Source: Brevundimonas aurantiaca
Lineage (GTDB): Bacteria; Pseudomonadota; Alphaproteobacteria; Caulobacterales; Caulobacteraceae
Reading direction: 5' to 3'
DNA: 64,000 nt
Assembly: GCF_014199955.1 (NCBI RefSeq)
Contig: NZ_JACHOQ010000003.1
Span: 310,001 to 374,000 of the forward strand
Shown here: one piece after another, positions 1 to 64,000 of the stretch
Position numbering within the stretch: position 1 is the stretch's first letter
Layout: every line of letters starts with the position of its first letter
The notes under the pieces: model-generated
The model's database searches: none
Seen by the model: the letters and a program-made list of their open reading frames with translations, nothing else
Told to the model about the DNA's origin: nothing
Made by a program: the position numbers and the translations under genes

Positions 1-201
1 ATGGTGGTCCTGGGCTGGCTGGAGGCGGGCGACCTGATGCAGGGTCTCGGCGCGACCGAGACGACCCTCCTGATCTTCGGCGTGGGCGGCCTGCCCATCG
101 CCATGATCGTCGGGGTCAGCTACGCTCTGTGGGCGGGTCTTTGCGTGGCCTTCATCGCCTTTGAGGCGCGCCCGACGATCGAGGTCGGGCGGCGTCGCTA
201 A
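1..201 (+). CDS. Membrane protein, probably the C-terminal part of a gene cut by the window edge
   Basis: The reading frame is open from the first base and ends at a TAA after 66 codons. It carries one or two hydrophobic stretches (around residues 21-54, with LLIFGVGGLPIAMIVGV) and a charged tail ending in GRRR, which suggests a transmembrane protein with a cytoplasmic end. The ATG at the first base may be an internal methionine, because a gene running in from the left would look the same. I do not recognise a family. It reads in the same direction as the DUF418 gene, 50 bp downstream. Confidence 0.45.
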   Translation: MVVLGWLEAGDLMQGLGATETTLLIFGVGGLPIAMIVGVSYALWAGLCVAFIAFEARPTIEVGRRR

Positions 202-251
202 GATTATCCGAGCGCCGCTCAAGCGCTGAAACGCTTTGGGGGAGGCTGTGA

Positions 252-1493
252 ATGTCGACGGTGAACCAGACGACGGAACCGACCGGATTGGCGCCGGTCG
301 AGGCGCCGGCCCGTATCGCTTCTCTGGACGTGATGCGGGGGCTGGCGGTCCTGGGCATATTGGCGGTGAACGTCGTCTCCTTCGGCCTGCCCTTCATGGT
401 CTATGGCGATGCGGACCTCAGCCCCTTTCCTGTGACGGGCGCCAACGCCGTGGCCCGTTGGGCGATGGACGTCTTCTTCCACCAGAAGTTCATCACCCTC
501 TTCGCCATGTTGTTTGGCGCTTCGATCTTTCTGGTGGGCGGTGAACGAAGCGATGCGGCGCGGGGGCGGCTGCTGCGCCGGCGCCTGTTCTGGCTGGCTG
601 TGATCGCCCTGATCCACGGCCTGGCCTTCTGGTACGGCGACGTCCTTCTGCTCTACGCCTGGTCCGGCCTGTTCGTCATGCTGATGCGGTCCTTCTCCGC
701 CCCTGTTCTGATCGGGGTCGGGCTGGGCGTCACCCTGGCGCTGGGGGCGATGCAGGCGGGGTTGAGCTGGCTGATGGTCGCCGGGCCCGCAGAAGTGGTC
801 GAGGCGATGAAACAGGGCCAGCCGCAGAACAGCCAGGAGGCCGTCGCCGCCGCCATCGCCGCCTATCGCAGCGGCTGGGCCGGGGCCATGGGCCAGAACC
901 TGACCGCCTGGTTCTTCCTCCAGGGCGCCAGCCTGGCCATGTTCGTCTTTTCGACCGTCGCCCTGATGATGACCGGCATGGGTCTGTTCAAGGCGGGTTT
1001 CCTCAGCGGCCGGGCGCCGACCTGGCTCTATCTCTTCGTCCTGGCGGTCGGGAGCGCGGTCCTGGCCCTTGTGGCGACGACCCATTGGACCGAAATCATG
1101 GCCGCGCCCGACGCCCATCCGACGCAAGGGCTGGCGGAGGCGGTCGCGGCCTTCCCGATCCTGGTGACCCTGGCCTATGTCAGCCTGATCGTGCTCGTGA
1201 CCACGCGCGGACCGGCCTGGCTGGTCGCCCCGCTTCGGCCGGTGGGGCAGATGGCCCTCACCAACTATCTGAGCCAGACGCTGATCATGACCACCCTCTT
1301 TTACATGCCTTGGGGGCCGCGTCTGTTCGGTCAGGTGGACTATGTCGGCATGTGGGGCTTGGTGGCGGCCGTTTGGGCGGTCCAGCTGATCTGGTCTCCG
1401 CTGTGGCTGGCGCGGTTCAGAATGGGGCCGCTGGAATGGGTGTGGCGCTGCCTGACCTATGGGCGGCGCGTGCCGATCCGAAAAGCCGCCTGA
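252..1493 (+). CDS. DUF418 domain-containing membrane protein (YeiB-like)
   Basis: This 413-residue polytopic membrane protein opens with the hallmark of the DUF418/YeiB family: residues about 24-44 read SLDVMRGLAVLGILAVNVV, the first transmembrane segment with its conserved Arg-Gly. Several hydrophobic helices follow. The C-terminal third (about residues 250-400, with PLRPVGQMALTNYLSQT) is the DUF418 domain itself. The biochemical role of the family is unsettled; a transport or acyl-transfer role in the inner membrane has been suggested. The ATG at 252 is preceded by GGGGGAGG at 238-245, a good ribosome binding site. It lies 41 bp ahead of cobT on the same strand, but nothing links the two functionally. 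Confidence 0.85.
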   Translation: MSTVNQTTEPTGLAPVEAPARIASLDVMRGLAVLGILAVNVVSFGLPFMVYGDADLSPFPVTGANAVARWAMDVFFHQKFITLFAMLFGASIFLVGGERSDAARGRLLRRRLFWLAVIALIHGLAFWYGDVLLLYAWSGLFVMLMRSFSAPVLIGVGLGVTLALGAMQAGLSWLMVAGPAEVVEAMKQGQPQNSQEAVAAAIAAYRSGWAGAMGQNLTAWFFLQGASLAMFVFSTVALMMTGMGLFKAGFLSGRAPTWLYLFVLAVGSAVLALVATTHWTEIMAAPDAHPTQGLAEAVAAFPILVTLAYVSLIVLVTTRGPAWLVAPLRPVGQMALTNYLSQTLIMTTLFYMPWGPRLFGQVDYVGMWGLVAAVWAVQLIWSPLWLARFRMGPLEWVWRCLTYGRRVPIRKAA

Positions 1494-1534
1494 TCGCGCT
1501 TTTATCAGCGGCGTGAAAAGATTAACTGAGGAGC

Positions 1535-3418
1535 ATGGCCGCCCCGGACACTCCCGCCGAAACCTTCAAACGCGCGCTCAGCCACGCCGCCCGCGCCCTG
1601 GCCGAGCAGCCTGAGCTGGAGGTGGTGTTCGGGTCGGACGGACCCAAGCTGGCTGGCGGGATACTGACTCTGCCGCATCCCCCACGCGACCCCTCCGGTA
1701 ACGAGAGCGCGTCCCTGCGAGGCCAGGCCGACCGCCTGGCCCTGCGTTTGGCCAATCATGACGCGGGGATCGACGCCCGTATGCGCCCCGCCGACACCCA
1801 GGCGGCCGAGGTTTTCGACGCGGTTGAACAGGCGCGGGTCGAGGCCGTGGGCTCCGAATTCCTGGCGGGGGTCAGGGACAATCTGGACGCCGCCCTGGTG
1901 ACGCGGCTGGAGAAGACCGGGGCGCTTCGCATCCTCGAGCCCGAACGGGCGCCGGTTTCGGAGGCCGTGGCTCTCCTGGTGCGTGAACGGCTGACGGGCC
2001 GGCCTTCGCCCGAAGGAACCAAATCCCTGCTGGATCTGGTTCGAGCCGGCATAGAGGCCAAGGCGGGCGATCAGCTGGACGCCCTGACCGCGACCGCCGG
2101 CGACCAGGCTCTGTTCGCCGAAAAGATGCGCGAAGTGCTGCGCGCCCTGAACCTGGATCCCGGCGACGGCCAGGGCGAGGACGCCTCGGACGACCCGGGC
2201 GATCAGGAGCCGGATCCCCAGGAGCCCGACGCCGACGATCAGCCGGACGAGGACGAGGAAGAGGAGGGCGGCGAGGGCTCCCAGTCCATGGAGGGCGACG
2301 CCGACGATCAATCGTCGGAGCAGGAGCGCGAGAGCCGCCCTGAGGGCGCGCCCGCCGATCCGGAGGGCGACGGCGCCGAGGACGGGCCGGAGCTGAACGA
2401 GGGCCAGCAGCCCAATCGCCAGCAGACCGCCGACGACGGCCGGGCGGTCGACTTCTACCGCGTCTTCACCACCGCCTATGACGAGGTGGTGAACGCCGCC
2501 GACCTGTGCGATCCGATGGAGCTGGAGCGGCTGCGCAATCTGCTGGATCAACAGCTCACCCTGCTGGCCAGCGTCGTCTCGCGCCTGGCCAATAAGCTGC
2601 AACGGCGGCTGCTGGCCCAGCAGAACCGCGCCTGGACCTTCGATCTGGAAGAGGGGATGCTGGACACGGCCCGGTTGACCCGGATCGTCACCGACCCGAC
2701 CGCCCCCCTGTCCTTCAAGGCCGAGAGCGAGAGCCCGTTCCGCGACACGGTCGTGACCCTGCTGCTCGACAATTCGGGTTCGATGCGCGGGCGGCCGATC
2801 ATGGTGGCGGCGGTCTGCGCCGATATTCTGGCCCGCACGCTGGAGCGTTGCGGCGTCAAGGTCGAGATCCTGGGCTTCACCACCCGCGCCTGGAAGGGCG
2901 GACAGAGCCGCGAGGCCTGGATCAGCGCGGGCAAGCCCGCCAATCCCGGCCGGCTGAACGACCTGCGCCACATCATCTACAAGGCCGCCGACGCGCCCTG
3001 GCGCCGGGCCAAGAAGAATCTGGGCCTGATGATGCGCGAGGGCCTGCTGAAGGAGAACATCGACGGCGAGGCCCTGCAATGGGCGCACAATCGCCTGCTG
3101 GCCCGCACCGAGCAGCGCCGCATCCTGATGGTCATTTCCGACGGCTCGCCTGTCGATGATTCGACCCAGTCGGCCAACGCCGCCCTTTACCTGGACAAGC
3201 ACCTGCGCCAGGTCATCGCCGAGATCGAGGACCGATCGCCCGTCGAGCTTTTGGCCATCGGCATCGGCCATGACGTGACCCGCTGGTACCGCAAGGCCCT
3301 GACCATCGTCGACGTGGAACAGCTGGCCGGCGCCATGACCGAAAAACTGGCCGAACTGTTCGAGGCGGACGCCGCGGCGACGCTCGCTCGCCGGCCGCGT
3401 CAGAAGATCGCCGCATGA
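1535..3418 (+). CDS. cobT: Aerobic cobaltochelatase subunit CobT
   Basis: CobT pairs with the AAA+ subunit CobS to power cobalt insertion by CobN into hydrogenobyrinic acid a,c-diamide in aerobic cobalamin synthesis. The 627 residues show the family layout: an N-terminal CobT domain (about 10-200), a very acidic Asp/Glu-rich linker (about 205-290), and a C-terminal von Willebrand A domain whose metal site DNSGS is at residues 412-416. Length is normal for the family. A GAGGAG motif sits directly before the ATG. CobS and CobN are not in the window; the upstream neighbour is a DUF418 protein, so cobS must be elsewhere. The stop overlaps the start of the next gene (ATGA), so the two are probably translationally coupled. 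Confidence 0.93.
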
Positions 3419-4395
3419 GACGTCGTCTACCGCGTCTCGCGGCGGCCTGGGCGGCCCTGGCGCTGACGGCCTGCGCCGCGACTCTGGGCCCGCCACAACC
3501 GTCCCTTTCAGACGAAGACGGCTGGTCCTTCGCCGCCGCCGAGTTGAAGCCGGTCGGTCTGGGCCTGCCCGGGGCCGTCCTGGCGCCCGGCGTGCGTTTC
3601 GCGGGCGGGATCGAGATCGTCGCCGGCCTGGGATCGCCGCTGCATGGGCTTTCCGATCTTAAACTGAGCGGAGGCGGCGGCTTTGTCGCCGTATCCGACG
3701 CGGGGGACCTGGTTCGCGGCCGTCTGCGGCTCAACGCCCAGGGGCGGCTCGTCGGCGTCGATGGTCTGGCGTCTCACCGGCTGGCCCTGGAGGACGGGAC
3801 GCCGATCAGCGACAAGCGCGACGGAGACGCCGAGGGTCTGGCCCTGACGCAATCAGGCGACCTGCTCGTCAGCTTCGAACGTCGCCATCGAATTTGGAAT
3901 TACGGCCCGCTGTCGGCCGTGCGCGCCCCCCGACCGGTTCCGTCGCCCGCCGTCGCCTTTGCGGACAATGAAGGCATGGAGGGCCTAGCCGCTTCGCACG
4001 CTCAGACAGACGGCTGGCGCGCGGTCGGCGAAGGCGGCGGCGTCTGGGACTGCACGATGAACGGCTGTCGCACCGTCGTCTCGCCGCCGGCCGAGGCGCC
4101 CCGCGATTCCGACTATCGCTTCACCGGTCTGGATCGCGATCCGTCCGGCGAAGGCTGGTTCGTGGTGGAGCGCCGCTATACGCCGCCGATCGACATGCGG
4201 GGCCGGGTGCGGCCCATGGCGGCAGATGGGTCTTTGGGACCTGTCCTGATCGAACTGAAGCTGCCCGGCACGACAGACAATTTCGAAGGCGTCGCGGCCG
4301 AGCGGCGCGGCCAGGCGACCCGGCTCTATCTGCTGTCGGACGACAACGCCAATCCGGCCCAGCGCACCCTGCTGCTGGCCTTCGACATTCGCTAG
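3415..4395 (+). CDS. Phytase-like (esterase-like activity of phytase) lipoprotein
   Basis: A 326-residue exported protein. The N-terminus has a short basic region, a hydrophobic core and a lipobox LTAC, so it is probably a lipoprotein. The rest fits the esterase-like activity of phytase family (Pfam Phytase-like), with a beta-propeller character: [18 protein letters not shown], then SDAGDL and [10 protein letters not shown], then DNEGMEGLA, and FEGVAAE near the end. Substrate is unknown and the name reflects fold similarity only. Its ATG overlaps the cobT stop by 4 bp. Its stop at 4395 faces the end of otsA, 13 bp away, with no hairpin between them. Confidence 0.8.
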
Positions 4396-4408
4396 ACCGG
4401 GCCCTGGA

Positions 4409-5821
4409 TCAGGCCGCGCCCGCCCATTGGGTTTTTTCCGGCTCGGTCTCGACCGCCAGCAGGGCCTTGACGAAGGCGTCGCGCCAGATGCCCACGTCGG
4501 TGTCGCGCACCACCTGCATCAGGGCCTCCCACCGCCGCACCCGCTCGGCCAGGGGCATTGTCAGGGCCTTCTGGATGGCGTCCGAGAGCTCCTCGCGGCT
4601 GTAGGGATTGACCAGAAGCGCCTCACGCATCTGTTCCGCCGCCCCCGCGAACCGGGACAGGATCAGGACGCCGGGATCGTCGGGGTTCTGGGCGGCGACA
4701 TATTCCTTGGCGACCAGGTTCATCCCGTCGCGCAGCGGCGTCACCAGCCCAACCCTGGCGGCGCGATAGATCCCCGCCAGCTGGTCGCGGCGGTAGGTGC
4801 GGTTCAGATAGCGGATCGGCTGCCAATCCATGTCGGCGAAGGCCCCGTTGACCCGCCCGGCCAGGGCGTCCAGCCGCGCCCGCATGTCCTGATAGGAATC
4901 CACATCGTCCCGCGAGATCGGCGTGACCTGGAGCAGGAAGACCTCGCCGCGCATCGACGGATTGTCCTGCAGGAACTGCTCATAGCCCAGCAGCCGCTCC
5001 TCCAGCCCCTTGGAATAGTCGAGCCGGTCCACGCCGACGATCATGGCGCGAAAGGCCGCCGAGGCCGCCATCCGATCATAGGTCCGGGTCCCGAGGGTCG
5101 AGTTCTTCGCCGCCAGGAAGCCGTCCACATCGATGCCGATGGGGAAGACGCCGGTCTGAACCCGGCGGCCGAAACACTCCAGCCCGCCATGACCGAACAG
5201 CTCGCCCTGGGCCTCGCTGACCACATAGTCGGTGAAGAGGTCGCACCATTCGCGCGTATGGAAGCCGATCAGATCGAAGTCGAACATGGACTCCACCAGC
5301 CGCCGGTGATGCGGCAGGGTCACCAGCAGCTGGCGCGTCGGCCAGGGGGTGTGCAGGAAGAAGCCGATCCGGTTGCGGACGCCCAGACGACGCAAGTCCC
5401 GCGCCATGGGGATCATATGGTAGTCGTGGATCCAGATGACGTCGTCCGGCTTGATCACCGGCGCCAGAACCTCGGCGAAGCGGCGGTTCACCCGCTCATA
5501 ACCCTCGCCGTAGGAGCGTTCGTACTGGGCCAGGTCGATCCGGTGGTGGAACAGCGGCCACAGGGTCTTGTTGGCGTAGCCGTTGTAATATTCCTCGACG
5601 TCCTGGGGCTCCAGATCGACCAGTCCGACGGTCACGCCGGCGCGGTCCTCCACCTTCATCTCGCCGGTGAAGCTGTCGATCGTCTCTCCAGACCAGCCGA
5701 ACCAGAGGCCGTCGTATTTTCGCAGGGCCGCAGACAGGGCCATGGCCAGGCCGCCGGCGGAGCCCGCAGCGGGATCGGTCGGGGCCGAAACCCGGTTGGA
5801 TACGACGATGAGACGGCTCAT
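4409..5821 (-). CDS. otsA: Trehalose-6-phosphate synthase OtsA
   Basis: OtsA joins glucose from UDP-glucose to glucose-6-phosphate to give trehalose-6-phosphate in the cytoplasm. The 470-residue protein has the GT20 N-terminus RLIVVSNRVSAP, the GGLA loop that contacts the nucleotide sugar (about residues 23-27), WIHDYHM, GFFLHTPWP, VGVDRLDYSKGL and the C-terminal DGMNLVAKEYVA, which are all catalytic-site segments of this family. It is the third gene of a minus-strand operon otsB, GH15, otsA, starting 42 bp after the GH15 stop. Trehalose here is expected to serve as an osmotic and desiccation protectant. Confidence 0.96.
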   Translation of the reverse strand: MSRLIVVSNRVSAPTDPAAGSAGGLAMALSAALRKYDGLWFGWSGETIDSFTGEMKVEDRAGVTVGLVDLEPQDVEEYYNGYANKTLWPLFHHRIDLAQYERSYGEGYERVNRRFAEVLAPVIKPDDVIWIHDYHMIPMARDLRRLGVRNRIGFFLHTPWPTRQLLVTLPHHRRLVESMFDFDLIGFHTREWCDLFTDYVVSEAQGELFGHGGLECFGRRVQTGVFPIGIDVDGFLAAKNSTLGTRTYDRMAASAAFRAMIVGVDRLDYSKGLEERLLGYEQFLQDNPSMRGEVFLLQVTPISRDDVDSYQDMRARLDALAGRVNGAFADMDWQPIRYLNRTYRRDQLAGIYRAARVGLVTPLRDGMNLVAKEYVAAQNPDDPGVLILSRFAGAAEQMREALLVNPYSREELSDAIQKALTMPLAERVRRWEALMQVVRDTDVGIWRDAFVKALLAVETEPEKTQWAGAA

Positions 5822-5863
5822 GACTTCACTTCGGCAGCGATCCCAGCCCCGGGACCAGAAAGA

Positions 5864-7648
5864 TCAACGCACGTCGGTCCAGGATCGGCTCAACATCACG
5901 GCGCAATTGATGATCCCGACCAGGGAGTAGGTCTGGGGGTAGTTGCCCCACAGCTCCCCGTCCTCGACGGAAATGTCTTCGCTCAACAGGCCGGCCTGGG
6001 TGCGACGGGCCAGCATCTCTTCGAATATGGCGCGCGCCTCCTCCACCCGGCCGTTCTGATGCAGGGCCTCGATGAACCAGAAGGTGCAGAAGTTGAACGC
6101 GGTCTCCGGCTCGCCGAAGTCGTCCGGCTCGACATAGCGGAACAGGAAGGGTCCTTTTTTCAGATCCCGCTCGATTGCATCGAAGGTGGCCACCTGGCGC
6201 GGATCATGCGCGTCCAGAAAGCCCAGATCCGTCAGTTGCAGCAGGGAGGCGTCCAGTTCGCGTCCGCCGAAACTGGCGGCGAAACGCCCCTCGTCCGTCA
6301 GGAAGGTCTCCGCCTCGATCCGCTCTCGGATGGCCGCCGCCCGCTGACGCCAGACGTCGGCGCGAGCCTGCAGGCCCAGATGATCCGCCGCCTTGGCCAG
6401 ACGGTCGCAGGCCGCCCAGCACATGACGGAGGAATAGGTGTGAACCCGCGCGATGGTGCGGAACTCCCAAAGCCCTGCGTCGGTCTGGTCGTGCATGGCG
6501 AAGGCCCGCTCGCCGACCTTCTCCAGAGCGTGGAAATCCTCGATCGTTCCGGGACGCAGCAGGCGTTGGTCATAGAAGGCCTGGACCAGGGGCAGGACGA
6601 TCTGGCCATAGACGTCGTGCTGCAGGTGCTCATGGGCCTGATTGCCGATCCGCACCGGCTTCATGCCGCGATAGCCCTCGACCGTATCGACGATGCTCTC
6701 GCCGATGCCCGGCTCCAGCCCCACCCCATAGACCGGCTGGACATGGCCGCCGGCCGAGGCGTCAACCAGATTGCGCAGATAGCCCAAGTAGTTCTCGAGA
6801 ATGTCGACCGCCCCCAGCCGGTTCAGCGCCCGCACCGTATAATAGGCGTCGCGGATCCAGCAGTAGCGATAGTCCCAGTTGCGCCCGCTCTCTTTGAATT
6901 CGGGCACGGAGGTGGTCATGGCCGCGACGATGGCGCCCGTCTCCTCATAGGCGCAGAGCTTCAGGGTGATGGCCGCGCGGATGACGGCCTCCTGATAGTC
7001 CAGCGGCAGATAGAGTTTGCGGACCCAGTCCTGCCAATAGGCCACCGTGCGGTCCAGCGCGGCCTGAACCCCCGGTCCCACATCCTGATCATAGCCCTCG
7101 TCCGGGCCGAAGAAGAAGGCGTGCGGCCGTTCCAGCCGAAAGATCCGCTCCTCCAGAACGTGAGAGACGGGACAGTCGGTCGTCAGACGGAAGGTGACGT
7201 CCGGGCATCGGAACCGGATGTGATTGGAGCCCGAGGTGTGGGGCGCCCGCCGCGCGCCCCAGTCGGACGAGGGGCGCAGCCGGACGCGGATACGCGGCGT
7301 GCCGTGCAGCGGTCGAATGATCCGCCCGAAGGCGAGGGGGCGATAGGTTCGCGAATGTTTCGGATGGCGCGGGGCGAAGTCGATGATCTCCACCGCGGCC
7401 CCGTCTTCGGCCGTCAGAACGGTCTTGAGCACCGGCGTATTGCGGACATAGGCCTGGCTGACGTGTTTCAGCCCCTCCAGCTCGACGGACCAATAGCCGT
7501 GCTCGGGCGCTTCTCCGTTCATCAGGGCCGAAAAGACGGGGTCGCCGTCGACGCGCGGGGCGCAGGCCCAGACGAACCGGCCCTGACGGTCGATCAGGGC
7601 GCTGATCGCGCAATTGCCGATGGGGAAGAGATCGAGATTGGGCGTCAT
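5864..7648 (-). CDS. Glycoside hydrolase family 15 protein (glucoamylase or trehalase type)
   Basis: A 594-residue cytoplasmic protein with no signal peptide and the two-domain layout of bacterial GH15 enzymes: an N-terminal beta-sandwich (about 1-215, starting PIGNCAISALIDRQGRFVW) and an (alpha/alpha)6 catalytic barrel. SGRNWDYRYCWIRDAYYTV holds the conserved W-D-YR-CW-RD substrate site. EDISVEDGELWGNYPQTYSL near the C-terminus matches the second catalytic acid region. Members in other actinobacteria and proteobacteria include true trehalases, and the position between otsB and otsA points to trehalose or a linked glucan as substrate. It starts 4 bp after the otsB stop. Family is certain; exact substrate is inferred. 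Confidence 0.9.
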   Translation of the reverse strand: MTPNLDLFPIGNCAISALIDRQGRFVWACAPRVDGDPVFSALMNGEAPEHGYWSVELEGLKHVSQAYVRNTPVLKTVLTAEDGAAVEIIDFAPRHPKHSRTYRPLAFGRIIRPLHGTPRIRVRLRPSSDWGARRAPHTSGSNHIRFRCPDVTFRLTTDCPVSHVLEERIFRLERPHAFFFGPDEGYDQDVGPGVQAALDRTVAYWQDWVRKLYLPLDYQEAVIRAAITLKLCAYEETGAIVAAMTTSVPEFKESGRNWDYRYCWIRDAYYTVRALNRLGAVDILENYLGYLRNLVDASAGGHVQPVYGVGLEPGIGESIVDTVEGYRGMKPVRIGNQAHEHLQHDVYGQIVLPLVQAFYDQRLLRPGTIEDFHALEKVGERAFAMHDQTDAGLWEFRTIARVHTYSSVMCWAACDRLAKAADHLGLQARADVWRQRAAAIRERIEAETFLTDEGRFAASFGGRELDASLLQLTDLGFLDAHDPRQVATFDAIERDLKKGPFLFRYVEPDDFGEPETAFNFCTFWFIEALHQNGRVEEARAIFEEMLARRTQAGLLSEDISVEDGELWGNYPQTYSLVGIINCAVMLSRSWTDVR

Positions 7649-7652
7649 CGAT

Positions 7653-8411
7653 TCAGGCCCCCGCCACCGCTTCCAGCCAGGTCAGGACGTCGTCCACATC
7701 GTCCAGGCGATAGCGGGCCGCGGTTTCGCGCTCAGGCCCGACGAGCACGCCATAGCCGCCCAGGGCGGCGGCGGCTTCGAAACCATGTTCGTCGGTCAGG
7801 TCGTCGCCGAGCATGACGGGGGTCGCCCCCTTGAACGGCCCCTCCTGCATGAAGGCGGCGACGGCTGTGCCCTTGTCGGCGCCCGGCGTCTTCAACTCCA
7901 GCACCATATGGCCAGGCTGCAGCGCCAGGCCTGTCTCGGCCTGCAGCTGCCGGGCCAGTCGCTGCGCCGCCGCGCCCTGGTCGGGCGCCAGTCGATAATG
8001 CAGGCCCGCAGAGACTCCCTTGTCCTCGACGATCACCCCCTGCCGGTCAGCGGCGAAGGCGTGAAAGGCGTCCAAAGCCTTGGCGACAGCGGCGTCGGCC
8101 GTCGTCCTCTGGACCGGGCCGCCTTTCAGGCGACGCTCCAGTCCATGAACGCCCGAGGCGGACTCTAGGGCCCGGTCGGTGATCCGGTCGATCTCTCTTA
8201 TGGTGCGGCCGCTGACCACGGCCACCCGGCCGTCGAGGCGATGCTGCACCGCCTTCAGCACGGCCGTGCGGCGCGCCACGGGACCGACCTCGTCCGGCGT
8301 CGGCGCCATGGGCGCAAGGACGCCGTCCAGGTCGAGGAACAGGGCGATTCCCTGGGCGGCGACCGGCGGTCGGGGCAACAACAGATCGGCGGCTCCGGCG
8401 TGAGACGGCAT
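7653..8411 (-). CDS. otsB: Trehalose-6-phosphate phosphatase OtsB
   Basis: OtsB removes phosphate from trehalose-6-phosphate to give trehalose. The HAD-type nucleophile motif ALFLDLDGVLAP is near residue 25, VAVVSGR follows as motif II, and MLGDDLTDEHGFEAA supplies the C-terminal metal-binding acidic residues. I chose the ATG at 8411, giving 252 residues, the normal size. The open frame runs much further upstream (to about 9197) only because it is the mirror of kpsF, and that part has no OtsB similarity. It is the first gene of the trehalose operon and is divergent from kpsF, with 168 bp between them for both promoters. Confidence 0.93.
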   Translation of the reverse strand: MPSHAGAADLLLPRPPVAAQGIALFLDLDGVLAPMAPTPDEVGPVARRTAVLKAVQHRLDGRVAVVSGRTIREIDRITDRALESASGVHGLERRLKGGPVQRTTADAAVAKALDAFHAFAADRQGVIVEDKGVSAGLHYRLAPDQGAAAQRLARQLQAETGLALQPGHMVLELKTPGADKGTAVAAFMQEGPFKGATPVMLGDDLTDEHGFEAAAALGGYGVLVGPERETAARYRLDDVDDVLTWLEAVAGA

Positions 8412-8579
8412 AGGTATCTGACTCTTTACGGCTTCCCCAGGCCCCCATAACGCGCCAAAGCGGCAAAGGTTGACCCGAAAGCGACAAAGTCGTCTGAAAG
8501 AGGCGGTGCGCGCCGCCGAGGGGACTGTCTGCGGCCGTGCGTTGAAACAAGGAGAGCCCGGCCGCGGGCCTGACCAAAC

Positions 8580-9572
8580 ATGACCGAGATCGCCCATTCC
8601 TCGCCCGAAGACATCGCCGCCATGACGGGGCGCGCCCGCGAGGTCATGCGGTTGAACATCGAGGCGCTGGAAGCGCTGGAGCGGATGATCGACGTCTCGA
8701 TCGCGCGGGCGGTGGATGTGATCATGAGCCGCCCCGGCTATGTGGTCGTCACCGGCATCGGCAAGTCCGGCCACATCGGCGGCAAGATCGCCGCCACCCT
8801 GGCGTCCACCGGCACCAACGCCTTCTTCGTCCATCCGGCGGAGATGAGCCACGGCGACCTGGGCATGCTGCGACCGGATGTGACGGTCCTGGCCATCTCC
8901 AACTCGGGCGAGAGCCGCGAACTGCGCGATCCGCTGATCTTCTGCCAGCGCAACGGCATTCCGGTCATCGCCATCACCCAGCGTCCGACCAGTTTCCTGG
9001 GACGCAACGCCGCGGTCTGCCTGACCATGCCCAAGGTGGCTGAGGCCTGTCCGAACGGCCTGGCGCCGACCACCTCGACCCTGATGACCCTGGCCCTGGG
9101 CGACGCCCTGGCCATGGTGCTGATGGACCGGCGCGGGTTCAGCGCCCTGGATTTCGGTCTGCACCACCCCGGCGGCGCCTTGGGCATGAGCCTGCAAAGC
9201 GTGCGGGAATGGATGGGCGACAACGCCGCGGCCCCGGCCAGCGTGCCGCTGAACGCCAGCTTCAGCGAAGTGGTCTCAGCCATTACGGAAGGCCGAAAGG
9301 GGGCGGTCGCCGTCTTGAAGGCGGACGGCGCCTTGGCGGGGATCGTCACCGACGGCGACCTGCGTCGCGCCTTCCAGCGCGACATCACCGGCCTGACCGC
9401 CGCCGACATCATGGGGGCCAATCCGATCACGGTCGATCCGGACGCGCGGATGAGCGACGTCGTCGACCTGCTGACCGCGAACAAGATTTCCAATCTGTTT
9501 GTGGTGGAGGAGGGGCGGCCGACCGCCATCGTCCATATCGCGGAACTGATGCAGGCCGGCTACGTCGCCTGA
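8580..9572 (+). CDS. kpsF: Arabinose-5-phosphate isomerase, KpsF/GutQ/KdsD family
   Basis: The enzyme interconverts D-ribulose-5-phosphate and D-arabinose-5-phosphate, the precursor of Kdo for lipopolysaccharide or capsule. Of 330 residues, about 40-180 form the SIS sugar-isomerase domain (GIGKSGHIGGKIAATLASTG, then ISNSGESRE), and about 205-325 form two CBS domains (ADIMGANPITVDPDARMSDV in the second). This is full family length. The gene opens a cluster with a glycosyltransferase 7 bp downstream and a polysaccharide export lipoprotein after that, so a role in surface polysaccharide supply is likely. Confidence 0.94.
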   Translation: MTEIAHSSPEDIAAMTGRAREVMRLNIEALEALERMIDVSIARAVDVIMSRPGYVVVTGIGKSGHIGGKIAATLASTGTNAFFVHPAEMSHGDLGMLRPDVTVLAISNSGESRELRDPLIFCQRNGIPVIAITQRPTSFLGRNAAVCLTMPKVAEACPNGLAPTTSTLMTLALGDALAMVLMDRRGFSALDFGLHHPGGALGMSLQSVREWMGDNAAAPASVPLNASFSEVVSAITEGRKGAVAVLKADGALAGIVTDGDLRRAFQRDITGLTAADIMGANPITVDPDARMSDVVDLLTANKISNLFVVEEGRPTAIVHIAELMQAGYVA

Positions 9573-9579
9573 GCCGCTG

Positions 9580-10869
9580 ATGATGCGTATCCTCTATGAC
9601 GCCAGCCGGCTGATGAGCCGGGCCGAACGTTCCGCCCCCACCGGCGTCGATCGTGTCTGTCTGGCCTATGCCGAATGGCTGCTGTCACGGCCCGACGTCG
9701 TCACCCTGCCGGTTCGCGGGCGCAAGAACCGCCTGGTCGCCGTCCAGCCCGAGTGGTTCCGGGACTTCGTGGTCGATCTGCGCGCGCGTTGGAGCGGGGC
9801 GGGCGTCGCCCCCGCCGACGTGGCGCATGAAGCCTTGTTGCTCGAGGCTCTGGCCGCCCCCGCCCGACCCGCAGAGTCTGTCATCAGTCCCCCGCCCCCG
9901 CCGGAGCGTGAGAAGCCGGCGGACAAGGGACGGGTGTTGAAACAGTTCTTCAAATCCCGTCACGTCGCGCCCCTGCCGGCCGCCGACCTCTATCTGAACG
10001 TGGGCCATACGACCCTGCATCAGGCCGACGCTCTGAGGGATCTGGAAGCGGCGGGTGTGGAACGGGTCGTTCTGATCCATGATCTGATCCCCATCACCCA
10101 TCCGGAGTTCTGTCGGCCGGGCGACGGCGCCAAACACCACGCCCGAGTGACCCACGCCCTGCGTCACGCCAGTCGGGTGATCGTCAACTCGGCCTATACC
10201 CGCGACGAGTTGCGGGCCTTTGCGGCGCGAGAAGGTTTGCCGCAGCCGCCGGTCCATGTGGCGCACCTGGGCCTGGAACCGGCCTTCGTCGCCGGCGATG
10301 CGGTGGCGACCAGCCGTCCTTATTTCGTCCATGTGGGCACCATAGAGGCGCGAAAGAACCTGGCCCTGTTGCTGACCTTGTGGCGGCGGCTGGAGGAACG
10401 GCTGGGCGAACGCACCCCCTCCCTGGTCTTGGTCGGGCGCTACGGCTGGGAGAATGAGGCGGTGCTGGATCATCTGCAGCGCTCGCCCAATCTGCGGGGG
10501 ATCGTTCACCAGGCGGCCAACCTGTCCGACGAGGTGCTGGCGCGCCTGATGCGGGGCGCGCGGGCGGTGCTGGCGCCCTCGTCGGTCGAGGGGTTCGACC
10601 TGCCTGCGGTCGAGGCGGTGGCCATGGGCCGCCCCCTGATCGCCTCCGACATTCCGCCGCACAGGGAACTGACGCCCCAAGCCGAGTTGATCGATCCCCT
10701 GGACGGGCTGGGCTGGCTGGCGGCGATCGAGCGGGCGACCATGACGTCTCCGCCCGCCGCCTCGGAAGGTCGCGCTGCGCCGTCGTGGGAAGCCCATTTC
10801 GACATCGTCGCTCGGGCGGTCGGCCTGGCGGCGGCCTCGCCTCTGGCGGGCGGTGCGAAAGGCGGGTAA
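9580..10869 (+). CDS. Glycosyltransferase family 1/4 (GT-B fold)
   Basis: A 429-residue GT-B glycosyltransferase. The N-terminus has ILYDASRLMSR, typical of group 1 transferases that start with a Asp-x-Ser/Thr turn, then VERVVLIHDLIPITHPEF. The C-terminal nucleotide-sugar half has YFVHVGTIEARKNLALLL, LVGRYGWE and the donor-binding SSVEGFDLPAVEAVAMGRPL. Acceptor and donor cannot be read from the sequence; mannosyl or rhamnosyl transfer is common in relatives. It starts 7 bp after kpsF with ATGATG, and its end precedes the export lipoprotein by 31 bp, so it belongs to the polysaccharide operon. Confidence 0.88.
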   Translation: MMRILYDASRLMSRAERSAPTGVDRVCLAYAEWLLSRPDVVTLPVRGRKNRLVAVQPEWFRDFVVDLRARWSGAGVAPADVAHEALLLEALAAPARPAESVISPPPPPEREKPADKGRVLKQFFKSRHVAPLPAADLYLNVGHTTLHQADALRDLEAAGVERVVLIHDLIPITHPEFCRPGDGAKHHARVTHALRHASRVIVNSAYTRDELRAFAAREGLPQPPVHVAHLGLEPAFVAGDAVATSRPYFVHVGTIEARKNLALLLTLWRRLEERLGERTPSLVLVGRYGWENEAVLDHLQRSPNLRGIVHQAANLSDEVLARLMRGARAVLAPSSVEGFDLPAVEAVAMGRPLIASDIPPHRELTPQAELIDPLDGLGWLAAIERATMTSPPAASEGRAAPSWEAHFDIVARAVGLAAASPLAGGAKGG

Positions 10870-10900
10870 TCAACGCGCGAACAAGGGCCGATCCGTTTCC

Positions 10901-12073
10901 ATGACTCGCACCATCCTGCCGCTTGCCATCGTCGCCATCCTGAGCGGGTGCTCCACCCTGCCGCGCGACGGGCCCTCGGGCGCTTCCATCGACGCTGGGG
11001 CCTCTACAGCCCAGGCCCTGGGCAGCTACGCCCTGGTGCCGCTGACCTATGAGGTCACGGAGCGGATGAAGGCCGTGCCGCCTCAGTTTTTCGGCACCCT
11101 GGCCGCCGCCTCCAGCGACCAGCCGGTCGATGTGATCGGCGAGGGCGATACGCTGGCGATCTCGATCTATGATCCTTCAGGCGCCCTGTTCGGCGGCAGC
11201 CTGGGTGGGACATCGGCTTCGGCGCGCACGGTTCCCAACCTGTCCGGCGGTTCCCAGGCCCTTCCGGGGGTGACGGTCGATCGCAGCGGTTCTGTTTCCG
11301 TGCCCTTCGCCGGTCCGGTCCGCGTCGTGGGCCTGACCTCGACCCAGGCGGCGGCCGCGATCCGCCGCGCCCTGGTCGGCAAGGTCGCCAATCCCCAGGT
11401 TCTGGTGGGGATCGCCGGCAACGCCTCCAACACCGTCAACGTCCTGGGCGACGTTCGTCAGCCGGGGCGCGCGCCGCTGGGCGTCAACAGCGACCGGATT
11501 CTGGACGTCATCGCCGCCGCCGGCGGATCCGCCCGCCCGACCGACGATCTGACGATCAGCATCCAGCGCGGCGGGCAGACCTACACCGCCCCCCTGTCGG
11601 CCGTGACGACCGAGTTCAGCGAGAACGTGCGCCTGCAAAGGGGCGATGTGATCAACGTCCAGTACAAGCCGCGTCGGTTCTCCACCTTCGGCGCTCTGAA
11701 CGCCGTCACGCAGGTCGACATGCCCGCCGGACCCATGACCCTGACGGGCGCCATGTCCAAGGTCGGAGGGCTGAACACCGCCACCGCCAACGCCCGGCGC
11801 GTTATGGTTTTCCGCTTCGAGCGACCGGAGGTGGCCCAGGCTCTGGGGATCAACCAGCCGGCCACGCCCAAGGGGGTGCCGGTGGTCTATCAGCTGGACT
11901 TCAACAACGCCGCCAATGTCTTCGCCGCCACCAATCTGGAGATCATGCCCGAGGACGTGATCTATGTGCCCCTGGCCGGCGCCGCAGAGGCGCGCAAATT
12001 CTTCGAGTTCGTTCAGAGCGTGACCCGCGTCGTCTATGACGTGTCGGTGACCAGCGCGATCAACGTCGACTGA
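10901..12073 (+). CDS. Polysaccharide export outer-membrane lipoprotein (Wza/HfsD-like)
   Basis: This 390-residue lipoprotein belongs to the Wza family of outer-membrane polysaccharide translocons. The signal peptide MTRTILPLAIVAILSGC ends in a lipobox with Cys17. A Poly_export domain follows (IGEGDTLAISIYDP to about residue 165), then SLBB domains (NTVNVLGDVRQPGRAPLG and a second around 260-340). The ATG at 10901 was chosen because the signal peptide begins there; the open frame extends 16 codons further into the glycosyltransferase. The Wza family exports capsule, and in Caulobacter the relative HfsD exports holdfast. Which polymer this one serves is not shown. Confidence 0.9.
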   Translation: MTRTILPLAIVAILSGCSTLPRDGPSGASIDAGASTAQALGSYALVPLTYEVTERMKAVPPQFFGTLAAASSDQPVDVIGEGDTLAISIYDPSGALFGGSLGGTSASARTVPNLSGGSQALPGVTVDRSGSVSVPFAGPVRVVGLTSTQAAAAIRRALVGKVANPQVLVGIAGNASNTVNVLGDVRQPGRAPLGVNSDRILDVIAAAGGSARPTDDLTISIQRGGQTYTAPLSAVTTEFSENVRLQRGDVINVQYKPRRFSTFGALNAVTQVDMPAGPMTLTGAMSKVGGLNTATANARRVMVFRFERPEVAQALGINQPATPKGVPVVYQLDFNNAANVFAATNLEIMPEDVIYVPLAGAAEARKFFEFVQSVTRVVYDVSVTSAINVD

Positions 12074-12078
12074 CGCCC

Positions 12079-12711
12079 GTGCAGGCGTGGCTCGCCCTTC
12101 TGTCCCGGCTGACGGGGCGCGCCGCCGCAGTCGCGACTGATATTGTCGATCCGGCCGGCGCCGCAGACCCCTTCGTCCGTCCTGCGGAAATCCCCTCGGA
12201 GGCTCCCTCGCCTCTGGATCAGGCGCTGGACGAGATCGAGGCGGGCGCCCTGGAGGTCTATGCCCGCGCCGGCCTCCCGACCCGCCCCGGCCATTATCGT
12301 CGGGCGCCGAACCAGACGGTTTGGGACTTTCTCTCTGCGGATCTGACGCCCGAGGCGCGGTTCGCCCTGGCCTTGGAGCATCCGCCGGAGACGGGTTGGC
12401 GCTTCGCCCGGCTTCAGGACCTGGGCGCGCGATCCGATCGTCCCGACCTGCGCGCGGCGTCCCGGTTGCTGAACGAGATCGCCGATCTGCGCCTCGCACG
12501 GAGGGGTGTTCTGACTGAAGATCATCTGCTGGTCGCCATGGAGCTCGGCGGGGCCTGGCGGGCGCTGCGAGACGCCAGACGGGCCGCCACTCAAGCCGAG
12601 GTTCCGGCCGCCCCTGCGGCCAAGGCGCGCCAGCCTGCAGGAAAGACTTCAGGCAAGTCTTCGGCCAAGACTCCGCGCGCCCGCCGCGCCAAGCCGTCCA
12701 ACACGGCTTAA
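12079..12711 (+). CDS. Hypothetical protein at the end of the polysaccharide cluster
   Basis: A 210-residue cytoplasmic protein that I do not recognise. It begins with GTG only 5 bp after the export lipoprotein stop, which suggests co-transcription. The middle (about 70-175) is a plausible helical domain with VWDFLSADLTPEARFALALE and DHLLVAMELGGAWRAL. The last 40 residues are a low-complexity Ala/Lys/Pro/Arg tail (KTSGKSSAKTPRARRAKPS) of histone-like character that may bind nucleic acid or another polyanion. Minus-strand frames also lie open here (12034-12594), but the codon choice and operon position favour the plus strand. Confidence 0.6.
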   Translation: MQAWLALLSRLTGRAAAVATDIVDPAGAADPFVRPAEIPSEAPSPLDQALDEIEAGALEVYARAGLPTRPGHYRRAPNQTVWDFLSADLTPEARFALALEHPPETGWRFARLQDLGARSDRPDLRAASRLLNEIADLRLARRGVLTEDHLLVAMELGGAWRALRDARRAATQAEVPAAPAAKARQPAGKTSGKSSAKTPRARRAKPSNTA

Positions 12712-12858
12712 CATGGCTTGGGACGAAGAGTCTGGCCCACGCGGCGCTGAATGCTCGTTCGCCGCCCAGACGGGGATGGGTGGGAAATTGCCCGGTTGGT
12801 TTTGTTTGACGCAAAGTTGATCTAAGAACGGGCCCTCCCCGAACGTCAGAGTTTCCCC

Positions 12859-13260
12859 ATGTCCGACGCCCCTGAGTCCCCGCCCGACACCCCGCCCGTA
12901 GGCCGCATCATCGCCATGCCGGCCGACACCAACCCCGAAGGCGACATCTTCGGCGGCTGGTTGCTGGCCCAGATGGACGTGGCCGGCGCGACTCCTGCCT
13001 TTGAACTGGCCCAGGGACGCTGCGCCACCGTGGCCCTGGACGGCATGGTGTTTCACCAGCCCGTCTCCGTCGGCGACGAGGTCAGCATCTACGCCAAGGT
13101 CGTCGGCACGGGCCGCACCTCGATCCGCATCCATGTCGAGGCCTGGAAGCGGTCGCGCGGTCAGCCGCTGGCCACGTCCGTGCGCGTGACCCAAGGCGTC
13201 TTCACCTATGTGGCCATCGACCAGTACCGCAAGCCGCGCCCCCTGCCGGGCAAGGAATAG
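12859..13260 (+). CDS. Acyl-CoA thioesterase, YciA-like hotdog fold
   Basis: A 133-residue single hotdog-domain enzyme that cleaves acyl-CoA to free acid and CoA. The active-site helix motif [19 protein letters not shown] (residues about 25-43) carries the catalytic Asp and the Gly-Gly turn of the YciA/acot family, and the strand [17 protein letters not shown] is equally typical. YciA enzymes accept a wide range of short to long acyl-CoAs and form hexamers. The gene stands alone after a 147-bp gap that probably holds its promoter. def follows 44 bp downstream on the same strand. Confidence 0.9.
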
Positions 13261-13304
13261 GCGGAAATCTTGACCTCGCGCCGGGGCGCGCCTACGTCCC
13301 GACC

Positions 13305-13883
13305 ATGGCCATCCGACGTATCCTCACCATCGACAACGCCGCCGACCTGGCGATCCTGAAACAGGTCTCCAAGCCCGTCGCGGGCGTCGACGACGCCGTG
13401 CGCGCCCTGATGGACGACATGCTGGAGACCATGTACGCGGCGCCGGGCATCGGCCTGGCCGCCGTTCAGGTCGGCGCCCTGGACCGGGTCATCGTCATGG
13501 ACCTGGGCGATCGCGACGGAACCGTCTGCGAAACGGAAGAGGAAGACACGCCGGAGGCCGCCGAGGCGCGCCGCAACCCGCGCTTCTTCGCCAATCCGGA
13601 AATCCTGTGGGCCTCGGACGAGCTCTACACCTACGAAGAGGGCTGCCTGTCCATTCCCGAGTATTTCGACAAGGTGGAACGGCCGGCCCGCGTTCGCATT
13701 CGCTATCTGAACCGTGAGGGTCAGTCGGTGGAGGAAGAGGCTTCGGGCCTCTACGCCGTCTGCATCCAGCACGAGATGGACCATCTTAACGGCGTGCTCT
13801 TCATCGACCACCTGTCGCGGCTGAAGCGGGAACGCGCCGTGACCAAGGTCAAGAAGGCCGCCCGAGACAGGATCGCCGCCTGA
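13305..13883 (+). CDS. def: Peptide deformylase
   Basis: Removes the formyl group from the N-terminal methionine of new proteins at the ribosome exit. The 192-residue protein has all three motifs: motif 1 [10 protein letters not shown] (a variant of GxGLAAxQ), motif 2 EEGCLSIP with the metal-binding Cys, and motif 3 [14 protein letters not shown] with the metal-binding His pair and catalytic Glu. An acidic insertion, [15 protein letters not shown], lies between motifs 1 and 2. The stop overlaps the next start (TGATG). The operon def, small membrane protein, fmt, truA joins formylation and deformylation. Confidence 0.97.
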
Positions 13884-14125
13884 TGACGAAGCGCAGCCCC
13901 CGCCCCATCCGCCGCGGCCAGTCCCTGGTGATCGACACCCAAGGGCGCCGTCGCCTGACCCGCAGCCAGAAGATCGGCGTCGCCGGGGTTGCGACCCTGG
14001 CGGGCGTGGCCCTGCTGGGCGTGGTGGCGGGCCTGCTGCTGGACCGGCTGCTCGATTTCGACGACGCTCTGGACGCGGGCGGCGAATGGGACGAGGGCGG
14101 CGGCGTCTTCACCCGCTGGCAGTAA
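13883..14125 (+). CDS. Small single-span membrane protein
   Basis: An 80-residue protein of unknown function. A basic N-terminus ([13 protein letters not shown], then TQGRRRLTRSQK) is followed by one long hydrophobic segment (about residues 31-55, GVAGVATLAGVALLGVVAG) and an acidic tail with DEGGG. By the positive-inside rule the N-terminus should be in the cytoplasm. Its ATG overlaps the def stop as TGATG, so it is very likely translated with def, and fmt begins 18 bp after it. The tight packing between def and fmt supports a real gene. Confidence 0.7.
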   Translation: MTKRSPRPIRRGQSLVIDTQGRRRLTRSQKIGVAGVATLAGVALLGVVAGLLLDRLLDFDDALDAGGEWDEGGGVFTRWQ

Positions 14126-14143
14126 ACCTCTAAAGGCGTGCCC

Positions 14144-15067
14144 ATGCGCCTTGCCTTCATGGGAACTCCCGATTTCGCCGTGCCGTCCCTGGCCGAGCTT
14201 CTCGCCTCGGGCCACGAGATCGTCGCCGTCTATTCGCAGCCGCCGCGCCCGAAGGGCCGGGGCCAGAAGCTGACGCCGTCGCCGGTTCACGCCTTCGCCG
14301 AAACCATGGGCCTGCCGGTCTTCACGCCCGAGAGCATGAAGTCGCCCGAGGCCGTCGCCGACTTCCAGAGCCTGGACCTCGACGCCGCCTGCGTCGTCGC
14401 CTACGGCCAGATCCTGAACGCCCAGGTGCTGGCCGCGCCCCGACTGGGCTGCCTGAACCTGCACGGCTCGCTGCTGCCCCGCTGGCGCGGGGCCGCGCCG
14501 ATCCAGAGGGCCATCATGGCCGGCGATGCCGAGACCGGGGTCCAGATCATGCAGATGAGCCTGGGCCTGGACGAAGGGCCGATCCTGCTCAGCGAAATCA
14601 TGGACATCCGGCCCGACGACACGGCCGCCAGCCTGTCCGAGCGCATGGCCCATGTCGGCGCCGCCCTGTGGCCCCGAGCCCTGGCCGCCATCGATCGGGG
14701 AGGGGTGACGCCGACCGAACAGGTCGGCGAACCCACCTACGCCCGGAAGATCACCCCCGCCGAGGCCCGGATCGACTGGGCCCGTCCGGCGGCCGAGGTC
14801 GACGCCCATATCCGCGGCCTGTCGCCCTTCCCCGGCGCCTGGTTCGAGGCCCCCTCGGAAGCCGGCCCGGTTCGGATCAAGGCCCTGCTGTCGGCCCTGG
14901 CGGACGGATCGGGCGCGCCCGGAACCGTGCTGGACGACGCCCTGACCGTGGCCTGCGGGACAGGCGCCGTGCGCCTGATCCGGGTTCAACGCGAGGGCAA
15001 GGCGGCGCAATCGACCGATGAGATGCTGCGCGGCTTTGCCCTGCCGGCCGGGACCGTGCTCGGCTGA
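14144..15067 (+). CDS. fmt: Methionyl-tRNA formyltransferase
   Basis: Fmt transfers a formyl group from 10-formyltetrahydrofolate to Met-tRNA(fMet). [15 protein letters not shown] opens the Rossmann catalytic domain, [20 protein letters not shown] contains the conserved HGSLLP and catalytic residues, and a C-terminal OB-type tRNA-binding domain follows from about residue 205. I chose the ATG at 14144 (307 residues) rather than the GTG two codons earlier because AAAGG at 14132-14136 is well spaced for it. The stop overlaps the truA start as TGATG. Confidence 0.97.
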
Positions 15068-15810
15068 TGCCGCGCTACAAGCTGACCCTGGAATACGACG
15101 GCACGGCCTATAACGGCTTCCAGGCCCAGGAGGACCAGCCGACGGTCCAGGGCGCGGTCGAGGCCGCCATACTGGCCTTCTCCGGCGAGCGGGTGCGGAT
15201 CGCCGCCGCCGGCCGCACCGACACCGGCGTTCACGCCACGGCCCAGGTGATCCACGCCGATCTGGAGCGGGACTGGCCGGTCGATACGGTGCTGAACGCC
15301 GTCAACGCCCATCTGATCAAACAGGATGTCTGCGTCCTGTCGGCCGAATACGCGCCCGATCCCGACTGGCACGCGCGGTTCTCCGCGACCGGCCGGGGCT
15401 ATCTGTACCGGATCCTGAACCGCCGGCCTCAACCCGTTTTGGAGCGCGACCGCGTCTGGCACGTCAAGAAGAGCCTGGACGCCGAGGCCATGCACCATGC
15501 GGCCCAGGTCCTGGTCGGCCTGCACGACTTCACCACCTTCCGCGACGTGGGCTGCCAGTCCAAGTCGCCGGTCAAGACCCTGGACGTGGCCCGCGTCAGC
15601 CGGTTCGGCGAGGAGGTGCATCTGGTCTTCCAGGCCCGCAGCTTCCTGCACCGCCAAGTCCGGTCCATGGCCGGAACCCTGGTGGAGGTGGGGCTGGGCC
15701 GCTGGACCGCCCGTGACGTCAAGGCGGCGCTGGAGGCGAGGGACCGTGCCCGGTGCGGCCCCGTCGCCCCCTCGGCGGGGCTCTATCTCAGCGGCGTGCG
15801 CTACGACTGA
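15067..15810 (+). CDS. truA: tRNA pseudouridine(38-40) synthase TruA
   Basis: TruA makes pseudouridine at positions 38-40 of the tRNA anticodon stem-loop. The 247-residue protein starts [17 protein letters not shown], a family signature, and has the catalytic Asp in [12 protein letters not shown] (about residue 55). [20 protein letters not shown] in the C-terminal half is the other conserved block. Length is normal. It is the last gene of the def-fmt-truA operon and its start overlaps the fmt stop by one base. It converges on asd, whose stop lies 16 bp away, with no clear terminator hairpin between. Confidence 0.96.
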
Positions 15811-15826
15811 ACCCCGCCTAGACCGG

Positions 15827-16870
<1,044 letters not shown>

Positions 16871-16897
16871 TCAGGCGTCTCCTGGGAGGATGGAGGC

Positions 16898-16993
16898 GCG
16901 GGGTTCAGCCGGATCGACCGCCCCGCGCATCGGCGGGGCTTGGGATCGGGGTTCGGCGCTTCAGACCTCGCGCACACCCGAAACCGCCCCGCC
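16898..16993 (-). promoter_or_regulatory. asd leader: mutually exclusive RNA pairings (attenuator-like)
   Basis: Four segments of the asd leader transcript can pair in overlapping ways. Segment 1 GGCGGGGC (16986-16993, inside the leader ORF, codons 13-15) is the exact reverse complement of segment 2 GCCCCGCC (16932-16939). Segment 2 also pairs for 7 bp with segment 3 GCGGGGC (16920-16926), with a 6-nt loop. Segment 3 can pair for 6 bp with segment 4 CCCCGC (16898-16903), just ahead of the asd ribosome site. This is the logic of ribosome-mediated attenuation. No U-run follows the last stem, so Rho-dependent or translational control is more likely than intrinsic termination. The pairings are seen; the regulation is inferred. 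Confidence 0.5.
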
Positions 16994-17029
16994 GAAGCCG
17001 GTGGTTTTCAGGGTAATCGCTTTGGTCAT
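16961..17029 (-). CDS. Putative leader peptide of asd (22 residues)
   Basis: A short ORF upstream of asd on the same strand: ATG at 17029, TGA at 16961-16963. It begins MTKAITLKTT and ends GVREV. Four of 22 residues are threonine (positions 2, 6, 9, 10, all ACC), two are lysine (3, 8) and one is isoleucine (5). All three are end products of the pathway that asd feeds. A promoter-like sequence ends about 20 bp before the ATG. No Shine-Dalgarno sequence is visible, so the start would have to work without one. It could also be chance in a GC-rich gap, but the residue bias, promoter and downstream pairings agree with one another. Confidence 0.55.
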   Translation of the reverse strand: MTKAITLKTTGFGGAVSGVREV

Positions 17030-17049
17030 GGAGGCGGTCACGGCCAAGC

Positions 17050-17078
17050 TCTCTAGGGCCGAAACTGCGATGTGTAAA
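17050..17078 (-). promoter_or_regulatory. Putative housekeeping promoter for asd and its leader
   Basis: Read on the minus strand, TTTACAC (17078-17072), a 14-bp spacer and CCTAGAGA (17057-17050) resemble the Caulobacter sigma-73 pattern TTGaCgS, 10-14 bp, GCtANAWC. The predicted start of transcription is near 17043, about 14 nt before the leader ORF. It sits directly after the stop of the EamA transporter gene, so asd would have its own promoter. Elements are imperfect and the call rests on pattern alone. Confidence 0.4.
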
Positions 17079-17080
17079 CC

Positions 17081-18019
17081 TCAGACGGGCGGGGCGGTCG
17101 TCTGCAACAGGGCCTGGCGGCGGCGGACCCGTTCACGCCAAGCCGTATAGAGGCCGCTGGCGGCGATCAGGGCGGCGCCGGCCAAGGTGTCGGCGGTCGG
17201 GGTGGTCTTCATCAGCCAAGCGCCGAAGGCGACCGCGCCGAGGATCTGCAGATAGTCGAACGGGGCTACGACGGCGACGGGCGCCTTTTGCAGGGAGGCG
17301 GTCATCAACAGCTGGGCGACGCCGCCCGCCACGCCCGACCCGGCCAGGAGGGCGAAGGTCGTCAGGGCGTGCATCCGGCCGACGAAGGGCAGAAGCAGGG
17401 CGCCGACGATGGACGAGCAGACGAAGAACCAGAAGACGATCGCCGCCACATGTTCGGTGTCGCGCAGCTGCCGCAGGGTGATCGTGACCGCCGCCGTCAG
17501 GAGGGCGGCGGCCAGGCCGAAGCCGACGCCGGCCAAGGGCAAGGGGGTTGAGCCCGCTCCGGAAACCAGAGACAGGGGGCGGGTGACGATCAGCACGCCG
17601 ATGAAGCCGACCGCCACCGCCGCCCAGCGCCGGGGGCCGACCGCCTCCTTCAGAACTAGGAAGGACAGGATGGTGGCGAAGATCGGGGCGGTGAAGCTGA
17701 TGGTCGTGGCCTCCGCCAGCGGCAGAAGCGTCAGGGTCTGGAAGACGCACAGAATGGAGGCGACGCCCAGGGCGCTGCGGCCCAGATGCGCCATGGGGCG
17801 GCGCGTGGCCAGGCCCGCCAGTCCGCCCGGCTGGGTCAGCACCCAGATCAACACCACCGGCAGGCCGAAGAAGGCGCGGTAGAACAGCATCTCCGGCGCG
17901 GTGACCCCGTCCAGGGAGGCCAGTTTCAGAACCGCCGCCATGATGGAAAAGGCGCCCGCTGCGGCGATCCGAAGGGCGATGCCCCTCGCAATGTCTTCGC
18001 TTCCGGTCGTCTTGCTCAT
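17081..18019 (-). CDS. DMT-family transporter with two EamA domains
   Basis: A 312-residue inner-membrane protein with about ten hydrophobic segments arranged as two EamA repeats. The first repeat starts IALRIAAAGAFSIMAAVLKL and contains EMLFYRAFFGLPVVLI. PFDYLQILGAVAFGAWLM lies in the second. The family exports small metabolites, often amino acids, but the substrate cannot be read here. I chose the ATG at 18019 because AGGAG lies just upstream; the longer frame from 18088 adds 23 residues of non-membrane sequence. It precedes asd on the same strand; an amino-acid exporter next to an aspartate-pathway gene would make sense but is speculative. Confidence 0.85.
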   Translation of the reverse strand: MSKTTGSEDIARGIALRIAAAGAFSIMAAVLKLASLDGVTAPEMLFYRAFFGLPVVLIWVLTQPGGLAGLATRRPMAHLGRSALGVASILCVFQTLTLLPLAEATTISFTAPIFATILSFLVLKEAVGPRRWAAVAVGFIGVLIVTRPLSLVSGAGSTPLPLAGVGFGLAAALLTAAVTITLRQLRDTEHVAAIVFWFFVCSSIVGALLLPFVGRMHALTTFALLAGSGVAGGVAQLLMTASLQKAPVAVVAPFDYLQILGAVAFGAWLMKTTPTADTLAGAALIAASGLYTAWRERVRRRQALLQTTAPPV

Positions 18020-18153
18020 GCCGCTCCTGTCGCACGAACCCATAGGCCTTCGCGTCGCCGCCGCCCACCCCGGCGGAGCGATTTCCATCCGGCCGCGTTA
18101 AGCCTGCGGATCGGCAAGCTTCGCTGCAACATCGACAGGGTTGGAGGCGCTCT

Positions 18154-18519
18154 ATGGAAAATCTGCTGGATCAGATCGGTCAGTTCCTCAACGGCCTGTT
18201 CAACCTGGCCAGCGCCGGTTTCGACGGCGTCAATCAGGTCATGGGTCTGATCATCGCCGTGATCGCCGCTTTGATGATGGTCGATTGGCGATCCTTGGGA
18301 TCGACGGCCTTGGGGGCGACCCTGGTTCATCTGATCGTCGTGGCCGTCCTTCCCGTCCTGAACGGCGGCGACTTCGCCCTGCCGGCCATCCTGACGGCGG
18401 GCTTTTGGTTGACGGGTCTGGCCCTGTTCCTGGGCTACGCCATCGTCATCGCCGTCTTCTTCTTCATCAAGACCTTGCTGACGGGCACGGCCTTCGGGCG
18501 GCGCAGGGTGCTGCACTGA
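18154..18519 (+). CDS. Small hypothetical membrane protein
   Basis: A 121-residue protein with three or four hydrophobic segments (about 29-43, 51-68, 76-90 and 92-110) and a basic end TAFGRRRVLH. A GGAGG ribosome site precedes the ATG. I do not recognise a named family, although small proteins of this type are common in the Caulobacteraceae. The 134-bp gap to the EamA gene should contain divergent promoters. It converges on dapB, 31 bp away. Nothing in the sequence indicates function. Confidence 0.65.
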   Translation: MENLLDQIGQFLNGLFNLASAGFDGVNQVMGLIIAVIAALMMVDWRSLGSTALGATLVHLIVVAVLPVLNGGDFALPAILTAGFWLTGLALFLGYAIVIAVFFFIKTLLTGTAFGRRRVLH

Positions 18520-18550
18520 GTTCAGCGGGCTCGGGGGGCCAGGCGCGGCT

Positions 18551-19300
18551 TCAAGCCTGACGGAAGCCCAGCACGTCCTGCATGTCGTAAAGGCCGGGTC
18601 GGCGGGTGCGAACCCAGGCGGCGGCGGCGACCGCGCCCTTGGCGAACAGCGACCGGTCGATCGCGGAATGGCTGAGGGTCAGGACCTCGTCCTCAGAGGC
18701 GAACAGCACCGTATGTTCGCCGATGATTCCGCCGCCCCGGATCGAGGAGAAACCGATCTTGCCGGTCTCGCGCTCCCCCTGGACGCCGTCATAGGGTTTG
18801 GAGCGGATCTCGGCCAGATCCGTAAAGCGGCCCTCGGCGGCGGCCTCGCCCAGCATCAGGGCGGTGCCGGAGGGAGAATCCACCTTGCGGCGGTGGTGGG
18901 CCTCGGTGATCTCGATGTCCCAGTCCTGGGCGTCCAGACGCTGGGCCGCATGCTGGACCAGACCGATCAGGATGTTCACGCCCAGGGAGAAGTTGCCGCT
19001 CTTGACGATGGCGATCTTCTCGGCGGCCTTCATCAGCTCGGCCTCCTGTTCCGGAGTGAAGCCGGTCGAGCCGATCACCAGACTAGGACCGCCGCGCGCG
19101 GCCGCAGACTGGGCCAGGGCGACCGAGGCGTCGGGCGTGGAGAAGTCGATGATCACGTCGCACAGGGAGATGTCGGCGGTCTCGCCCCAGTCGAATCGGG
19201 CGGCGACGACCACGTCCTCGCGGGCGTCCAGCACCTGGGACACCGCTCGACCCATCCGGCCGCGATAGCCGGAAATGCCGGCGTGGAAGATGGCGCTCAA
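18551..19300 (-). CDS. dapB: 4-hydroxy-tetrahydrodipicolinate reductase
   Basis: DapB catalyses the second step after aspartate semialdehyde toward diaminopimelate and lysine. The protein (249 residues) has the nucleotide-binding start HAGISGYRGRMGRAV, VIIDFSTPDASVAL, the catalytic TEAHHRRKVDSPSGTAL block and a C-terminal SFAKG-like helix region. No ATG or suitable GTG precedes the conserved N-terminus. The best start is TTG at 19298-19300, which overlaps the dnaJ stop as TTGA, so translation is probably coupled to dnaJ. The open frame upstream of 19300 is only the mirror of dnaJ. Confidence 0.93.
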   Translation of the reverse strand: MSAIFHAGISGYRGRMGRAVSQVLDAREDVVVAARFDWGETADISLCDVIIDFSTPDASVALAQSAAARGGPSLVIGSTGFTPEQEAELMKAAEKIAIVKSGNFSLGVNILIGLVQHAAQRLDAQDWDIEITEAHHRRKVDSPSGTALMLGEAAAEGRFTDLAEIRSKPYDGVQGERETGKIGFSSIRGGGIIGEHTVLFASEDEVLTLSHSAIDRSLFAKGAVAAAAWVRTRRPGLYDMQDVLGFRQA

Positions 19301-20496
19301 GCCGCGTTCTCTTTCGACCCGTCCGCATCCTGGCTGCCCAGAATGTCGGCCCAGAAACGCTTCGCCTTGCCGGCGAAGCTGGAGTTCCGGGGGTTCTGCG
19401 CCTCGCCGAAGGACAGGGCAAGCTCTTGTAGCAATTCCTTCTGGCGCGGCGTCAGGTCGGTCGGGGTCTCGACGAACAGTTCGACGACCAGATCGCCGCG
19501 CGCGCGGCCGTTCAGATGGGGCATGCCCTTGCCCTTGATCCGCACGGTCTTGCCGGTCTGGGCGCCGGCGGGCACCTGGACGGCGGCCTTGCACTTGCCG
19601 TCGCAGGCGTCGGAGACCAGGCAGGGGGCGTCGATCTCGCCGCCCAGGGCCGCCACCGTCATCGGCACGGGCACGGTGACCAGCAAGTCGAGGTTGTCGC
19701 GCTCGAACAGGTCGTGCGGCGTCACCGACAGGAAGACGTAGAGGTCGCCGCGCGGGCCGCCGCGCTGGCCGGCGTCGCCCTCGCCGGTCAGGCGGATGCG
19801 CGAACCGTCGTCGACGCCGGCGGGGATCTTCAGGTTCAGGGTGCGGGTCTTCCGCACCTGGCCGTGCCCGTGGCAGGTCGTGCAGGGGTCGGCGATCATC
19901 TGGCCCGCGCCGTGGCAACGGGGGCAGGTCCGCTCGACCTGGAAGAAGCCGTTGGCCTGGCGCACGCGGCCGGCGCCGTTGCAGGTGGTGCAGGTGACGG
20001 GCTTGGTGCCCGGCTTAGCCCCCGAGCCCTCGCAGGTCTCGCAGGTCAGGGTGGCGGGGACGTCGATCTGGACCTCGGCCCCGCGATAGGCCTGCTCCAG
20101 CGAAATCTCCAGGTCGTAGCGCAGGTCCGAACCGCGCCGCGGTCCGCCCTGCTGGCCGCGGCCCTGGCGGCCGCCGAAGGCGTCCCCGAAGGCGTCGCCG
20201 AAGACCTGGGAGAAGATGTCGTTCAGGTCGGAGAAGCCCTGGCCCTGACCGAAGGGATTGCCGCCCCCGCCGCCGTTGACCCCGGCGTGGCCGAACCGGT
20301 CATAGGCCGCCCGCTTCTGGTCGTCGGACAGAACCGTATAGGCCTCGGAAATCTCCTTGAACTTGGCCATGGACTCTTCCGAGCCGCCGTTCCGGTCCGG
20401 GTGATGGATCATCGCCAGCTTGCGATAGGCCGATTTCAGGCCGGCGGCGTCGATCGTCCGCTCGACGCCCAGAATTTCGTAATAGTCACGCGCCAT
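19297..20496 (-). CDS. dnaJ: Chaperone DnaJ
   Basis: DnaJ delivers unfolded clients to DnaK and stimulates its ATPase. The 399-residue protein has the J domain with HPD (residues about 32-34, IHHPDRNG), a Gly/Phe-rich stretch (about 75-115), four CxxCxGxG zinc-finger repeats (CETCEGSG, CTTCNGAG, CPRCHGAG, CTTCHGHG) and the two beta-sandwich client-binding domains. It lies 173 bp after dnaK on the same strand, but a terminator hairpin sits in that gap, so dnaJ expression depends on readthrough or its own promoter. dapB follows with a 4-bp overlap. Confidence 0.98.
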   Translation of the reverse strand: MARDYYEILGVERTIDAAGLKSAYRKLAMIHHPDRNGGSEESMAKFKEISEAYTVLSDDQKRAAYDRFGHAGVNGGGGGNPFGQGQGFSDLNDIFSQVFGDAFGDAFGGRQGRGQQGGPRRGSDLRYDLEISLEQAYRGAEVQIDVPATLTCETCEGSGAKPGTKPVTCTTCNGAGRVRQANGFFQVERTCPRCHGAGQMIADPCTTCHGHGQVRKTRTLNLKIPAGVDDGSRIRLTGEGDAGQRGGPRGDLYVFLSVTPHDLFERDNLDLLVTVPVPMTVAALGGEIDAPCLVSDACDGKCKAAVQVPAGAQTGKTVRIKGKGMPHLNGRARGDLVVELFVETPTDLTPRQKELLQELALSFGEAQNPRNSSFAGKAKRFWADILGSQDADGSKENAA

Positions 20497-20608
20497 CGGG
20501 CGTCAGTCCTCATTACTTCCCCTGCCGCCCGGCCCGAACCTCTGCGGGCTCTGGAAAAGGCGGTGTCCCGGCTGACATGGGGGCCGGAACGCTTGATGCA
20601 AGTTTCAT

Positions 20609-20643
20609 GAAAAGACCCCGCCTATCGCAAGACAAGCGGGGCC
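20609..20643 (-). terminator. Rho-independent terminator after dnaK
   Basis: On the minus strand CCCCGC (20641-20636) pairs with GCGGGG (20621-20616) across a 14-nt loop, and TCTTTTC follows at once. It lies 27 bp after the dnaK stop and before dnaJ. This suggests partial termination, which would keep DnaJ below DnaK, as in other bacteria. Confidence 0.75.
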
Positions 20644-20669
20644 GTATCATTTCAGCGACCTGTTGCGGA

Positions 20670-22568
<1,899 letters not shown>

Positions 22569-22704
22569 GGGCGTACTGTTCTCTCCGTATCGGCGGGCGA
22601 TGCGGCGGCCTTGGATGAAGCGCCGCGCGTGACCGCCCCCTGTGGGTTGGCGTGATGGTGCCGGATAGCCCCAGGTTTCGCGGGGTTTCTCCGAAGCTGG
22701 CCCC

Positions 22705-22735
22705 GATATGGGAAAGTCCCCTAGGCCTGCAAGGG
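22705..22735 (-). promoter_or_regulatory. Putative sigma-32 heat-shock promoter of dnaK
   Basis: On the minus strand CCCTTGCA (22735-22728), a 15-bp spacer and CCCATATC (22712-22705) match the sigma-32 pattern (cCTTGaa, 13-17 bp, CCCCATnT) well. The predicted transcript would have a leader of about 130 nt before the dnaK ATG. A heat-shock promoter is expected for this gene. The match is by eye only. Confidence 0.6.
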
Positions 22736-22804
22736 CGTTCTGCGATTCAGCGATGCGCCGGCCCCGGTTTTCCCGCAGGATGAGGCCATGTCCCCGGTTT
22801 CAGC

Positions 22805-23428
22805 ATGATTTCAGAGGTCCAAACCGCCGTTCAAGGCTTCCGCCTGTGGCCCGGCGCCCTGGACGGTCCGGCCCAGGCCGATCTGGTCGATGCCGTGTTC
22901 GCGCGTCTGGAGGCTGCGCCCCTTTATCGGCCGATCACCCCTGGCGGGCGGCCGTTTTCGGTGCAGATGAGCAATTTCGGGCCGCTGGGCTGGGTCTCGG
23001 ACCGCAGCGGCTATCGCTATCAGCCGACACACCCGCAGACCGGGCGGGTCTGGCCGGATATTCCGCCGGTGCTGCTCGACTTGTGGCGGGCGACCGTCGG
23101 CGGGCCTCAGCAGCCGGACGCCTGTCTGGTCAATCTGTACCGCGAGGGGGCGAAGATGGGCCTGCACCAGGACAGGGACGAGGCGGACCTGACGGCTCCG
23201 GTTCTTTCGGTGTCGCTGGGCGAGGCGGCCCTGTTCCGTATCGGGGCGGTCGAGGGCGGTCGCACTGCGACGCTGCGGCTGGACAGCGGCGACGTCTGCG
23301 CCCTGACCGGGCCGGCGCGACTGGCCCGGCACGGGGTCGACCGCGTCCTGGCGGGCTCGTCGCGCCTGATCCCGGGCGGGGGACGGCTGAATCTGACCCT
23401 GCGCGTGGCGGGGATCAATCCTCGATGA
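22805..23428 (+). CDS. alkB: AlkB-type alpha-ketoglutarate-dependent dioxygenase
   Basis: AlkB enzymes remove methyl groups such as 1-methyladenine and 3-methylcytosine from DNA or RNA by Fe(II)/2-oxoglutarate oxidation. The 207-residue protein has the iron ligands in GLHQDRDEADL (HxD) and the distal His in RHGVDRV. The 2-oxoglutarate Arg region is RLNLTLRVAG at the C-terminus. NLYREGAKMGLHQD is a family hallmark. Length matches E. coli AlkB. It is divergent from dnaK and its last 14 bp overlap the end of the reductase gene on the other strand. Confidence 0.93.
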   Translation: MISEVQTAVQGFRLWPGALDGPAQADLVDAVFARLEAAPLYRPITPGGRPFSVQMSNFGPLGWVSDRSGYRYQPTHPQTGRVWPDIPPVLLDLWRATVGGPQQPDACLVNLYREGAKMGLHQDRDEADLTAPVLSVSLGEAALFRIGAVEGGRTATLRLDSGDVCALTGPARLARHGVDRVLAGSSRLIPGGGRLNLTLRVAGINPR

Positions 23429-24224
23429 CCTCGTGGGCGCCGGCGCCGCCGAGGCGCCAATAGCCTGCCGCCTTCACGGACTTGGCCGAAAAGCCGAGCG
23501 CCAGCACGCGTGCGCGCAGGGCCTTGGCCACGGCGGATTCGGCGGCGATCCAGACATAGGCGTCCTTGCGATCCACCTCGGTCAGGGCCCGATCCGCCGC
23601 CGTCAGCAAGGCGTCGGGCCGGCCCCGAGGGGCGCCGTCGCGGATCGCCCAGGTGACGGCGACCTCGGCGGCGCTGTCGAAGGTCCATGTCGATTCCATA
23701 TCCGAGACCTCGACCACCACATGGGCGCGCGCGCCGGCCGGCAGTTCCTCCAGACGGCGGGCGATGGCCGGAAGGGCGGTCTCGTCGCCGATCAGCACAT
23801 GATCGGCATAGGCGGTGGGGACGATGAAGGAGCCGCGCGGCCCCCCCACGCCCAGGACCGAGCCGGTCTTCGCCGCCATGGCCCATTCGGTCGCCGGACC
23901 GCCGTGGCCGGTGACGAAGTCCAGGGTCAGGCGACGGGCGGCGGCGTCATAGGCGCGGGGGGTGTAGTCGCGCATCACCGGGCGCGGCTCGGCGAAGACT
24001 GGACCGTCCGGCCCGAGCGTCGGCAGGACCGGCGCCTGACCCTCGGCGACCGGGAAGATCTTCACATGGTCGTCGAAGCCCAGGGAGACGAAGCCGTCCA
24101 GATCCGCGCCTTCCAGCACGATGCGGCGATAGGTCGGCGTCAGATCCTCGATCGAGGCGACGGCCAGGGTGCGGAACTTCAGTTCGTGCCGCACGCGACG
24201 CGGGATGCGCAAGAGCCCGGTCAT
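23415..24224 (-). CDS. yqjH: Siderophore-interacting protein, NADPH-dependent ferric reductase (YqjH/NfeF-like)
   Basis: A 269-residue cytoplasmic flavoprotein of the siderophore-interacting family, which reduces ferric siderophores to release iron. The N-terminal FAD-binding barrel (about 15-135) contains PTYRRIVLEGADLDGF, DDHVKIFP and VMRDYTPRAYD, the last being the flavin-binding R-x-Y-T/S motif. The C-terminal SIP NAD(P)H domain has VLIGDETALPAIARRLEELP and YVWIAAESAVAKALR. It overlaps the PadR stop by 4 bp (ATGA), forming a two-gene operon like E. coli yqjI-yqjH. The symbol is given on that analogy. Confidence 0.88.
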   Translation of the reverse strand: MTGLLRIPRRVRHELKFRTLAVASIEDLTPTYRRIVLEGADLDGFVSLGFDDHVKIFPVAEGQAPVLPTLGPDGPVFAEPRPVMRDYTPRAYDAAARRLTLDFVTGHGGPATEWAMAAKTGSVLGVGGPRGSFIVPTAYADHVLIGDETALPAIARRLEELPAGARAHVVVEVSDMESTWTFDSAAEVAVTWAIRDGAPRGRPDALLTAADRALTEVDRKDAYVWIAAESAVAKALRARVLALGFSAKSVKAAGYWRLGGAGAHEVIED

Positions 24225-24862
24225 GCCTGTTCCACCTTGTCGGCGGCCTCGTTCAGTATGGCGGCGATGGCCTGAATCTGGGCCTCGGTCAGGGCGGTCT
24301 CGCCCGTCAGACGGCCGTGAATCGTGTGGCGCAGGCGGCCGATGGCGTCCTGGATGGCGGTCGGCCTGAGGGCGCGGGCGGCGAACTTGTCCATCGTCGC
24401 CTCGGCGGCGCGCAGGATCGCCTCGTTCTCGGCCAGCAGGGCGCGCCCGGCCTCGGTGATCGAATAGAGTTTCTTGCCGCCCTGGGCCTCGGAGTCCAGC
24501 GCGCCCATTTCCTCCAGCAGGGTCAGGCTGGGATAGATGACGCCGGGGCTGGGCGAATAGGCGCCGCCCAGTTTCGTCTCGACCGCCTTGATCAACTCAT
24601 AGCCGTGGCTGGGCTTTTCCGCGATCAGCGACAGCAGAACCCAGCGCAGGGTTCCATGATCGAACAGGCGGCCGCCGCCGTGGCGTCCGGGCCCATGGCC
24701 GCGCCCTCGCCCTTCGCCGCCCCAGCCCGGACCGAAGCCCGCGCCGCGTCCGCCGCGCATGCCTCGCCCCAACCCCATTCCGAAGCCGTGGCCGAAGCCG
24801 TGACGGCCGTGTTTTTCGCCGCATCCGTTGCGGCCGTAGAACATCCCCGTGGTCCTCATCAT
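24221..24862 (-). CDS. yqjI: PadR-family repressor with His/Gly-rich N-terminus (YqjI/NfeR-like)
   Basis: A transcription factor of 213 residues. Residues about 1-65 are a low-complexity extension rich in Gly, Arg and His with one Cys (GCGEKHGRHGFGHGFGMG). From about 66 a classic PadR winged helix follows: FDHGTLRWVLLSLIAEKPSHG, YSPSPGVIYPSLTLLEEMGA and GGKKLYSITEAG. A C-terminal dimerisation helix comes after. E. coli YqjI has the same layout, with a metal-binding His/Cys extension, and is a nickel-responsive repressor of its own gene and of yqjH. I chose the ATG at 24862 because AAGGAAG (24865-24871) lies just upstream; the ATG at 24889 would fall inside the operator. Confidence 0.88.
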   Translation of the reverse strand: MMRTTGMFYGRNGCGEKHGRHGFGHGFGMGLGRGMRGGRGAGFGPGWGGEGRGRGHGPGRHGGGRLFDHGTLRWVLLSLIAEKPSHGYELIKAVETKLGGAYSPSPGVIYPSLTLLEEMGALDSEAQGGKKLYSITEAGRALLAENEAILRAAEATMDKFAARALRPTAIQDAIGRLRHTIHGRLTGETALTEAQIQAIAAILNEAADKVEQA

Positions 24863-24870
24863 CGCTTCCT

Positions 24871-24919
24871 TTTCGATATATCTATTCATGAGTTTTCAGA
24901 TATATCGAAATATCGAAAT
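24871..24919. promoter_or_regulatory. Palindromic operator of the PadR regulator
   Basis: A perfect 12-bp inverted repeat, TTTCGATATATC (24871-24882) and GATATATCGAAA (24899-24910), is separated by 16 bp. A further partial copy, TATCGAAAT, follows at 24911-24919. This AT-rich block stands out from the GC-rich surroundings and lies just before the PadR start, the typical place for autoregulation. It also sits 40 bp ahead of the divergent hydrolase gene, which may share control. Confidence 0.75.
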
Positions 24920-24958
24920 CCGCAAGGGGGGCTGGTTTTCGGCGCGCCGCTGCGGCGT

Positions 24959-25717
24959 ATGTCCAGGATGGACGATCTGAAACGCCGCTGGGCCCGCCTC
25001 GAACCCCACCTGACCGTCGTCGGGCCCGACGACGACCGGCCCCGCCCGGCGGTCCTGCTGTTCCACGGCTGCGGCGGTCTGCGCGAACACCTGCCCCGCT
25101 ATGCGGAGGCGGCCAAGGCGGCCGGCTGGCGCGCCTTCACCATCGATTCCTACGGGCCGCGCGGCTGGGGCCGGGCCTTCACCCTGACGGCGGTCTGCAC
25201 CGGCCTGGCCTTCCGGGGCTATGAGCGGGCGGGCGACGTCCTGGCGGCGATCCAGGGGATTTCGGCCCGACCGGACGTGGACGCGACCCGGCTGGCCCTG
25301 GCCGGATGGAGCCACGGCGGCTGGTCGATCATGGAGATGATGAGCGCCGATCCTGCGCCCAACACCCTGGGCGTGGCCGACCCCGGGGCGGCCGACCTGT
25401 CGGGTGTTCGCGCCGTCTGGCTGGCCTACCCCTATATCGGGCCCTTCGCCTTCAACCGGATGAAGCCGTGGCGGCATTGCCCCCGGGTGCTGGCCGTCAC
25501 CTGCAAACGCGACCATCTGACCACGGTGCGCAACGCCGAACTGGTCAACGCCATGATCCGCGACTGCGGCGCCGAGGTCGAAAGTTGGGTCGCCCCCGGC
25601 ACCCACGCCTTCGACGAACCGACCAACAACGGCCCGATGCGCCACGACCCGGACCTGACCGAGGAATCCCTGCGCCGCTTCCGCGCCTTCCTGACCGACG
25701 TCGCGCCGCACGTCTGA
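24959..25717 (+). CDS. Dienelactone hydrolase family alpha/beta-hydrolase
   Basis: A 252-residue cytoplasmic alpha/beta-hydrolase. PAVLLFHGCGGLREHLPRYA contains the oxyanion-hole HG motif, ALAGWSHGGWSIMEM holds the nucleophile elbow G-W-S-H-G (Ser near residue 121), and GTHAFDE supplies the catalytic His. True dienelactone hydrolases use Cys, so this is a serine relative of unknown substrate. Start ATG 24959 or 24968; neither has a convincing ribosome site. It is divergent from the PadR-reductase pair and shares the 96-bp region with the operator. The frame also extends upstream through the PadR gene, which is only mirror sequence. Confidence 0.85.
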   Translation: MSRMDDLKRRWARLEPHLTVVGPDDDRPRPAVLLFHGCGGLREHLPRYAEAAKAAGWRAFTIDSYGPRGWGRAFTLTAVCTGLAFRGYERAGDVLAAIQGISARPDVDATRLALAGWSHGGWSIMEMMSADPAPNTLGVADPGAADLSGVRAVWLAYPYIGPFAFNRMKPWRHCPRVLAVTCKRDHLTTVRNAELVNAMIRDCGAEVESWVAPGTHAFDEPTNNGPMRHDPDLTEESLRRFRAFLTDVAPHV

Positions 25718-25757
25718 AAAATACTCCCAGCTCCCGTCTTGACGTCGGGCCCATCAC

Positions 25758-25774
25758 GTAACAATTGAAGTTAC
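25758..25774. promoter_or_regulatory. Inverted repeat at the start of the Rrf2 gene, probable operator
   Basis: GTAAC (25758-25762), a 7-bp spacer AATTGAA and GTTAC (25770-25774) form a 17-bp inverted repeat that ends at the base before the ATG of the Rrf2 regulator. Rrf2 proteins commonly bind such AT-rich repeats at their own promoters. The position means that no normal ribosome site is present, apart from a weak GAAG inside the repeat. Confidence 0.55.
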
Positions 25775-26230
25775 ATGAAAAGGGACTCCCGCCTCTCCAA
25801 CATTCTCCACGCCCTGCTGCACATGGCCGAGTACGAGGCGAGGACCGGCGCGTCCATGACGTCGGATCAGCTGGCTGTCTGCCTGTCGACCCATCCAGTC
25901 GTGGTGCGCCGGACCATGGCGGGTCTGCGCGAACAGGGGCTGGTGGTCTCGGAAAAGGGGCGTGGCGGCGGCTGGCGGCTGGCCCGGCCCCTGGATCAGG
26001 TCACCCTTGGCCAGGTCAATACGGCCCTGGGCGAGCCCGGTCTGTTTCCCGAAACCCCGCCGGTCGAGGCCGACGGCTGTCTGGTCGAGGCGGCGGTCAA
26101 CGACGCCCTGGCCGAGACCTACGCCGAGGCCCGCGCCCTGCTGGTCGCACGGCTGAACGAGATCACCCTGGCCGATCTGGCGGCGGACTTCGCGCGCCGA
26201 ATGGCCGACCACCCAAAAAGGATCTGCTGA
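25775..26230 (+). CDS. Rrf2-family transcriptional regulator
   Basis: A 151-residue winged-helix regulator. MKRDSRLSNILHALLHMAEYE is close to the family N-terminus, followed by SDQLAVCLSTHPVVVRRTMAGLREQGLV, the recognition helix region, and GRGGGWRLARPLDQVTLGQV, the wing. It lacks the three-Cys iron-sulphur cluster of IscR. Cys residues are only in AVCLSTH, DGCLVE and the last codon, so a thiol-based or ligand-based sensor is more likely than an Fe-S one. Its stop is directly followed by the ATG of the next gene, so it probably controls and is co-translated with that oxidoreductase. Confidence 0.9.
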   Translation: MKRDSRLSNILHALLHMAEYEARTGASMTSDQLAVCLSTHPVVVRRTMAGLREQGLVVSEKGRGGGWRLARPLDQVTLGQVNTALGEPGLFPETPPVEADGCLVEAAVNDALAETYAEARALLVARLNEITLADLAADFARRMADHPKRIC

Positions 26231-27181
26231 ATGCCCATCTCAACCTCCATCGTCCCGAGTGAGCCCATGCCGCACGACGCCCTGATCCTGGGCGGCTCCT
26301 ACGCCGGCCTGTCCGCCGCCCAGCAACTGGTCCGCGCCCGTCGTCGGGTGCTGGTCATTGACGACGGAAAGCCGCGCAACAGGTTCGCCGCGCGCGCCCA
26401 CGGGTTTTTGAGCCAGGACGGCAGGCCGGGGGCCGAGATCGCCGCCGCCGCCCGCGCCCAAGTGGCCGCCTATCCGACCGTCGCCTTCCGCATGGCTGAG
26501 GCGGTCGAGGTCGAGCGGATCGACGGCGGCTTTTCGGTCGTCTTCGCTGACGGGACGCGGACCTGCGGCCGTCGTCTGCTGCTGTCGCACGGGGTCGAGG
26601 ACGTGCTGCCGGACATTCCGGGCGTCAAGGAACGCTGGGGCCGGACGGCGCTCCATTGTCCCTGGTGCCACGGCTATGAGATCGGCCTCGGCCCGATCGG
26701 GGTGCTGGGGCGCGGCGACCATGCGGTCCAGTACGCAGCCACTGTAGCGGAGTGGGGCCAGGTCACCCTGTTCATGGGGCTGGAGGTCGGACTGTCGCCC
26801 GAGGACGCCCATCTGCTGTACCGGCGCGGCGTGACCATCGAAACCACGCCCATAGAGCGGCTGGAGGGGGACGCCCCCACCCTGACGGGCGCGCGCCTGG
26901 CCGACGGGCGGTTTGTGGCGTTGAAGGCCCTCTTCGTCGGAGCCCAGATCCAGGTCGGCAATCCTTTCGCCGAGCGCCTGGGGTGCGAAATGACCGACAC
27001 GCCCATGGGCCGGGTGATCAAGGTGGACGGGATGCAGCAGACGACCCAGCCGGGCGTCTTCGCCGCCGGCGACCTGGCGCGGGCCGCGTCCAACATCACC
27101 CTGGCGACCTCGGACGGCATGATCGCCGGCCACGCCCTGTTCCGCTCGCTGGTGGAGGAGGAGACGCAGCGCGTGGCCTGA
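26231..27181 (+). CDS. NAD(P)/FAD-dependent oxidoreductase, thioredoxin-reductase-like
   Basis: A 316-residue flavoprotein of the thioredoxin reductase family. DALILGGSYAGLSAAQQLVRA binds FAD. The redox-active disulphide is C143-P-W-C146 in HCPWCHGYEIG, a variant of the usual CATC. GVLGRGDHAVQYAATVAEWG binds NAD(P)H, and GVFAAGDLARAASNITLA is the C-terminal FAD signature. Proteins with CPWCHGYE are often encoded apart from thioredoxin, and their partner is unknown. The ATG at 26231 immediately follows the Rrf2 stop, with AAGGA about 10 bp upstream; 26267 is a second possible start. Likely role: thiol or disulphide stress response under the Rrf2 regulator. Confidence 0.88.
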   Translation: MPISTSIVPSEPMPHDALILGGSYAGLSAAQQLVRARRRVLVIDDGKPRNRFAARAHGFLSQDGRPGAEIAAAARAQVAAYPTVAFRMAEAVEVERIDGGFSVVFADGTRTCGRRLLLSHGVEDVLPDIPGVKERWGRTALHCPWCHGYEIGLGPIGVLGRGDHAVQYAATVAEWGQVTLFMGLEVGLSPEDAHLLYRRGVTIETTPIERLEGDAPTLTGARLADGRFVALKALFVGAQIQVGNPFAERLGCEMTDTPMGRVIKVDGMQQTTQPGVFAAGDLARAASNITLATSDGMIAGHALFRSLVEEETQRVA

Positions 27182-27239
27182 TTGGCGCGGCGACAACATG
27201 TCGCCTTCCGCGCGAGTCTGATCAGGCTAGGTTGTGCGC

Positions 27240-27368
27240 ATGCAAGTTTCCGCCAAGACATCCATCGCGCTCAAAGGGCTGCTCGTTCTGGGCGGCCTTG
27301 TTGCGCTCGTCGGGGCGGTCGGCATTCTCGGCGCGCCGGTCTTCATGGCAATGGCGCTGAACGGCTAG
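27240..27368 (+). CDS. Possible 42-residue membrane peptide
   Basis: A short ORF with a basic start (MQVSAKTSIALKG) and one continuous hydrophobic span, LLVLGGLVALVGAVGILGA, then a short tail ending ALNG. This is a credible single transmembrane helix. It lies between the oxidoreductase and the convergent OsmC gene, whose stop begins 2 bp after its TAG. AGG 13 bp upstream is only a weak ribosome site. It fills an otherwise empty gap, but coding is not proven. Confidence 0.4.
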   Translation: MQVSAKTSIALKGLLVLGGLVALVGAVGILGAPVFMAMALNG

Positions 27369-27369
27369 G

Positions 27370-27834
27370 TCAGCCGATCGTCGCGATCGTCGTGATCGTC
27401 GCGCGTACGGAATGGGCCATTTCGCAATGGTCGTGGGCCTGGTGGTGCAAGGCGTCCAACTCGTCCTGCGTCGGCACGCGACCCGTGAAACTGGTGCATG
27501 GGTTCAAGGTCACTTCGGCGATATAGCCGCGCCCTTGGTCGTTCTTGCCCATCTTGCCGAAAGCCTCGTCGACATAGGTGTCGACCACCAAGCCGGCGTT
27601 GGCGGCGAAGGCCAGGAACCACAGCATGTGGCAGCTGGACAGGGAGGCGATCATCGCCTCTTCGGGATCGACGGCGGAAGGATCGGACATCGGCAGGGGC
27701 ACGCTGGCCGGCGCCGACGACCCCGGCACGACCGTCCCGCCGTCGAAGGTCCAGGAATGGGCGCGGCTGTAACGCTTGTCGAGGAAGGGCTGGTCCCCCC
27801 GGCTCCAGGCGACCTTCGCCTCGTACTTGCCCAT
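27370..27834 (-). CDS. OsmC-family peroxiredoxin
   Basis: A 154-residue OsmC/Ohr-type thiol peroxidase that reduces organic hydroperoxides. MIASLSSCHMLWFLAFAANAG carries the first redox Cys in its helix. The second conserved Cys is in VTLNPCTSFTGRVPT. This spacing and the HHQAHDHCEMAHS end are typical of the YhfA/OsmC subgroup. Its ATG overlaps the trpS stop (TGATG) with GGAGG inside the end of trpS, so it is coupled to trpS. A GTG one codon earlier is possible but less well placed. Confidence 0.9.
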   Translation of the reverse strand: MGKYEAKVAWSRGDQPFLDKRYSRAHSWTFDGGTVVPGSSAPASVPLPMSDPSAVDPEEAMIASLSSCHMLWFLAFAANAGLVVDTYVDEAFGKMGKNDQGRGYIAEVTLNPCTSFTGRVPTQDELDALHHQAHDHCEMAHSVRATITTIATIG

Positions 27835-28874
27835 CACGTCCTCCAGAAGCCGACGATCTTCTTGACCTCTTCCACCACCGGATCGGCGATCTCGGCGGCG
27901 CGCTCGGCCCCGGCCTTCAGCACCCGGTCGATCTCTACGGGATCGTCCATCAGCCGGCGCATCTCGGCCGTGACCGGCGCCAGGGCCGAGACGGCGAGAT
28001 CCGCAAGAGCCGGCTTGAAGGCGCCGAAACCCTGGCCGCCGAACTGTTCGATCACCTGTTCGCGCGTCAGCCCGGCCAGGGCGGCGTAGATGGCCACCAG
28101 ATTCTTGGCCTCCGGTCGGTCGTTCAGCCCGTCCAGGGTTTCCGGCAAGGGCTCGGGATCGGTCTTGGCCTTGCGGATCTTGGACGCGATCGTGTCGGCG
28201 TCGTCGGTCAGATTGATCCGGCTGTTGTCGGACGGGTCCGACTTGGACATCTTGGCCGCCCCGTCGCGCAGGGACATGACGCGCGTCGCCGGCCCCTGGA
28301 TCACCGGTTCGGGCAGGGGGAAGAAGCCGGGCGCGCCGAAGTCGTTGTTGAACTTGGCGGCGATGTCGCGGGTCAGCTCCAGATGCTGCTTCTGGTCCTC
28401 GCCGACCGGCACTTCCGTGGCCTTGTACAGCAGGATGTCGGCGGCCTGGAGCACGGGGTAGGTATAGAGGCCGACCGAGGCCCGCTCCTTGTGCTTGCCC
28501 GACTTCTCCTTGAACTGGGTCATCCGGTCCAGCCAGCCGAGGCGGGCGACGCAGTTGAAGATCCAGGCCAGTTCGGCATGGGCGCGCACGGCCGATTGCG
28601 GGAAGATGATCGACCGGGCCGGGTCCAGACCCGAGGCCAGATAGGCGGCGGCGATCTCGCGCGTCTGGGCCGCCAGCTTCTCGGGCTCCTGCCAGACGGT
28701 GATCGCATGCAGGTCGGCGACGAAGACGAAGACCGGCGCGCCCTGGTCCTGCAGTTCGACGAACCGCTTCAGGGCGCCCAGATAGTTGCCCAGGTGCAGG
28801 GCGCCGGAGGCCTGGATGCCGGACAGGATACGGCGCGGGCCGGTGTAGAGGGCCGGAGGGGTTTGATCGGTCAT
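27834..28874 (-). CDS. trpS: Tryptophanyl-tRNA synthetase
   Basis: Charges tRNA(Trp) with tryptophan. The 346-residue class I synthetase has the HIGH-type motif in [14 protein letters not shown] (about residues 24-36) and the KMSKS motif in [16 protein letters not shown] (about 205). [10 protein letters not shown] and the long C-terminal anticodon-binding helices complete the family pattern. Length is normal. murJ lies 123 bp upstream on the same strand. OsmC follows with an overlap, an unusual pairing of translation with peroxide defence. Confidence 0.97.
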
Positions 28875-28997
28875 GGGGTCGGGTCTCGGAAAGTCGGAAT
28901 CAGGCGTGACGAAGGGGGCGGCGGTTCAGCCGCGCCATCGCCAGGTGGAGATCAGGCCCGAAAGGATCATGGCTCGCGCTTATCGCCTCGAAGAGGT

Positions 28998-30593
28998 TCA
29001 GTCCAGACCGGAGGCGGCCGAACCGCCGGGCTCGCGGCGCAGGGTCGCCTTCAGCTCCGCCACGGTGACGGCGCGGAAGGCCAGAAGACAGACGCCATAG
29101 ACGCCCGCGCCCAGGCCGCAGACCACCAGCACGGCGATCTCCTTGGCCAGAAACAAACGGCTGAGCAGTCCGTAGTTGATCCCCGCCAGCAGCAGCAGGC
29201 CGGCCATGACCGCGCTCGCGCCCAGGACGCGGGAGAGTCTGGAAACGAAGGCCGGCGACGGCCGCCAGCTGTTCTCGCGAACCAGAACCCCGGCCAACAG
29301 GCCGACATTGATCCAGGCCGAGACGCTGGTGGCGATCGCCAGGCCCAGCACCCCGTCCCAGCCCTGGGCGCTGAACCAGAAGAACAGGCCCGAGCCCAGG
29401 ATGACGGTGATGACCACGCTGACCACCGCGAAGATCATCGGCCGGCGCGTGTCCTGGCGCGCGAAGAAGGGCGGGGTCAGAACCTTGGCCAGGACGAAGG
29501 CCGGCACGCCCCAGGCGAATTGGCGCAGCACATCGGCGGTTCGGGCGGCGTCGGCGCTGGTGAAGGCGCCGCGCGTCACCGTGGCGTCGATGATGAAGAA
29601 GGGGATGACGAACAGGGCCACGGCGGCCGGCAGGGTGAAGGCCATGGCCAGGTTGATCCCGTCATCCAGCGTCTTCTGCCCGCCCACGTGATCCCCGGAG
29701 ACGAAGGCCTTGGTCAGGCGCGGCACCAAAGCGAGGCCGATGGCGACCCCGACCAGACCTAGGGGAAGCTGGTACAGCCGGTCGGCGTTATAGAGCACCG
29801 ACCGCGCGCCTTCGTCCGATCCGGTCAGGAACTGCGACACCAGGGAGTTGATCTGCAGGGCGCCTCCCGCCAGGGCGCCGGGCACGGCCAGAGCCAGGGT
29901 GTGGCGGACATTGGGCGTGATCCGGGGCAGGCCGATCCTGAGTCGCACGCCCAGCCGCCGCACGCCCCACCACAAGAGGCCCGCCTGAATGACGCCTGAC
30001 ACCGTCACCGCAGCCGTCACCATCAGCAGCACGGTCTCCTGCGGGATCGGCAGGAACATCGGCGGCAGCAGGGCGGCCAGGGTGCACAGGTTCAGAAACA
30101 CCGGTACGGCGGCCGACAGCGCAAACCGTCCGCCGGTGTTCAACACCCCTGACAGCAGCGAGGCCGCGGTCATACAGGCCAGATAGGGCATGGCCAGCTG
30201 GGTCGCGATCACAGCGGCGCGCAGCACCTCGGGTCGACCCTGATAGGCCGACAGCAGCCAGGGCATGATCCAGGGCATCACCACCTGAAGCAGGATGCAG
30301 AAGCCGGCGACCACCGCCAGCATGAAGCTGAGCGCCTCGGATGCGGTGACGGCGGCGGCCTCTTCGCCCTCGCGCGCCCGGACCCCGCCGTAGACGGGGA
30401 CAAAGGCCTGGGCGAAGGCGCCCTCGGCGAACAGGCGGCGGAACATGTTGGGCAGCATCAAGGCCGTGGTGAAGGCGTCCATCATCGGCCCCTGGCCGAA
30501 GCGCGCCGCCAGCGCCATGTCGCGGACAAATCCCAGAATTCGACTGCCCAGGGTCAGGCTGGACTGAACCAGGGTGTTGCGGGCGAGGCTCAT
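28998..30593 (-). CDS. murJ: Lipid II flippase MurJ
   Basis: MurJ (MviN) moves lipid II across the inner membrane for peptidoglycan synthesis. The 531-residue protein has the expected 14 or so hydrophobic segments and the family N-terminus NTLVQSSLTLGSRILGFVRDMALAAR, with the conserved Arg residues in the first helix and loop. FRRLFAEGAFAQAFVPVY and GARSVLYNADRLYQLPLGLVG are also diagnostic. It starts 36 bp after glnD, an arrangement glnD-murJ-trpS that is conserved in many alphaproteobacteria. Confidence 0.95.
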   Translation of the reverse strand: MSLARNTLVQSSLTLGSRILGFVRDMALAARFGQGPMMDAFTTALMLPNMFRRLFAEGAFAQAFVPVYGGVRAREGEEAAAVTASEALSFMLAVVAGFCILLQVVMPWIMPWLLSAYQGRPEVLRAAVIATQLAMPYLACMTAASLLSGVLNTGGRFALSAAVPVFLNLCTLAALLPPMFLPIPQETVLLMVTAAVTVSGVIQAGLLWWGVRRLGVRLRIGLPRITPNVRHTLALAVPGALAGGALQINSLVSQFLTGSDEGARSVLYNADRLYQLPLGLVGVAIGLALVPRLTKAFVSGDHVGGQKTLDDGINLAMAFTLPAAVALFVIPFFIIDATVTRGAFTSADAARTADVLRQFAWGVPAFVLAKVLTPPFFARQDTRRPMIFAVVSVVITVILGSGLFFWFSAQGWDGVLGLAIATSVSAWINVGLLAGVLVRENSWRPSPAFVSRLSRVLGASAVMAGLLLLAGINYGLLSRLFLAKEIAVLVVCGLGAGVYGVCLLAFRAVTVAELKATLRREPGGSAASGLD

Positions 30594-30629
30594 GCGGACC
30601 GGGGGAGGAAGGCTGGAGAAAGGCGAGGC

Positions 30630-33332
30630 TTAGCGCGCTTCCGTCGGCGGCGATACGGATTTGGCGCGGGTCCGCCGCCCCAGTTCGGAGACGTCGCGCG
30701 CGCTGGCGCGGGCCGAGGCGACCTTGCGGCCCTCCGGCGCCGGGGCGCGGCTGTCCAGTACCGCTTCCAGGGCCGCGCGCAGTTCGGCGACCCGCTGTTC
30801 CGAGGTGATCTTCCGACCCTTGCGATCGACCACATAGAAGCTGTCCACCGCCCGCTCGCCATAGGAGGCGACATGGGCCGAGCGGATGTTCAGCCCTTCG
30901 TCGCTGAAGACCCGCGACAGGGCCGCAAGCAGGCCGGGCCGGTCGGCGCCCGAGACCTCGACCACGGTGGCGGTCTCGCTGGCGTGGTGATCGACCATGA
31001 CCACGGGCCGGACCTCGAAGGCGGCCTTTCTGGCGTTGCCGGCGGGGGCGGGCGCCTTGCCGATGCGGCCCTCGCCGCGCGCGGCCTTCTCCAGCGCCTC
31101 GATCAGGGCGTTCAGCCGGCGCGGCTCGGCCTGGCCGTAGGGCAGGCCCGCCCCGTCCTGAACCCGAAAGACGTCCAGCACCACTCCCTCGTCCGTGGTC
31201 GCCACCCGGGCGTCCGTGACGTCGGCGCCCAGGGCGGCCATGGTCTGGGCCAGGTCGGCGAACAGGCCGGGCCGGTCCAGGGCGGCGATGGAGATTTCCG
31301 TGGCCTGGACCGGCAGGCCCTCCACCGGCGTCAGGGGGGCGGCCCGGGCGGCGGCGCCGGTCTGGCGCGCCCGCTCCACCAGGGCCGGATGGGCCGCCAG
31401 CGGGTCCGCTCGCGCCACGTCTTCGCCCCGGAACAGGGCGGCGACCTGGTCATAGAGGGTCCGCATCAGCTGGCCCTTCCAGCCGTTCCAGACCCCCGGC
31501 CCAACGGCGCGGATGTCGGCCACGGTCAGGACCAGCAGCATCCGCAGCCGCTCCGGATCGCCCACCAGTTCGGCGAAGGCGCGGATGGTGCCCGGATCGG
31601 ACAGGTCGCGCTTCTGGGCGTAGTCGGACAGGGCCAGGTGGCTGCGCACCAGCCAGACCACCAGTTCGATGCGGCGCGGATCGACGCCCAGTCGCTCGCA
31701 GGCCCGGCGCGCGGCGATGGCCCCGTCCTCCAGCTGGCCGCGCTCGCCCCCCTTGCCGACGTCGTGCAGCAGCATGCCCAGCATCAGGGCTTCCATGTCC
31801 GAGATCAGGTGCACGATCTCGCTGGCCATCGGGTGGTCGGCCTTCAACTTGCCCCGGGCGATGTCGTTGATGACGCCGATGGCCTGGAGGGTGTGCTCGT
31901 CCACCGTATAGGCGTGGTACATGTTGAACTGGGTCTGGCCGACGATCCGCCCCCATTCCGGCAGGAACCGCCCCAGCAGCCCCGTCTCGTTCATGATGGT
32001 CAGGGTGCGATAGGGCCTCTGACCATGCGCCAGGACGTCGAGGAAGGCCCGCGACGCCACCGGATCGCGTCGCAGACGGGGCGTCACCAGCGACAGGGAG
32101 CGGGTCACGGCGGAGAAGGCGTCGGGGTGCAGGTCCAGATCGTGCCGGTCGGCGCAGACGAACAGGGTCAACAGCTTGACCGGATCGCGTTCGAACACCG
32201 AGGCGTCCTCGACCGACAGCCGCCCTTGGTCGATCCAGAAGCCCTCGATGTCCAGTTTTCGGCGACTGGGTCGAAAGGCGATCAGGCGCGACAGACCCTG
32301 GGCCGTCTTCTGGTGCCGCGCCTCCAGCTTGGCCGACATGGCCCGCGTCAGGGCGCCGACGTCACGGGCGTAGAGGAAATAGCGCCGCATGAACCGCTCG
32401 ACCGCCGGCTCGTCGCCCCGGCCCTGCCAGCCCATGCGCCGGGCGACCTCGGGCTGCATGTCGAAGGTCAGCTTCTCCTCCGCCCGCCCGGCGACCAGAT
32501 GCAGATGGATCCGCACCCGCCACAGGAAGTCGAAGGCGTCGTCGGACGTCCGGCGTTCGCGCGGGGTGAACAGTTCGTCCATCACCGCCGCGCCCAGTCG
32601 GCTGTCCGGCGCCAGGGATCGGGCGATCCAGTACAGGGTGTTGAGGTCGCGCAAGCCTCCCTTGCCGTCCTTGACGTTCGGCTCGACCTTGTAACGGGTC
32701 ACGCCGGCCTTCTGGTGCCGGGCGGCGCGTTCCTCCAGCTTGGCGGCGATGAAGGGACGGGGGTCGGCCTTGGCCACCATGTCGCGGAACCGGCCGATCA
32801 TCAGCTCGGACAGGCGCGCGTCCCCCGCCAGATGGCGCGCCTCCAAGAGGGTGGTCCGCACCGTCATGTCCGTGCGCGACAGGCTGAGGCATTCCTCCAC
32901 CGACCGCACGGATGGCCCGACCTTGATGCCCAGATCCCACAGAACATAAAGGACGAATTCGATCACCGTGCCCCCGCGCGGCGTCGCCTTGGCGGGCCGC
33001 AGGAACAACAGGTCCAGGTCGGAATAGGGGGCCAGCACGCCCCGGCCGTAACCGCCCACGGCCACCAGGGACAGGCGTTCGCTCTCGACCGGGGAAACCG
33101 GGAACAGGACCTCGGTCGCCACGCGCCACAGGGCCGACAGCATGTCGTCGGCGGCCCTGGCGTAGAGGCGGGCGACTTCCCGCCCCTTCATTCCGCCGTC
33201 CAGCTTGCGCTCGGCGCGAGCGCGGGCGACGTCATAGGCTTCGCGCAGAACGACAGAGACCGCCGCGCGCGGGTCTTTCGCGCGGGCGGCCTCGTCAAGG
33301 CGGTCATCCAGACTGGGCGGAACGAGGGTCAT
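30630..33332 (-). CDS. glnD: [Protein-PII] uridylyltransferase/uridylyl-removing enzyme GlnD
   Basis: GlnD senses glutamine and adds or removes UMP on PII proteins, setting nitrogen control. The 900-residue protein shows the nucleotidyltransferase site GGYGRGVLAPYSDLDLLFL (about residues 92-110), the central GlnE-like helical region (KVEPNVKDGKGGLRDLNTL), the HD hydrolase domain (MLGMLLHDVGKGG) and two C-terminal ACT domains (SIAALDRPGLFADLAQTMAAL and VSGADRPGLLAALSRVFSD). This is normal length for alphaproteobacteria. It is upstream of murJ on the same strand. Confidence 0.97.
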   Translation of the reverse strand: MTLVPPSLDDRLDEAARAKDPRAAVSVVLREAYDVARARAERKLDGGMKGREVARLYARAADDMLSALWRVATEVLFPVSPVESERLSLVAVGGYGRGVLAPYSDLDLLFLRPAKATPRGGTVIEFVLYVLWDLGIKVGPSVRSVEECLSLSRTDMTVRTTLLEARHLAGDARLSELMIGRFRDMVAKADPRPFIAAKLEERAARHQKAGVTRYKVEPNVKDGKGGLRDLNTLYWIARSLAPDSRLGAAVMDELFTPRERRTSDDAFDFLWRVRIHLHLVAGRAEEKLTFDMQPEVARRMGWQGRGDEPAVERFMRRYFLYARDVGALTRAMSAKLEARHQKTAQGLSRLIAFRPSRRKLDIEGFWIDQGRLSVEDASVFERDPVKLLTLFVCADRHDLDLHPDAFSAVTRSLSLVTPRLRRDPVASRAFLDVLAHGQRPYRTLTIMNETGLLGRFLPEWGRIVGQTQFNMYHAYTVDEHTLQAIGVINDIARGKLKADHPMASEIVHLISDMEALMLGMLLHDVGKGGERGQLEDGAIAARRACERLGVDPRRIELVVWLVRSHLALSDYAQKRDLSDPGTIRAFAELVGDPERLRMLLVLTVADIRAVGPGVWNGWKGQLMRTLYDQVAALFRGEDVARADPLAAHPALVERARQTGAAARAAPLTPVEGLPVQATEISIAALDRPGLFADLAQTMAALGADVTDARVATTDEGVVLDVFRVQDGAGLPYGQAEPRRLNALIEALEKAARGEGRIGKAPAPAGNARKAAFEVRPVVMVDHHASETATVVEVSGADRPGLLAALSRVFSDEGLNIRSAHVASYGERAVDSFYVVDRKGRKITSEQRVAELRAALEAVLDSRAPAPEGRKVASARASARDVSELGRRTRAKSVSPPTEAR

Positions 33333-33376
33333 GTCCGGCCCATATAGGCGCCGAACCCCTATGCGTCAGTGAAGGA

Positions 33377-35209
<1,833 letters not shown>

Positions 35210-35431
35210 TTGATAATCGCGAAAAGGCGCGGCCGAGATGCGGGCGGCCGCTGGTCATGAAAAGGCATGCAGGGAGCGCGCGCCTCTTACAGCCATGTGG
35301 ACGGAAAGACCAGAGCGGGCGTTTCGCCGCCTGCCGCCGCCTTACCGATATTTCATTCCCGACGCCGCATCCGCGCGGTCGAGCCCACTCCTCTACCCCT
35401 CGACGGCGTGACCGTTTGGACAAGGGAGACG

Positions 35432-35743
35432 ATGATGACGGGCTTAATGGGATTGATGCTGGCGGCGGCCGTTCTGGCGCCCGGCGGCGCGCCGGACATG
35501 CGCGTGGACGCCAAGGGGCTGAGCATGGGCCGGACGGGGGACGCAGCGGTTCTGGCCGATCGAATTCAGACGGCCAGCCGAGACTGGTGCGCCCAGCATC
35601 GGGCGGTTCTGACGCCCGGCGACCTGGGGCTGCCGCAGGTGTGCGAGCGGGAAATGCGGCGCCGCGCCTATTATCAGCTGCCTGCTTCCGAACGCCGCCT
35701 TTTCGTCAAGGCCGGCGGGCGTCGTCTGCTGAACCAGTTTTAG
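35432..35743 (+). CDS. UrcA-family small exported protein
   Basis: A 103-residue protein. A hydrophobic N-terminus (MTGLMGLMLAAAVLAPGGAP) looks like a signal peptide. The remaining part matches the UrcA pattern: ADRIQTASRDWCAQHRAV, then a second Cys in VCEREMRRRAYYQLP, so one disulphide is expected in the periplasm. UrcA proteins are short, of unknown function, and common in Caulobacterales and Sphingomonadales. I chose ATG 35432, with AGGGAGA just upstream at 35423-35429. The 222 bp before it separate it from typA. Its end overlaps the GNAT gene by 4 bp. Confidence 0.75.
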   Translation: MMTGLMGLMLAAAVLAPGGAPDMRVDAKGLSMGRTGDAAVLADRIQTASRDWCAQHRAVLTPGDLGLPQVCEREMRRRAYYQLPASERRLFVKAGGRRLLNQF

Positions 35744-36273
35744 AGACGACGGACCATATAGCGGGCGTCTGGGCCGTAGCTGGCCAGTTTGGCGGCAATG
35801 CCCGGCGCCGTCTGCTCGACGAAGCCGTGGCGGGACCAGAAGGCGACGGCGTCGTTGACGGCGACCAGGGCGACGGCGGGCCATCCGTCCTCCGTCGCCT
35901 GTTCCGCCAGACGCTCGATCACGGCGCGGGTCAGCCCGCCGCCCCGCGTCTCGGGGTGCAGGGCCAAGTCGTGTAGATAGAGGACGGCCGGGTCCGTCGG
36001 CAGGCCTTCGATCACCGTGTTCAAGGGCGGCGCCCCGTCGGCCCGCCAGGGATAGGCGATCAGATACCCCTGCGCGGGGGCGTCCCCGTCCGTCAGTACG
36101 AAACAGCCGCGCGGATAAAGGGCCAGCCGGTTCTCGAAACAGGCCCGCGCCTCGAAATGATCGGGGAAGGACAGACGGGCGATCTCGACCACGGCGTCGA
36201 TGTCGCTCGGCCGCATCGGACGCCAGACTAGCTGGGGCAGCGCGCGTTCAGCTCCGCCTTCTGGAAACGCCAT
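35740..36273 (-). CDS. GNAT-family N-acetyltransferase
   Basis: A 177-residue acetyl-CoA-dependent acyltransferase with one GNAT domain: WRPMRPSDIDAVVEIARLSF at the N-terminus, YLHDLALHPETRGGGLTRAV as the acetyl-CoA pyrophosphate loop (motif A, a variant of Q/RxxGxG/A), and VNDAVAFWSRHGF in motif B. Substrate unknown. The start at 36273 has AGGAGAGG 9 bp upstream, but it overlaps the upstream DUF6265 gene by 46 bp; the ATG at 36216 is an alternative that avoids the overlap. Confidence 0.85.
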   Translation of the reverse strand: MAFPEGGAERALPQLVWRPMRPSDIDAVVEIARLSFPDHFEARACFENRLALYPRGCFVLTDGDAPAQGYLIAYPWRADGAPPLNTVIEGLPTDPAVLYLHDLALHPETRGGGLTRAVIERLAEQATEDGWPAVALVAVNDAVAFWSRHGFVEQTAPGIAAKLASYGPDARYMVRRL

Positions 36274-36698
36274 CGAATAATCCTCTCCTGGCCGTCCAGC
36301 ACGCCTTCGATCCGGGCGTTCAGGATGTCGCCGTCGCGTTCATAGACGACCCGTTTTGGAAAGTCGTCGTCGGCCGCCTGTTCGAACACCACCCGGCTCG
36401 GTCCGGAGGCGACCACCGGAAAGACGGCGGCAGGCTGGCCCTCCGGCTGGGCGAAATAGGCCAGGGGCGCGGCCGGGGTCGGATCGACCGGAGCGATGCG
36501 CGACAGCTCCCACCCCGCCCGTCCGCCGCGAACGGTCAGCGAGGTTCCCAGCATCAGCTTCAGGCGCGGATCGGTCCAGGTTTCGGACACTTCGCGGCCC
36601 GGTTCGCAGGACAGCCAGTAGCCGGCCATCCAGCCCAGATCGGGACGCAGGTCCGGCCCGGTCTGAAGGGCGGCGGCGAGAAGCAGCGGGGTCAGCAT
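36228..36698 (-). CDS. DUF6265-like secreted protein
   Basis: A 156-residue protein with a short hydrophobic start (MLTPLLLAAALQTGP) that may be a signal peptide. LGWMAGYWLSCEPGREVSETW and MLGTSLTV fit the DUF6265 family of small beta-barrel proteins, which have no known role. KRVVYERDGDILNARIEG and the RWRFQKAELN end complete the fold. A GAGAGGA ribosome site precedes the ATG. It lies 33 bp after the AraC regulator on the same strand and overlaps GNAT at its end. Confidence 0.7.
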   Translation of the reverse strand: MLTPLLLAAALQTGPDLRPDLGWMAGYWLSCEPGREVSETWTDPRLKLMLGTSLTVRGGRAGWELSRIAPVDPTPAAPLAYFAQPEGQPAAVFPVVASGPSRVVFEQAADDDFPKRVVYERDGDILNARIEGVLDGQERIIRWRFQKAELNARCPS

Positions 36699-36731
36699 GG
36701 TCGGTTTTCCTCTCCGGTCGACGTCGACAGG

Positions 36732-37556
36732 CTAGGCGGCGTGCGGGCTGGACGGCTTGTAGGTTTGCGACGCTATGGCTCGGGCCAGGGCGTGCTGCTC
36801 CCGCGCCCATTCCGTGGCGGTGCAGCCCAGGAAGCGCCGGAAGTCGCGCGCCATCTGCGGCTGGTCGAAATAGCCGGCCTCAAGCCCCGCTTCGAGCCAG
36901 CTCTGAGCCTCGCCGTCCGGCTGCGCGGCGTGGTCGAACACCCGGCGAAAGCGGAAAATCGAACGCAGCAGGCGGGGCGAGACACCGACCCGGTCGGCGA
37001 AGCGCCGCTGAAGCGCCCGTTGCGCCCCCGACGACCGAGGCGGCGCGGGCCGCTCGGCGGCCGCCTCATCGATCTCTGGGCGAACGATCGGGTCGATCGT
37101 CCAGTCCCCGTGCTGCTTCTGGCGGGTCAGCCAGGCGACGAAGGCCTCCGCCTGGCCCGTCGGATCGCCCGGCGGCGGATCGAACCCGATGAGGCGTTCG
37201 ACCATGTCCAGCCGTCTGTCGGTCGCCTCGACCAGCGGTCGACCCAGAAAGTCACGCGCCCCGTCCGGTTCGAACCGGACGGACACCAGTTCGATGGGAC
37301 CGGTCGGCTTCATGGCCAGGGGACAGGTCATCTGTCCGGCGAACAGGGCCGGGGGCTGCAGGTGGAAAGCACCGTCCTCGCCCTGTTCGGCGTAGGGGGC
37401 GCCGAGGTCGAACACCAGTTCGGGGCAGCCGTCAGGCGCGATGCGCTGGACGGTTGGACTGGGATCGGGGGCGGCGTAGGTCCAGATCACGCGGACGAAG
37501 GGCCGCAGGGCCGCTGGCGGCGCGAACTCCTGATACCGCTCCTCCCCCGAGGTCAC
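36732..37556 (-). CDS. AraC-family transcriptional regulator
   Basis: A 274-residue regulator. The N-terminal DUF6597-type ligand domain begins FAPPAALRPFVRVIWTYA. The C-terminal AraC DNA-binding domain (about 170-262) contains LQRRFADRVGVSPRLLRSIFRFRR and AGYFDQPQMARDFRRFLG, the two helix-turn-helix units. Its start is GTG at 37556, one base after the DUF1178 stop, so it is probably translated with that operon. Ligand and targets are not known; the DUF6265 and GNAT genes directly downstream are candidates. Confidence 0.9.
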   Translation of the reverse strand: MTSGEERYQEFAPPAALRPFVRVIWTYAAPDPSPTVQRIAPDGCPELVFDLGAPYAEQGEDGAFHLQPPALFAGQMTCPLAMKPTGPIELVSVRFEPDGARDFLGRPLVEATDRRLDMVERLIGFDPPPGDPTGQAEAFVAWLTRQKQHGDWTIDPIVRPEIDEAAAERPAPPRSSGAQRALQRRFADRVGVSPRLLRSIFRFRRVFDHAAQPDGEAQSWLEAGLEAGYFDQPQMARDFRRFLGCTATEWAREQHALARAIASQTYKPSSPHAA

Positions 37557-37557
37557 C

Positions 37558-37992
37558 TCAGTTGACCTTGGAGGGGTCCGGCGGCGGGGCGGGCAGGGGG
37601 GCGACCGGGACGCCGTCCTCCTTCAGCTTCTTCACCTCGGCGGGCGTGGCCTCGCCGTAGATCTCGCGCTTTTCGGACCGGCCTTCATGGATGTCGCGGG
37701 CCTCGCGGGCGAAGGCGTCGCCGACATAGTCGAAGTTCGCCTCGACATGGGCGCGCACCTCGCGCGCGGCCTCCATCATCATGGTCTGCATCCGGGCCGC
37801 GATCTCGGGGGCCGCGTCTGACTTGCGCGTGCCGCTGACCGCCGGGGCCATGATCGCCTTCTGCACCGAACGCGAGCCGCAGAAGGGGCATTCGACCAGA
37901 CCGCGCGCGGCCTGGTCGTCATAGTCGGCGGACGAGCCGAACCAGGCTTCGAAACCGTGGGCCTGATCGCAGTTGAGAGCGTATCGGATCAT
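37558..37992 (-). CDS. DUF1178 family protein
   Basis: A 144-residue cytoplasmic protein. The start MIRYALNCDQAHGFEAWFGSS and VECPFCGSRSVQKAIMAP are the family pattern, with a Cys in NCDQ and a CPFC pair that form a probable zinc site. The rest is helical and charged (QTMMMEAAREVRAHVEANF). Function is unknown, but in alphaproteobacteria it usually follows the nitrilase-like gene as here, 18 bp downstream. The same neighbours recur (comF, grxC, nitrilase, DUF1178). Confidence 0.88.
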   Translation of the reverse strand: MIRYALNCDQAHGFEAWFGSSADYDDQAARGLVECPFCGSRSVQKAIMAPAVSGTRKSDAAPEIAARMQTMMMEAAREVRAHVEANFDYVGDAFAREARDIHEGRSEKREIYGEATPAEVKKLKEDGVPVAPLPAPPPDPSKVN

Positions 37993-38010
37993 GGGTGGTC
38001 AGGGGCTGAA

Positions 38011-38850
38011 TCAGCGGGCGGGCAGAAAGTCACGATCGTGGGTCAGAGCGGGCACGGCCGTTCGGGCCTTGGCCGCCGCCTCCATGTCCAGCTTGGCCGT
38101 GAGAACGCAAGGGTCGTCGTGATCCGCCTTGGCCAGAATCTCGCCCCAGGGGCCCACGACCGTCGAGCGGCCCCAGGTGCGGCGACCGTCCTCATGCAGG
38201 CCGCCCTGGGCCGGGGCCAGGACGAAGGCGCCGGTTTCGATGGCCCGGGCCCGCAGCAGCACCTCCCAATGGGCTTCTCCGGTCGGAACCGTAAAGGCGG
38301 CGGGCACGGCGATCATCGACGCCCCGGCCTTGGCCAGCTGGCGGTGCAGGTGGGGGAAGCGGATGTCGTAGCAGATGGTCAGACCCAGCCGGCCCCAGGG
38401 CGTGTCGGCGACCGCCGCCCCGTCGCCGGGCCGCACTGTGGCGCTTTCGCAATATTTTTCGCCATTGGGCAGTTCGACGTCGAAGACGTGCAGCTTGTCG
38501 TACCGGGCCGTGATCGCGCCCGCCGGATCGACCAGCAGCGACCGGTTGGCCGCTCGCCCATCGCCCGTTTGGCCGGACCGAACGAGGGCCGAGCCGATCA
38601 GAAGCCAGATCCCCAGTTCCGCCGCCAGACGGCGCAGACCCAGGACGGCGACGTCGGCCTCTTCATCCTTGATCGCGGCGTCGCGTCGGTCGCGGCGCTG
38701 TTCCAGGACATTGGTCCCTTCCGGCGTCAGGACGAATTTCGCCCCGCCCGCCGCCGCCTCGCGGATCAGGGGCTCGACATGGGCCAGGGCCGCCTCGGCC
38801 GTCGCCGGCGTGCGGGTCTGGATCAGGGCGATGTCGAGCCCGCCGCTCAT
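38011..38850 (-). CDS. Carbon-nitrogen hydrolase, Nit1/Nit2-type nitrilase superfamily
   Basis: A 279-residue amidase of the nitrilase superfamily. The catalytic triad is visible: Glu in FVLTPEGTNVL, Lys in RYDKLHVFDVE and Cys in LTICYDIRFPHLHRQL. Nit1/Nit2 relatives remove the amide from deaminated glutathione or alpha-ketoglutaramate, a metabolite-repair job that would suit its position next to grxC. The gene starts 4 bp after grxC. Exact substrate is inferred. Confidence 0.9.
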   Translation of the reverse strand: MSGGLDIALIQTRTPATAEAALAHVEPLIREAAAGGAKFVLTPEGTNVLEQRRDRRDAAIKDEEADVAVLGLRRLAAELGIWLLIGSALVRSGQTGDGRAANRSLLVDPAGAITARYDKLHVFDVELPNGEKYCESATVRPGDGAAVADTPWGRLGLTICYDIRFPHLHRQLAKAGASMIAVPAAFTVPTGEAHWEVLLRARAIETGAFVLAPAQGGLHEDGRRTWGRSTVVGPWGEILAKADHDDPCVLTAKLDMEAAAKARTAVPALTHDRDFLPAR

Positions 38851-38854
38851 CGCA

Positions 38855-39112
38855 TCAGGCCGTCAGAAGCGGGTCGAGCTTGCCGTCGCGGTCCAGGGCG
38901 TGGATGTCGTCCGAGCCGCCGACGTGCTGACCGTCGATGAAGATCTGGGGGAAGGTCATGCGCCCGCCCGACTTCTCGACCATCTCGGCCTTCTTGTCGG
39001 GGTCGTTGGAGGCGACGATCTCATGATAATCGACTCCCTTCTTCTTCAGAAGCGCCATGGCGCTGTAGCAATAGGGGCAGCCGGGCTTGGTGTAGATGAC
39101 GACGTCGGCCAA
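38855..39112 (-). CDS. grxC: Glutaredoxin 3
   Basis: An 85-residue dithiol glutaredoxin that reduces disulphides with glutathione. The active site CPYC is in IYTKPGCPYCYSAMALL (about residues 11-14). MTFPQIFIDGQHVGGSDDI has the cis-Pro and the glutathione-binding GGSDD. Length is typical. It lies 60 bp after comF and 4 bp before the nitrilase gene, in a conserved minus-strand string. Confidence 0.96.
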   Translation of the reverse strand: MADVVIYTKPGCPYCYSAMALLKKKGVDYHEIVASNDPDKKAEMVEKSGGRMTFPQIFIDGQHVGGSDDIHALDRDGKLDPLLTA

Positions 39113-39172
39113 ATCAGAACTCCAGATTAAGCATGTCCCTCAAGCAGCGAGCCGCGCGGGGAGCGATAGGGA

Positions 39173-39979
39173 CTACATAGTCAGTTCACGGGCGTTTCGC
39201 ACCCGCGCGATCACGGCCAGATCCACGGCCCGCGCCCCGGCGTCGAGTAGGGCGCGCGTGCAGGCCTCGCCGGTCGCGCCCGTGGTCAACACATCGTCGA
39301 TCAGAAGGATGCGGCGCCCCTTCAGGCGGCGTCGCCCGGCCTCGGTCACGGCGAAGGCCTTTTTCACATTCAGCCGTCGGCCGCGGCGGCTCTTGCCGCC
39401 CTGGCTCGCCGTATGGCTGGCCCGGATCAGGGCGTCGGGCAGATAGTCCAGCCCCGCCCTTCGGGCCAGGGGGCGGGCGATCTCGGCGGCCTGGTTGAAC
39501 CGGCGCGACAGCAGTCGCAACGGGTGCAGGGGCACGGGGACCACGGCGTCGGCCTCAGCGACCAGTTCAGCGCCCGCTCGGCTGATCCAGCGCGCGAACA
39601 GGGCGGCGAACTGCTGCTGGTCCCCGTGTTTGAAGCGCAGGATCAGGCTTCGGGACGCCTCGTCATAGACGCAGGCGGCGCGGGCGCGGGCGAAGACATA
39701 GGGTTGGGCGATGCAGGCTGCGCAGCGGGTTTCGGCGAAAGGGCCGCCGTCGAATTCGAAGGCCGCGCCGCAGCCGTCGCACACCGGCGCCTCCAAGAAC
39801 CGTATGCGGCTCCAGGCGTCGGGCGTCAGGCCGGCAGCGGCCGTGGCCTCGGGGCTGTCATGCGCCAGGGGCGGCAGGACCAGATCGGCCAGTCCCCGCG
39901 CGAAGTCCAGGCCGGCCCGCCGCAAATGACGCGCCGCCCCTTCCCAGGCGCGCCCCAAACCCCCATCCTGAAGGTCCAT
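39173..39979 (-). CDS. comF: ComF family protein (phosphoribosyltransferase fold)
   Basis: A 268-residue ComF-like protein. A zinc-ribbon region has CDGCGAAFEF and CAACIAQPYVF. A phosphoribosyltransferase domain follows, with VPVPLHPLRLLSRRFNQAAEIARPLAR and ILLIDDVLTTGATGEACTRAL, the PRPP-binding loop. ComF takes part in DNA uptake in naturally competent bacteria; in others its role is open. The ATG at 39979 has a strong purine-rich GGAGGAGGGGGAAAGG just upstream. That site and the start codon lie inside the start of the divergent methyltransferase gene. Confidence 0.9.
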   Translation of the reverse strand: MDLQDGGLGRAWEGAARHLRRAGLDFARGLADLVLPPLAHDSPEATAAAGLTPDAWSRIRFLEAPVCDGCGAAFEFDGGPFAETRCAACIAQPYVFARARAACVYDEASRSLILRFKHGDQQQFAALFARWISRAGAELVAEADAVVPVPLHPLRLLSRRFNQAAEIARPLARRAGLDYLPDALIRASHTASQGGKSRRGRRLNVKKAFAVTEAGRRRLKGRRILLIDDVLTTGATGEACTRALLDAGARAVDLAVIARVRNARELTM

Positions 39980-40907
39980 GAGCCTTTCCCCCTCCTCCGG
40001 CCCCGACGCCGTGCCGCCGACGACCGCCCCCCCGCGCATCTTTGACGCCGGGCGTCGAGAGGCGCGACTGGCGCGGTCCGAAAGGCGGCTGACGCAGGCC
40101 GATTTTCTTCACGTCCGCGCGGCCGAAAACGCGGTCGGCAGTCTCGAGGCCATATTGCGCGACTTTCCCGTCGCGGTCGATCTGTCCGCCCATCCGGGCC
40201 CCTTCGCCCGGGCCCTCGCGTCCAGCGAAGCGGCGGATCGGGTGGGGCGGATCGTCGCTCCGACCTCGCGGGCCGAGCGGGCCGCGCCCGGTCGCGACGC
40301 CCTGCCGCTGGAAGACGGGACGACGGATCTGATCGTCTCCCTGCTCAATCTCCACTGGGCCAACGACCTGCCCGGCGCATTGGCCCAGATCCGGCGCGCC
40401 TTGAAACCGGACGGGCTGTTTCTGGGCGCCTTGTTCGGGGCGGGCGCCCTGAAGGAGCTTCGGGCCGTCCTGACCGAGGCCGAGCTGGCCGAACGCGGCG
40501 GGGCCCAGGCGCGTGTTTCGCCCTTCGCCGACGGTTATGACGGGGCCGCCCTTCTCCAACGCGCCGGCTTCGCCCTGCCGGTCTCGGACGTGGACCGTTT
40601 CGTGGTGCGCTATCCGGACATGTTCGCCCTGGTCCGCGATCTCCGCGCCATGGGCGAGACCAATGTGCTGCACGGGCCGATCCGCCCCCTGAATCGCGCA
40701 ATCATCAGCCGTGCGGCGCATCTTTACGCCGAACGCTACGGCGACGCGGACGGGCGGATCTCCGCCACCTTCGAAATCATTCACCTGGCCGGTTGGAAGC
40801 CGCACGAGAGCCAGCAGAAGCCGCTGCCGCGCGGCTCGGCCAAGGTCCGGCTGGCCGACGCCTTGGGGGTCAAGGAGTTGACGGGGGAGGAGGGCGATCC
40901 GGCTTGA
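39978..40907 (+). CDS. SAM-dependent methyltransferase (NDUFAF5/BioC-like)
   Basis: A 309-residue class I methyltransferase. PPRIFDAGRREARLARSE is typical of the NDUFAF5-like group. The Rossmann part is VAVDLSAHPGPFARAL (a degenerate motif I), LPLEDGTTDLIVSLLNLHWANDLPGAL (motif II to post II) and LKPDGLFLGALFGAGALKEL. NDUFAF5 hydroxylates a complex I subunit, and others methylate small acids, so the activity is open. The ATG shares the bases CATG with the comF start; GAAGG at 39971-39974 is its only ribosome-site candidate. Confidence 0.85.
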   Translation: MSLSPSSGPDAVPPTTAPPRIFDAGRREARLARSERRLTQADFLHVRAAENAVGSLEAILRDFPVAVDLSAHPGPFARALASSEAADRVGRIVAPTSRAERAAPGRDALPLEDGTTDLIVSLLNLHWANDLPGALAQIRRALKPDGLFLGALFGAGALKELRAVLTEAELAERGGAQARVSPFADGYDGAALLQRAGFALPVSDVDRFVVRYPDMFALVRDLRAMGETNVLHGPIRPLNRAIISRAAHLYAERYGDADGRISATFEIIHLAGWKPHESQQKPLPRGSAKVRLADALGVKELTGEEGDPA

Positions 40908-40925
40908 TCGCGCTGCGGGAACGCG

Positions 40926-41117
40926 TCAGCGTCCCAGGGCGTCCGCGATCTTCTGCATGACGTCTTTGTAGAGGGCGCCGTTGGCCCCCCCCAGGGCGTT
41001 CAAACCGCCCAGGATGGCGACGAAGATCAAGCCGCAGATCAGACCGTATTCAATGGCGGTCGCGCCGCGCTCGTCGCTCAGGAACCGGGCGATGAATCCG
41101 TTCATGTCCCGCTCCAT
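40926..41117 (-). CDS. Flp-type IVb pilin
   Basis: A 63-residue prepilin. Its basic leader ends in Gly in SDERGATAIEYGLI, the Flp cleavage site where a prepilin peptidase such as CpaA cuts after Gly, leaving Ala at +1 and Glu-Tyr at +5/+6. A hydrophobic helix follows (LICGLIFVAILGGLNALG). The 41105 ATG is an alternative start, and gives 59 residues. None of the tad/cpa assembly genes is in the window, so this is an orphan pilin. It lies 12 bp after the NUDIX gene on the same strand. Confidence 0.9.
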   Translation of the reverse strand: MERDMNGFIARFLSDERGATAIEYGLICGLIFVAILGGLNALGGANGALYKDVMQKIADALGR

Positions 41118-41129
41118 GGACGGCGGTGG

Positions 41130-41543
41130 TCACAACAGGTCGCGCAGCCAGGCGACCAGGGGTTCGTCCGCCGGAGGCATGGGATAGTCCGAAAGCTTCT
41201 CCGGTCTGACCCAGGCCAGGCCGGCGTGCTCACGCGCCGTGACCACGCCGTCCCACCGTCGGCACAGATACAGTGGCATCAACAGGTGAAAGGAATCGTA
41301 AGCGTGGCTGGCGAAGACGAAGGGCGCCAGGCAACTCTCGCTGACCTCTATGCCCAGTTCCTCGCGCAGTTCGCGGATCAGGGCCGCCTCGGGCCGCTCG
41401 CCGGGCTCGACCTTGCCTCCGGGAAACTCCCACAGGCCGGCCAGCTTCTTGCCTTCGGGTCGTTTGGCGATCAGCACGCGCCCATCGACGTCGATCAGGG
41501 CGACGGCGACGACGAGGACGATGGGGAGCGGCGTCTCGGTCAC
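41130..41543 (-). CDS. mutT: NUDIX hydrolase, MutT-type (8-oxo-dGTP diphosphatase)
   Basis: MutT removes oxidised dGTP from the pool and prevents A:T to C:G errors. The 137-residue protein has a full Nudix box, GGKVEPGERPEAALIRELREELGI, of the form GX5EX7REUXEEXGU, preceded by RPEGKKLAGLWEFPGG, which is characteristic of MutT. I chose the GTG at 41543, overlapping the argJ stop as GTGA, since the conserved domain starts right after it. The ORF extends further only within argJ. Confidence 0.9.
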   Translation of the reverse strand: MTETPLPIVLVVAVALIDVDGRVLIAKRPEGKKLAGLWEFPGGKVEPGERPEAALIRELREELGIEVSESCLAPFVFASHAYDSFHLLMPLYLCRRWDGVVTAREHAGLAWVRPEKLSDYPMPPADEPLVAWLRDLL

Positions 41544-42934
41544 GACCGATAGTCGCCGTTGATCTCGATATAGCCCTTGGTCAGGTCGCAAGTCCAAACC
41601 GTGGCCGAGGCCCGGCCGGCGCCGACGTCGACGGTGATGTCGATTTCGGGATTCTTCATATAGGCGGTCATCTTGGCCTCGTCGTAGGTCGGGGACGGGG
41701 CGCCATCGACGGCGGCCTGGTGCGGGCCGAACCTGATCGCCAGACGGTCGCGGTCCACCGGCTCCTCGGTCTTGCCCACGGCCATGACCACCCGGCCCCA
41801 GTTGGCGTCCTGGCCGGCGATGGCGGTCTTGACCAGGGGGCTGTCGGCGATCGACTTGGCCAGTTTGCGGGCCGAGGCGGGGCTGGCGGCGCCGTCCACC
41901 GTCACCTTGACGAACTTGGTCGCCCCCTCGCCGTCGCGCACCAGCTGGTGCGCCAGATCCAGCATCACCTTGTCCAGGGCGGCCGAGAAACTCTTCAGCC
42001 GCCGGTCGCCGACGCGGCCGATCCGCGGTGCGCCCGAAGTTCCCGTGGCGAACAGAAGGGCCGTGTCATTGGTCGAGGTGTCGCCGTCCACCGTCACCGA
42101 GTTGAAGGTGGTGCGGACGTGCAGGCCCAGCAGGGCCTTCAGCACGTTCGGATGGATGTCGGCGTCGGTGACGATGAAGGCCAGCATGGTCGCCATGTCT
42201 GGCGCGATCATGCCCGACCCCTTGGCGATCCCGGCGATCCGGACCTTATACCCCTCGATCTCGGCCTCGGCGTAGGAGCCCTTGGGGAAGGTGTCGGTGG
42301 TCATGATCCCCCGCCCCGCCTTGGCCCACTGTTCGGACGGATGGATGTCGGCGTCCAGACCGGCCTCGATGTCCGGCAGTTTGGCGATGATCTTCTTTTC
42401 GTCCAGCACCACGCCGATCACGCCCGTCGAGGCCATCATGACGTCCCGCTGGCGGCATCCGAACCGTTTGGCCACCTCAGAGGCCGCCCGCCGCGCGGCG
42501 TCGGCGCCGGCCTTGCCGGTGAAGGCGTTGGCGCAGCCGGCGTTGACCACCAGGGCGCGCACGTCCTTGCCGCCCTCGGCGCCGCCCAGATGCTTCTTGC
42601 ACCAGTCGACCGGCGCCGAGCCGATCTTGTGGCGGGTGAAGACCCCGGCGCAGCTGGTGCCGCGCGCGAACCGGAAAACGACCAGGTCGTCGCGCTCATG
42701 CTTGTAGAAGCCGGCGCGGGCCGTGGCGATCTCGACCCCGCCGATGGGGGGAATGGTCGGGAAGGGCACAGCCAGGGGCGAGACGGCCAGGCCGGGCTTT
42801 CCGGCGGGCGTAGCGGCGGGCGCGGCGGCGGCTTCGGCCGGACGCGTGGCGCGCTTCAGGGCTGCAGCGAAGGGGTCCAGCGCCTTTTCGAACGCCTGTT
42901 CGATCTTTTGGCCGGTCGTGGGGGTCTTGGTCAT
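41540..42934 (-). CDS. argJ: Bifunctional glutamate N-acetyltransferase/amino-acid acetyltransferase ArgJ
   Basis: ArgJ transfers acetyl from N-acetylornithine to glutamate in cyclic arginine synthesis. The autocleavage site lies in VDGDTSTNDTALLFATG, where the Thr at the start of the TNDT-like stretch is the nucleophile of the beta chain. GIAKGSGMIAPDMATMLAF and NWGRVVMAVGK are also family blocks. At 464 residues it is about 50 longer than usual: a Lys/Ala/Pro-rich N-terminal extension (KRATRPAEAAAAPAATPAGK) precedes the conserved VSPLAVPFP. It begins one base after the PPIase stop. Confidence 0.95.
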   Translation of the reverse strand: MTKTPTTGQKIEQAFEKALDPFAAALKRATRPAEAAAAPAATPAGKPGLAVSPLAVPFPTIPPIGGVEIATARAGFYKHERDDLVVFRFARGTSCAGVFTRHKIGSAPVDWCKKHLGGAEGGKDVRALVVNAGCANAFTGKAGADAARRAASEVAKRFGCRQRDVMMASTGVIGVVLDEKKIIAKLPDIEAGLDADIHPSEQWAKAGRGIMTTDTFPKGSYAEAEIEGYKVRIAGIAKGSGMIAPDMATMLAFIVTDADIHPNVLKALLGLHVRTTFNSVTVDGDTSTNDTALLFATGTSGAPRIGRVGDRRLKSFSAALDKVMLDLAHQLVRDGEGATKFVKVTVDGAASPASARKLAKSIADSPLVKTAIAGQDANWGRVVMAVGKTEEPVDRDRLAIRFGPHQAAVDGAPSPTYDEAKMTAYMKNPEIDITVDVGAGRASATVWTCDLTKGYIEINGDYRS

Positions 42935-42935
42935 G

Positions 42936-43946
42936 TCAGGCGGCCGGTGAGAGGGGAGTGTCAGACGCGGAAGGCGGGGCGGGAGCCGGGGCGGGGCGGG
43001 TCAGGCCCGCCGACGGCGCCGACGCCGGCTCCTCGTCACCCGCGCCGGAACCGCCGGGCAGCAGAATATCGACCTTGGCCTTGTCGCGCAGCTGTTCCAA
43101 CAGGCGTCTCACCCCTTCATAGGTCAGGTAGCGGACGATTTGCGGCCGAGCCTGTTCCAGAGTCGGCGGGTTTTCCTTGCGCCGGTCCTCGACCCGCAGC
43201 ACGGCCCAGCCGCCCTCGGTCTGGAAGGGACCGACGGTCGAACCGGCCGGCTTGTCACGCAGGGCGCCGGCATAGGCCTGGGGCATGACGTCCAGGGTGG
43301 AATAGCCCAGGTCGCCGCCAGAAAAGCGGGTGGCCTCGTCGATCGACCGCTCCATGGCCACGGCCTCGAAGCTGGCGCCCTGGCCCAGAATGCCGATGAC
43401 GGCGTCCGCCTCGGGCTTGGTGCGCGACAGGATCAGGCGGACCCGGATCTCTTCGGACGTCTTCGCCAAGCGCAGCTGCTCATTGTAAAGCGTCTGGATC
43501 GCCTGGTCGGAGATGGCGCCGTTGACGACGCTCTCGACCAGCATGTCGCCTAGAATCCGTTCGCGGGTCGCCTCCAGCCGCCGCTGCGCCAGAGGCGAGG
43601 CGTCCAGGCGACGGCGCTCCGCTTCGCGCGCCAGCAGTTTCTGATCGACCACCTCGTCCAGAACCCGGCGGAAAAGCTCGGAGGTCACATCCAGGGGCTC
43701 GCCTTCCCCGACCAGACCCTGCGCCACCGCCTCGCGCTTGACGTCCGAGGCCCAGATGATCTGGTCCTGAACCTTGGCCACCTGCCGGTCGCCCGGCTGC
43801 GGCGCCCGATCGTCGTCGCCGCCGCGCGAACAGGCGGCCAGCATCATCGCCAAGGCCGTCGCGGCGACCAAGGCGATGCCGCCGACCGATCCAAGGCCCT
43901 CTCGGGAAGGGGCGTGTCGGAAATGGAGGCGCCGGAATGGGATCAA
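42936..43946 (-). CDS. SurA/PrsA-type peptidyl-prolyl isomerase lipoprotein
   Basis: A protein of 336 residues anchored on the periplasmic side. After a 21-residue arginine-rich stretch comes a hydrophobic core, ALVAATALAMMLAACS, with a lipobox LAAC. The N-terminal SurA-like helical region (EPLDVTSELFRRVLDEVVDQKL) precedes a parvulin PPIase domain (FSGGDLGYSTLDVMPQAYAGAL and VGPFQTEGGWAVLRVEDRR). The best start is TTG at 43946, with GGAG just upstream. The ATG at 44093 would add 49 residues of non-conserved Arg-rich sequence. It is the first gene of PPIase-argJ-mutT. Confidence 0.8.
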   Translation of the reverse strand: MIPFRRLHFRHAPSREGLGSVGGIALVAATALAMMLAACSRGGDDDRAPQPGDRQVAKVQDQIIWASDVKREAVAQGLVGEGEPLDVTSELFRRVLDEVVDQKLLAREAERRRLDASPLAQRRLEATRERILGDMLVESVVNGAISDQAIQTLYNEQLRLAKTSEEIRVRLILSRTKPEADAVIGILGQGASFEAVAMERSIDEATRFSGGDLGYSTLDVMPQAYAGALRDKPAGSTVGPFQTEGGWAVLRVEDRRKENPPTLEQARPQIVRYLTYEGVRRLLEQLRDKAKVDILLPGGSGAGDEEPASAPSAGLTRPAPAPAPPSASDTPLSPAA

Positions 43947-44186
43947 GGGGACGCTCCGTCGAAGGCGGCCGAAAGCCCCCGCGTTGACAGGGGTTAGGGC
44001 GGTGCTTAAGTCCCGCCTGCGCCCAAGTCGAGGGGTTTTGATCGTCTGCGCGGCCCTTCGCGCGCGCCTGTGTCGGCGCGGCGGGGTCGTCATCGGTCCG
44101 AACGCCGCTTGGGGCGCGATCCTCGCCGCCCCTCACGGGATTTCAGAGCCGCTCCTTAATGACGCTCGACCTTTACCGGATCTGAC

Positions 44187-47036
<2,850 letters not shown>

Positions 47037-47066
47037 GCCTTTCGGCGCGGTAAGGACGAAAAAGAA

Positions 47067-47093
47067 GGCCCGGAGCAAATGCTCCGGGCCTTT
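47067..47093. terminator. Bidirectional terminator between secA and the M16 protease
   Basis: A perfect 10-bp stem GGCCCGGAGC/GCTCCGGGCC (47067-47076 and 47081-47090) has an AAAT loop. TTT follows on the plus strand. On the minus strand the stem is followed by TTCTTTTTC, a clear U-tract. It stops both secA and the convergent M16 gene. Confidence 0.85.
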
Positions 47094-47116
47094 GTCGTTT
47101 GCGACTGACGAGGCTC

Positions 47117-49981
47117 TTACTGGGCGGCGCCGCTCGCCGAGCGAACCTCGACCGGCAGGCCCAGGGCGTCGAGCTGGGGCTTGACCACCGAGGCGTCGCC
47201 GACGACCACCCAGACGAAGCGGGACGGGTCGAGCGCGGCCTGGGCCGCGGCGTCCAGTTCGGCCGTCGTCAGGGCGTTGGTGCGAGCGGCCACCGTTTCC
47301 GGATAGTCGTCCGGACGGCCCAGCATGTCGTTGACCCGCATGGCGTTCAGAACCGCCAAGGAGGTTTCATAGCTGCCGGCCAGACGGCGGGTATTGCCGT
47401 TGACGGTCCGCTCCAGCTCAGCCGGCGTCACGCCCTTGCCGTCCTTCAGGAAGTCGTTGAACTGGGCGTTCAGGGCGGTGATGGCCGGCCCGGTCTGGTC
47501 GGCCTGGACCGGGGCGGTGATCAGATAGGGCACGCGGCCGACGAAGCCGGCGGTCGAGGCGTTGACGCCGTAAGACCACCCCTTGGTCTCGCGCAGGTCC
47601 GAGTTGATGCGCGACAGGAAGTCGTTGCCCAGCACATTGTTGGCGGCGTTGAAGACCAGCAGGTCGTCCGAGCCCTTGGCCGACAAGACCGTCCCGCCCA
47701 TGATGTAGGACTGAGGCGACTGCGGCCGGTCGATCAGCACGATCTTCGACGGGGTCGCGGGGATCGGCGCGGAATAATCCTTCACGCCCTTGGGGGTGGC
47801 CGAGGGGACCCAATGGCCGAACTGGGCGTCGAGCAGAGGCTTGATCTCCGCCAGAGGCTTGTCCGAGACCACGAAGATCTTGGCGTTGTCGGGACGGATC
47901 CACTCGGCGTAGTCCGCGCGGATGTCGGCCTCGGTGATCGCCTTGACGCTGGCCTCGTCGCCGTTGCCGCTGAACGGGCGGCCATAGGGGTTGGCCGAGC
48001 CGTAGATCAGTTCGGGCAGGGCGCGGTTGGCCAGGGCGGCCGGCTGGGTGCGCTCAGCGGCGATGCGGGCCAGGCGGGTGGCGCGCAGACGCTCCAGCTC
48101 CGAGGCGGCGAAGGCGGGGGTCTTGACCACCTCGGCCAGCAGGGCGACCGAGGGCTCGAGGTTCGGGGTCACGGCCGACAACTGGACCACCGATCGGTCC
48201 ATCGAGGCGCCGGTCGAGATGGCGGCGCCGAGGGTTTCCTGCGCCTCGGCCAGCTGGGTGGCGTTCATGCTGCGGGTGCCCTCGTCCATCAGGTCCAGCA
48301 TCAGGGTCTGCAGCCCCAGCTTGGACGCCTCGTCGGCGGCGATGCCCGCGTCGAACTCGATGGCGATCTTGGTCGCAGGCACGGCGTCGCGCTGGGCGTA
48401 GACGACCTCCACCCCGTTCGACAGGCGCGTGCGCTCCACCGTGGGGAAGTCGACGTTGGCGACGGCGGCGATCTCGGGCTTGGGCATGCGGGCCACGCGC
48501 TCGATCGGGGGCGCCGGGGTGCGGTTGGCGCCCGAGGGAGCCTCCGCCGCCTCCTGATAGGCCTCACGCTCGCCCGGCAGGGTGGTCAGGGTATAGGCCG
48601 GACGGGTCAGCCATTTCTGCATGGCCGTCTGGACCTGGGCGGGGGTGGCCGCCGCATAGGCCTGGAGCTCCTTCTTGTAGTGCTCCGGATCGCCGGCGTA
48701 GAGCTGGCCCTCAGCCAGGGCCACGGCCTTGCCGCCGAAGCCGCCGACCTGTTCCAGACCTTGAACCGTGCGCGAGACGTACTGGGTCTTGACCCGTTCC
48801 ACCTCGGCCGCCGTCGGGCCGTTGGCGATCAGATCGTTCAGGATCTGGCGGGCGCGGGCCTCGACGGCCGCCGGGTCCTGGCCCGGCTTCACGTCGACGG
48901 TGATTTCGAACATGCCGACGCGGTGGAAGGCGCCGTTGTTCGCGCTGACCGAGACGGCGGTCTGCTCCCCGCGCACCAGTTCATTGTCCAGCCGCGAGCT
49001 GGCCAGGCCGCCCAGGACCGAGGCGCCGATGCTGAGCGGCACGGTGTCCGCGTCCAACAGGCCGGGCACGGCCCAGCTGATCTGAATTCGGGCGTTGGAG
49101 ACGCGGTCGTGGGTGGTTTCGCTGACCGGCGCCGGCAGGGTCGGTACGGAGGCCTGGGCCGGGGTGTTGACCGGGCCGCGCGGAATCGGGCCGAAATACT
49201 TCTCGGTCAGCTCCCGCGCCTTGGCCGGGGTGATGTCGCCGGCCAGGACCAGGACGGCGTTGTTCGGACCATAGTTGGAGCGGAACCAGTCCCGCACCGT
49301 CTCCATCGAGGCCGCGTCCAGGTCGGCCATCGAGCCGATGGTCGAGTGGCGATAAGGGTGGCCCTCCGGGAACAGGGCCTCAAGCTGCTTGTATTCGTTC
49401 AGGCCGTAGGGCTGGTTGTCGCCTTGGCGCTTCTCGTTCTGGACCACGCCGCGCTGGAGATCGAGCGTCTCCTGGCTGATGGCGCCGAGCATATAGCCCA
49501 TCCGGTCGCTTTCCATGAACAGGGCCTGTTCCAGCGCCGGGGTCGGAACCGTCTCGAAATAGTTGGTGCGGTCGAACCAGGTGGTGCCGTTCATGTCCGT
49601 CGCGCCCATGTTGCGCATCGGGGTGAAATAGCTGCCCGGCGCATTCTCCGAGCCGCCGAACATCAGGTGTTCGAACAGGTGGGCGAAGCCCGTCTTGCCC
49701 TCAGGCTCGTCCTTGGAGCCGACGTTGTACCAGACCGATACGGCCACAACCGGGGCCTTGTGGTCTTCATGGACCAGAACGGTCAGGCCGTTGTCCAGGG
49801 TGAAGCGGGTGTAGGGAATGTCCACCTCGGCGACCAGTTCGGACACCGGTGCGGCCCGCAGGGCGGGCGCGGCGGCCTGGGCCGAGGCTACGGGGGCCGA
49901 CGCGGCGGCGTTTGAGGCCCAGACCGGGGTGGAGACCGCCAGAAGGGCGGCGGCGGCGACGAGGGAAGAGGCGCGACGCAT
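47117..49981 (-). CDS. M16-family zinc metallopeptidase (pitrilysin type, duplicated)
   Basis: A 954-residue exported protease. The signal peptide is MRRASSLVAAAALLAVSTPVWA, with cleavage after ASN-like context around residue 22-25. The inverted zinc motif HxxEH is at H101-L-F-E-H105 in FAHLFEHLMFGG. Four M16 domains follow in the clamshell arrangement, and the second half (FPTVERTRLSNGVEVVYAQRD on) has lost the zinc motif, as usual. Such proteins degrade peptides in the periplasm. I chose ATG 49981 because the signal peptide starts there. It converges on secA and diverges from argG. Confidence 0.94.
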   Translation of the reverse strand: MRRASSLVAAAALLAVSTPVWASNAAASAPVASAQAAAPALRAAPVSELVAEVDIPYTRFTLDNGLTVLVHEDHKAPVVAVSVWYNVGSKDEPEGKTGFAHLFEHLMFGGSENAPGSYFTPMRNMGATDMNGTTWFDRTNYFETVPTPALEQALFMESDRMGYMLGAISQETLDLQRGVVQNEKRQGDNQPYGLNEYKQLEALFPEGHPYRHSTIGSMADLDAASMETVRDWFRSNYGPNNAVLVLAGDITPAKARELTEKYFGPIPRGPVNTPAQASVPTLPAPVSETTHDRVSNARIQISWAVPGLLDADTVPLSIGASVLGGLASSRLDNELVRGEQTAVSVSANNGAFHRVGMFEITVDVKPGQDPAAVEARARQILNDLIANGPTAAEVERVKTQYVSRTVQGLEQVGGFGGKAVALAEGQLYAGDPEHYKKELQAYAAATPAQVQTAMQKWLTRPAYTLTTLPGEREAYQEAAEAPSGANRTPAPPIERVARMPKPEIAAVANVDFPTVERTRLSNGVEVVYAQRDAVPATKIAIEFDAGIAADEASKLGLQTLMLDLMDEGTRSMNATQLAEAQETLGAAISTGASMDRSVVQLSAVTPNLEPSVALLAEVVKTPAFAASELERLRATRLARIAAERTQPAALANRALPELIYGSANPYGRPFSGNGDEASVKAITEADIRADYAEWIRPDNAKIFVVSDKPLAEIKPLLDAQFGHWVPSATPKGVKDYSAPIPATPSKIVLIDRPQSPQSYIMGGTVLSAKGSDDLLVFNAANNVLGNDFLSRINSDLRETKGWSYGVNASTAGFVGRVPYLITAPVQADQTGPAITALNAQFNDFLKDGKGVTPAELERTVNGNTRRLAGSYETSLAVLNAMRVNDMLGRPDDYPETVAARTNALTTAELDAAAQAALDPSRFVWVVVGDASVVKPQLDALGLPVEVRSASGAAQ

Positions 49982-50177
49982 GGGTTCGACATCCTTGGTG
50001 ACAGATGAACGACGACCATAACGACGGTCGATCCACTGGCAACGCGACCGACTGAACATGAACAAAGCTTCATCTTTCCGTGGGGCCGCCCCGGAAAAGG
50101 TTGCATCGCCGGACCCCCGGTCTTATGCGCGCGTCAATTCTCCCCATCGCGCCGTCGAATTTACCGAAAGAGCCGCC

Positions 50178-51412
<1,235 letters not shown>

Positions 51413-51416
<4 letters not shown>

Positions 51417-52732
51417 GGCGCGACGTCTGACCGGGCGATTCTGAAGATCGCCCGGCTCCGGTCGTCGGTCACCCAGATCGACCCGTCGGACGCGACTGCT
51501 AGAGCCACGGGCGATCCGCGCGGTTGACGGCCCGAGACCGCGTCCCAGCCCGGCGTCAGCACCTTGCCCCTGATACTGGGCGCGCCGGCCGGATAGGACA
51601 GGGCGCCGCGCGGATAGATGGCGTAGCGGCCGCCGATGTCGGTCAGGGGACGGCCCTGCGCGTCCGTCTCGGCCGCCACGATCCGCCCGCCCGCGCGGCG
51701 GTAGCCGTGCCAGCTCATCAGCAGCCGGCCGCGCAGTTCGGGGAACATCGCTCCTTCGTAATAGATCAGGTCCAGCGGCGCCGCGTGGGGCGGCAGCAGG
51801 GCGACCGGGCGGTCACGCTCGCTGCACCGCGCCTGGGCCGCGCTCCAGCCCGGCAGGGGCGTGGCCAGATCGACGCAATAGGGCCAGCCGTAATGGCCGC
51901 CCTGACGCAGGACATTGATCTCGTCATACGGATGGTCGGGCGTGGTCAGATCGACCGAGTTCTCCCCCTGGAGGATCGTGCCCGACGGGTGCCGGACCAG
52001 GGCGATGGAGTTCCTCAGGCCCGAGGCGAAGACGGTGCTGGCCTCAGCCCAGCGGCCGTTTCCAAGATAGGCGTGACGTCGCACCTGGCCCGTCGCGGCG
52101 CTGTCAACACAGGCGCCCGACGCATTGACGCGCGCCCGGCCTCTGGCGTCGATACAGCGGTCGCTGGGTGCGCCGACATTGACCAGCAGGGCGCCGTCGC
52201 CGTCGAAGACGAAGCTGGACAGGGGATGGCGGTTCTCATGCAGCCGATTGTCCGGCAGGTCGCCGATCACCGTCCGCACCGTCGCTGCCGGATCGGCCGC
52301 ATCGGGATCCAGGGTCAGGATGCGGTTCATCTCGGACACATAGATCCGCCCGTCCGGCCCGCGCGCCGCCGTGTGGGGCATGGACAGGCCCCGGACCAGT
52401 CGTCGCCAGCGCGGGGCGCCGCCTTGATCGAACGACAGCCGCCAGACGGCGCCGCGGCCCGGCTCCCACCCGCCCAGGTCGGTGACCAGCCAGTCGCCGC
52501 CGTCCAAGGGCAGAAGGCCGCGTGGCATGCGGGGCCCCTCGCCGCCAGCGCCCTGCCAGACCAAGCCAAGACAATAGCCCGGCGCCGTCCGCACCGTGGT
52601 CGCAGGCCGACCCCCGCAGCCGCCGTCCACCGCATAGACGCGGTCGGCGGCGCGGGCGTCGTCGGGCCGTCCCAGGCTGAGGATCAGCGACAGGGCGACG
52701 ACCGGAAGCCAGACGGGACAAGGACGGGCCAT
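51413..52732 (-). CDS. PQQ-dependent glucose/sorbosone-type dehydrogenase
   Basis: A 439-residue secreted beta-propeller protein. The signal peptide ([21 protein letters not shown]) ends at ARAADR. The propeller blades show [43 protein letters not shown] and [23 protein letters not shown], which match the glucose/sorbosone dehydrogenase family with its PQQ and calcium-binding sites. Several members of this family have not been shown to use PQQ. It converges on argG, and the upstream gene is the manganese-controlled transporter. Confidence 0.85.
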
Positions 52733-52760
52733 GCCTCATCTGATACGGCCAAGCCGGCCG

Positions 52761-53321
52761 CTAGGCCAGCAGGATCCACAGGCCGGTCGCGGCGAAACCG
52801 GCGGCGGCGGCGAACCGGATCCATTTCAGCGGCAGCTTCTTCGCCGCCGTCTCGCCCAGCAGGACGGCGGGCCCGTTGACCAGCATCATGCCCAGGGTCG
52901 AGCCGGCGACCACCACCGGCAGATTCTCGAATCGGGCGGCCAGCATGGCGGTGGCCACCTGGGTCTTGTCGCCCATCTCGATCAGGAAGAAGGCCGAGGC
53001 GGTGGTCCAGAAGATGGCCCAGAAGCCGCGCTGGACCTCGCCCTTCTGCTCGTCCAGCGTGTCGGGGATCAGGGCCCAGGCCGCGAAACCCAGAAAGGCG
53101 AGGCCGACGATCCAGCGCATCCACTCGCCCGTGATGAAATGGGCCAGGACGGTGCCGGCCAGGGCGGCGAAGGCGTGGTTCAGCAGGGTGGCCGCCAGAA
53201 TGCCCAGGATGATGGGCGTGGGCCGTCGCCAGGTCGCCGCCATCACGATGGACAGCAACATGGTCTTGTCCCCGATCTCCGCGATGGAGACCAGGCCGGT
53301 CGAAATGAGGAAGGCTTCCAA
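52761..53321 (-). CDS. TMEM165/GDT1 (UPF0016) family manganese/calcium transporter
   Basis: A 186-residue membrane protein with six helices in two repeats. Each repeat carries the family signature ExGDKT/S: AEIGDKTMLL near the N-terminus (residues about 14-23) and LIEMGDKTQVATAMLAA in the second half. Bacterial relatives such as MneA/MntX export manganese. The start is TTG at 53321: no ATG is in frame upstream, and MEAFLISTGLV matches the expected family N-terminus directly. AGG 9 bp upstream is a weak ribosome site. A yybP-ykoY riboswitch lies in the leader. Confidence 0.93.
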   Translation of the reverse strand: MEAFLISTGLVSIAEIGDKTMLLSIVMAATWRRPTPIILGILAATLLNHAFAALAGTVLAHFITGEWMRWIVGLAFLGFAAWALIPDTLDEQKGEVQRGFWAIFWTTASAFFLIEMGDKTQVATAMLAARFENLPVVVAGSTLGMMLVNGPAVLLGETAAKKLPLKWIRFAAAAGFAATGLWILLA

Positions 53322-53399
53322 AGGGAACCTGTATGCGCGGGAGCCTCGGCGGACGGACCTGTGGCGTTCGCAGCCGGGCCCCGCATGGACGTCCCTGCG

Positions 53400-53540
53400 A
53401 AAGCCGCCGGTCTTGCCGTGATCCGGATCTGAAAGACCCTGGACCGTTCCCGCGCCATCCTCTCCGGGAGAGGAAGTATGTTGACGCGGGCCCCGCTGAT
53501 GGTTGCGGGCGGCTACTCCCCGATGACGCGGCGGGGTTTA
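53400..53540 (-). promoter_or_regulatory. Manganese riboswitch (yybP-ykoY type)
   Basis: The minus strand carries the two hallmark parts of the yybP-ykoY aptamer: TCATCGGGGAGTAGCC (53526-53511) and GCGTCAACATAC (53487-53476), separated by the GC-rich arm GCCCGC...GCGGGGCCCGC. GGTCCAGGGTC further on (about 53447-53437) fits the closing helix. These conserved loops bind Mn2+. The downstream gene is a TMEM165/GDT1 transporter, a common target of this class. The boundaries are approximate. The remaining 80 nt to the TTG start should be the expression platform. Confidence 0.87.
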
Positions 53541-53589
53541 GGCCAGGACGCCGGAAATGAAAAGCCGATAACGACTCGCAAGAAGGGGT

Positions 53590-54909
53590 TCAGATCAGAC
53601 CCTGCCGCCTGGCCTCGGCCGTGAGGCCGTCGCGGAACTCGGGCGCGGCGAGGGCGATTAGGGCGCGGGCCCGCTCGCTGGTCGATCGGCCCTTCAGGTT
53701 GGTCCACCCGTGCTCGGTGACGACGATATGCACGTCGTTGCGGGGCGTGGTGACGGGCCCGTCCAGCCGGGCGACGATGCGCGAGCAGCTCCCCCTGGCC
53801 GCCGTCGCATGACAGGCGATGATCGACTTGCCGCCGTCGGAGCCATAGGCGCCGCGCACGAAGTCCAGCTGTCCGCCCGAGGCGGTGAACTGGCGGCCGT
53901 TCAGATACTCCGAACAGCAGGCGCCGCTCAGGTCGATCTGGAGCGTGGCGTTGACCGAGACCATCTTGGCGTTGCGGGCGATGACCGCCGGATCGTTGAC
54001 ATAGGAGACGGGCCGGGCCTCCAGCCCCCGGTTCTCGTGCAGGAAGTCATAGGTGTTCTGGTCGCCCATCGAGAAGGCGAAGACCCCGACGCCGGGGTGC
54101 AGGGTCTTGCGGGTATGGTTCGCCACCCCGACCTGCATCAGCTCGACCAGGCCCGGTGTCAGCATTTCGGTGTGGACGCCCAGGTCGCGGTGGTTCTTCA
54201 GGGCGTCGCAGACGGCGTTGGGCAGGGCGCCGATCCCCATCTGCAATGTCGCGCCGTCCTCGACCAGGTCGGCGATGATCCGGCCGATGGCCAGGTCGGC
54301 CGGTTGGGGCTCGGCCCTGGGCACGGCCAAAAGCGGGGCGGCGTGTTCGACGATTCCGGACACCCGGGAAACATGGACGGTGCAGTCGCCGTACACGCGC
54401 GGCATATGCGGATTGACCTCGACCACGATGGTGCGGGCCGTCTCCGACACCGGCTTGGCGTAGTCTGTGTTGGTGCCGAAGGAGAAGAAGCCGTCAGCAT
54501 CCATCGGCGAGACGGTGCAGACTAAGGTATCGACGCCGACCTCGTCGCACAGCAGTCGGGGCGATTGCTGGAAACCGGTCGGGATGAACTGGACCGGGCT
54601 GGGTCGCCCCTCCTCAAAGGCGCGCTGCTCCAGCCGGCGTTCGACGGCGCTGTGGAACAGGCTCCAGGGCCGGATGCGGTCCATCAGCTCGTAGCGCAGC
54701 ACGGTGTCGCCGGCGATGGCGGTGGAGAGGAGATAATAGAGGTTCAGGTCTTCGACCTCGCCGCGCTCTGCCCGTTCGGCCAGGGCCTTCAGCAGGGCCG
54801 GGGGCTGGGACACGCCCAGGCCCATGGCGATCCTGGCGCCGGATCGGATCAGGGCGGCGGCTTCGTCCGGCGTCTTCAGCCGCTCGGCATAGAGGGCGGC
54901 GTGATCCAT
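53590..54909 (-). CDS. Acetyl-CoA hydrolase/transferase family protein
   Basis: A 439-residue CoA-transferase of the acetyl-CoA hydrolase/4-hydroxybutyrate CoA-transferase family. The N-terminal part is IRSGARIAMGLGVSQPPALLKAL. GIGALPNAVCDALKNHRDLGVHTEML carries the CoA-binding GIGALP, and ASGGQLDFVRGAYGSDGGKSI and VVTEHGWTNLKGRSTSERARAL are in the C-terminal half. Members transfer CoA between acetyl-CoA and short acids or hydrolyse it. The substrate is not clear from sequence. It has its own 268-bp gap downstream (riboswitch) and an 81-bp gap to the PAP2 gene. Confidence 0.9.
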   Translation of the reverse strand: MDHAALYAERLKTPDEAAALIRSGARIAMGLGVSQPPALLKALAERAERGEVEDLNLYYLLSTAIAGDTVLRYELMDRIRPWSLFHSAVERRLEQRAFEEGRPSPVQFIPTGFQQSPRLLCDEVGVDTLVCTVSPMDADGFFSFGTNTDYAKPVSETARTIVVEVNPHMPRVYGDCTVHVSRVSGIVEHAAPLLAVPRAEPQPADLAIGRIIADLVEDGATLQMGIGALPNAVCDALKNHRDLGVHTEMLTPGLVELMQVGVANHTRKTLHPGVGVFAFSMGDQNTYDFLHENRGLEARPVSYVNDPAVIARNAKMVSVNATLQIDLSGACCSEYLNGRQFTASGGQLDFVRGAYGSDGGKSIIACHATAARGSCSRIVARLDGPVTTPRNDVHIVVTEHGWTNLKGRSTSERARALIALAAPEFRDGLTAEARRQGLI

Positions 54910-54990
54910 GGCGTCTCTCCCGTCCGCGCGCCCCTGTTCGTTGAGGCGTCGTCGGCGCCGACTATGGGGCCTCCTGCGGTTGAGTGGGTT

Positions 54991-55773
54991 CTAGACTTTG
55001 GTCGGATCGCCGGGCGTCTCGTCCGCCGTCGGAGACGGTTCGTCCTGCAAGGGCGCCCGGCGACGCTTCTGCCAACGCGCGACCCCATAGGCGACCAGCC
55101 ACAGAAGCATGGCCCAGGCCGAGCCCACGGCCCAGCCTGCGAAGACGTCCGTCGCCCAGTGGGCGCCCAGATAGATGCGGGTCAGGCCGACCAGCAGGGC
55201 CATGACCATGCCCACGCCCAGGACGAAAATCTTGAACCGCCTGCGTGGAAAGGCGCGGGTCAGCATGACGGCCACGCTCAGATAGAAGACCGTCGCGAGC
55301 AGGGCGTGACCGGAGGGGAAGCTGGCGTTGATCGTCTCGACCGCCTGAAGCGCCTGGGGCGGACGCTCGCGTTCGAACACCGCCTTCAGCCCCTCGCTCA
55401 GCATGACGCCGCCCGTCAGCCCCAGGACCAGCAGCAGGGACGACAGCCATTTCCTCTGGCTCAGCAGAAAGAGGACGACGATCAGGGCGAACAGGCCCAG
55501 CACCGATATGCCGCCCAGCGATGTGAGGTCCGCCGCCGCCTCCTTCAGCCACCACGGCCCCCAGGGGCGGCCGGGATCGTCGGCATAGGGCCGCATCAGG
55601 CCCAGCACCTGGCGATCAAAGCTCTGACCGTCGGCCTCGGTCATGTCGTCAGCGATTTCGACGAACGCCGTCACGCCCAAGGCGGCGACGAACAGGGCCG
55701 TCAGAGCGGCCGTCTCGGCGCGCGCGACCGTTAGCAGGCGTATCAAAAAGGGACGGAAGTCGGAAACGGCCAT
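54991..55773 (-). CDS. PAP2-family membrane phosphatase
   Basis: A 260-residue inner-membrane phosphatase of the lipid phosphatase/undecaprenyl pyrophosphatase class. Its motifs are KAVFERERPPQ (C1, KX6RP), ASFPSGHALL (C2, PSGH) and TRIYLGAHWATDVFAGW (C3, SRX5HX3D). Six hydrophobic segments surround them. The C-terminal tail is charged (RRRAPLQDEPSPTADE). I chose ATG 55773; the longer frame from 55929 adds 52 residues of non-membrane sequence. Likely job: dephosphorylate a polyprenyl or phosphatidyl lipid in the periplasm. Confidence 0.9.
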   Translation of the reverse strand: MAVSDFRPFLIRLLTVARAETAALTALFVAALGVTAFVEIADDMTEADGQSFDRQVLGLMRPYADDPGRPWGPWWLKEAAADLTSLGGISVLGLFALIVVLFLLSQRKWLSSLLLVLGLTGGVMLSEGLKAVFERERPPQALQAVETINASFPSGHALLATVFYLSVAVMLTRAFPRRRFKIFVLGVGMVMALLVGLTRIYLGAHWATDVFAGWAVGSAWAMLLWLVAYGVARWQKRRRAPLQDEPSPTADETPGDPTKV

Positions 55774-56047
55774 GGGGCGTCGAAACGGCCAAGCTGGGCC
55801 GAAGTTCCGATCACGCCTTCGTGATGTCGCGGCCGCGAAGGCCCGTGAGGGGTTTGCTGGCTTGCGCGCTGAACTTTCCCCAGGCGAGGCCGACTTGTCC
55901 GACCGATTCGCCGACAAAGCGAGCGTCAAGACGTTGACGGCTTATTAGGCATGTGCGCCCTATATGTGGGCTCGGGGAGCGTTGCAGCCACTAGATGATG
56001 TGGTCACGGCGCAGGTGGCTCTAGGCAGTTTATTGTTCAGGACGCAG

Positions 56048-57937
56048 ATGACTATGGCTGGCGGCGAGGCTTTGAAGACAGCGGAATTCCAAGGTGTTGC
56101 GACGAACGCGGCGCCTGAGAAGCCGCATCTGACCGTCGTGAAATCGGTCCAGGTAGATCGTTCGCGCGACGCCCTTCTGACCGATTTCGGCAAGAAGACG
56201 CTGGAAGACCGCTACCTGCTGCCGGGTGAGAGCTATCAGGACATGTTCGCCCGCGTCTCGACCGCCTTCTCGGACGACGCCGATCACGCCCAGCGCCTGT
56301 ACGACTATATGAGCCGCCTGTGGTTCATGCCGGCCACACCGGTCCTGTCGAACGGCGGCGCCGATCGCGGCCTGCCGATCTCCTGCTTCCTGAACGCGGT
56401 CGGCGACAGCCTGGACGGCATCCAGAACGTCTGGAACGAGAACGTCGCCCTGGCCTCGAACGGCGGCGGCATCGGCACCTACTGGGGCGGCGTCCGCTCC
56501 ATCGGCGAGAAGGTCAAGGGCGCGGGCAAGACCTCGGGCATCATCCCCTTCATCCGCGTGATGGACTCGCTGACGTTGGCGATCAGCCAGGGGTCGCTGC
56601 GTCGCGGCTCGGCCGCCGTCTATCTGGACATCCACCACCCGGAGATCGAGGAGTTCCTCGAGATCCGCAAACCCTCGGGCGACTTCAACCGTCGCTCGTT
56701 GAACCTGCACCACGGCGTCAACGTCACTGACGAGTTCATGGAGGCGGTGAAGACCGGCTCCACCTTCGGCCTGCGCTCGCCCAAGACCGGCGAGGTGCTG
56801 AAGACCGTCGACGCCCGCTCGCTGTGGACCAAGCTGCTCGACATCCGGATGCAGACGGGCGAGCCCTATATGATCTTCTCCGACACGGTGAACCGCCAGA
56901 TGGCGCCGCACCAGCGGGATCTGGGCCTGAAGGTCAAACAGTCGAACCTGTGCGCCGAGATCATGCTGCACACCGGCCGCGACCACCTGGGCGTGGACCG
57001 GACCGCCGTCTGCTGCCTGTCGTCGGTCAACGCCGAGACCTTCCTGGAATGGCGCGAGGAGCCCCGCTTCGTCGAGGACCTGATGCGCTTCCTGGACAAT
57101 GTTCTGGAAGACTTCATCCGCCGCGCCCCGCCCGCCATGGCCGCCGCCGTCTATTCGGCCAAGCGCGAGCGTTCGGTGGGCCTGGGCCTGATGGGCTTCC
57201 ACTCCTTCCTGCAGTCACAGGGCGTGGCCTTCGAGAGCGCCATGGCCAAGTCGTGGAACATGCGCCTGTTCAAGCACCTGCGTCGCGAGGCCGACAAGGC
57301 CAGCCGCATCCTGGCCGAGGAGAAGGGCCCCTGCCTGGACGCCGAGGAGCGCGGCGTGATGGAGCGGTTCAGCCACAAGCTGGCCATCGCCCCGACCGCC
57401 TCGATCTCGATCATCTGCGGCGGGACGTCGGCCGGCATCGAGCCGATCCCGGCCAACATCTACACCCACAAGACCCTGTCCGGCTCCTTCGCCGTCAAGA
57501 ACCCCTATCTGGAGCGTCTGCTGGACGAGAAGGGGATCAACACCGAGGCGGTCTGGAGCTCCATCCTCCAGCACGAGGGCTCGGTCCAGCATCTGGACGC
57601 CCTCAGCGAGGACGAGAAGGGGATCTTCAAGACCGCCTTCGAACTGGACCAGCGCTGGGTGGTGGAACTGGCCGCCGACCGCGCCCCGGAAATCTGCCAG
57701 GCCCAGTCGCTGAACCTCTTCATCCCCGGCGACGTCAACAAGTGGGACCTGCACATGCTGCACTGGTCCGCCTGGGAACGCGGCGTGAAGTCCCTGTACT
57801 ATCTGCGCTCCAAGTCGGTTCAGCGCGCCGCCTTCGCCGGCGCCGAGGACAAGGCCGAGGCCGAGATCGACCCGAACCAGCCAGACCTCTTCTCCATGCC
57901 CAAGACCGACTACGACGAGTGTCTGGCCTGCCAATAG
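56048..57937 (+). CDS. nrdA: Class I ribonucleotide reductase large subunit without ATP cone
   Basis: NrdA makes deoxyribonucleotides with the radical-bearing subunit NrdB. Radical-site residues are visible: N300-L-C302-A-E304, C113 in LPISCFLNA and C322/C323 in TAVCCLSSVN, and the pair of Tyr in KSLYYLRSK. The C-terminus ECLACQ is the thioredoxin-accepting CxxC. At 629 residues it starts straight in the catalytic domain: the N-terminal ATP-cone of about 90 residues that sets overall activity is missing. No nrdB follows. ATG 56048 has AGGA at the right distance; the ATG at 55964 adds 28 unlikely residues. Confidence 0.94.
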   Translation: MTMAGGEALKTAEFQGVATNAAPEKPHLTVVKSVQVDRSRDALLTDFGKKTLEDRYLLPGESYQDMFARVSTAFSDDADHAQRLYDYMSRLWFMPATPVLSNGGADRGLPISCFLNAVGDSLDGIQNVWNENVALASNGGGIGTYWGGVRSIGEKVKGAGKTSGIIPFIRVMDSLTLAISQGSLRRGSAAVYLDIHHPEIEEFLEIRKPSGDFNRRSLNLHHGVNVTDEFMEAVKTGSTFGLRSPKTGEVLKTVDARSLWTKLLDIRMQTGEPYMIFSDTVNRQMAPHQRDLGLKVKQSNLCAEIMLHTGRDHLGVDRTAVCCLSSVNAETFLEWREEPRFVEDLMRFLDNVLEDFIRRAPPAMAAAVYSAKRERSVGLGLMGFHSFLQSQGVAFESAMAKSWNMRLFKHLRREADKASRILAEEKGPCLDAEERGVMERFSHKLAIAPTASISIICGGTSAGIEPIPANIYTHKTLSGSFAVKNPYLERLLDEKGINTEAVWSSILQHEGSVQHLDALSEDEKGIFKTAFELDQRWVVELAADRAPEICQAQSLNLFIPGDVNKWDLHMLHWSAWERGVKSLYYLRSKSVQRAAFAGAEDKAEAEIDPNQPDLFSMPKTDYDECLACQ

Positions 57938-57967
57938 GCCTCCTGCGCCGCAGCAACTGGCGTGAAA

Positions 57968-57995
57968 GGGCTCCGTGGTCACGGAGCCCTTTTTT
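57968..57995 (+). terminator. Rho-independent terminator after nrdA
   Basis: GGGCTCCGT (57968-57976) pairs with ACGGAGCCC (57981-57989) over a GGTC loop, and six T residues follow (57990-57995). It is 30 bp past the nrdA stop. It also shows that nrdA is transcribed alone. Confidence 0.93.
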
Positions 57996-58118
57996 CGTGT
58001 TCGGAACCCGCCACAAGGCGCGGCGTTGAAAAACGACCAAAGAATGTCGTGAAAATGTCTGTTGGACTCCCGCCCTGCATGGTGCAAGCTGGAGAACAGC
58101 GGACGGTGGGGAGACCGA

Positions 58119-58985
58119 ATGCGTGTAGCGGCCTGGTTGTTTGGAGTGGCAAGCGTGCTGGCGTCCGCCGGCGCGGTCGATGCTCGCGCCCAGGCCTGGG
58201 TCCCCGACGCCTTTGACGCCGCACCCGAAACCGGATCGAACGTCACGGCTCGGTTGAACGAACAGCAGAGTTTTCGGGTCTCTCCCGACGCGCCCTTCGG
58301 CCCTGAGATCGAGATGAAGACGCCCCTGGCGATCTCGGGCGAGGCTCAAGGGATCGCCGCCAGCACCCGCCGCGACATCTGGATCGACCGCCAAGGCTTC
58401 ACCGATCGGCTCAGCCTAGAGACCGCGGGCCGCCTGACACGCGCCGACGGCTCCCCTCTGCCGGTCACCCTCCAGGACCGGGCCGTTCTGGAGCCCGAAG
58501 CCTATGATCTGCGCTATGTGCGCGGCTTCCGCAGCGCGGTCGGCCGCACGGCCTCTGGCCTGGAGGTCAGTCTGACGCCCCATGCCGGTGTCGGCCTGGG
58601 CAGCGAGGGCGGATCGGCCGAAGCCGGCGCCACTTTGAAGATCGGCGAGGGGCTGGACCGCCTGGCGCCCGACGGCGACGCCCGGTTCGGCCAGCGTCCG
58701 CGCTGGTACCTCTATGCCGCCGGCTCGGGCCGCGCCGTCGGCTATAATTTCGCCCGCACCCGCGACGGCGACTACGCCCGGTCCGGCTATACCCAGGACC
58801 GCGGGGCCTTCCTGGGCGACGCTTCCGTAGGCGTGGCCTATCGCCGTGGCGCCATCCAGACCTCGGTCGGGCTGGTCTATCGCGAAATCGACGCCGGCAA
58901 GGGGCTGCGCGGCATGAACGGGCTGGACACCGACGTGGATGAGGGGCTGATCGCCTTCCAGCTCTCGATCAAGCCCCGCCGCTGA
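58119..58985 (+). CDS. Exported protein of unknown function, possible outer-membrane barrel
   Basis: A 288-residue protein with a signal peptide (MRVAAWLFGVASVLASAGAVDARAQ, cut after ARA). The second half (about 145-285) has alternating beta-strand patterns and aromatic ends (RWYLYAAGSGRAVGYNFAR, GVAYRRGAIQTSVGLVYRE) with a final LIAFQLSIKPRR. This is compatible with an outer-membrane beta-barrel such as the LpxR-type lipid A deacylase, but I see no catalytic motif that would settle it. ATG 58119 has GGGGAGA just upstream. It is downstream of a terminator and converges on ggt. Confidence 0.6.
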   Translation: MRVAAWLFGVASVLASAGAVDARAQAWVPDAFDAAPETGSNVTARLNEQQSFRVSPDAPFGPEIEMKTPLAISGEAQGIAASTRRDIWIDRQGFTDRLSLETAGRLTRADGSPLPVTLQDRAVLEPEAYDLRYVRGFRSAVGRTASGLEVSLTPHAGVGLGSEGGSAEAGATLKIGEGLDRLAPDGDARFGQRPRWYLYAAGSGRAVGYNFARTRDGDYARSGYTQDRGAFLGDASVGVAYRRGAIQTSVGLVYREIDAGKGLRGMNGLDTDVDEGLIAFQLSIKPRR

Positions 58986-59004
58986 CCGCGTCCGGCTCCG
59001 GGCC

Positions 59005-60750
59005 TCAAGGCGCTTCCGACACCGCGACCCCCTCCCGCCGAGGATCGGCCCCGCCGTCCCAGCGGCCGTCGCGCCACATCGCCCCATGCAGGCCCGATGT
59101 CTCCGTGGCGTTGGGCCTCAACCCCATGCCGGCTGCACCCAGGGCTTGGGCGATGTCCGGCGCGATCTGCGCCGTATCGGCGCCGACCGAACCGCCCCGC
59201 ACCACCAGGTTCGGCAGGGCGATCGCCTCCTGCACCGGCAGGTTCCAGTCGATCATCCCGACTAGGGCCTTGGCCACATAGGCCAGGATGCTGGACCCGC
59301 CGGGCGACCCGATCGCCCCGACCAGACGCCCCTGTCGATCCAGGATCAGAACGGGGGTCATGGACGAGCGCGGCCGCTTGCCCGCCGCTACGGCGTTGGC
59401 CGCCGGATGGCCGTCTTCGGACGGGGTGAAGGAAAAGTCGGTCAGCTGATTGTTCAGGAAGAAGCCCTCGACCACCCGCCCGTCGCCGAAGATGCTTTCG
59501 ACCGTAGTGGTCATGCTGACCGCATTCCCGTCCGCATCGACGATGACCATGTGCGAGGTTCCGCCTGGCTCGGCCGTGGCGTCCGCGCTGCGCGGTGCAG
59601 AGCCGGGCGGCGCGCCCGCCGGAACCGGCCCGTCGATTTCCGGGACCAGGGCCGCGCGCTGGGCCACATAGGCCGGGTCCAGCAGCCCGGCGACCGGCAC
59701 CCCGACGAAATCGGCGTCGCCCACATAGCGGTCGCGGTCCGCATACATCAGTCGTTGCAGACGCCCGAAGGCCACCCAGGATTCGGGGCTGTCGGCGCCC
59801 TTCTGGATGTCGGGCGTGTGTTCCGCCATGGCCAGAAACTGCAACAGGGCCACCCCGCTGGACGGCGGGGGCGGAACGCAGATCACATAGATTCGATAGG
59901 GCCGACACAGGGCGTCCCGGCGCAGCGGACGGTAGGCGGCGATGTCCGCCTCGGTCAGGCCGCCCGGCCGCGGACCCTCGGCGACGGTGCGGGCGATCTC
60001 CCGGCCGATGCGCCCTCCGTAGAAGACGCCGGGCCCCTCGGTCGCCAGAGCCTGAACCGTCCGGGCGTAGGCCGGATTGCGCATCACGTCCCCGGTCCGG
60101 TAGCGGCGGCCGTCTGGGCCGGTGAACAGGGCGGTCGCCCAACGGGTCTTGGCCTGGGGCGATGACCCATTGATCATGCCCGCCAGGCGCGGACTGACCA
60201 CAAAACCGTCGCGCGCCAGCCGTTCGGCGTCATCGAACAGATCGCGCCAGGCCAGCCGTCCCTGATCCTGATGGGCCATGGCCAGCATGGCCACCGCCCC
60301 CGGCGCTCCGGCCGATCGGCCCGACAGTATGGCGTCGATGAAGGGCAGGGGCTCGCCGTCCTCATAGAACAGTTCGGGCGTGGCCGAGGCGGGGGCCGTC
60401 TCGCGCCCGTCATAGGCGGTGATCCGGCCGGTCTTGGCCTCATAGCTCATCAGAAAGGCCCCGCCCCCCAGGCCCGACGATTGGGGTTCCACCAGCCCCA
60501 GCACCGCCTGGACGGCGACCGCCGCATCCACGGCCGAGCCGCCCCGGCGCAGCACCTTCATCCCGGCCTCGACCGCCAGCGGATTGGCGGCGGCGACGAA
60601 CGGCCCCCGGGCGATCGATGGGGCCCCGGCCGGGTCCGACCGCGCCTCCAGCGAAGGCGCCGCGGCCGGGGTCTGGCATCCGGCCAGAAGCGTCGGGACG
60701 GAAACCGCCGCGACCAACAGGGACACGAGACGACGACGCAAAAACAACAT
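59005..60750 (-). CDS. ggt: Gamma-glutamyltransferase (lipoprotein)
   Basis: Gamma-glutamyltransferase hydrolyses or transfers the gamma-glutamyl group of glutathione and related peptides in the periplasm. The 581-residue precursor has a lipobox LLAGC25, then GGSAVDAAVAVQAVLGLVEPQSSGLGGG from the large subunit. The self-cleavage and catalytic Thr is in AEPGGTSHMVIVDADGNAVS, which starts the small subunit. SSMTPVLILDRQGRLVGAIGSPGGS carries the gamma-glutamyl-binding GSPGGS. Length is normal. A lipid anchor is unusual for the E. coli enzyme but common in related alphaproteobacteria. Confidence 0.94.
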   Translation of the reverse strand: MLFLRRRLVSLLVAAVSVPTLLAGCQTPAAAPSLEARSDPAGAPSIARGPFVAAANPLAVEAGMKVLRRGGSAVDAAVAVQAVLGLVEPQSSGLGGGAFLMSYEAKTGRITAYDGRETAPASATPELFYEDGEPLPFIDAILSGRSAGAPGAVAMLAMAHQDQGRLAWRDLFDDAERLARDGFVVSPRLAGMINGSSPQAKTRWATALFTGPDGRRYRTGDVMRNPAYARTVQALATEGPGVFYGGRIGREIARTVAEGPRPGGLTEADIAAYRPLRRDALCRPYRIYVICVPPPPSSGVALLQFLAMAEHTPDIQKGADSPESWVAFGRLQRLMYADRDRYVGDADFVGVPVAGLLDPAYVAQRAALVPEIDGPVPAGAPPGSAPRSADATAEPGGTSHMVIVDADGNAVSMTTTVESIFGDGRVVEGFFLNNQLTDFSFTPSEDGHPAANAVAAGKRPRSSMTPVLILDRQGRLVGAIGSPGGSSILAYVAKALVGMIDWNLPVQEAIALPNLVVRGGSVGADTAQIAPDIAQALGAAGMGLRPNATETSGLHGAMWRDGRWDGGADPRREGVAVSEAP

Positions 60751-60893
60751 TCAGGCGGTCCGACAGGGGGAGAGGTCCGGGCGACGAGGCCCGCAGGGGA
60801 CCACGCCGATCAACCCCGCTACAGAAACTGCATTCCCCCGCTTGCGTCCACCCCGTTCAGCGGCTAAAGACCCGCCCTCGCCGCAAGGCAGAC

Positions 60894-60970
60894 GCACCCG
60901 TAGCTCAGCTGGATAGAGCACCAGACTACGAATCTGGGGGTCAGGAGTTCGAATCTCTTCGGGTGCGCCA
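60894..60970 (+). tRNA. tRNA-Arg (anticodon ACG)
   Basis: A full cloverleaf can be drawn. The acceptor stem GCACCCG (60894-60900) pairs with CGGGTGC (60960-60966). The D-arm is AGCTCAGCTGGATAGAGC, the anticodon stem CCAGA/TCTGG encloses CTACGAA with anticodon ACG at 60928-60930, and GGAGTTCGAATCTCT forms the T-arm with TTCGAAT. Discriminator G and an encoded CCA end the gene at 60970. It reads the CGN Arg codons after A34 is changed to inosine. It is the only tRNA in the window. Confidence 0.97.
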
Positions 60971-61182
60971 TTTTCCTTTTGTTTGGCGCTCTGCGGTTGA
61001 TCGCCTTCTTGGAGCCTGACGGCGCCAGACGCGCAACGGTCGAGACGGAATTCATCTAACAGCCAAGCCGCGTGGTAGACGACGCAGGCCGTATGCCCCG
61101 CCTCGGCATGGCGATGCAGTAGGATTCTGAGAGGCTCGGGGCAGCGCCAAGCGCCCAGCGACGTCTAGATTTCAGCTGAGAC

Positions 61183-62538
61183 TCAGCCTTGGGCGGCGCG
61201 CAGACCGTTGGCGGAGGCTTGCTGGAGGGCGGGGCGTTTTTGGCCGCCGGAGGCGATGATGCGGTCGATCCGAGCTTTTTCGGCGCGGAAGGCGGCCAGG
61301 TCGGCGCCGGACAGTTCGGTGCCCTCCTGGGTTTTGACGCCGGCCGGATTGATCCGTTGTCCGTTGCGCCAAATTTCATAGTGAAGGTGCGGACCGGTGG
61401 AGGCGCCGGTCGAGCCGACATAGGCGACGATCTGGCCCTGGCTGACCCGCTGGCCGGCGCGGATGCCGGCGCCGTAGCGGGACAGGTGGCCGTAGCCGCT
61501 TTCCAGACCGTTGTTATGGCGAATGCGCAGCCAGTTGCCGTAGCCGCCCCAGCGGCGCGCCTCGACCACCACGCCGTCGGCGGGGGCGACGACCGGCGTC
61601 CCGGTGCCGGCGGCGAAGTCGATGCCCTGGTGCATCTTGCGATAGCCGGAAATCGGATGGGTCCGGAAGCCGAAGCCCGACGACACGCGCCGGAAGTTCT
61701 GCAGCGGGGTGCGCATCATGGCCGACCGCAGGTTCTTGCCCGAGGCGTCGAAGAACTGCGCCTCTTTGGCGCCGGCCGGCTTGAAGCGATAGAAGGTCAC
61801 GCCGCGCAGTTCTGCATAGACCAGATCGCCCACGGCGACGGTGCGGCCGGCCTCGGTCACATCCCGGTCGAAGACCATGGTGAACTCGTCAGAGGCGCGG
61901 ATGTCGCGCTGCATGTCGAACTTGGTGGCGAACAGACGGCTGGCGGCGCGGACGATGGAGGCGGTGGCGCCGAGTTCGCGGGCGCTGGCGGACAGGGAGC
62001 GTTCGACGTCCCCCTTCAGCACCACGGTCTCGTGGGTGACTTTTTCCTCGAGTGAGCGCAGGCGCAGGGCGCCGTCGAAGCTGCGCGACACCGTCAGCTG
62101 GCTGGCCGGGCCGGTTCGCATGGTCAGGCCGATCAGGCGGGCGTCGCCTCGGCCGTCGCGCGGCTTGGCGATGGCGGTCTCGAAACGAAGGCCGGCGCGC
62201 AGGTCGGACAGGTCGAAGGCGTTGGCGACGGTGGCGGCGACGGCGCTGGCCTCTTCCGGGGCGACGCCGGTGCGGCGCACGGCCTCTTCAAAGGTTTCGC
62301 CGCGACGGATCTGGACGGGAACGGCCTCCGGGGCGGTCATGCCGGCCGGAGCATTGGCGGCGGCGAAGGCCTGAACCTCCATGGCGGCCATCTGGGCCGA
62401 GGAGGGGACGGGAACTTCTTCAGCCCTGGCGGGTTGATAGACTCTGCCGGCCAGAAGCGCCACCGAGACCGCGGCGGCGGCGGTCAGAGCGTGCGGGGCG
62501 AGGCGCATCGGCTGTCGGCGAGGGTCGAACTGAGCCAT
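61183..62538 (-). CDS. M23-family murein endopeptidase
   Basis: A 451-residue envelope peptidase with a membrane-spanning or signal sequence at the N-terminus (LTAAAAVSVALLAGRVY). A central LysM/OapA-like domain of unknown ligand follows. The C-terminal LytM/M23 zinc domain has HPISGYRKMHQGIDFAAGTG, with H and D of the zinc site, and GPHLHYEIWRNGQRINP, with HxH. M23 enzymes of this layout (NlpD/Csd3/MepM-like) cut peptidoglycan cross-links in cell growth and division. Downstream are 212 bp with no gene up to the tRNA. Confidence 0.92.
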   Translation of the reverse strand: MAQFDPRRQPMRLAPHALTAAAAVSVALLAGRVYQPARAEEVPVPSSAQMAAMEVQAFAAANAPAGMTAPEAVPVQIRRGETFEEAVRRTGVAPEEASAVAATVANAFDLSDLRAGLRFETAIAKPRDGRGDARLIGLTMRTGPASQLTVSRSFDGALRLRSLEEKVTHETVVLKGDVERSLSASARELGATASIVRAASRLFATKFDMQRDIRASDEFTMVFDRDVTEAGRTVAVGDLVYAELRGVTFYRFKPAGAKEAQFFDASGKNLRSAMMRTPLQNFRRVSSGFGFRTHPISGYRKMHQGIDFAAGTGTPVVAPADGVVVEARRWGGYGNWLRIRHNNGLESGYGHLSRYGAGIRAGQRVSQGQIVAYVGSTGASTGPHLHYEIWRNGQRINPAGVKTQEGTELSGADLAAFRAEKARIDRIIASGGQKRPALQQASANGLRAAQG

Positions 62539-62876
62539 CGGTCTCGTCGTGCTGCAACGCCAGAGGCGTCAAACCATAGTCACCAAACTGCGCCGCATTC
62601 CTGAAAATGCGAAGGCTAGGCCTATACCTCGCCTGTTCCACTTTGGGAAGGCGGTTGCTTACAAGGCGTTAAGAGACGGCTCAAGCCCGTAAGGGTGCGT
62701 AGTCGTCCTGCCCCCGTTCCATAGGTCGCCCTCTTATCGCCCCGCTTGGCTGCAACGGAAGATGAGAACGGACGTTGCGGACGCGCGTCTTCAAGGCGAC
62801 GCTTGGGGCGTAAATCTTCATCGGGGGCAGCGATGGCGGTCTGGAAAATGGTTCTTTCGCTTTCCGGTCTGGACGT
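62539..62876. other. Divergent intergenic region between the M23 gene and the TamB-like gene
   Basis: The 338 bp hold no gene that I can support. Open frames here (for example from 62762) run in the wrong frame relative to the TamB-like protein and have no family features. The region should contain the promoters of both genes, but I see no confident -35/-10 pair, repeat or hairpin. Confidence 0.6.
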
Positions 62877-64000
62877 TTGACCGATACGACGACGCCATCC
62901 GACCGGTCGCGTCCGCCGTCCCGGCGGAACGATCCGCTGCGTCGGCTCGGCCGCGTCGCCGGCGTTGGGGTGCTGGTCGTCGCCCTCCTGCTGGCGGCGC
63001 TTTATCTGAATCGTCGAGCGGCGGCGCGCGAGGTCCTGGTGGGTTGGCTGGACCGGCGCGGGGTCCAGGCGGAGGTCGAGGTCGAGCGGATCGAGCTGGA
63101 CGGCTTCGTCGGGCGTATCCGCATCGGCGATCCCAAAAATCCGGACGTGACGGTCGAGCGGGTCGAGGTGGACTACGCCGTGGCCTGGCCCTGGTCGAAG
63201 ACGGGGCTGGGAGTGACGCCCAGCCGCGTTCGACTGGTCAGGCCGGTGATGCGCGCCAGTTGGAAGGACGGGAAGCTGGCGTTCGGATCGCTGGACCCGG
63301 TGATCAAATCCTTCACGGGCGGCCCGCCGCGTCCGGATGCGCGCGCGCCCCTGGTCATCGTCGAAGACGGCCGGGCGCTGTTGGAGACGGACTACGGCGC
63401 CGTGCGGATTCTGGGCGATGCGCGGGTGGACGACGGCAAGCTGATGCGGCTGAAGGCGGCGGTTCCGGCGACCGTGCTTCAAAGCGGCGAGGTTCAGGCC
63501 CAGGGGTTCGCCGCTGCGATCGATCTGACGACGACCGGCGACCGGGTGAAATTGAAATTGCGTGGTGAGGCCGAGCGTTTCGTCGGCGCCGGCCTGAGCG
63601 GGCGTCGGGCCCTGCTGAGCCTGGACGGAGACCTGCCTTATCCGGATTTGAAGACGCGACGCGGCGATGGCCGCGCGCGCCTCCATGCGCGTTTGACGGG
63701 CGAGGTTCTCGGCCTGGGGGCGACCCAGGCGCGTGATGCAGAGATCCAGGCCCGGTTCGACGGTCGAACCGCCGGATGGATCGAAGACTTCCAGCTGGAC
63801 GGCGAGACCGGCCTGGCCTTGGCGGCGGCGGCCGTGGACGGCCCGGGGCTGAAGGCGACGCAGGCGCGGGTCCGGGCGGAGGGCGGACGCCTTGAGGTCA
63901 AGCGCGCAGACGCCCTGGGCTGGGGGCTGGAGACGCCGCTGGTCCTGACCGCCGAGGCCGGCGCGGCGGGCGGGGTCGAGGCGCGCGGTCTTTCGATCCG
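62877..64000 (+). CDS. TamB-like translocation/assembly module protein, 5' part
   Basis: The frame is open from a TAA at 62811 to the window end, 374 codons from the chosen start. The N-terminus MTDTTTPSDRSRPPSRRND is followed by one membrane segment (VGVLVVALLLAALYL), then LVGWLDRRGVQAEVEVERIEL and GRIRIGDPKNPDVTVERVEV. A repetitive beta-rich region follows, with SLDPVIKSFTGGPPRPDARA and LPYPDLKTRRGDGRARL. This is the layout of TamB/AsmA-type proteins that bridge inner and outer membrane for protein or lipid transport. No ATG fits, so TTG 62877 is the best start. The rest of the gene lies outside the window. Confidence 0.8.
   Translation, partial: MTDTTTPSDRSRPPSRRNDPLRRLGRVAGVGVLVVALLLAALYLNRRAAAREVLVGWLDRRGVQAEVEVERIELDGFVGRIRIGDPKNPDVTVERVEVDYAVAWPWSKTGLGVTPSRVRLVRPVMRASWKDGKLAFGSLDPVIKSFTGGPPRPDARAPLVIVEDGRALLETDYGAVRILGDARVDDGKLMRLKAAVPATVLQSGEVQAQGFAAAIDLTTTGDRVKLKLRGEAERFVGAGLSGRRALLSLDGDLPYPDLKTRRGDGRARLHARLTGEVLGLGATQARDAEIQARFDGRTAGWIEDFQLDGETGLALAAAAVDGPGLKATQARVRAEGGRLEVKRADALGWGLETPLVLTAEAGAAGGVEARGLSI

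Follow-up and report, generated by a model that had tools for sequence, protein, structure and literature searches.

A probable leader-peptide attenuator sensing threonine and lysine upstream of asd in Brevundimonas aurantiaca

The enzyme encoded by asd, aspartate-semialdehyde dehydrogenase, stands at a step common to the synthesis of lysine, threonine, methionine, isoleucine, and the cell-wall precursor diaminopimelate. In the stretch of B. aurantiaca DNA analyzed here (64,000 nucleotides; hereafter, the window), asd occupies positions 15827..16870 of the minus strand, and the sequence in front of it raises the question of whether the gene is controlled by its own leader RNA and, if so, which amino acids are sensed and how expression is changed. 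An earlier note on this DNA had proposed attenuation by amino acids of the threonine pathway. Comparison with homologous loci supports this as the best reading, given a conserved open reading frame (ORF), conserved codons, and stems kept by compensatory changes. We regard leader-peptide attenuation of asd as very likely, and the fuller statement, that of an attenuator sensing Thr/Lys with translation as its likeliest output, may be held with good rather than high confidence.

The gene, its promoter, and the leader ORF

By its family matches, the product of the gene is a genuine aspartate-semialdehyde dehydrogenase: it matches NCBIfam NF011456 with 482 bits (cutoff 223) and TIGR01296 with 419 bits (cutoff 324), and contains the Pfam domains PF01118 and PF02774. 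Its same-strand upstream neighbor, a gene for an EamA-type transporter (17081-18088, minus strand), ends just before the promoter. The sigma-73-like promoter that had been noted at 17078-17050 is indeed present on the minus strand, as the -35 element TTTACA (17073..17078) and the -10-like element CCTAGAGA (17050..17057), the latter being conserved in orthologs. A strict scan using the E. coli-type consensus yielded no promoter before asd. Elsewhere in the window there are a manganese riboswitch (yybP-ykoY, RF00080; 53388-53534, minus strand, 53.4 bits) and a tRNA gene (60894-60967, plus strand, 66.5 bits).

The small ORF described in the earlier note at 17029-16961, MTKAITLKTTGFGGAVSGVREV followed by a stop codon, is present, with Thr at its positions 2, 6, 9, and 10, Lys at 3 and 8, and Ile at 5, exactly as stated, but its proposed start, the ATG at 17029, is probably not the true one, as conservation within the genus favors the GTG at 17041. 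Codon 1 at 17041 is GTG in all 22 distinct sequences (from 26 genus members), while codon 5, at 17029, is ATG in only 11 of the 22. The leader ORF very probably comprises 26 codons on the minus strand (16961..17041), running from GTG 17041 to the TGA at 16963-16961 and encoding VTASMTKAITLKTTGFGGAVSGVREV. Homologous leader ORFs were found in Caulobacter, Asticcacaulis, Hyphomonas, Novosphingobium, and others; before type-A asd (the type found in the window, see below), in these four genera as well as in Sphingosinicella and others, the encoded peptide has the form xTKxITxKTTRxGGA...R, followed by the stop. Shortly before the leader stop, within the last 24 nt (16984-16961 in the window), there is a TGCG motif, seen in 54 of 64 type-A asd leaders, 34 of 41 leaders of other asd, and 12 of 17 thrS leaders.

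Of 143 non-redundant leaders, 111 have a TT[TG]A[CT] box that begins 35-38 nt ahead of the start codon of the leader, and in the window the distance from the -35 box to GTG 17041 is 37 nt. With a normal promoter, this spacing would place the transcript start at or next to the GTG. Together with the invariance of the start codon, it makes leaderless translation of the leader quite probable, which would also account for the lack of a Shine-Dalgarno sequence before the ORF, correctly pointed out in the earlier note. Leaderless translation has been reported as common in Caulobacter (PMC4117421).

The candidate control codons, recognized by genus conservation and codon usage, are codons 6-14 (17000..17026, minus strand): ACC AAA GCG ATT ACC CTG AAA ACC ACC, encoding T K A I T L K T T. 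All 22 distinct genus sequences agree at codons 10, 12, 13, and 14 (Thr, Lys, Thr, Thr), and their codon 9 encodes only Ile or Met, both of which are made via asd. In the type-A leaders, Lys is encoded by AAA in 101 of 148 cases and Ile by ATT in 60 of 88, compared to 35 of 453 and 61 of 608, respectively, in the asd genes themselves, these counts being taken from sequences that are not independent. Such minor codons could sharpen the sensitivity of the leader; alternatively, the A/T-rich codons may just keep the region unpaired. Thr makes up 28% and Lys 13% of the residues in the leaders, compared to 7.6% and 2.8%, respectively, for small ORFs, an enrichment that partly reflects the choice of candidates by their Thr/Lys content; the leader sets collected protein-first, that is, at asd loci fetched by protein similarity, are freer of this bias. 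The Lys content is 13-14% in the asd leaders and 2.9% in the leaders of thrS, encoding threonyl-tRNA synthetase, while Thr is high in both. The leaders are enriched in codons of the respective pathway: Thr, Lys, Ile, and Met before asd, and almost exclusively Thr before thrS. This match between codons and genes is the best clue to the sensed amino acids, and it is quite likely that the leader senses Thr/Lys.

Alternative helices and their covariation

The leader RNA contains six segments, all on the minus strand, that can pair in alternative ways. The four segments distinguished in the earlier note hold and correspond to segments 2-5 here; their number does not, as segments 1 and 6 have to be added. 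Segment 1 (16996..17005) lies inside codons 13-16 and pairs with segment 2 (GGCGGGGC, 16986..16993), which can pair with segment 3 instead (GCCCCGCC, 16932..16939). Segment 3, in turn, has segment 4 (GCGCGGGGC, 16920..16928) as its other partner, segment 4 can also pair with segment 5 (CCCCGCGCCUCC, 16892..16903), and segment 5 with segment 6 (16875..16883), which contains the asd Shine-Dalgarno (AGGAGACGC). All three helices described previously are retained under shifted names: GGCGGGGC/GCCCCGCC (8 bp, formerly 1:2) is 2:3, GCCCCGC/GCGGGGC (7 bp, formerly 2:3) is 3:4, and GCGCGGGG/CCCCGCGC (formerly 3:4) is 4:5. In the window, 1:2 forms a local hairpin of -10.8 kcal/mol, 3:4 has an energy of -15.0 kcal/mol, and 4:5, with 8 bp, forms a local hairpin of -24.0 kcal/mol; GCGC is common to helices 4:5 and 5:6.

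Pairs were counted on 70 distinct homologs as the fraction of cells with standard pairs, with slid partners as the control. The helices of the OFF state (1:2, 3:4, and 5:6) have 89.8% standard pairs, and those of the ON state (2:3 and 4:5) 86.1%, compared to 40-60% with slid partners. Doubly changed pairs (11 of 20 in the OFF helices and 7 of 18 in the ON helices) also exceed the slid controls in both states. Since only 1:2, 3:4, and 5:6 had guided the alignment, the count for 2:3 and 4:5 is the less biased one. Among individual helices, 1:2 is kept in 91.1% of cells, with double changes at three of five pairs; 2:3 is paired in 81.5% (five of ten), 4:5 in 91.8%, and 5:6 in 89.9% (five of seven), and in 3:4 both G-C to A-U and C-G to U-A changes are compensated. 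For 2:3 and 4:5 together, doubly changed pairs outnumber those in shuffles by only a modest margin (42 of 500 shuffles attain the observed number), and pair types are no more numerous than in shuffles; the doubly changed cells, the covariation score, and the slid control are all clear. The shuffle-based statistics are inflated by the relatedness of the sequences. Hyphomonas has GGGAC in place of GGGGC in segments 2 and 4, and its segments 3 and 5 have changed to match. A loss of one G from segment 4 (GCGCGG-GCGG) in one genus member (L004), where segment 3 is unchanged, shortens both 3:4 and 4:5.

In these alignments, the paired leader segments covary, the helices are mutually exclusive and compensated, and segment 1 overlaps the control codons. 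Related genomes keep the ORF, its Thr/Lys/Ile(Met) codons, and every stem, with compensatory changes; it was a lack of such conservation that the earlier note had named as telling against its reading.

A scheme of regulation may be outlined as follows. Transcription would start at or next to GTG 17041, and the 26-codon leader would be read as a leaderless ORF. When charged tRNA-Thr or tRNA-Lys (or tRNA-Ile/Met) is short, the ribosome would stall around codons 9-13, covering segment 1; segment 2 would then pair with segment 3 as the latter emerges, and segment 4 with segment 5. The hairpin over the asd Shine-Dalgarno would thereby drop from the full 5:6 hairpin of the window (seven pairs, -8.2 kcal/mol) to the part of it compatible with 4:5 (four pairs, -2.9 kcal/mol), and asd would be translated (ON). 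When amino acids are plentiful, the ribosome would move over segment 2 while segments 3 and 4 are being made, 3:4 would form, and in the resulting combination of 1:2, 3:4, and 5:6 segment 5 would be free for segment 6, masking the Shine-Dalgarno (OFF). The effect would thus be on translation rather than on transcription. As to geometry, a ribosome whose A site is at one of codons 10-12 would be expected to cover all or part of segment 1 and to leave segment 2 free, so that the positions fit. Against the model, a ribosome at the leader stop codon is no longer over segment 2.

Distribution among asd types and before thrS

The covariance model R1 was built from 35 leaders, and its match to the window leader (E 3.7e-34 within the genome) is far above chance, as are the pair counts, although it concerns a member of its own training set. 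Strong matches to R1 were found in 26 of 131 genus genomes. The genome containing the window has two asd genes, one of type A, in the window, and one of type B, outside it (G000:C7:86814-87800, upstream region L141), the latter without a leader. Type-B genes, about 50-51% identical to type A, are present in nearly all genus genomes. Type A occurs in only a minority of them: a complete gene was located in 11 of 61 genus genomes, and the leader is directly upstream in all 11. Among 30 further type-A asd loci in Caulobacterales, fetched by protein similarity, 24 have the leader; at the remaining six (L115, L117, L120, and L131-L133) none was recognized, the switch having either disappeared from these loci or never existed there. 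Several of these six genes are situated directly behind another reading frame. No leader was found before type-B asd, either at the ten loci of the protein-first set or, using R1, in 29 upstream regions. As far as these comparisons go, the leader and its hairpins are conserved upstream of most type-A asd orthologs in Caulobacterales and several other alphaproteobacteria, and they are linked to type A. This suggests a division of labor between the regulated type-A and the unregulated type-B asd.

R1 detected additional leaders across Alphaproteobacteria, some upstream of other asd types and some upstream of thrS; the labels thrS and asdB are based on protein similarity. Three matches (L172, L174, and L176) proved false, with no leader and no matching downstream gene. 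Several alphaproteobacterial groups have Thr-rich leader ORFs and terminator-like hairpins before thrS (L163, L165, L169, L170, L187-L190, L219-L225, L253, and L254), probably constituting a thrS attenuator with a layout related to that of the asd leader. A search of the window genome with the thrS-type leader peptide produced one weak match (E 1.54), with no Thr-rich leader there.

Output, rival explanations, and known systems

The absence of a U-run after the hairpins had been seen as a weak point, and the window sequence after 3:4, GGTCGATCC, bears it out. No U-run follows 3:4 in Caulobacteraceae leaders, and the window leader lacks an intrinsic terminator of the thrL/trpL type, that is, a GC-rich hairpin with a U-run. 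This points to a translational (or Rho-dependent) output. Moreover, 5:6 is a conserved helix over the Shine-Dalgarno of the regulated gene. In every leader-bearing set, the Shine-Dalgarno is masked more strongly than in shuffles (mean z 1.6-1.8), compared to a mean z of -0.28 in seven type-A asd at loci with no recognized leader; similarly, the mean cost of opening it is 6.9 kcal/mol with the leader and 2.3 kcal/mol in seven type-A loci without a recognized one. When segment 1 is blocked, nearly all Caulobacterales leaders are predicted to fold into an ensemble of 2:3 and 4:5; when segment 2 is blocked instead, 3:4 predominates, joined by 5:6 in many Caulobacter types. In many Caulobacter-type leaders, opening the asd Shine-Dalgarno costs about 1-3 kcal/mol in the first of these states and 4.5-9 kcal/mol in the second. 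For the window leader, the equilibrium cost is the same in both (4.6 vs. 4.7 kcal/mol), since masking of the Shine-Dalgarno by CUCC/GGAG or UCCU/AGGA is still available. Equilibrium folding therefore failed as a proof of the switch in the window, with the Shine-Dalgarno partly masked in both states, and worked only in other genera. The unconstrained minimum of the free window RNA is the ON fold (-77.9 vs. -67.8 for OFF), which means that the OFF state would have to be kinetic, a matter of timing. On balance, we lean toward Shine-Dalgarno masking as the output in the window, to which the window folding energies lend slight support.

The main rival to a translational output retains the same sensor and assigns it a transcriptional output, with either a U-poor terminator at 3:4 or Rho acting in the untranslated C-rich stretch before asd unless 2:3 forms. 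In related lineages, AT-rich ones among them, U-runs do follow 3:4, both before asd (L123, L124, L130, L167, L171, and L175) and in thrS leaders, hence the wider family includes ordinary transcriptional attenuators; an automatic hairpin finder overlooked 3:4 in many asdB and thrS loci, and a looser one was used instead. The energies of the window Shine-Dalgarno, which do not separate the two states, also leave room for such an output. However, it fits poorly with the missing U-run in the window and in Caulobacteraceae, and with the conservation of 4:5 in exactly this clade (mean z over shuffles 2.18 in the type-A set, where 84% of asd leaders have z>1, vs. about 1.0 in the other asd and thrS sets), and we consider it unlikely, if worth keeping in mind.

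Much less probable is a functional peptide as the product of the small ORF, or an ORF that only assists asd through translational coupling, with incidental hairpins in either case. While the C-terminal GGAVSGVR is conserved within the genus and most leaders carry the TGCG motif before the stop, the conservation of codons 17-22 extends to third positions, which an RNA constraint would predict, the tail is different in distant leaders, and the helices are backed by compensatory changes. A metabolite-binding riboswitch, e.g., of the lysine or SAM type, might be expected from the known control of asd by lysine riboswitches in other bacteria, yet it is less probable still: no Rfam family matches the asd leader at threshold, with only chance-level matches below it, and what is conserved is a reading frame and simple complementary strands with no aptamer-like core. 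The search covered Rfam Thr_leader and other Rfam leader families, none of which matched above the gathering threshold. The least credible explanation is a chance ORF combined with chance pairing; a GC-rich region pairs easily, but conservation over several orders, covariation, and absence before paralogs already contradict it.

In the thrL and trpL attenuators, stalling of the ribosome on a scarce amino acid decides the fold. Like these two, ilvL/ilvB, and Rfam Thr_leader, the asd leader has a short ORF with control codons of the pathway, and it shares with the thrL/trpL class mutually exclusive hairpins in which stalling favors an antiterminator-like pairing. Unlike that class, the window leader has no U-run terminator, and segments 5 and 6 extend to the Shine-Dalgarno; moreover, the asd leader targets a single gene, asd, combines Thr and Lys with Ile/Met codons, and is probably leaderless. 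Judged by its sequence, it would act like the thrL/trpL class but departs from it in the U-run and matches no Rfam family. The proposed mechanism also resembles that of erm-type leaders, in which a stalled ribosome re-pairs the RNA and frees a masked ribosome-binding site, although here stalling would come from uncharged tRNA, not from a drug.

Among alphaproteobacterial leader peptides, that of Sinorhizobium meliloti trpL (rnTrpL/peTrpL) is leaderless, its mRNA beginning with AUG, and is translated in Ribo-seq data; it differs from the asd leader in sensing Trp and controlling trpE (PMC10117765). The same source reports that SEP5 of S. meliloti, a small ORF containing six Thr and three Lys codons, is translated. 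It lies in the 5' UTR of what the authors name aspartate dehydrogenase, possibly aspartate-semialdehyde dehydrogenase, and they suggest that it serves as a leader peptide. In the portion of that source available to us, SEP5 is reported as conserved only in Sinorhizobium and is described without hairpins, mechanism, or a wider family (PMC10117765). In Caulobacter crescentus, a member of the same order, the ilvBN attenuator and a trpS leader ORF have been seen by ribosome profiling; they involve other amino acids and genes, and the available part of the report mentions no asd leader (PMC4117421). Apart from the brief SEP5 suggestion, our search of openly readable papers found no published alphaproteobacterial asd attenuator, and an earlier description may exist elsewhere.

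The chances seem evenly balanced that a single Thr/Lys leader has acquired two outputs in evolution: a terminator, before asd and thrS in many alphaproteobacteria, and a six-segment relay to the asd Shine-Dalgarno in Caulobacterales and their allies, acting on a leaderless mRNA before type-A asd only and leaving the second asd free. This Thr/Lys leader family was not found in the Rfam release searched. If the proposed reading is true, a multi-amino-acid RNA switch would explain the tuning of asd without a dedicated regulator in a large alphaproteobacterial group, to which the Caulobacter relatives used for studies of the cell cycle and leaderless translation belong. The family would then provide a test case for an attenuator whose output has shifted from transcriptional to translational with the sensor unchanged.
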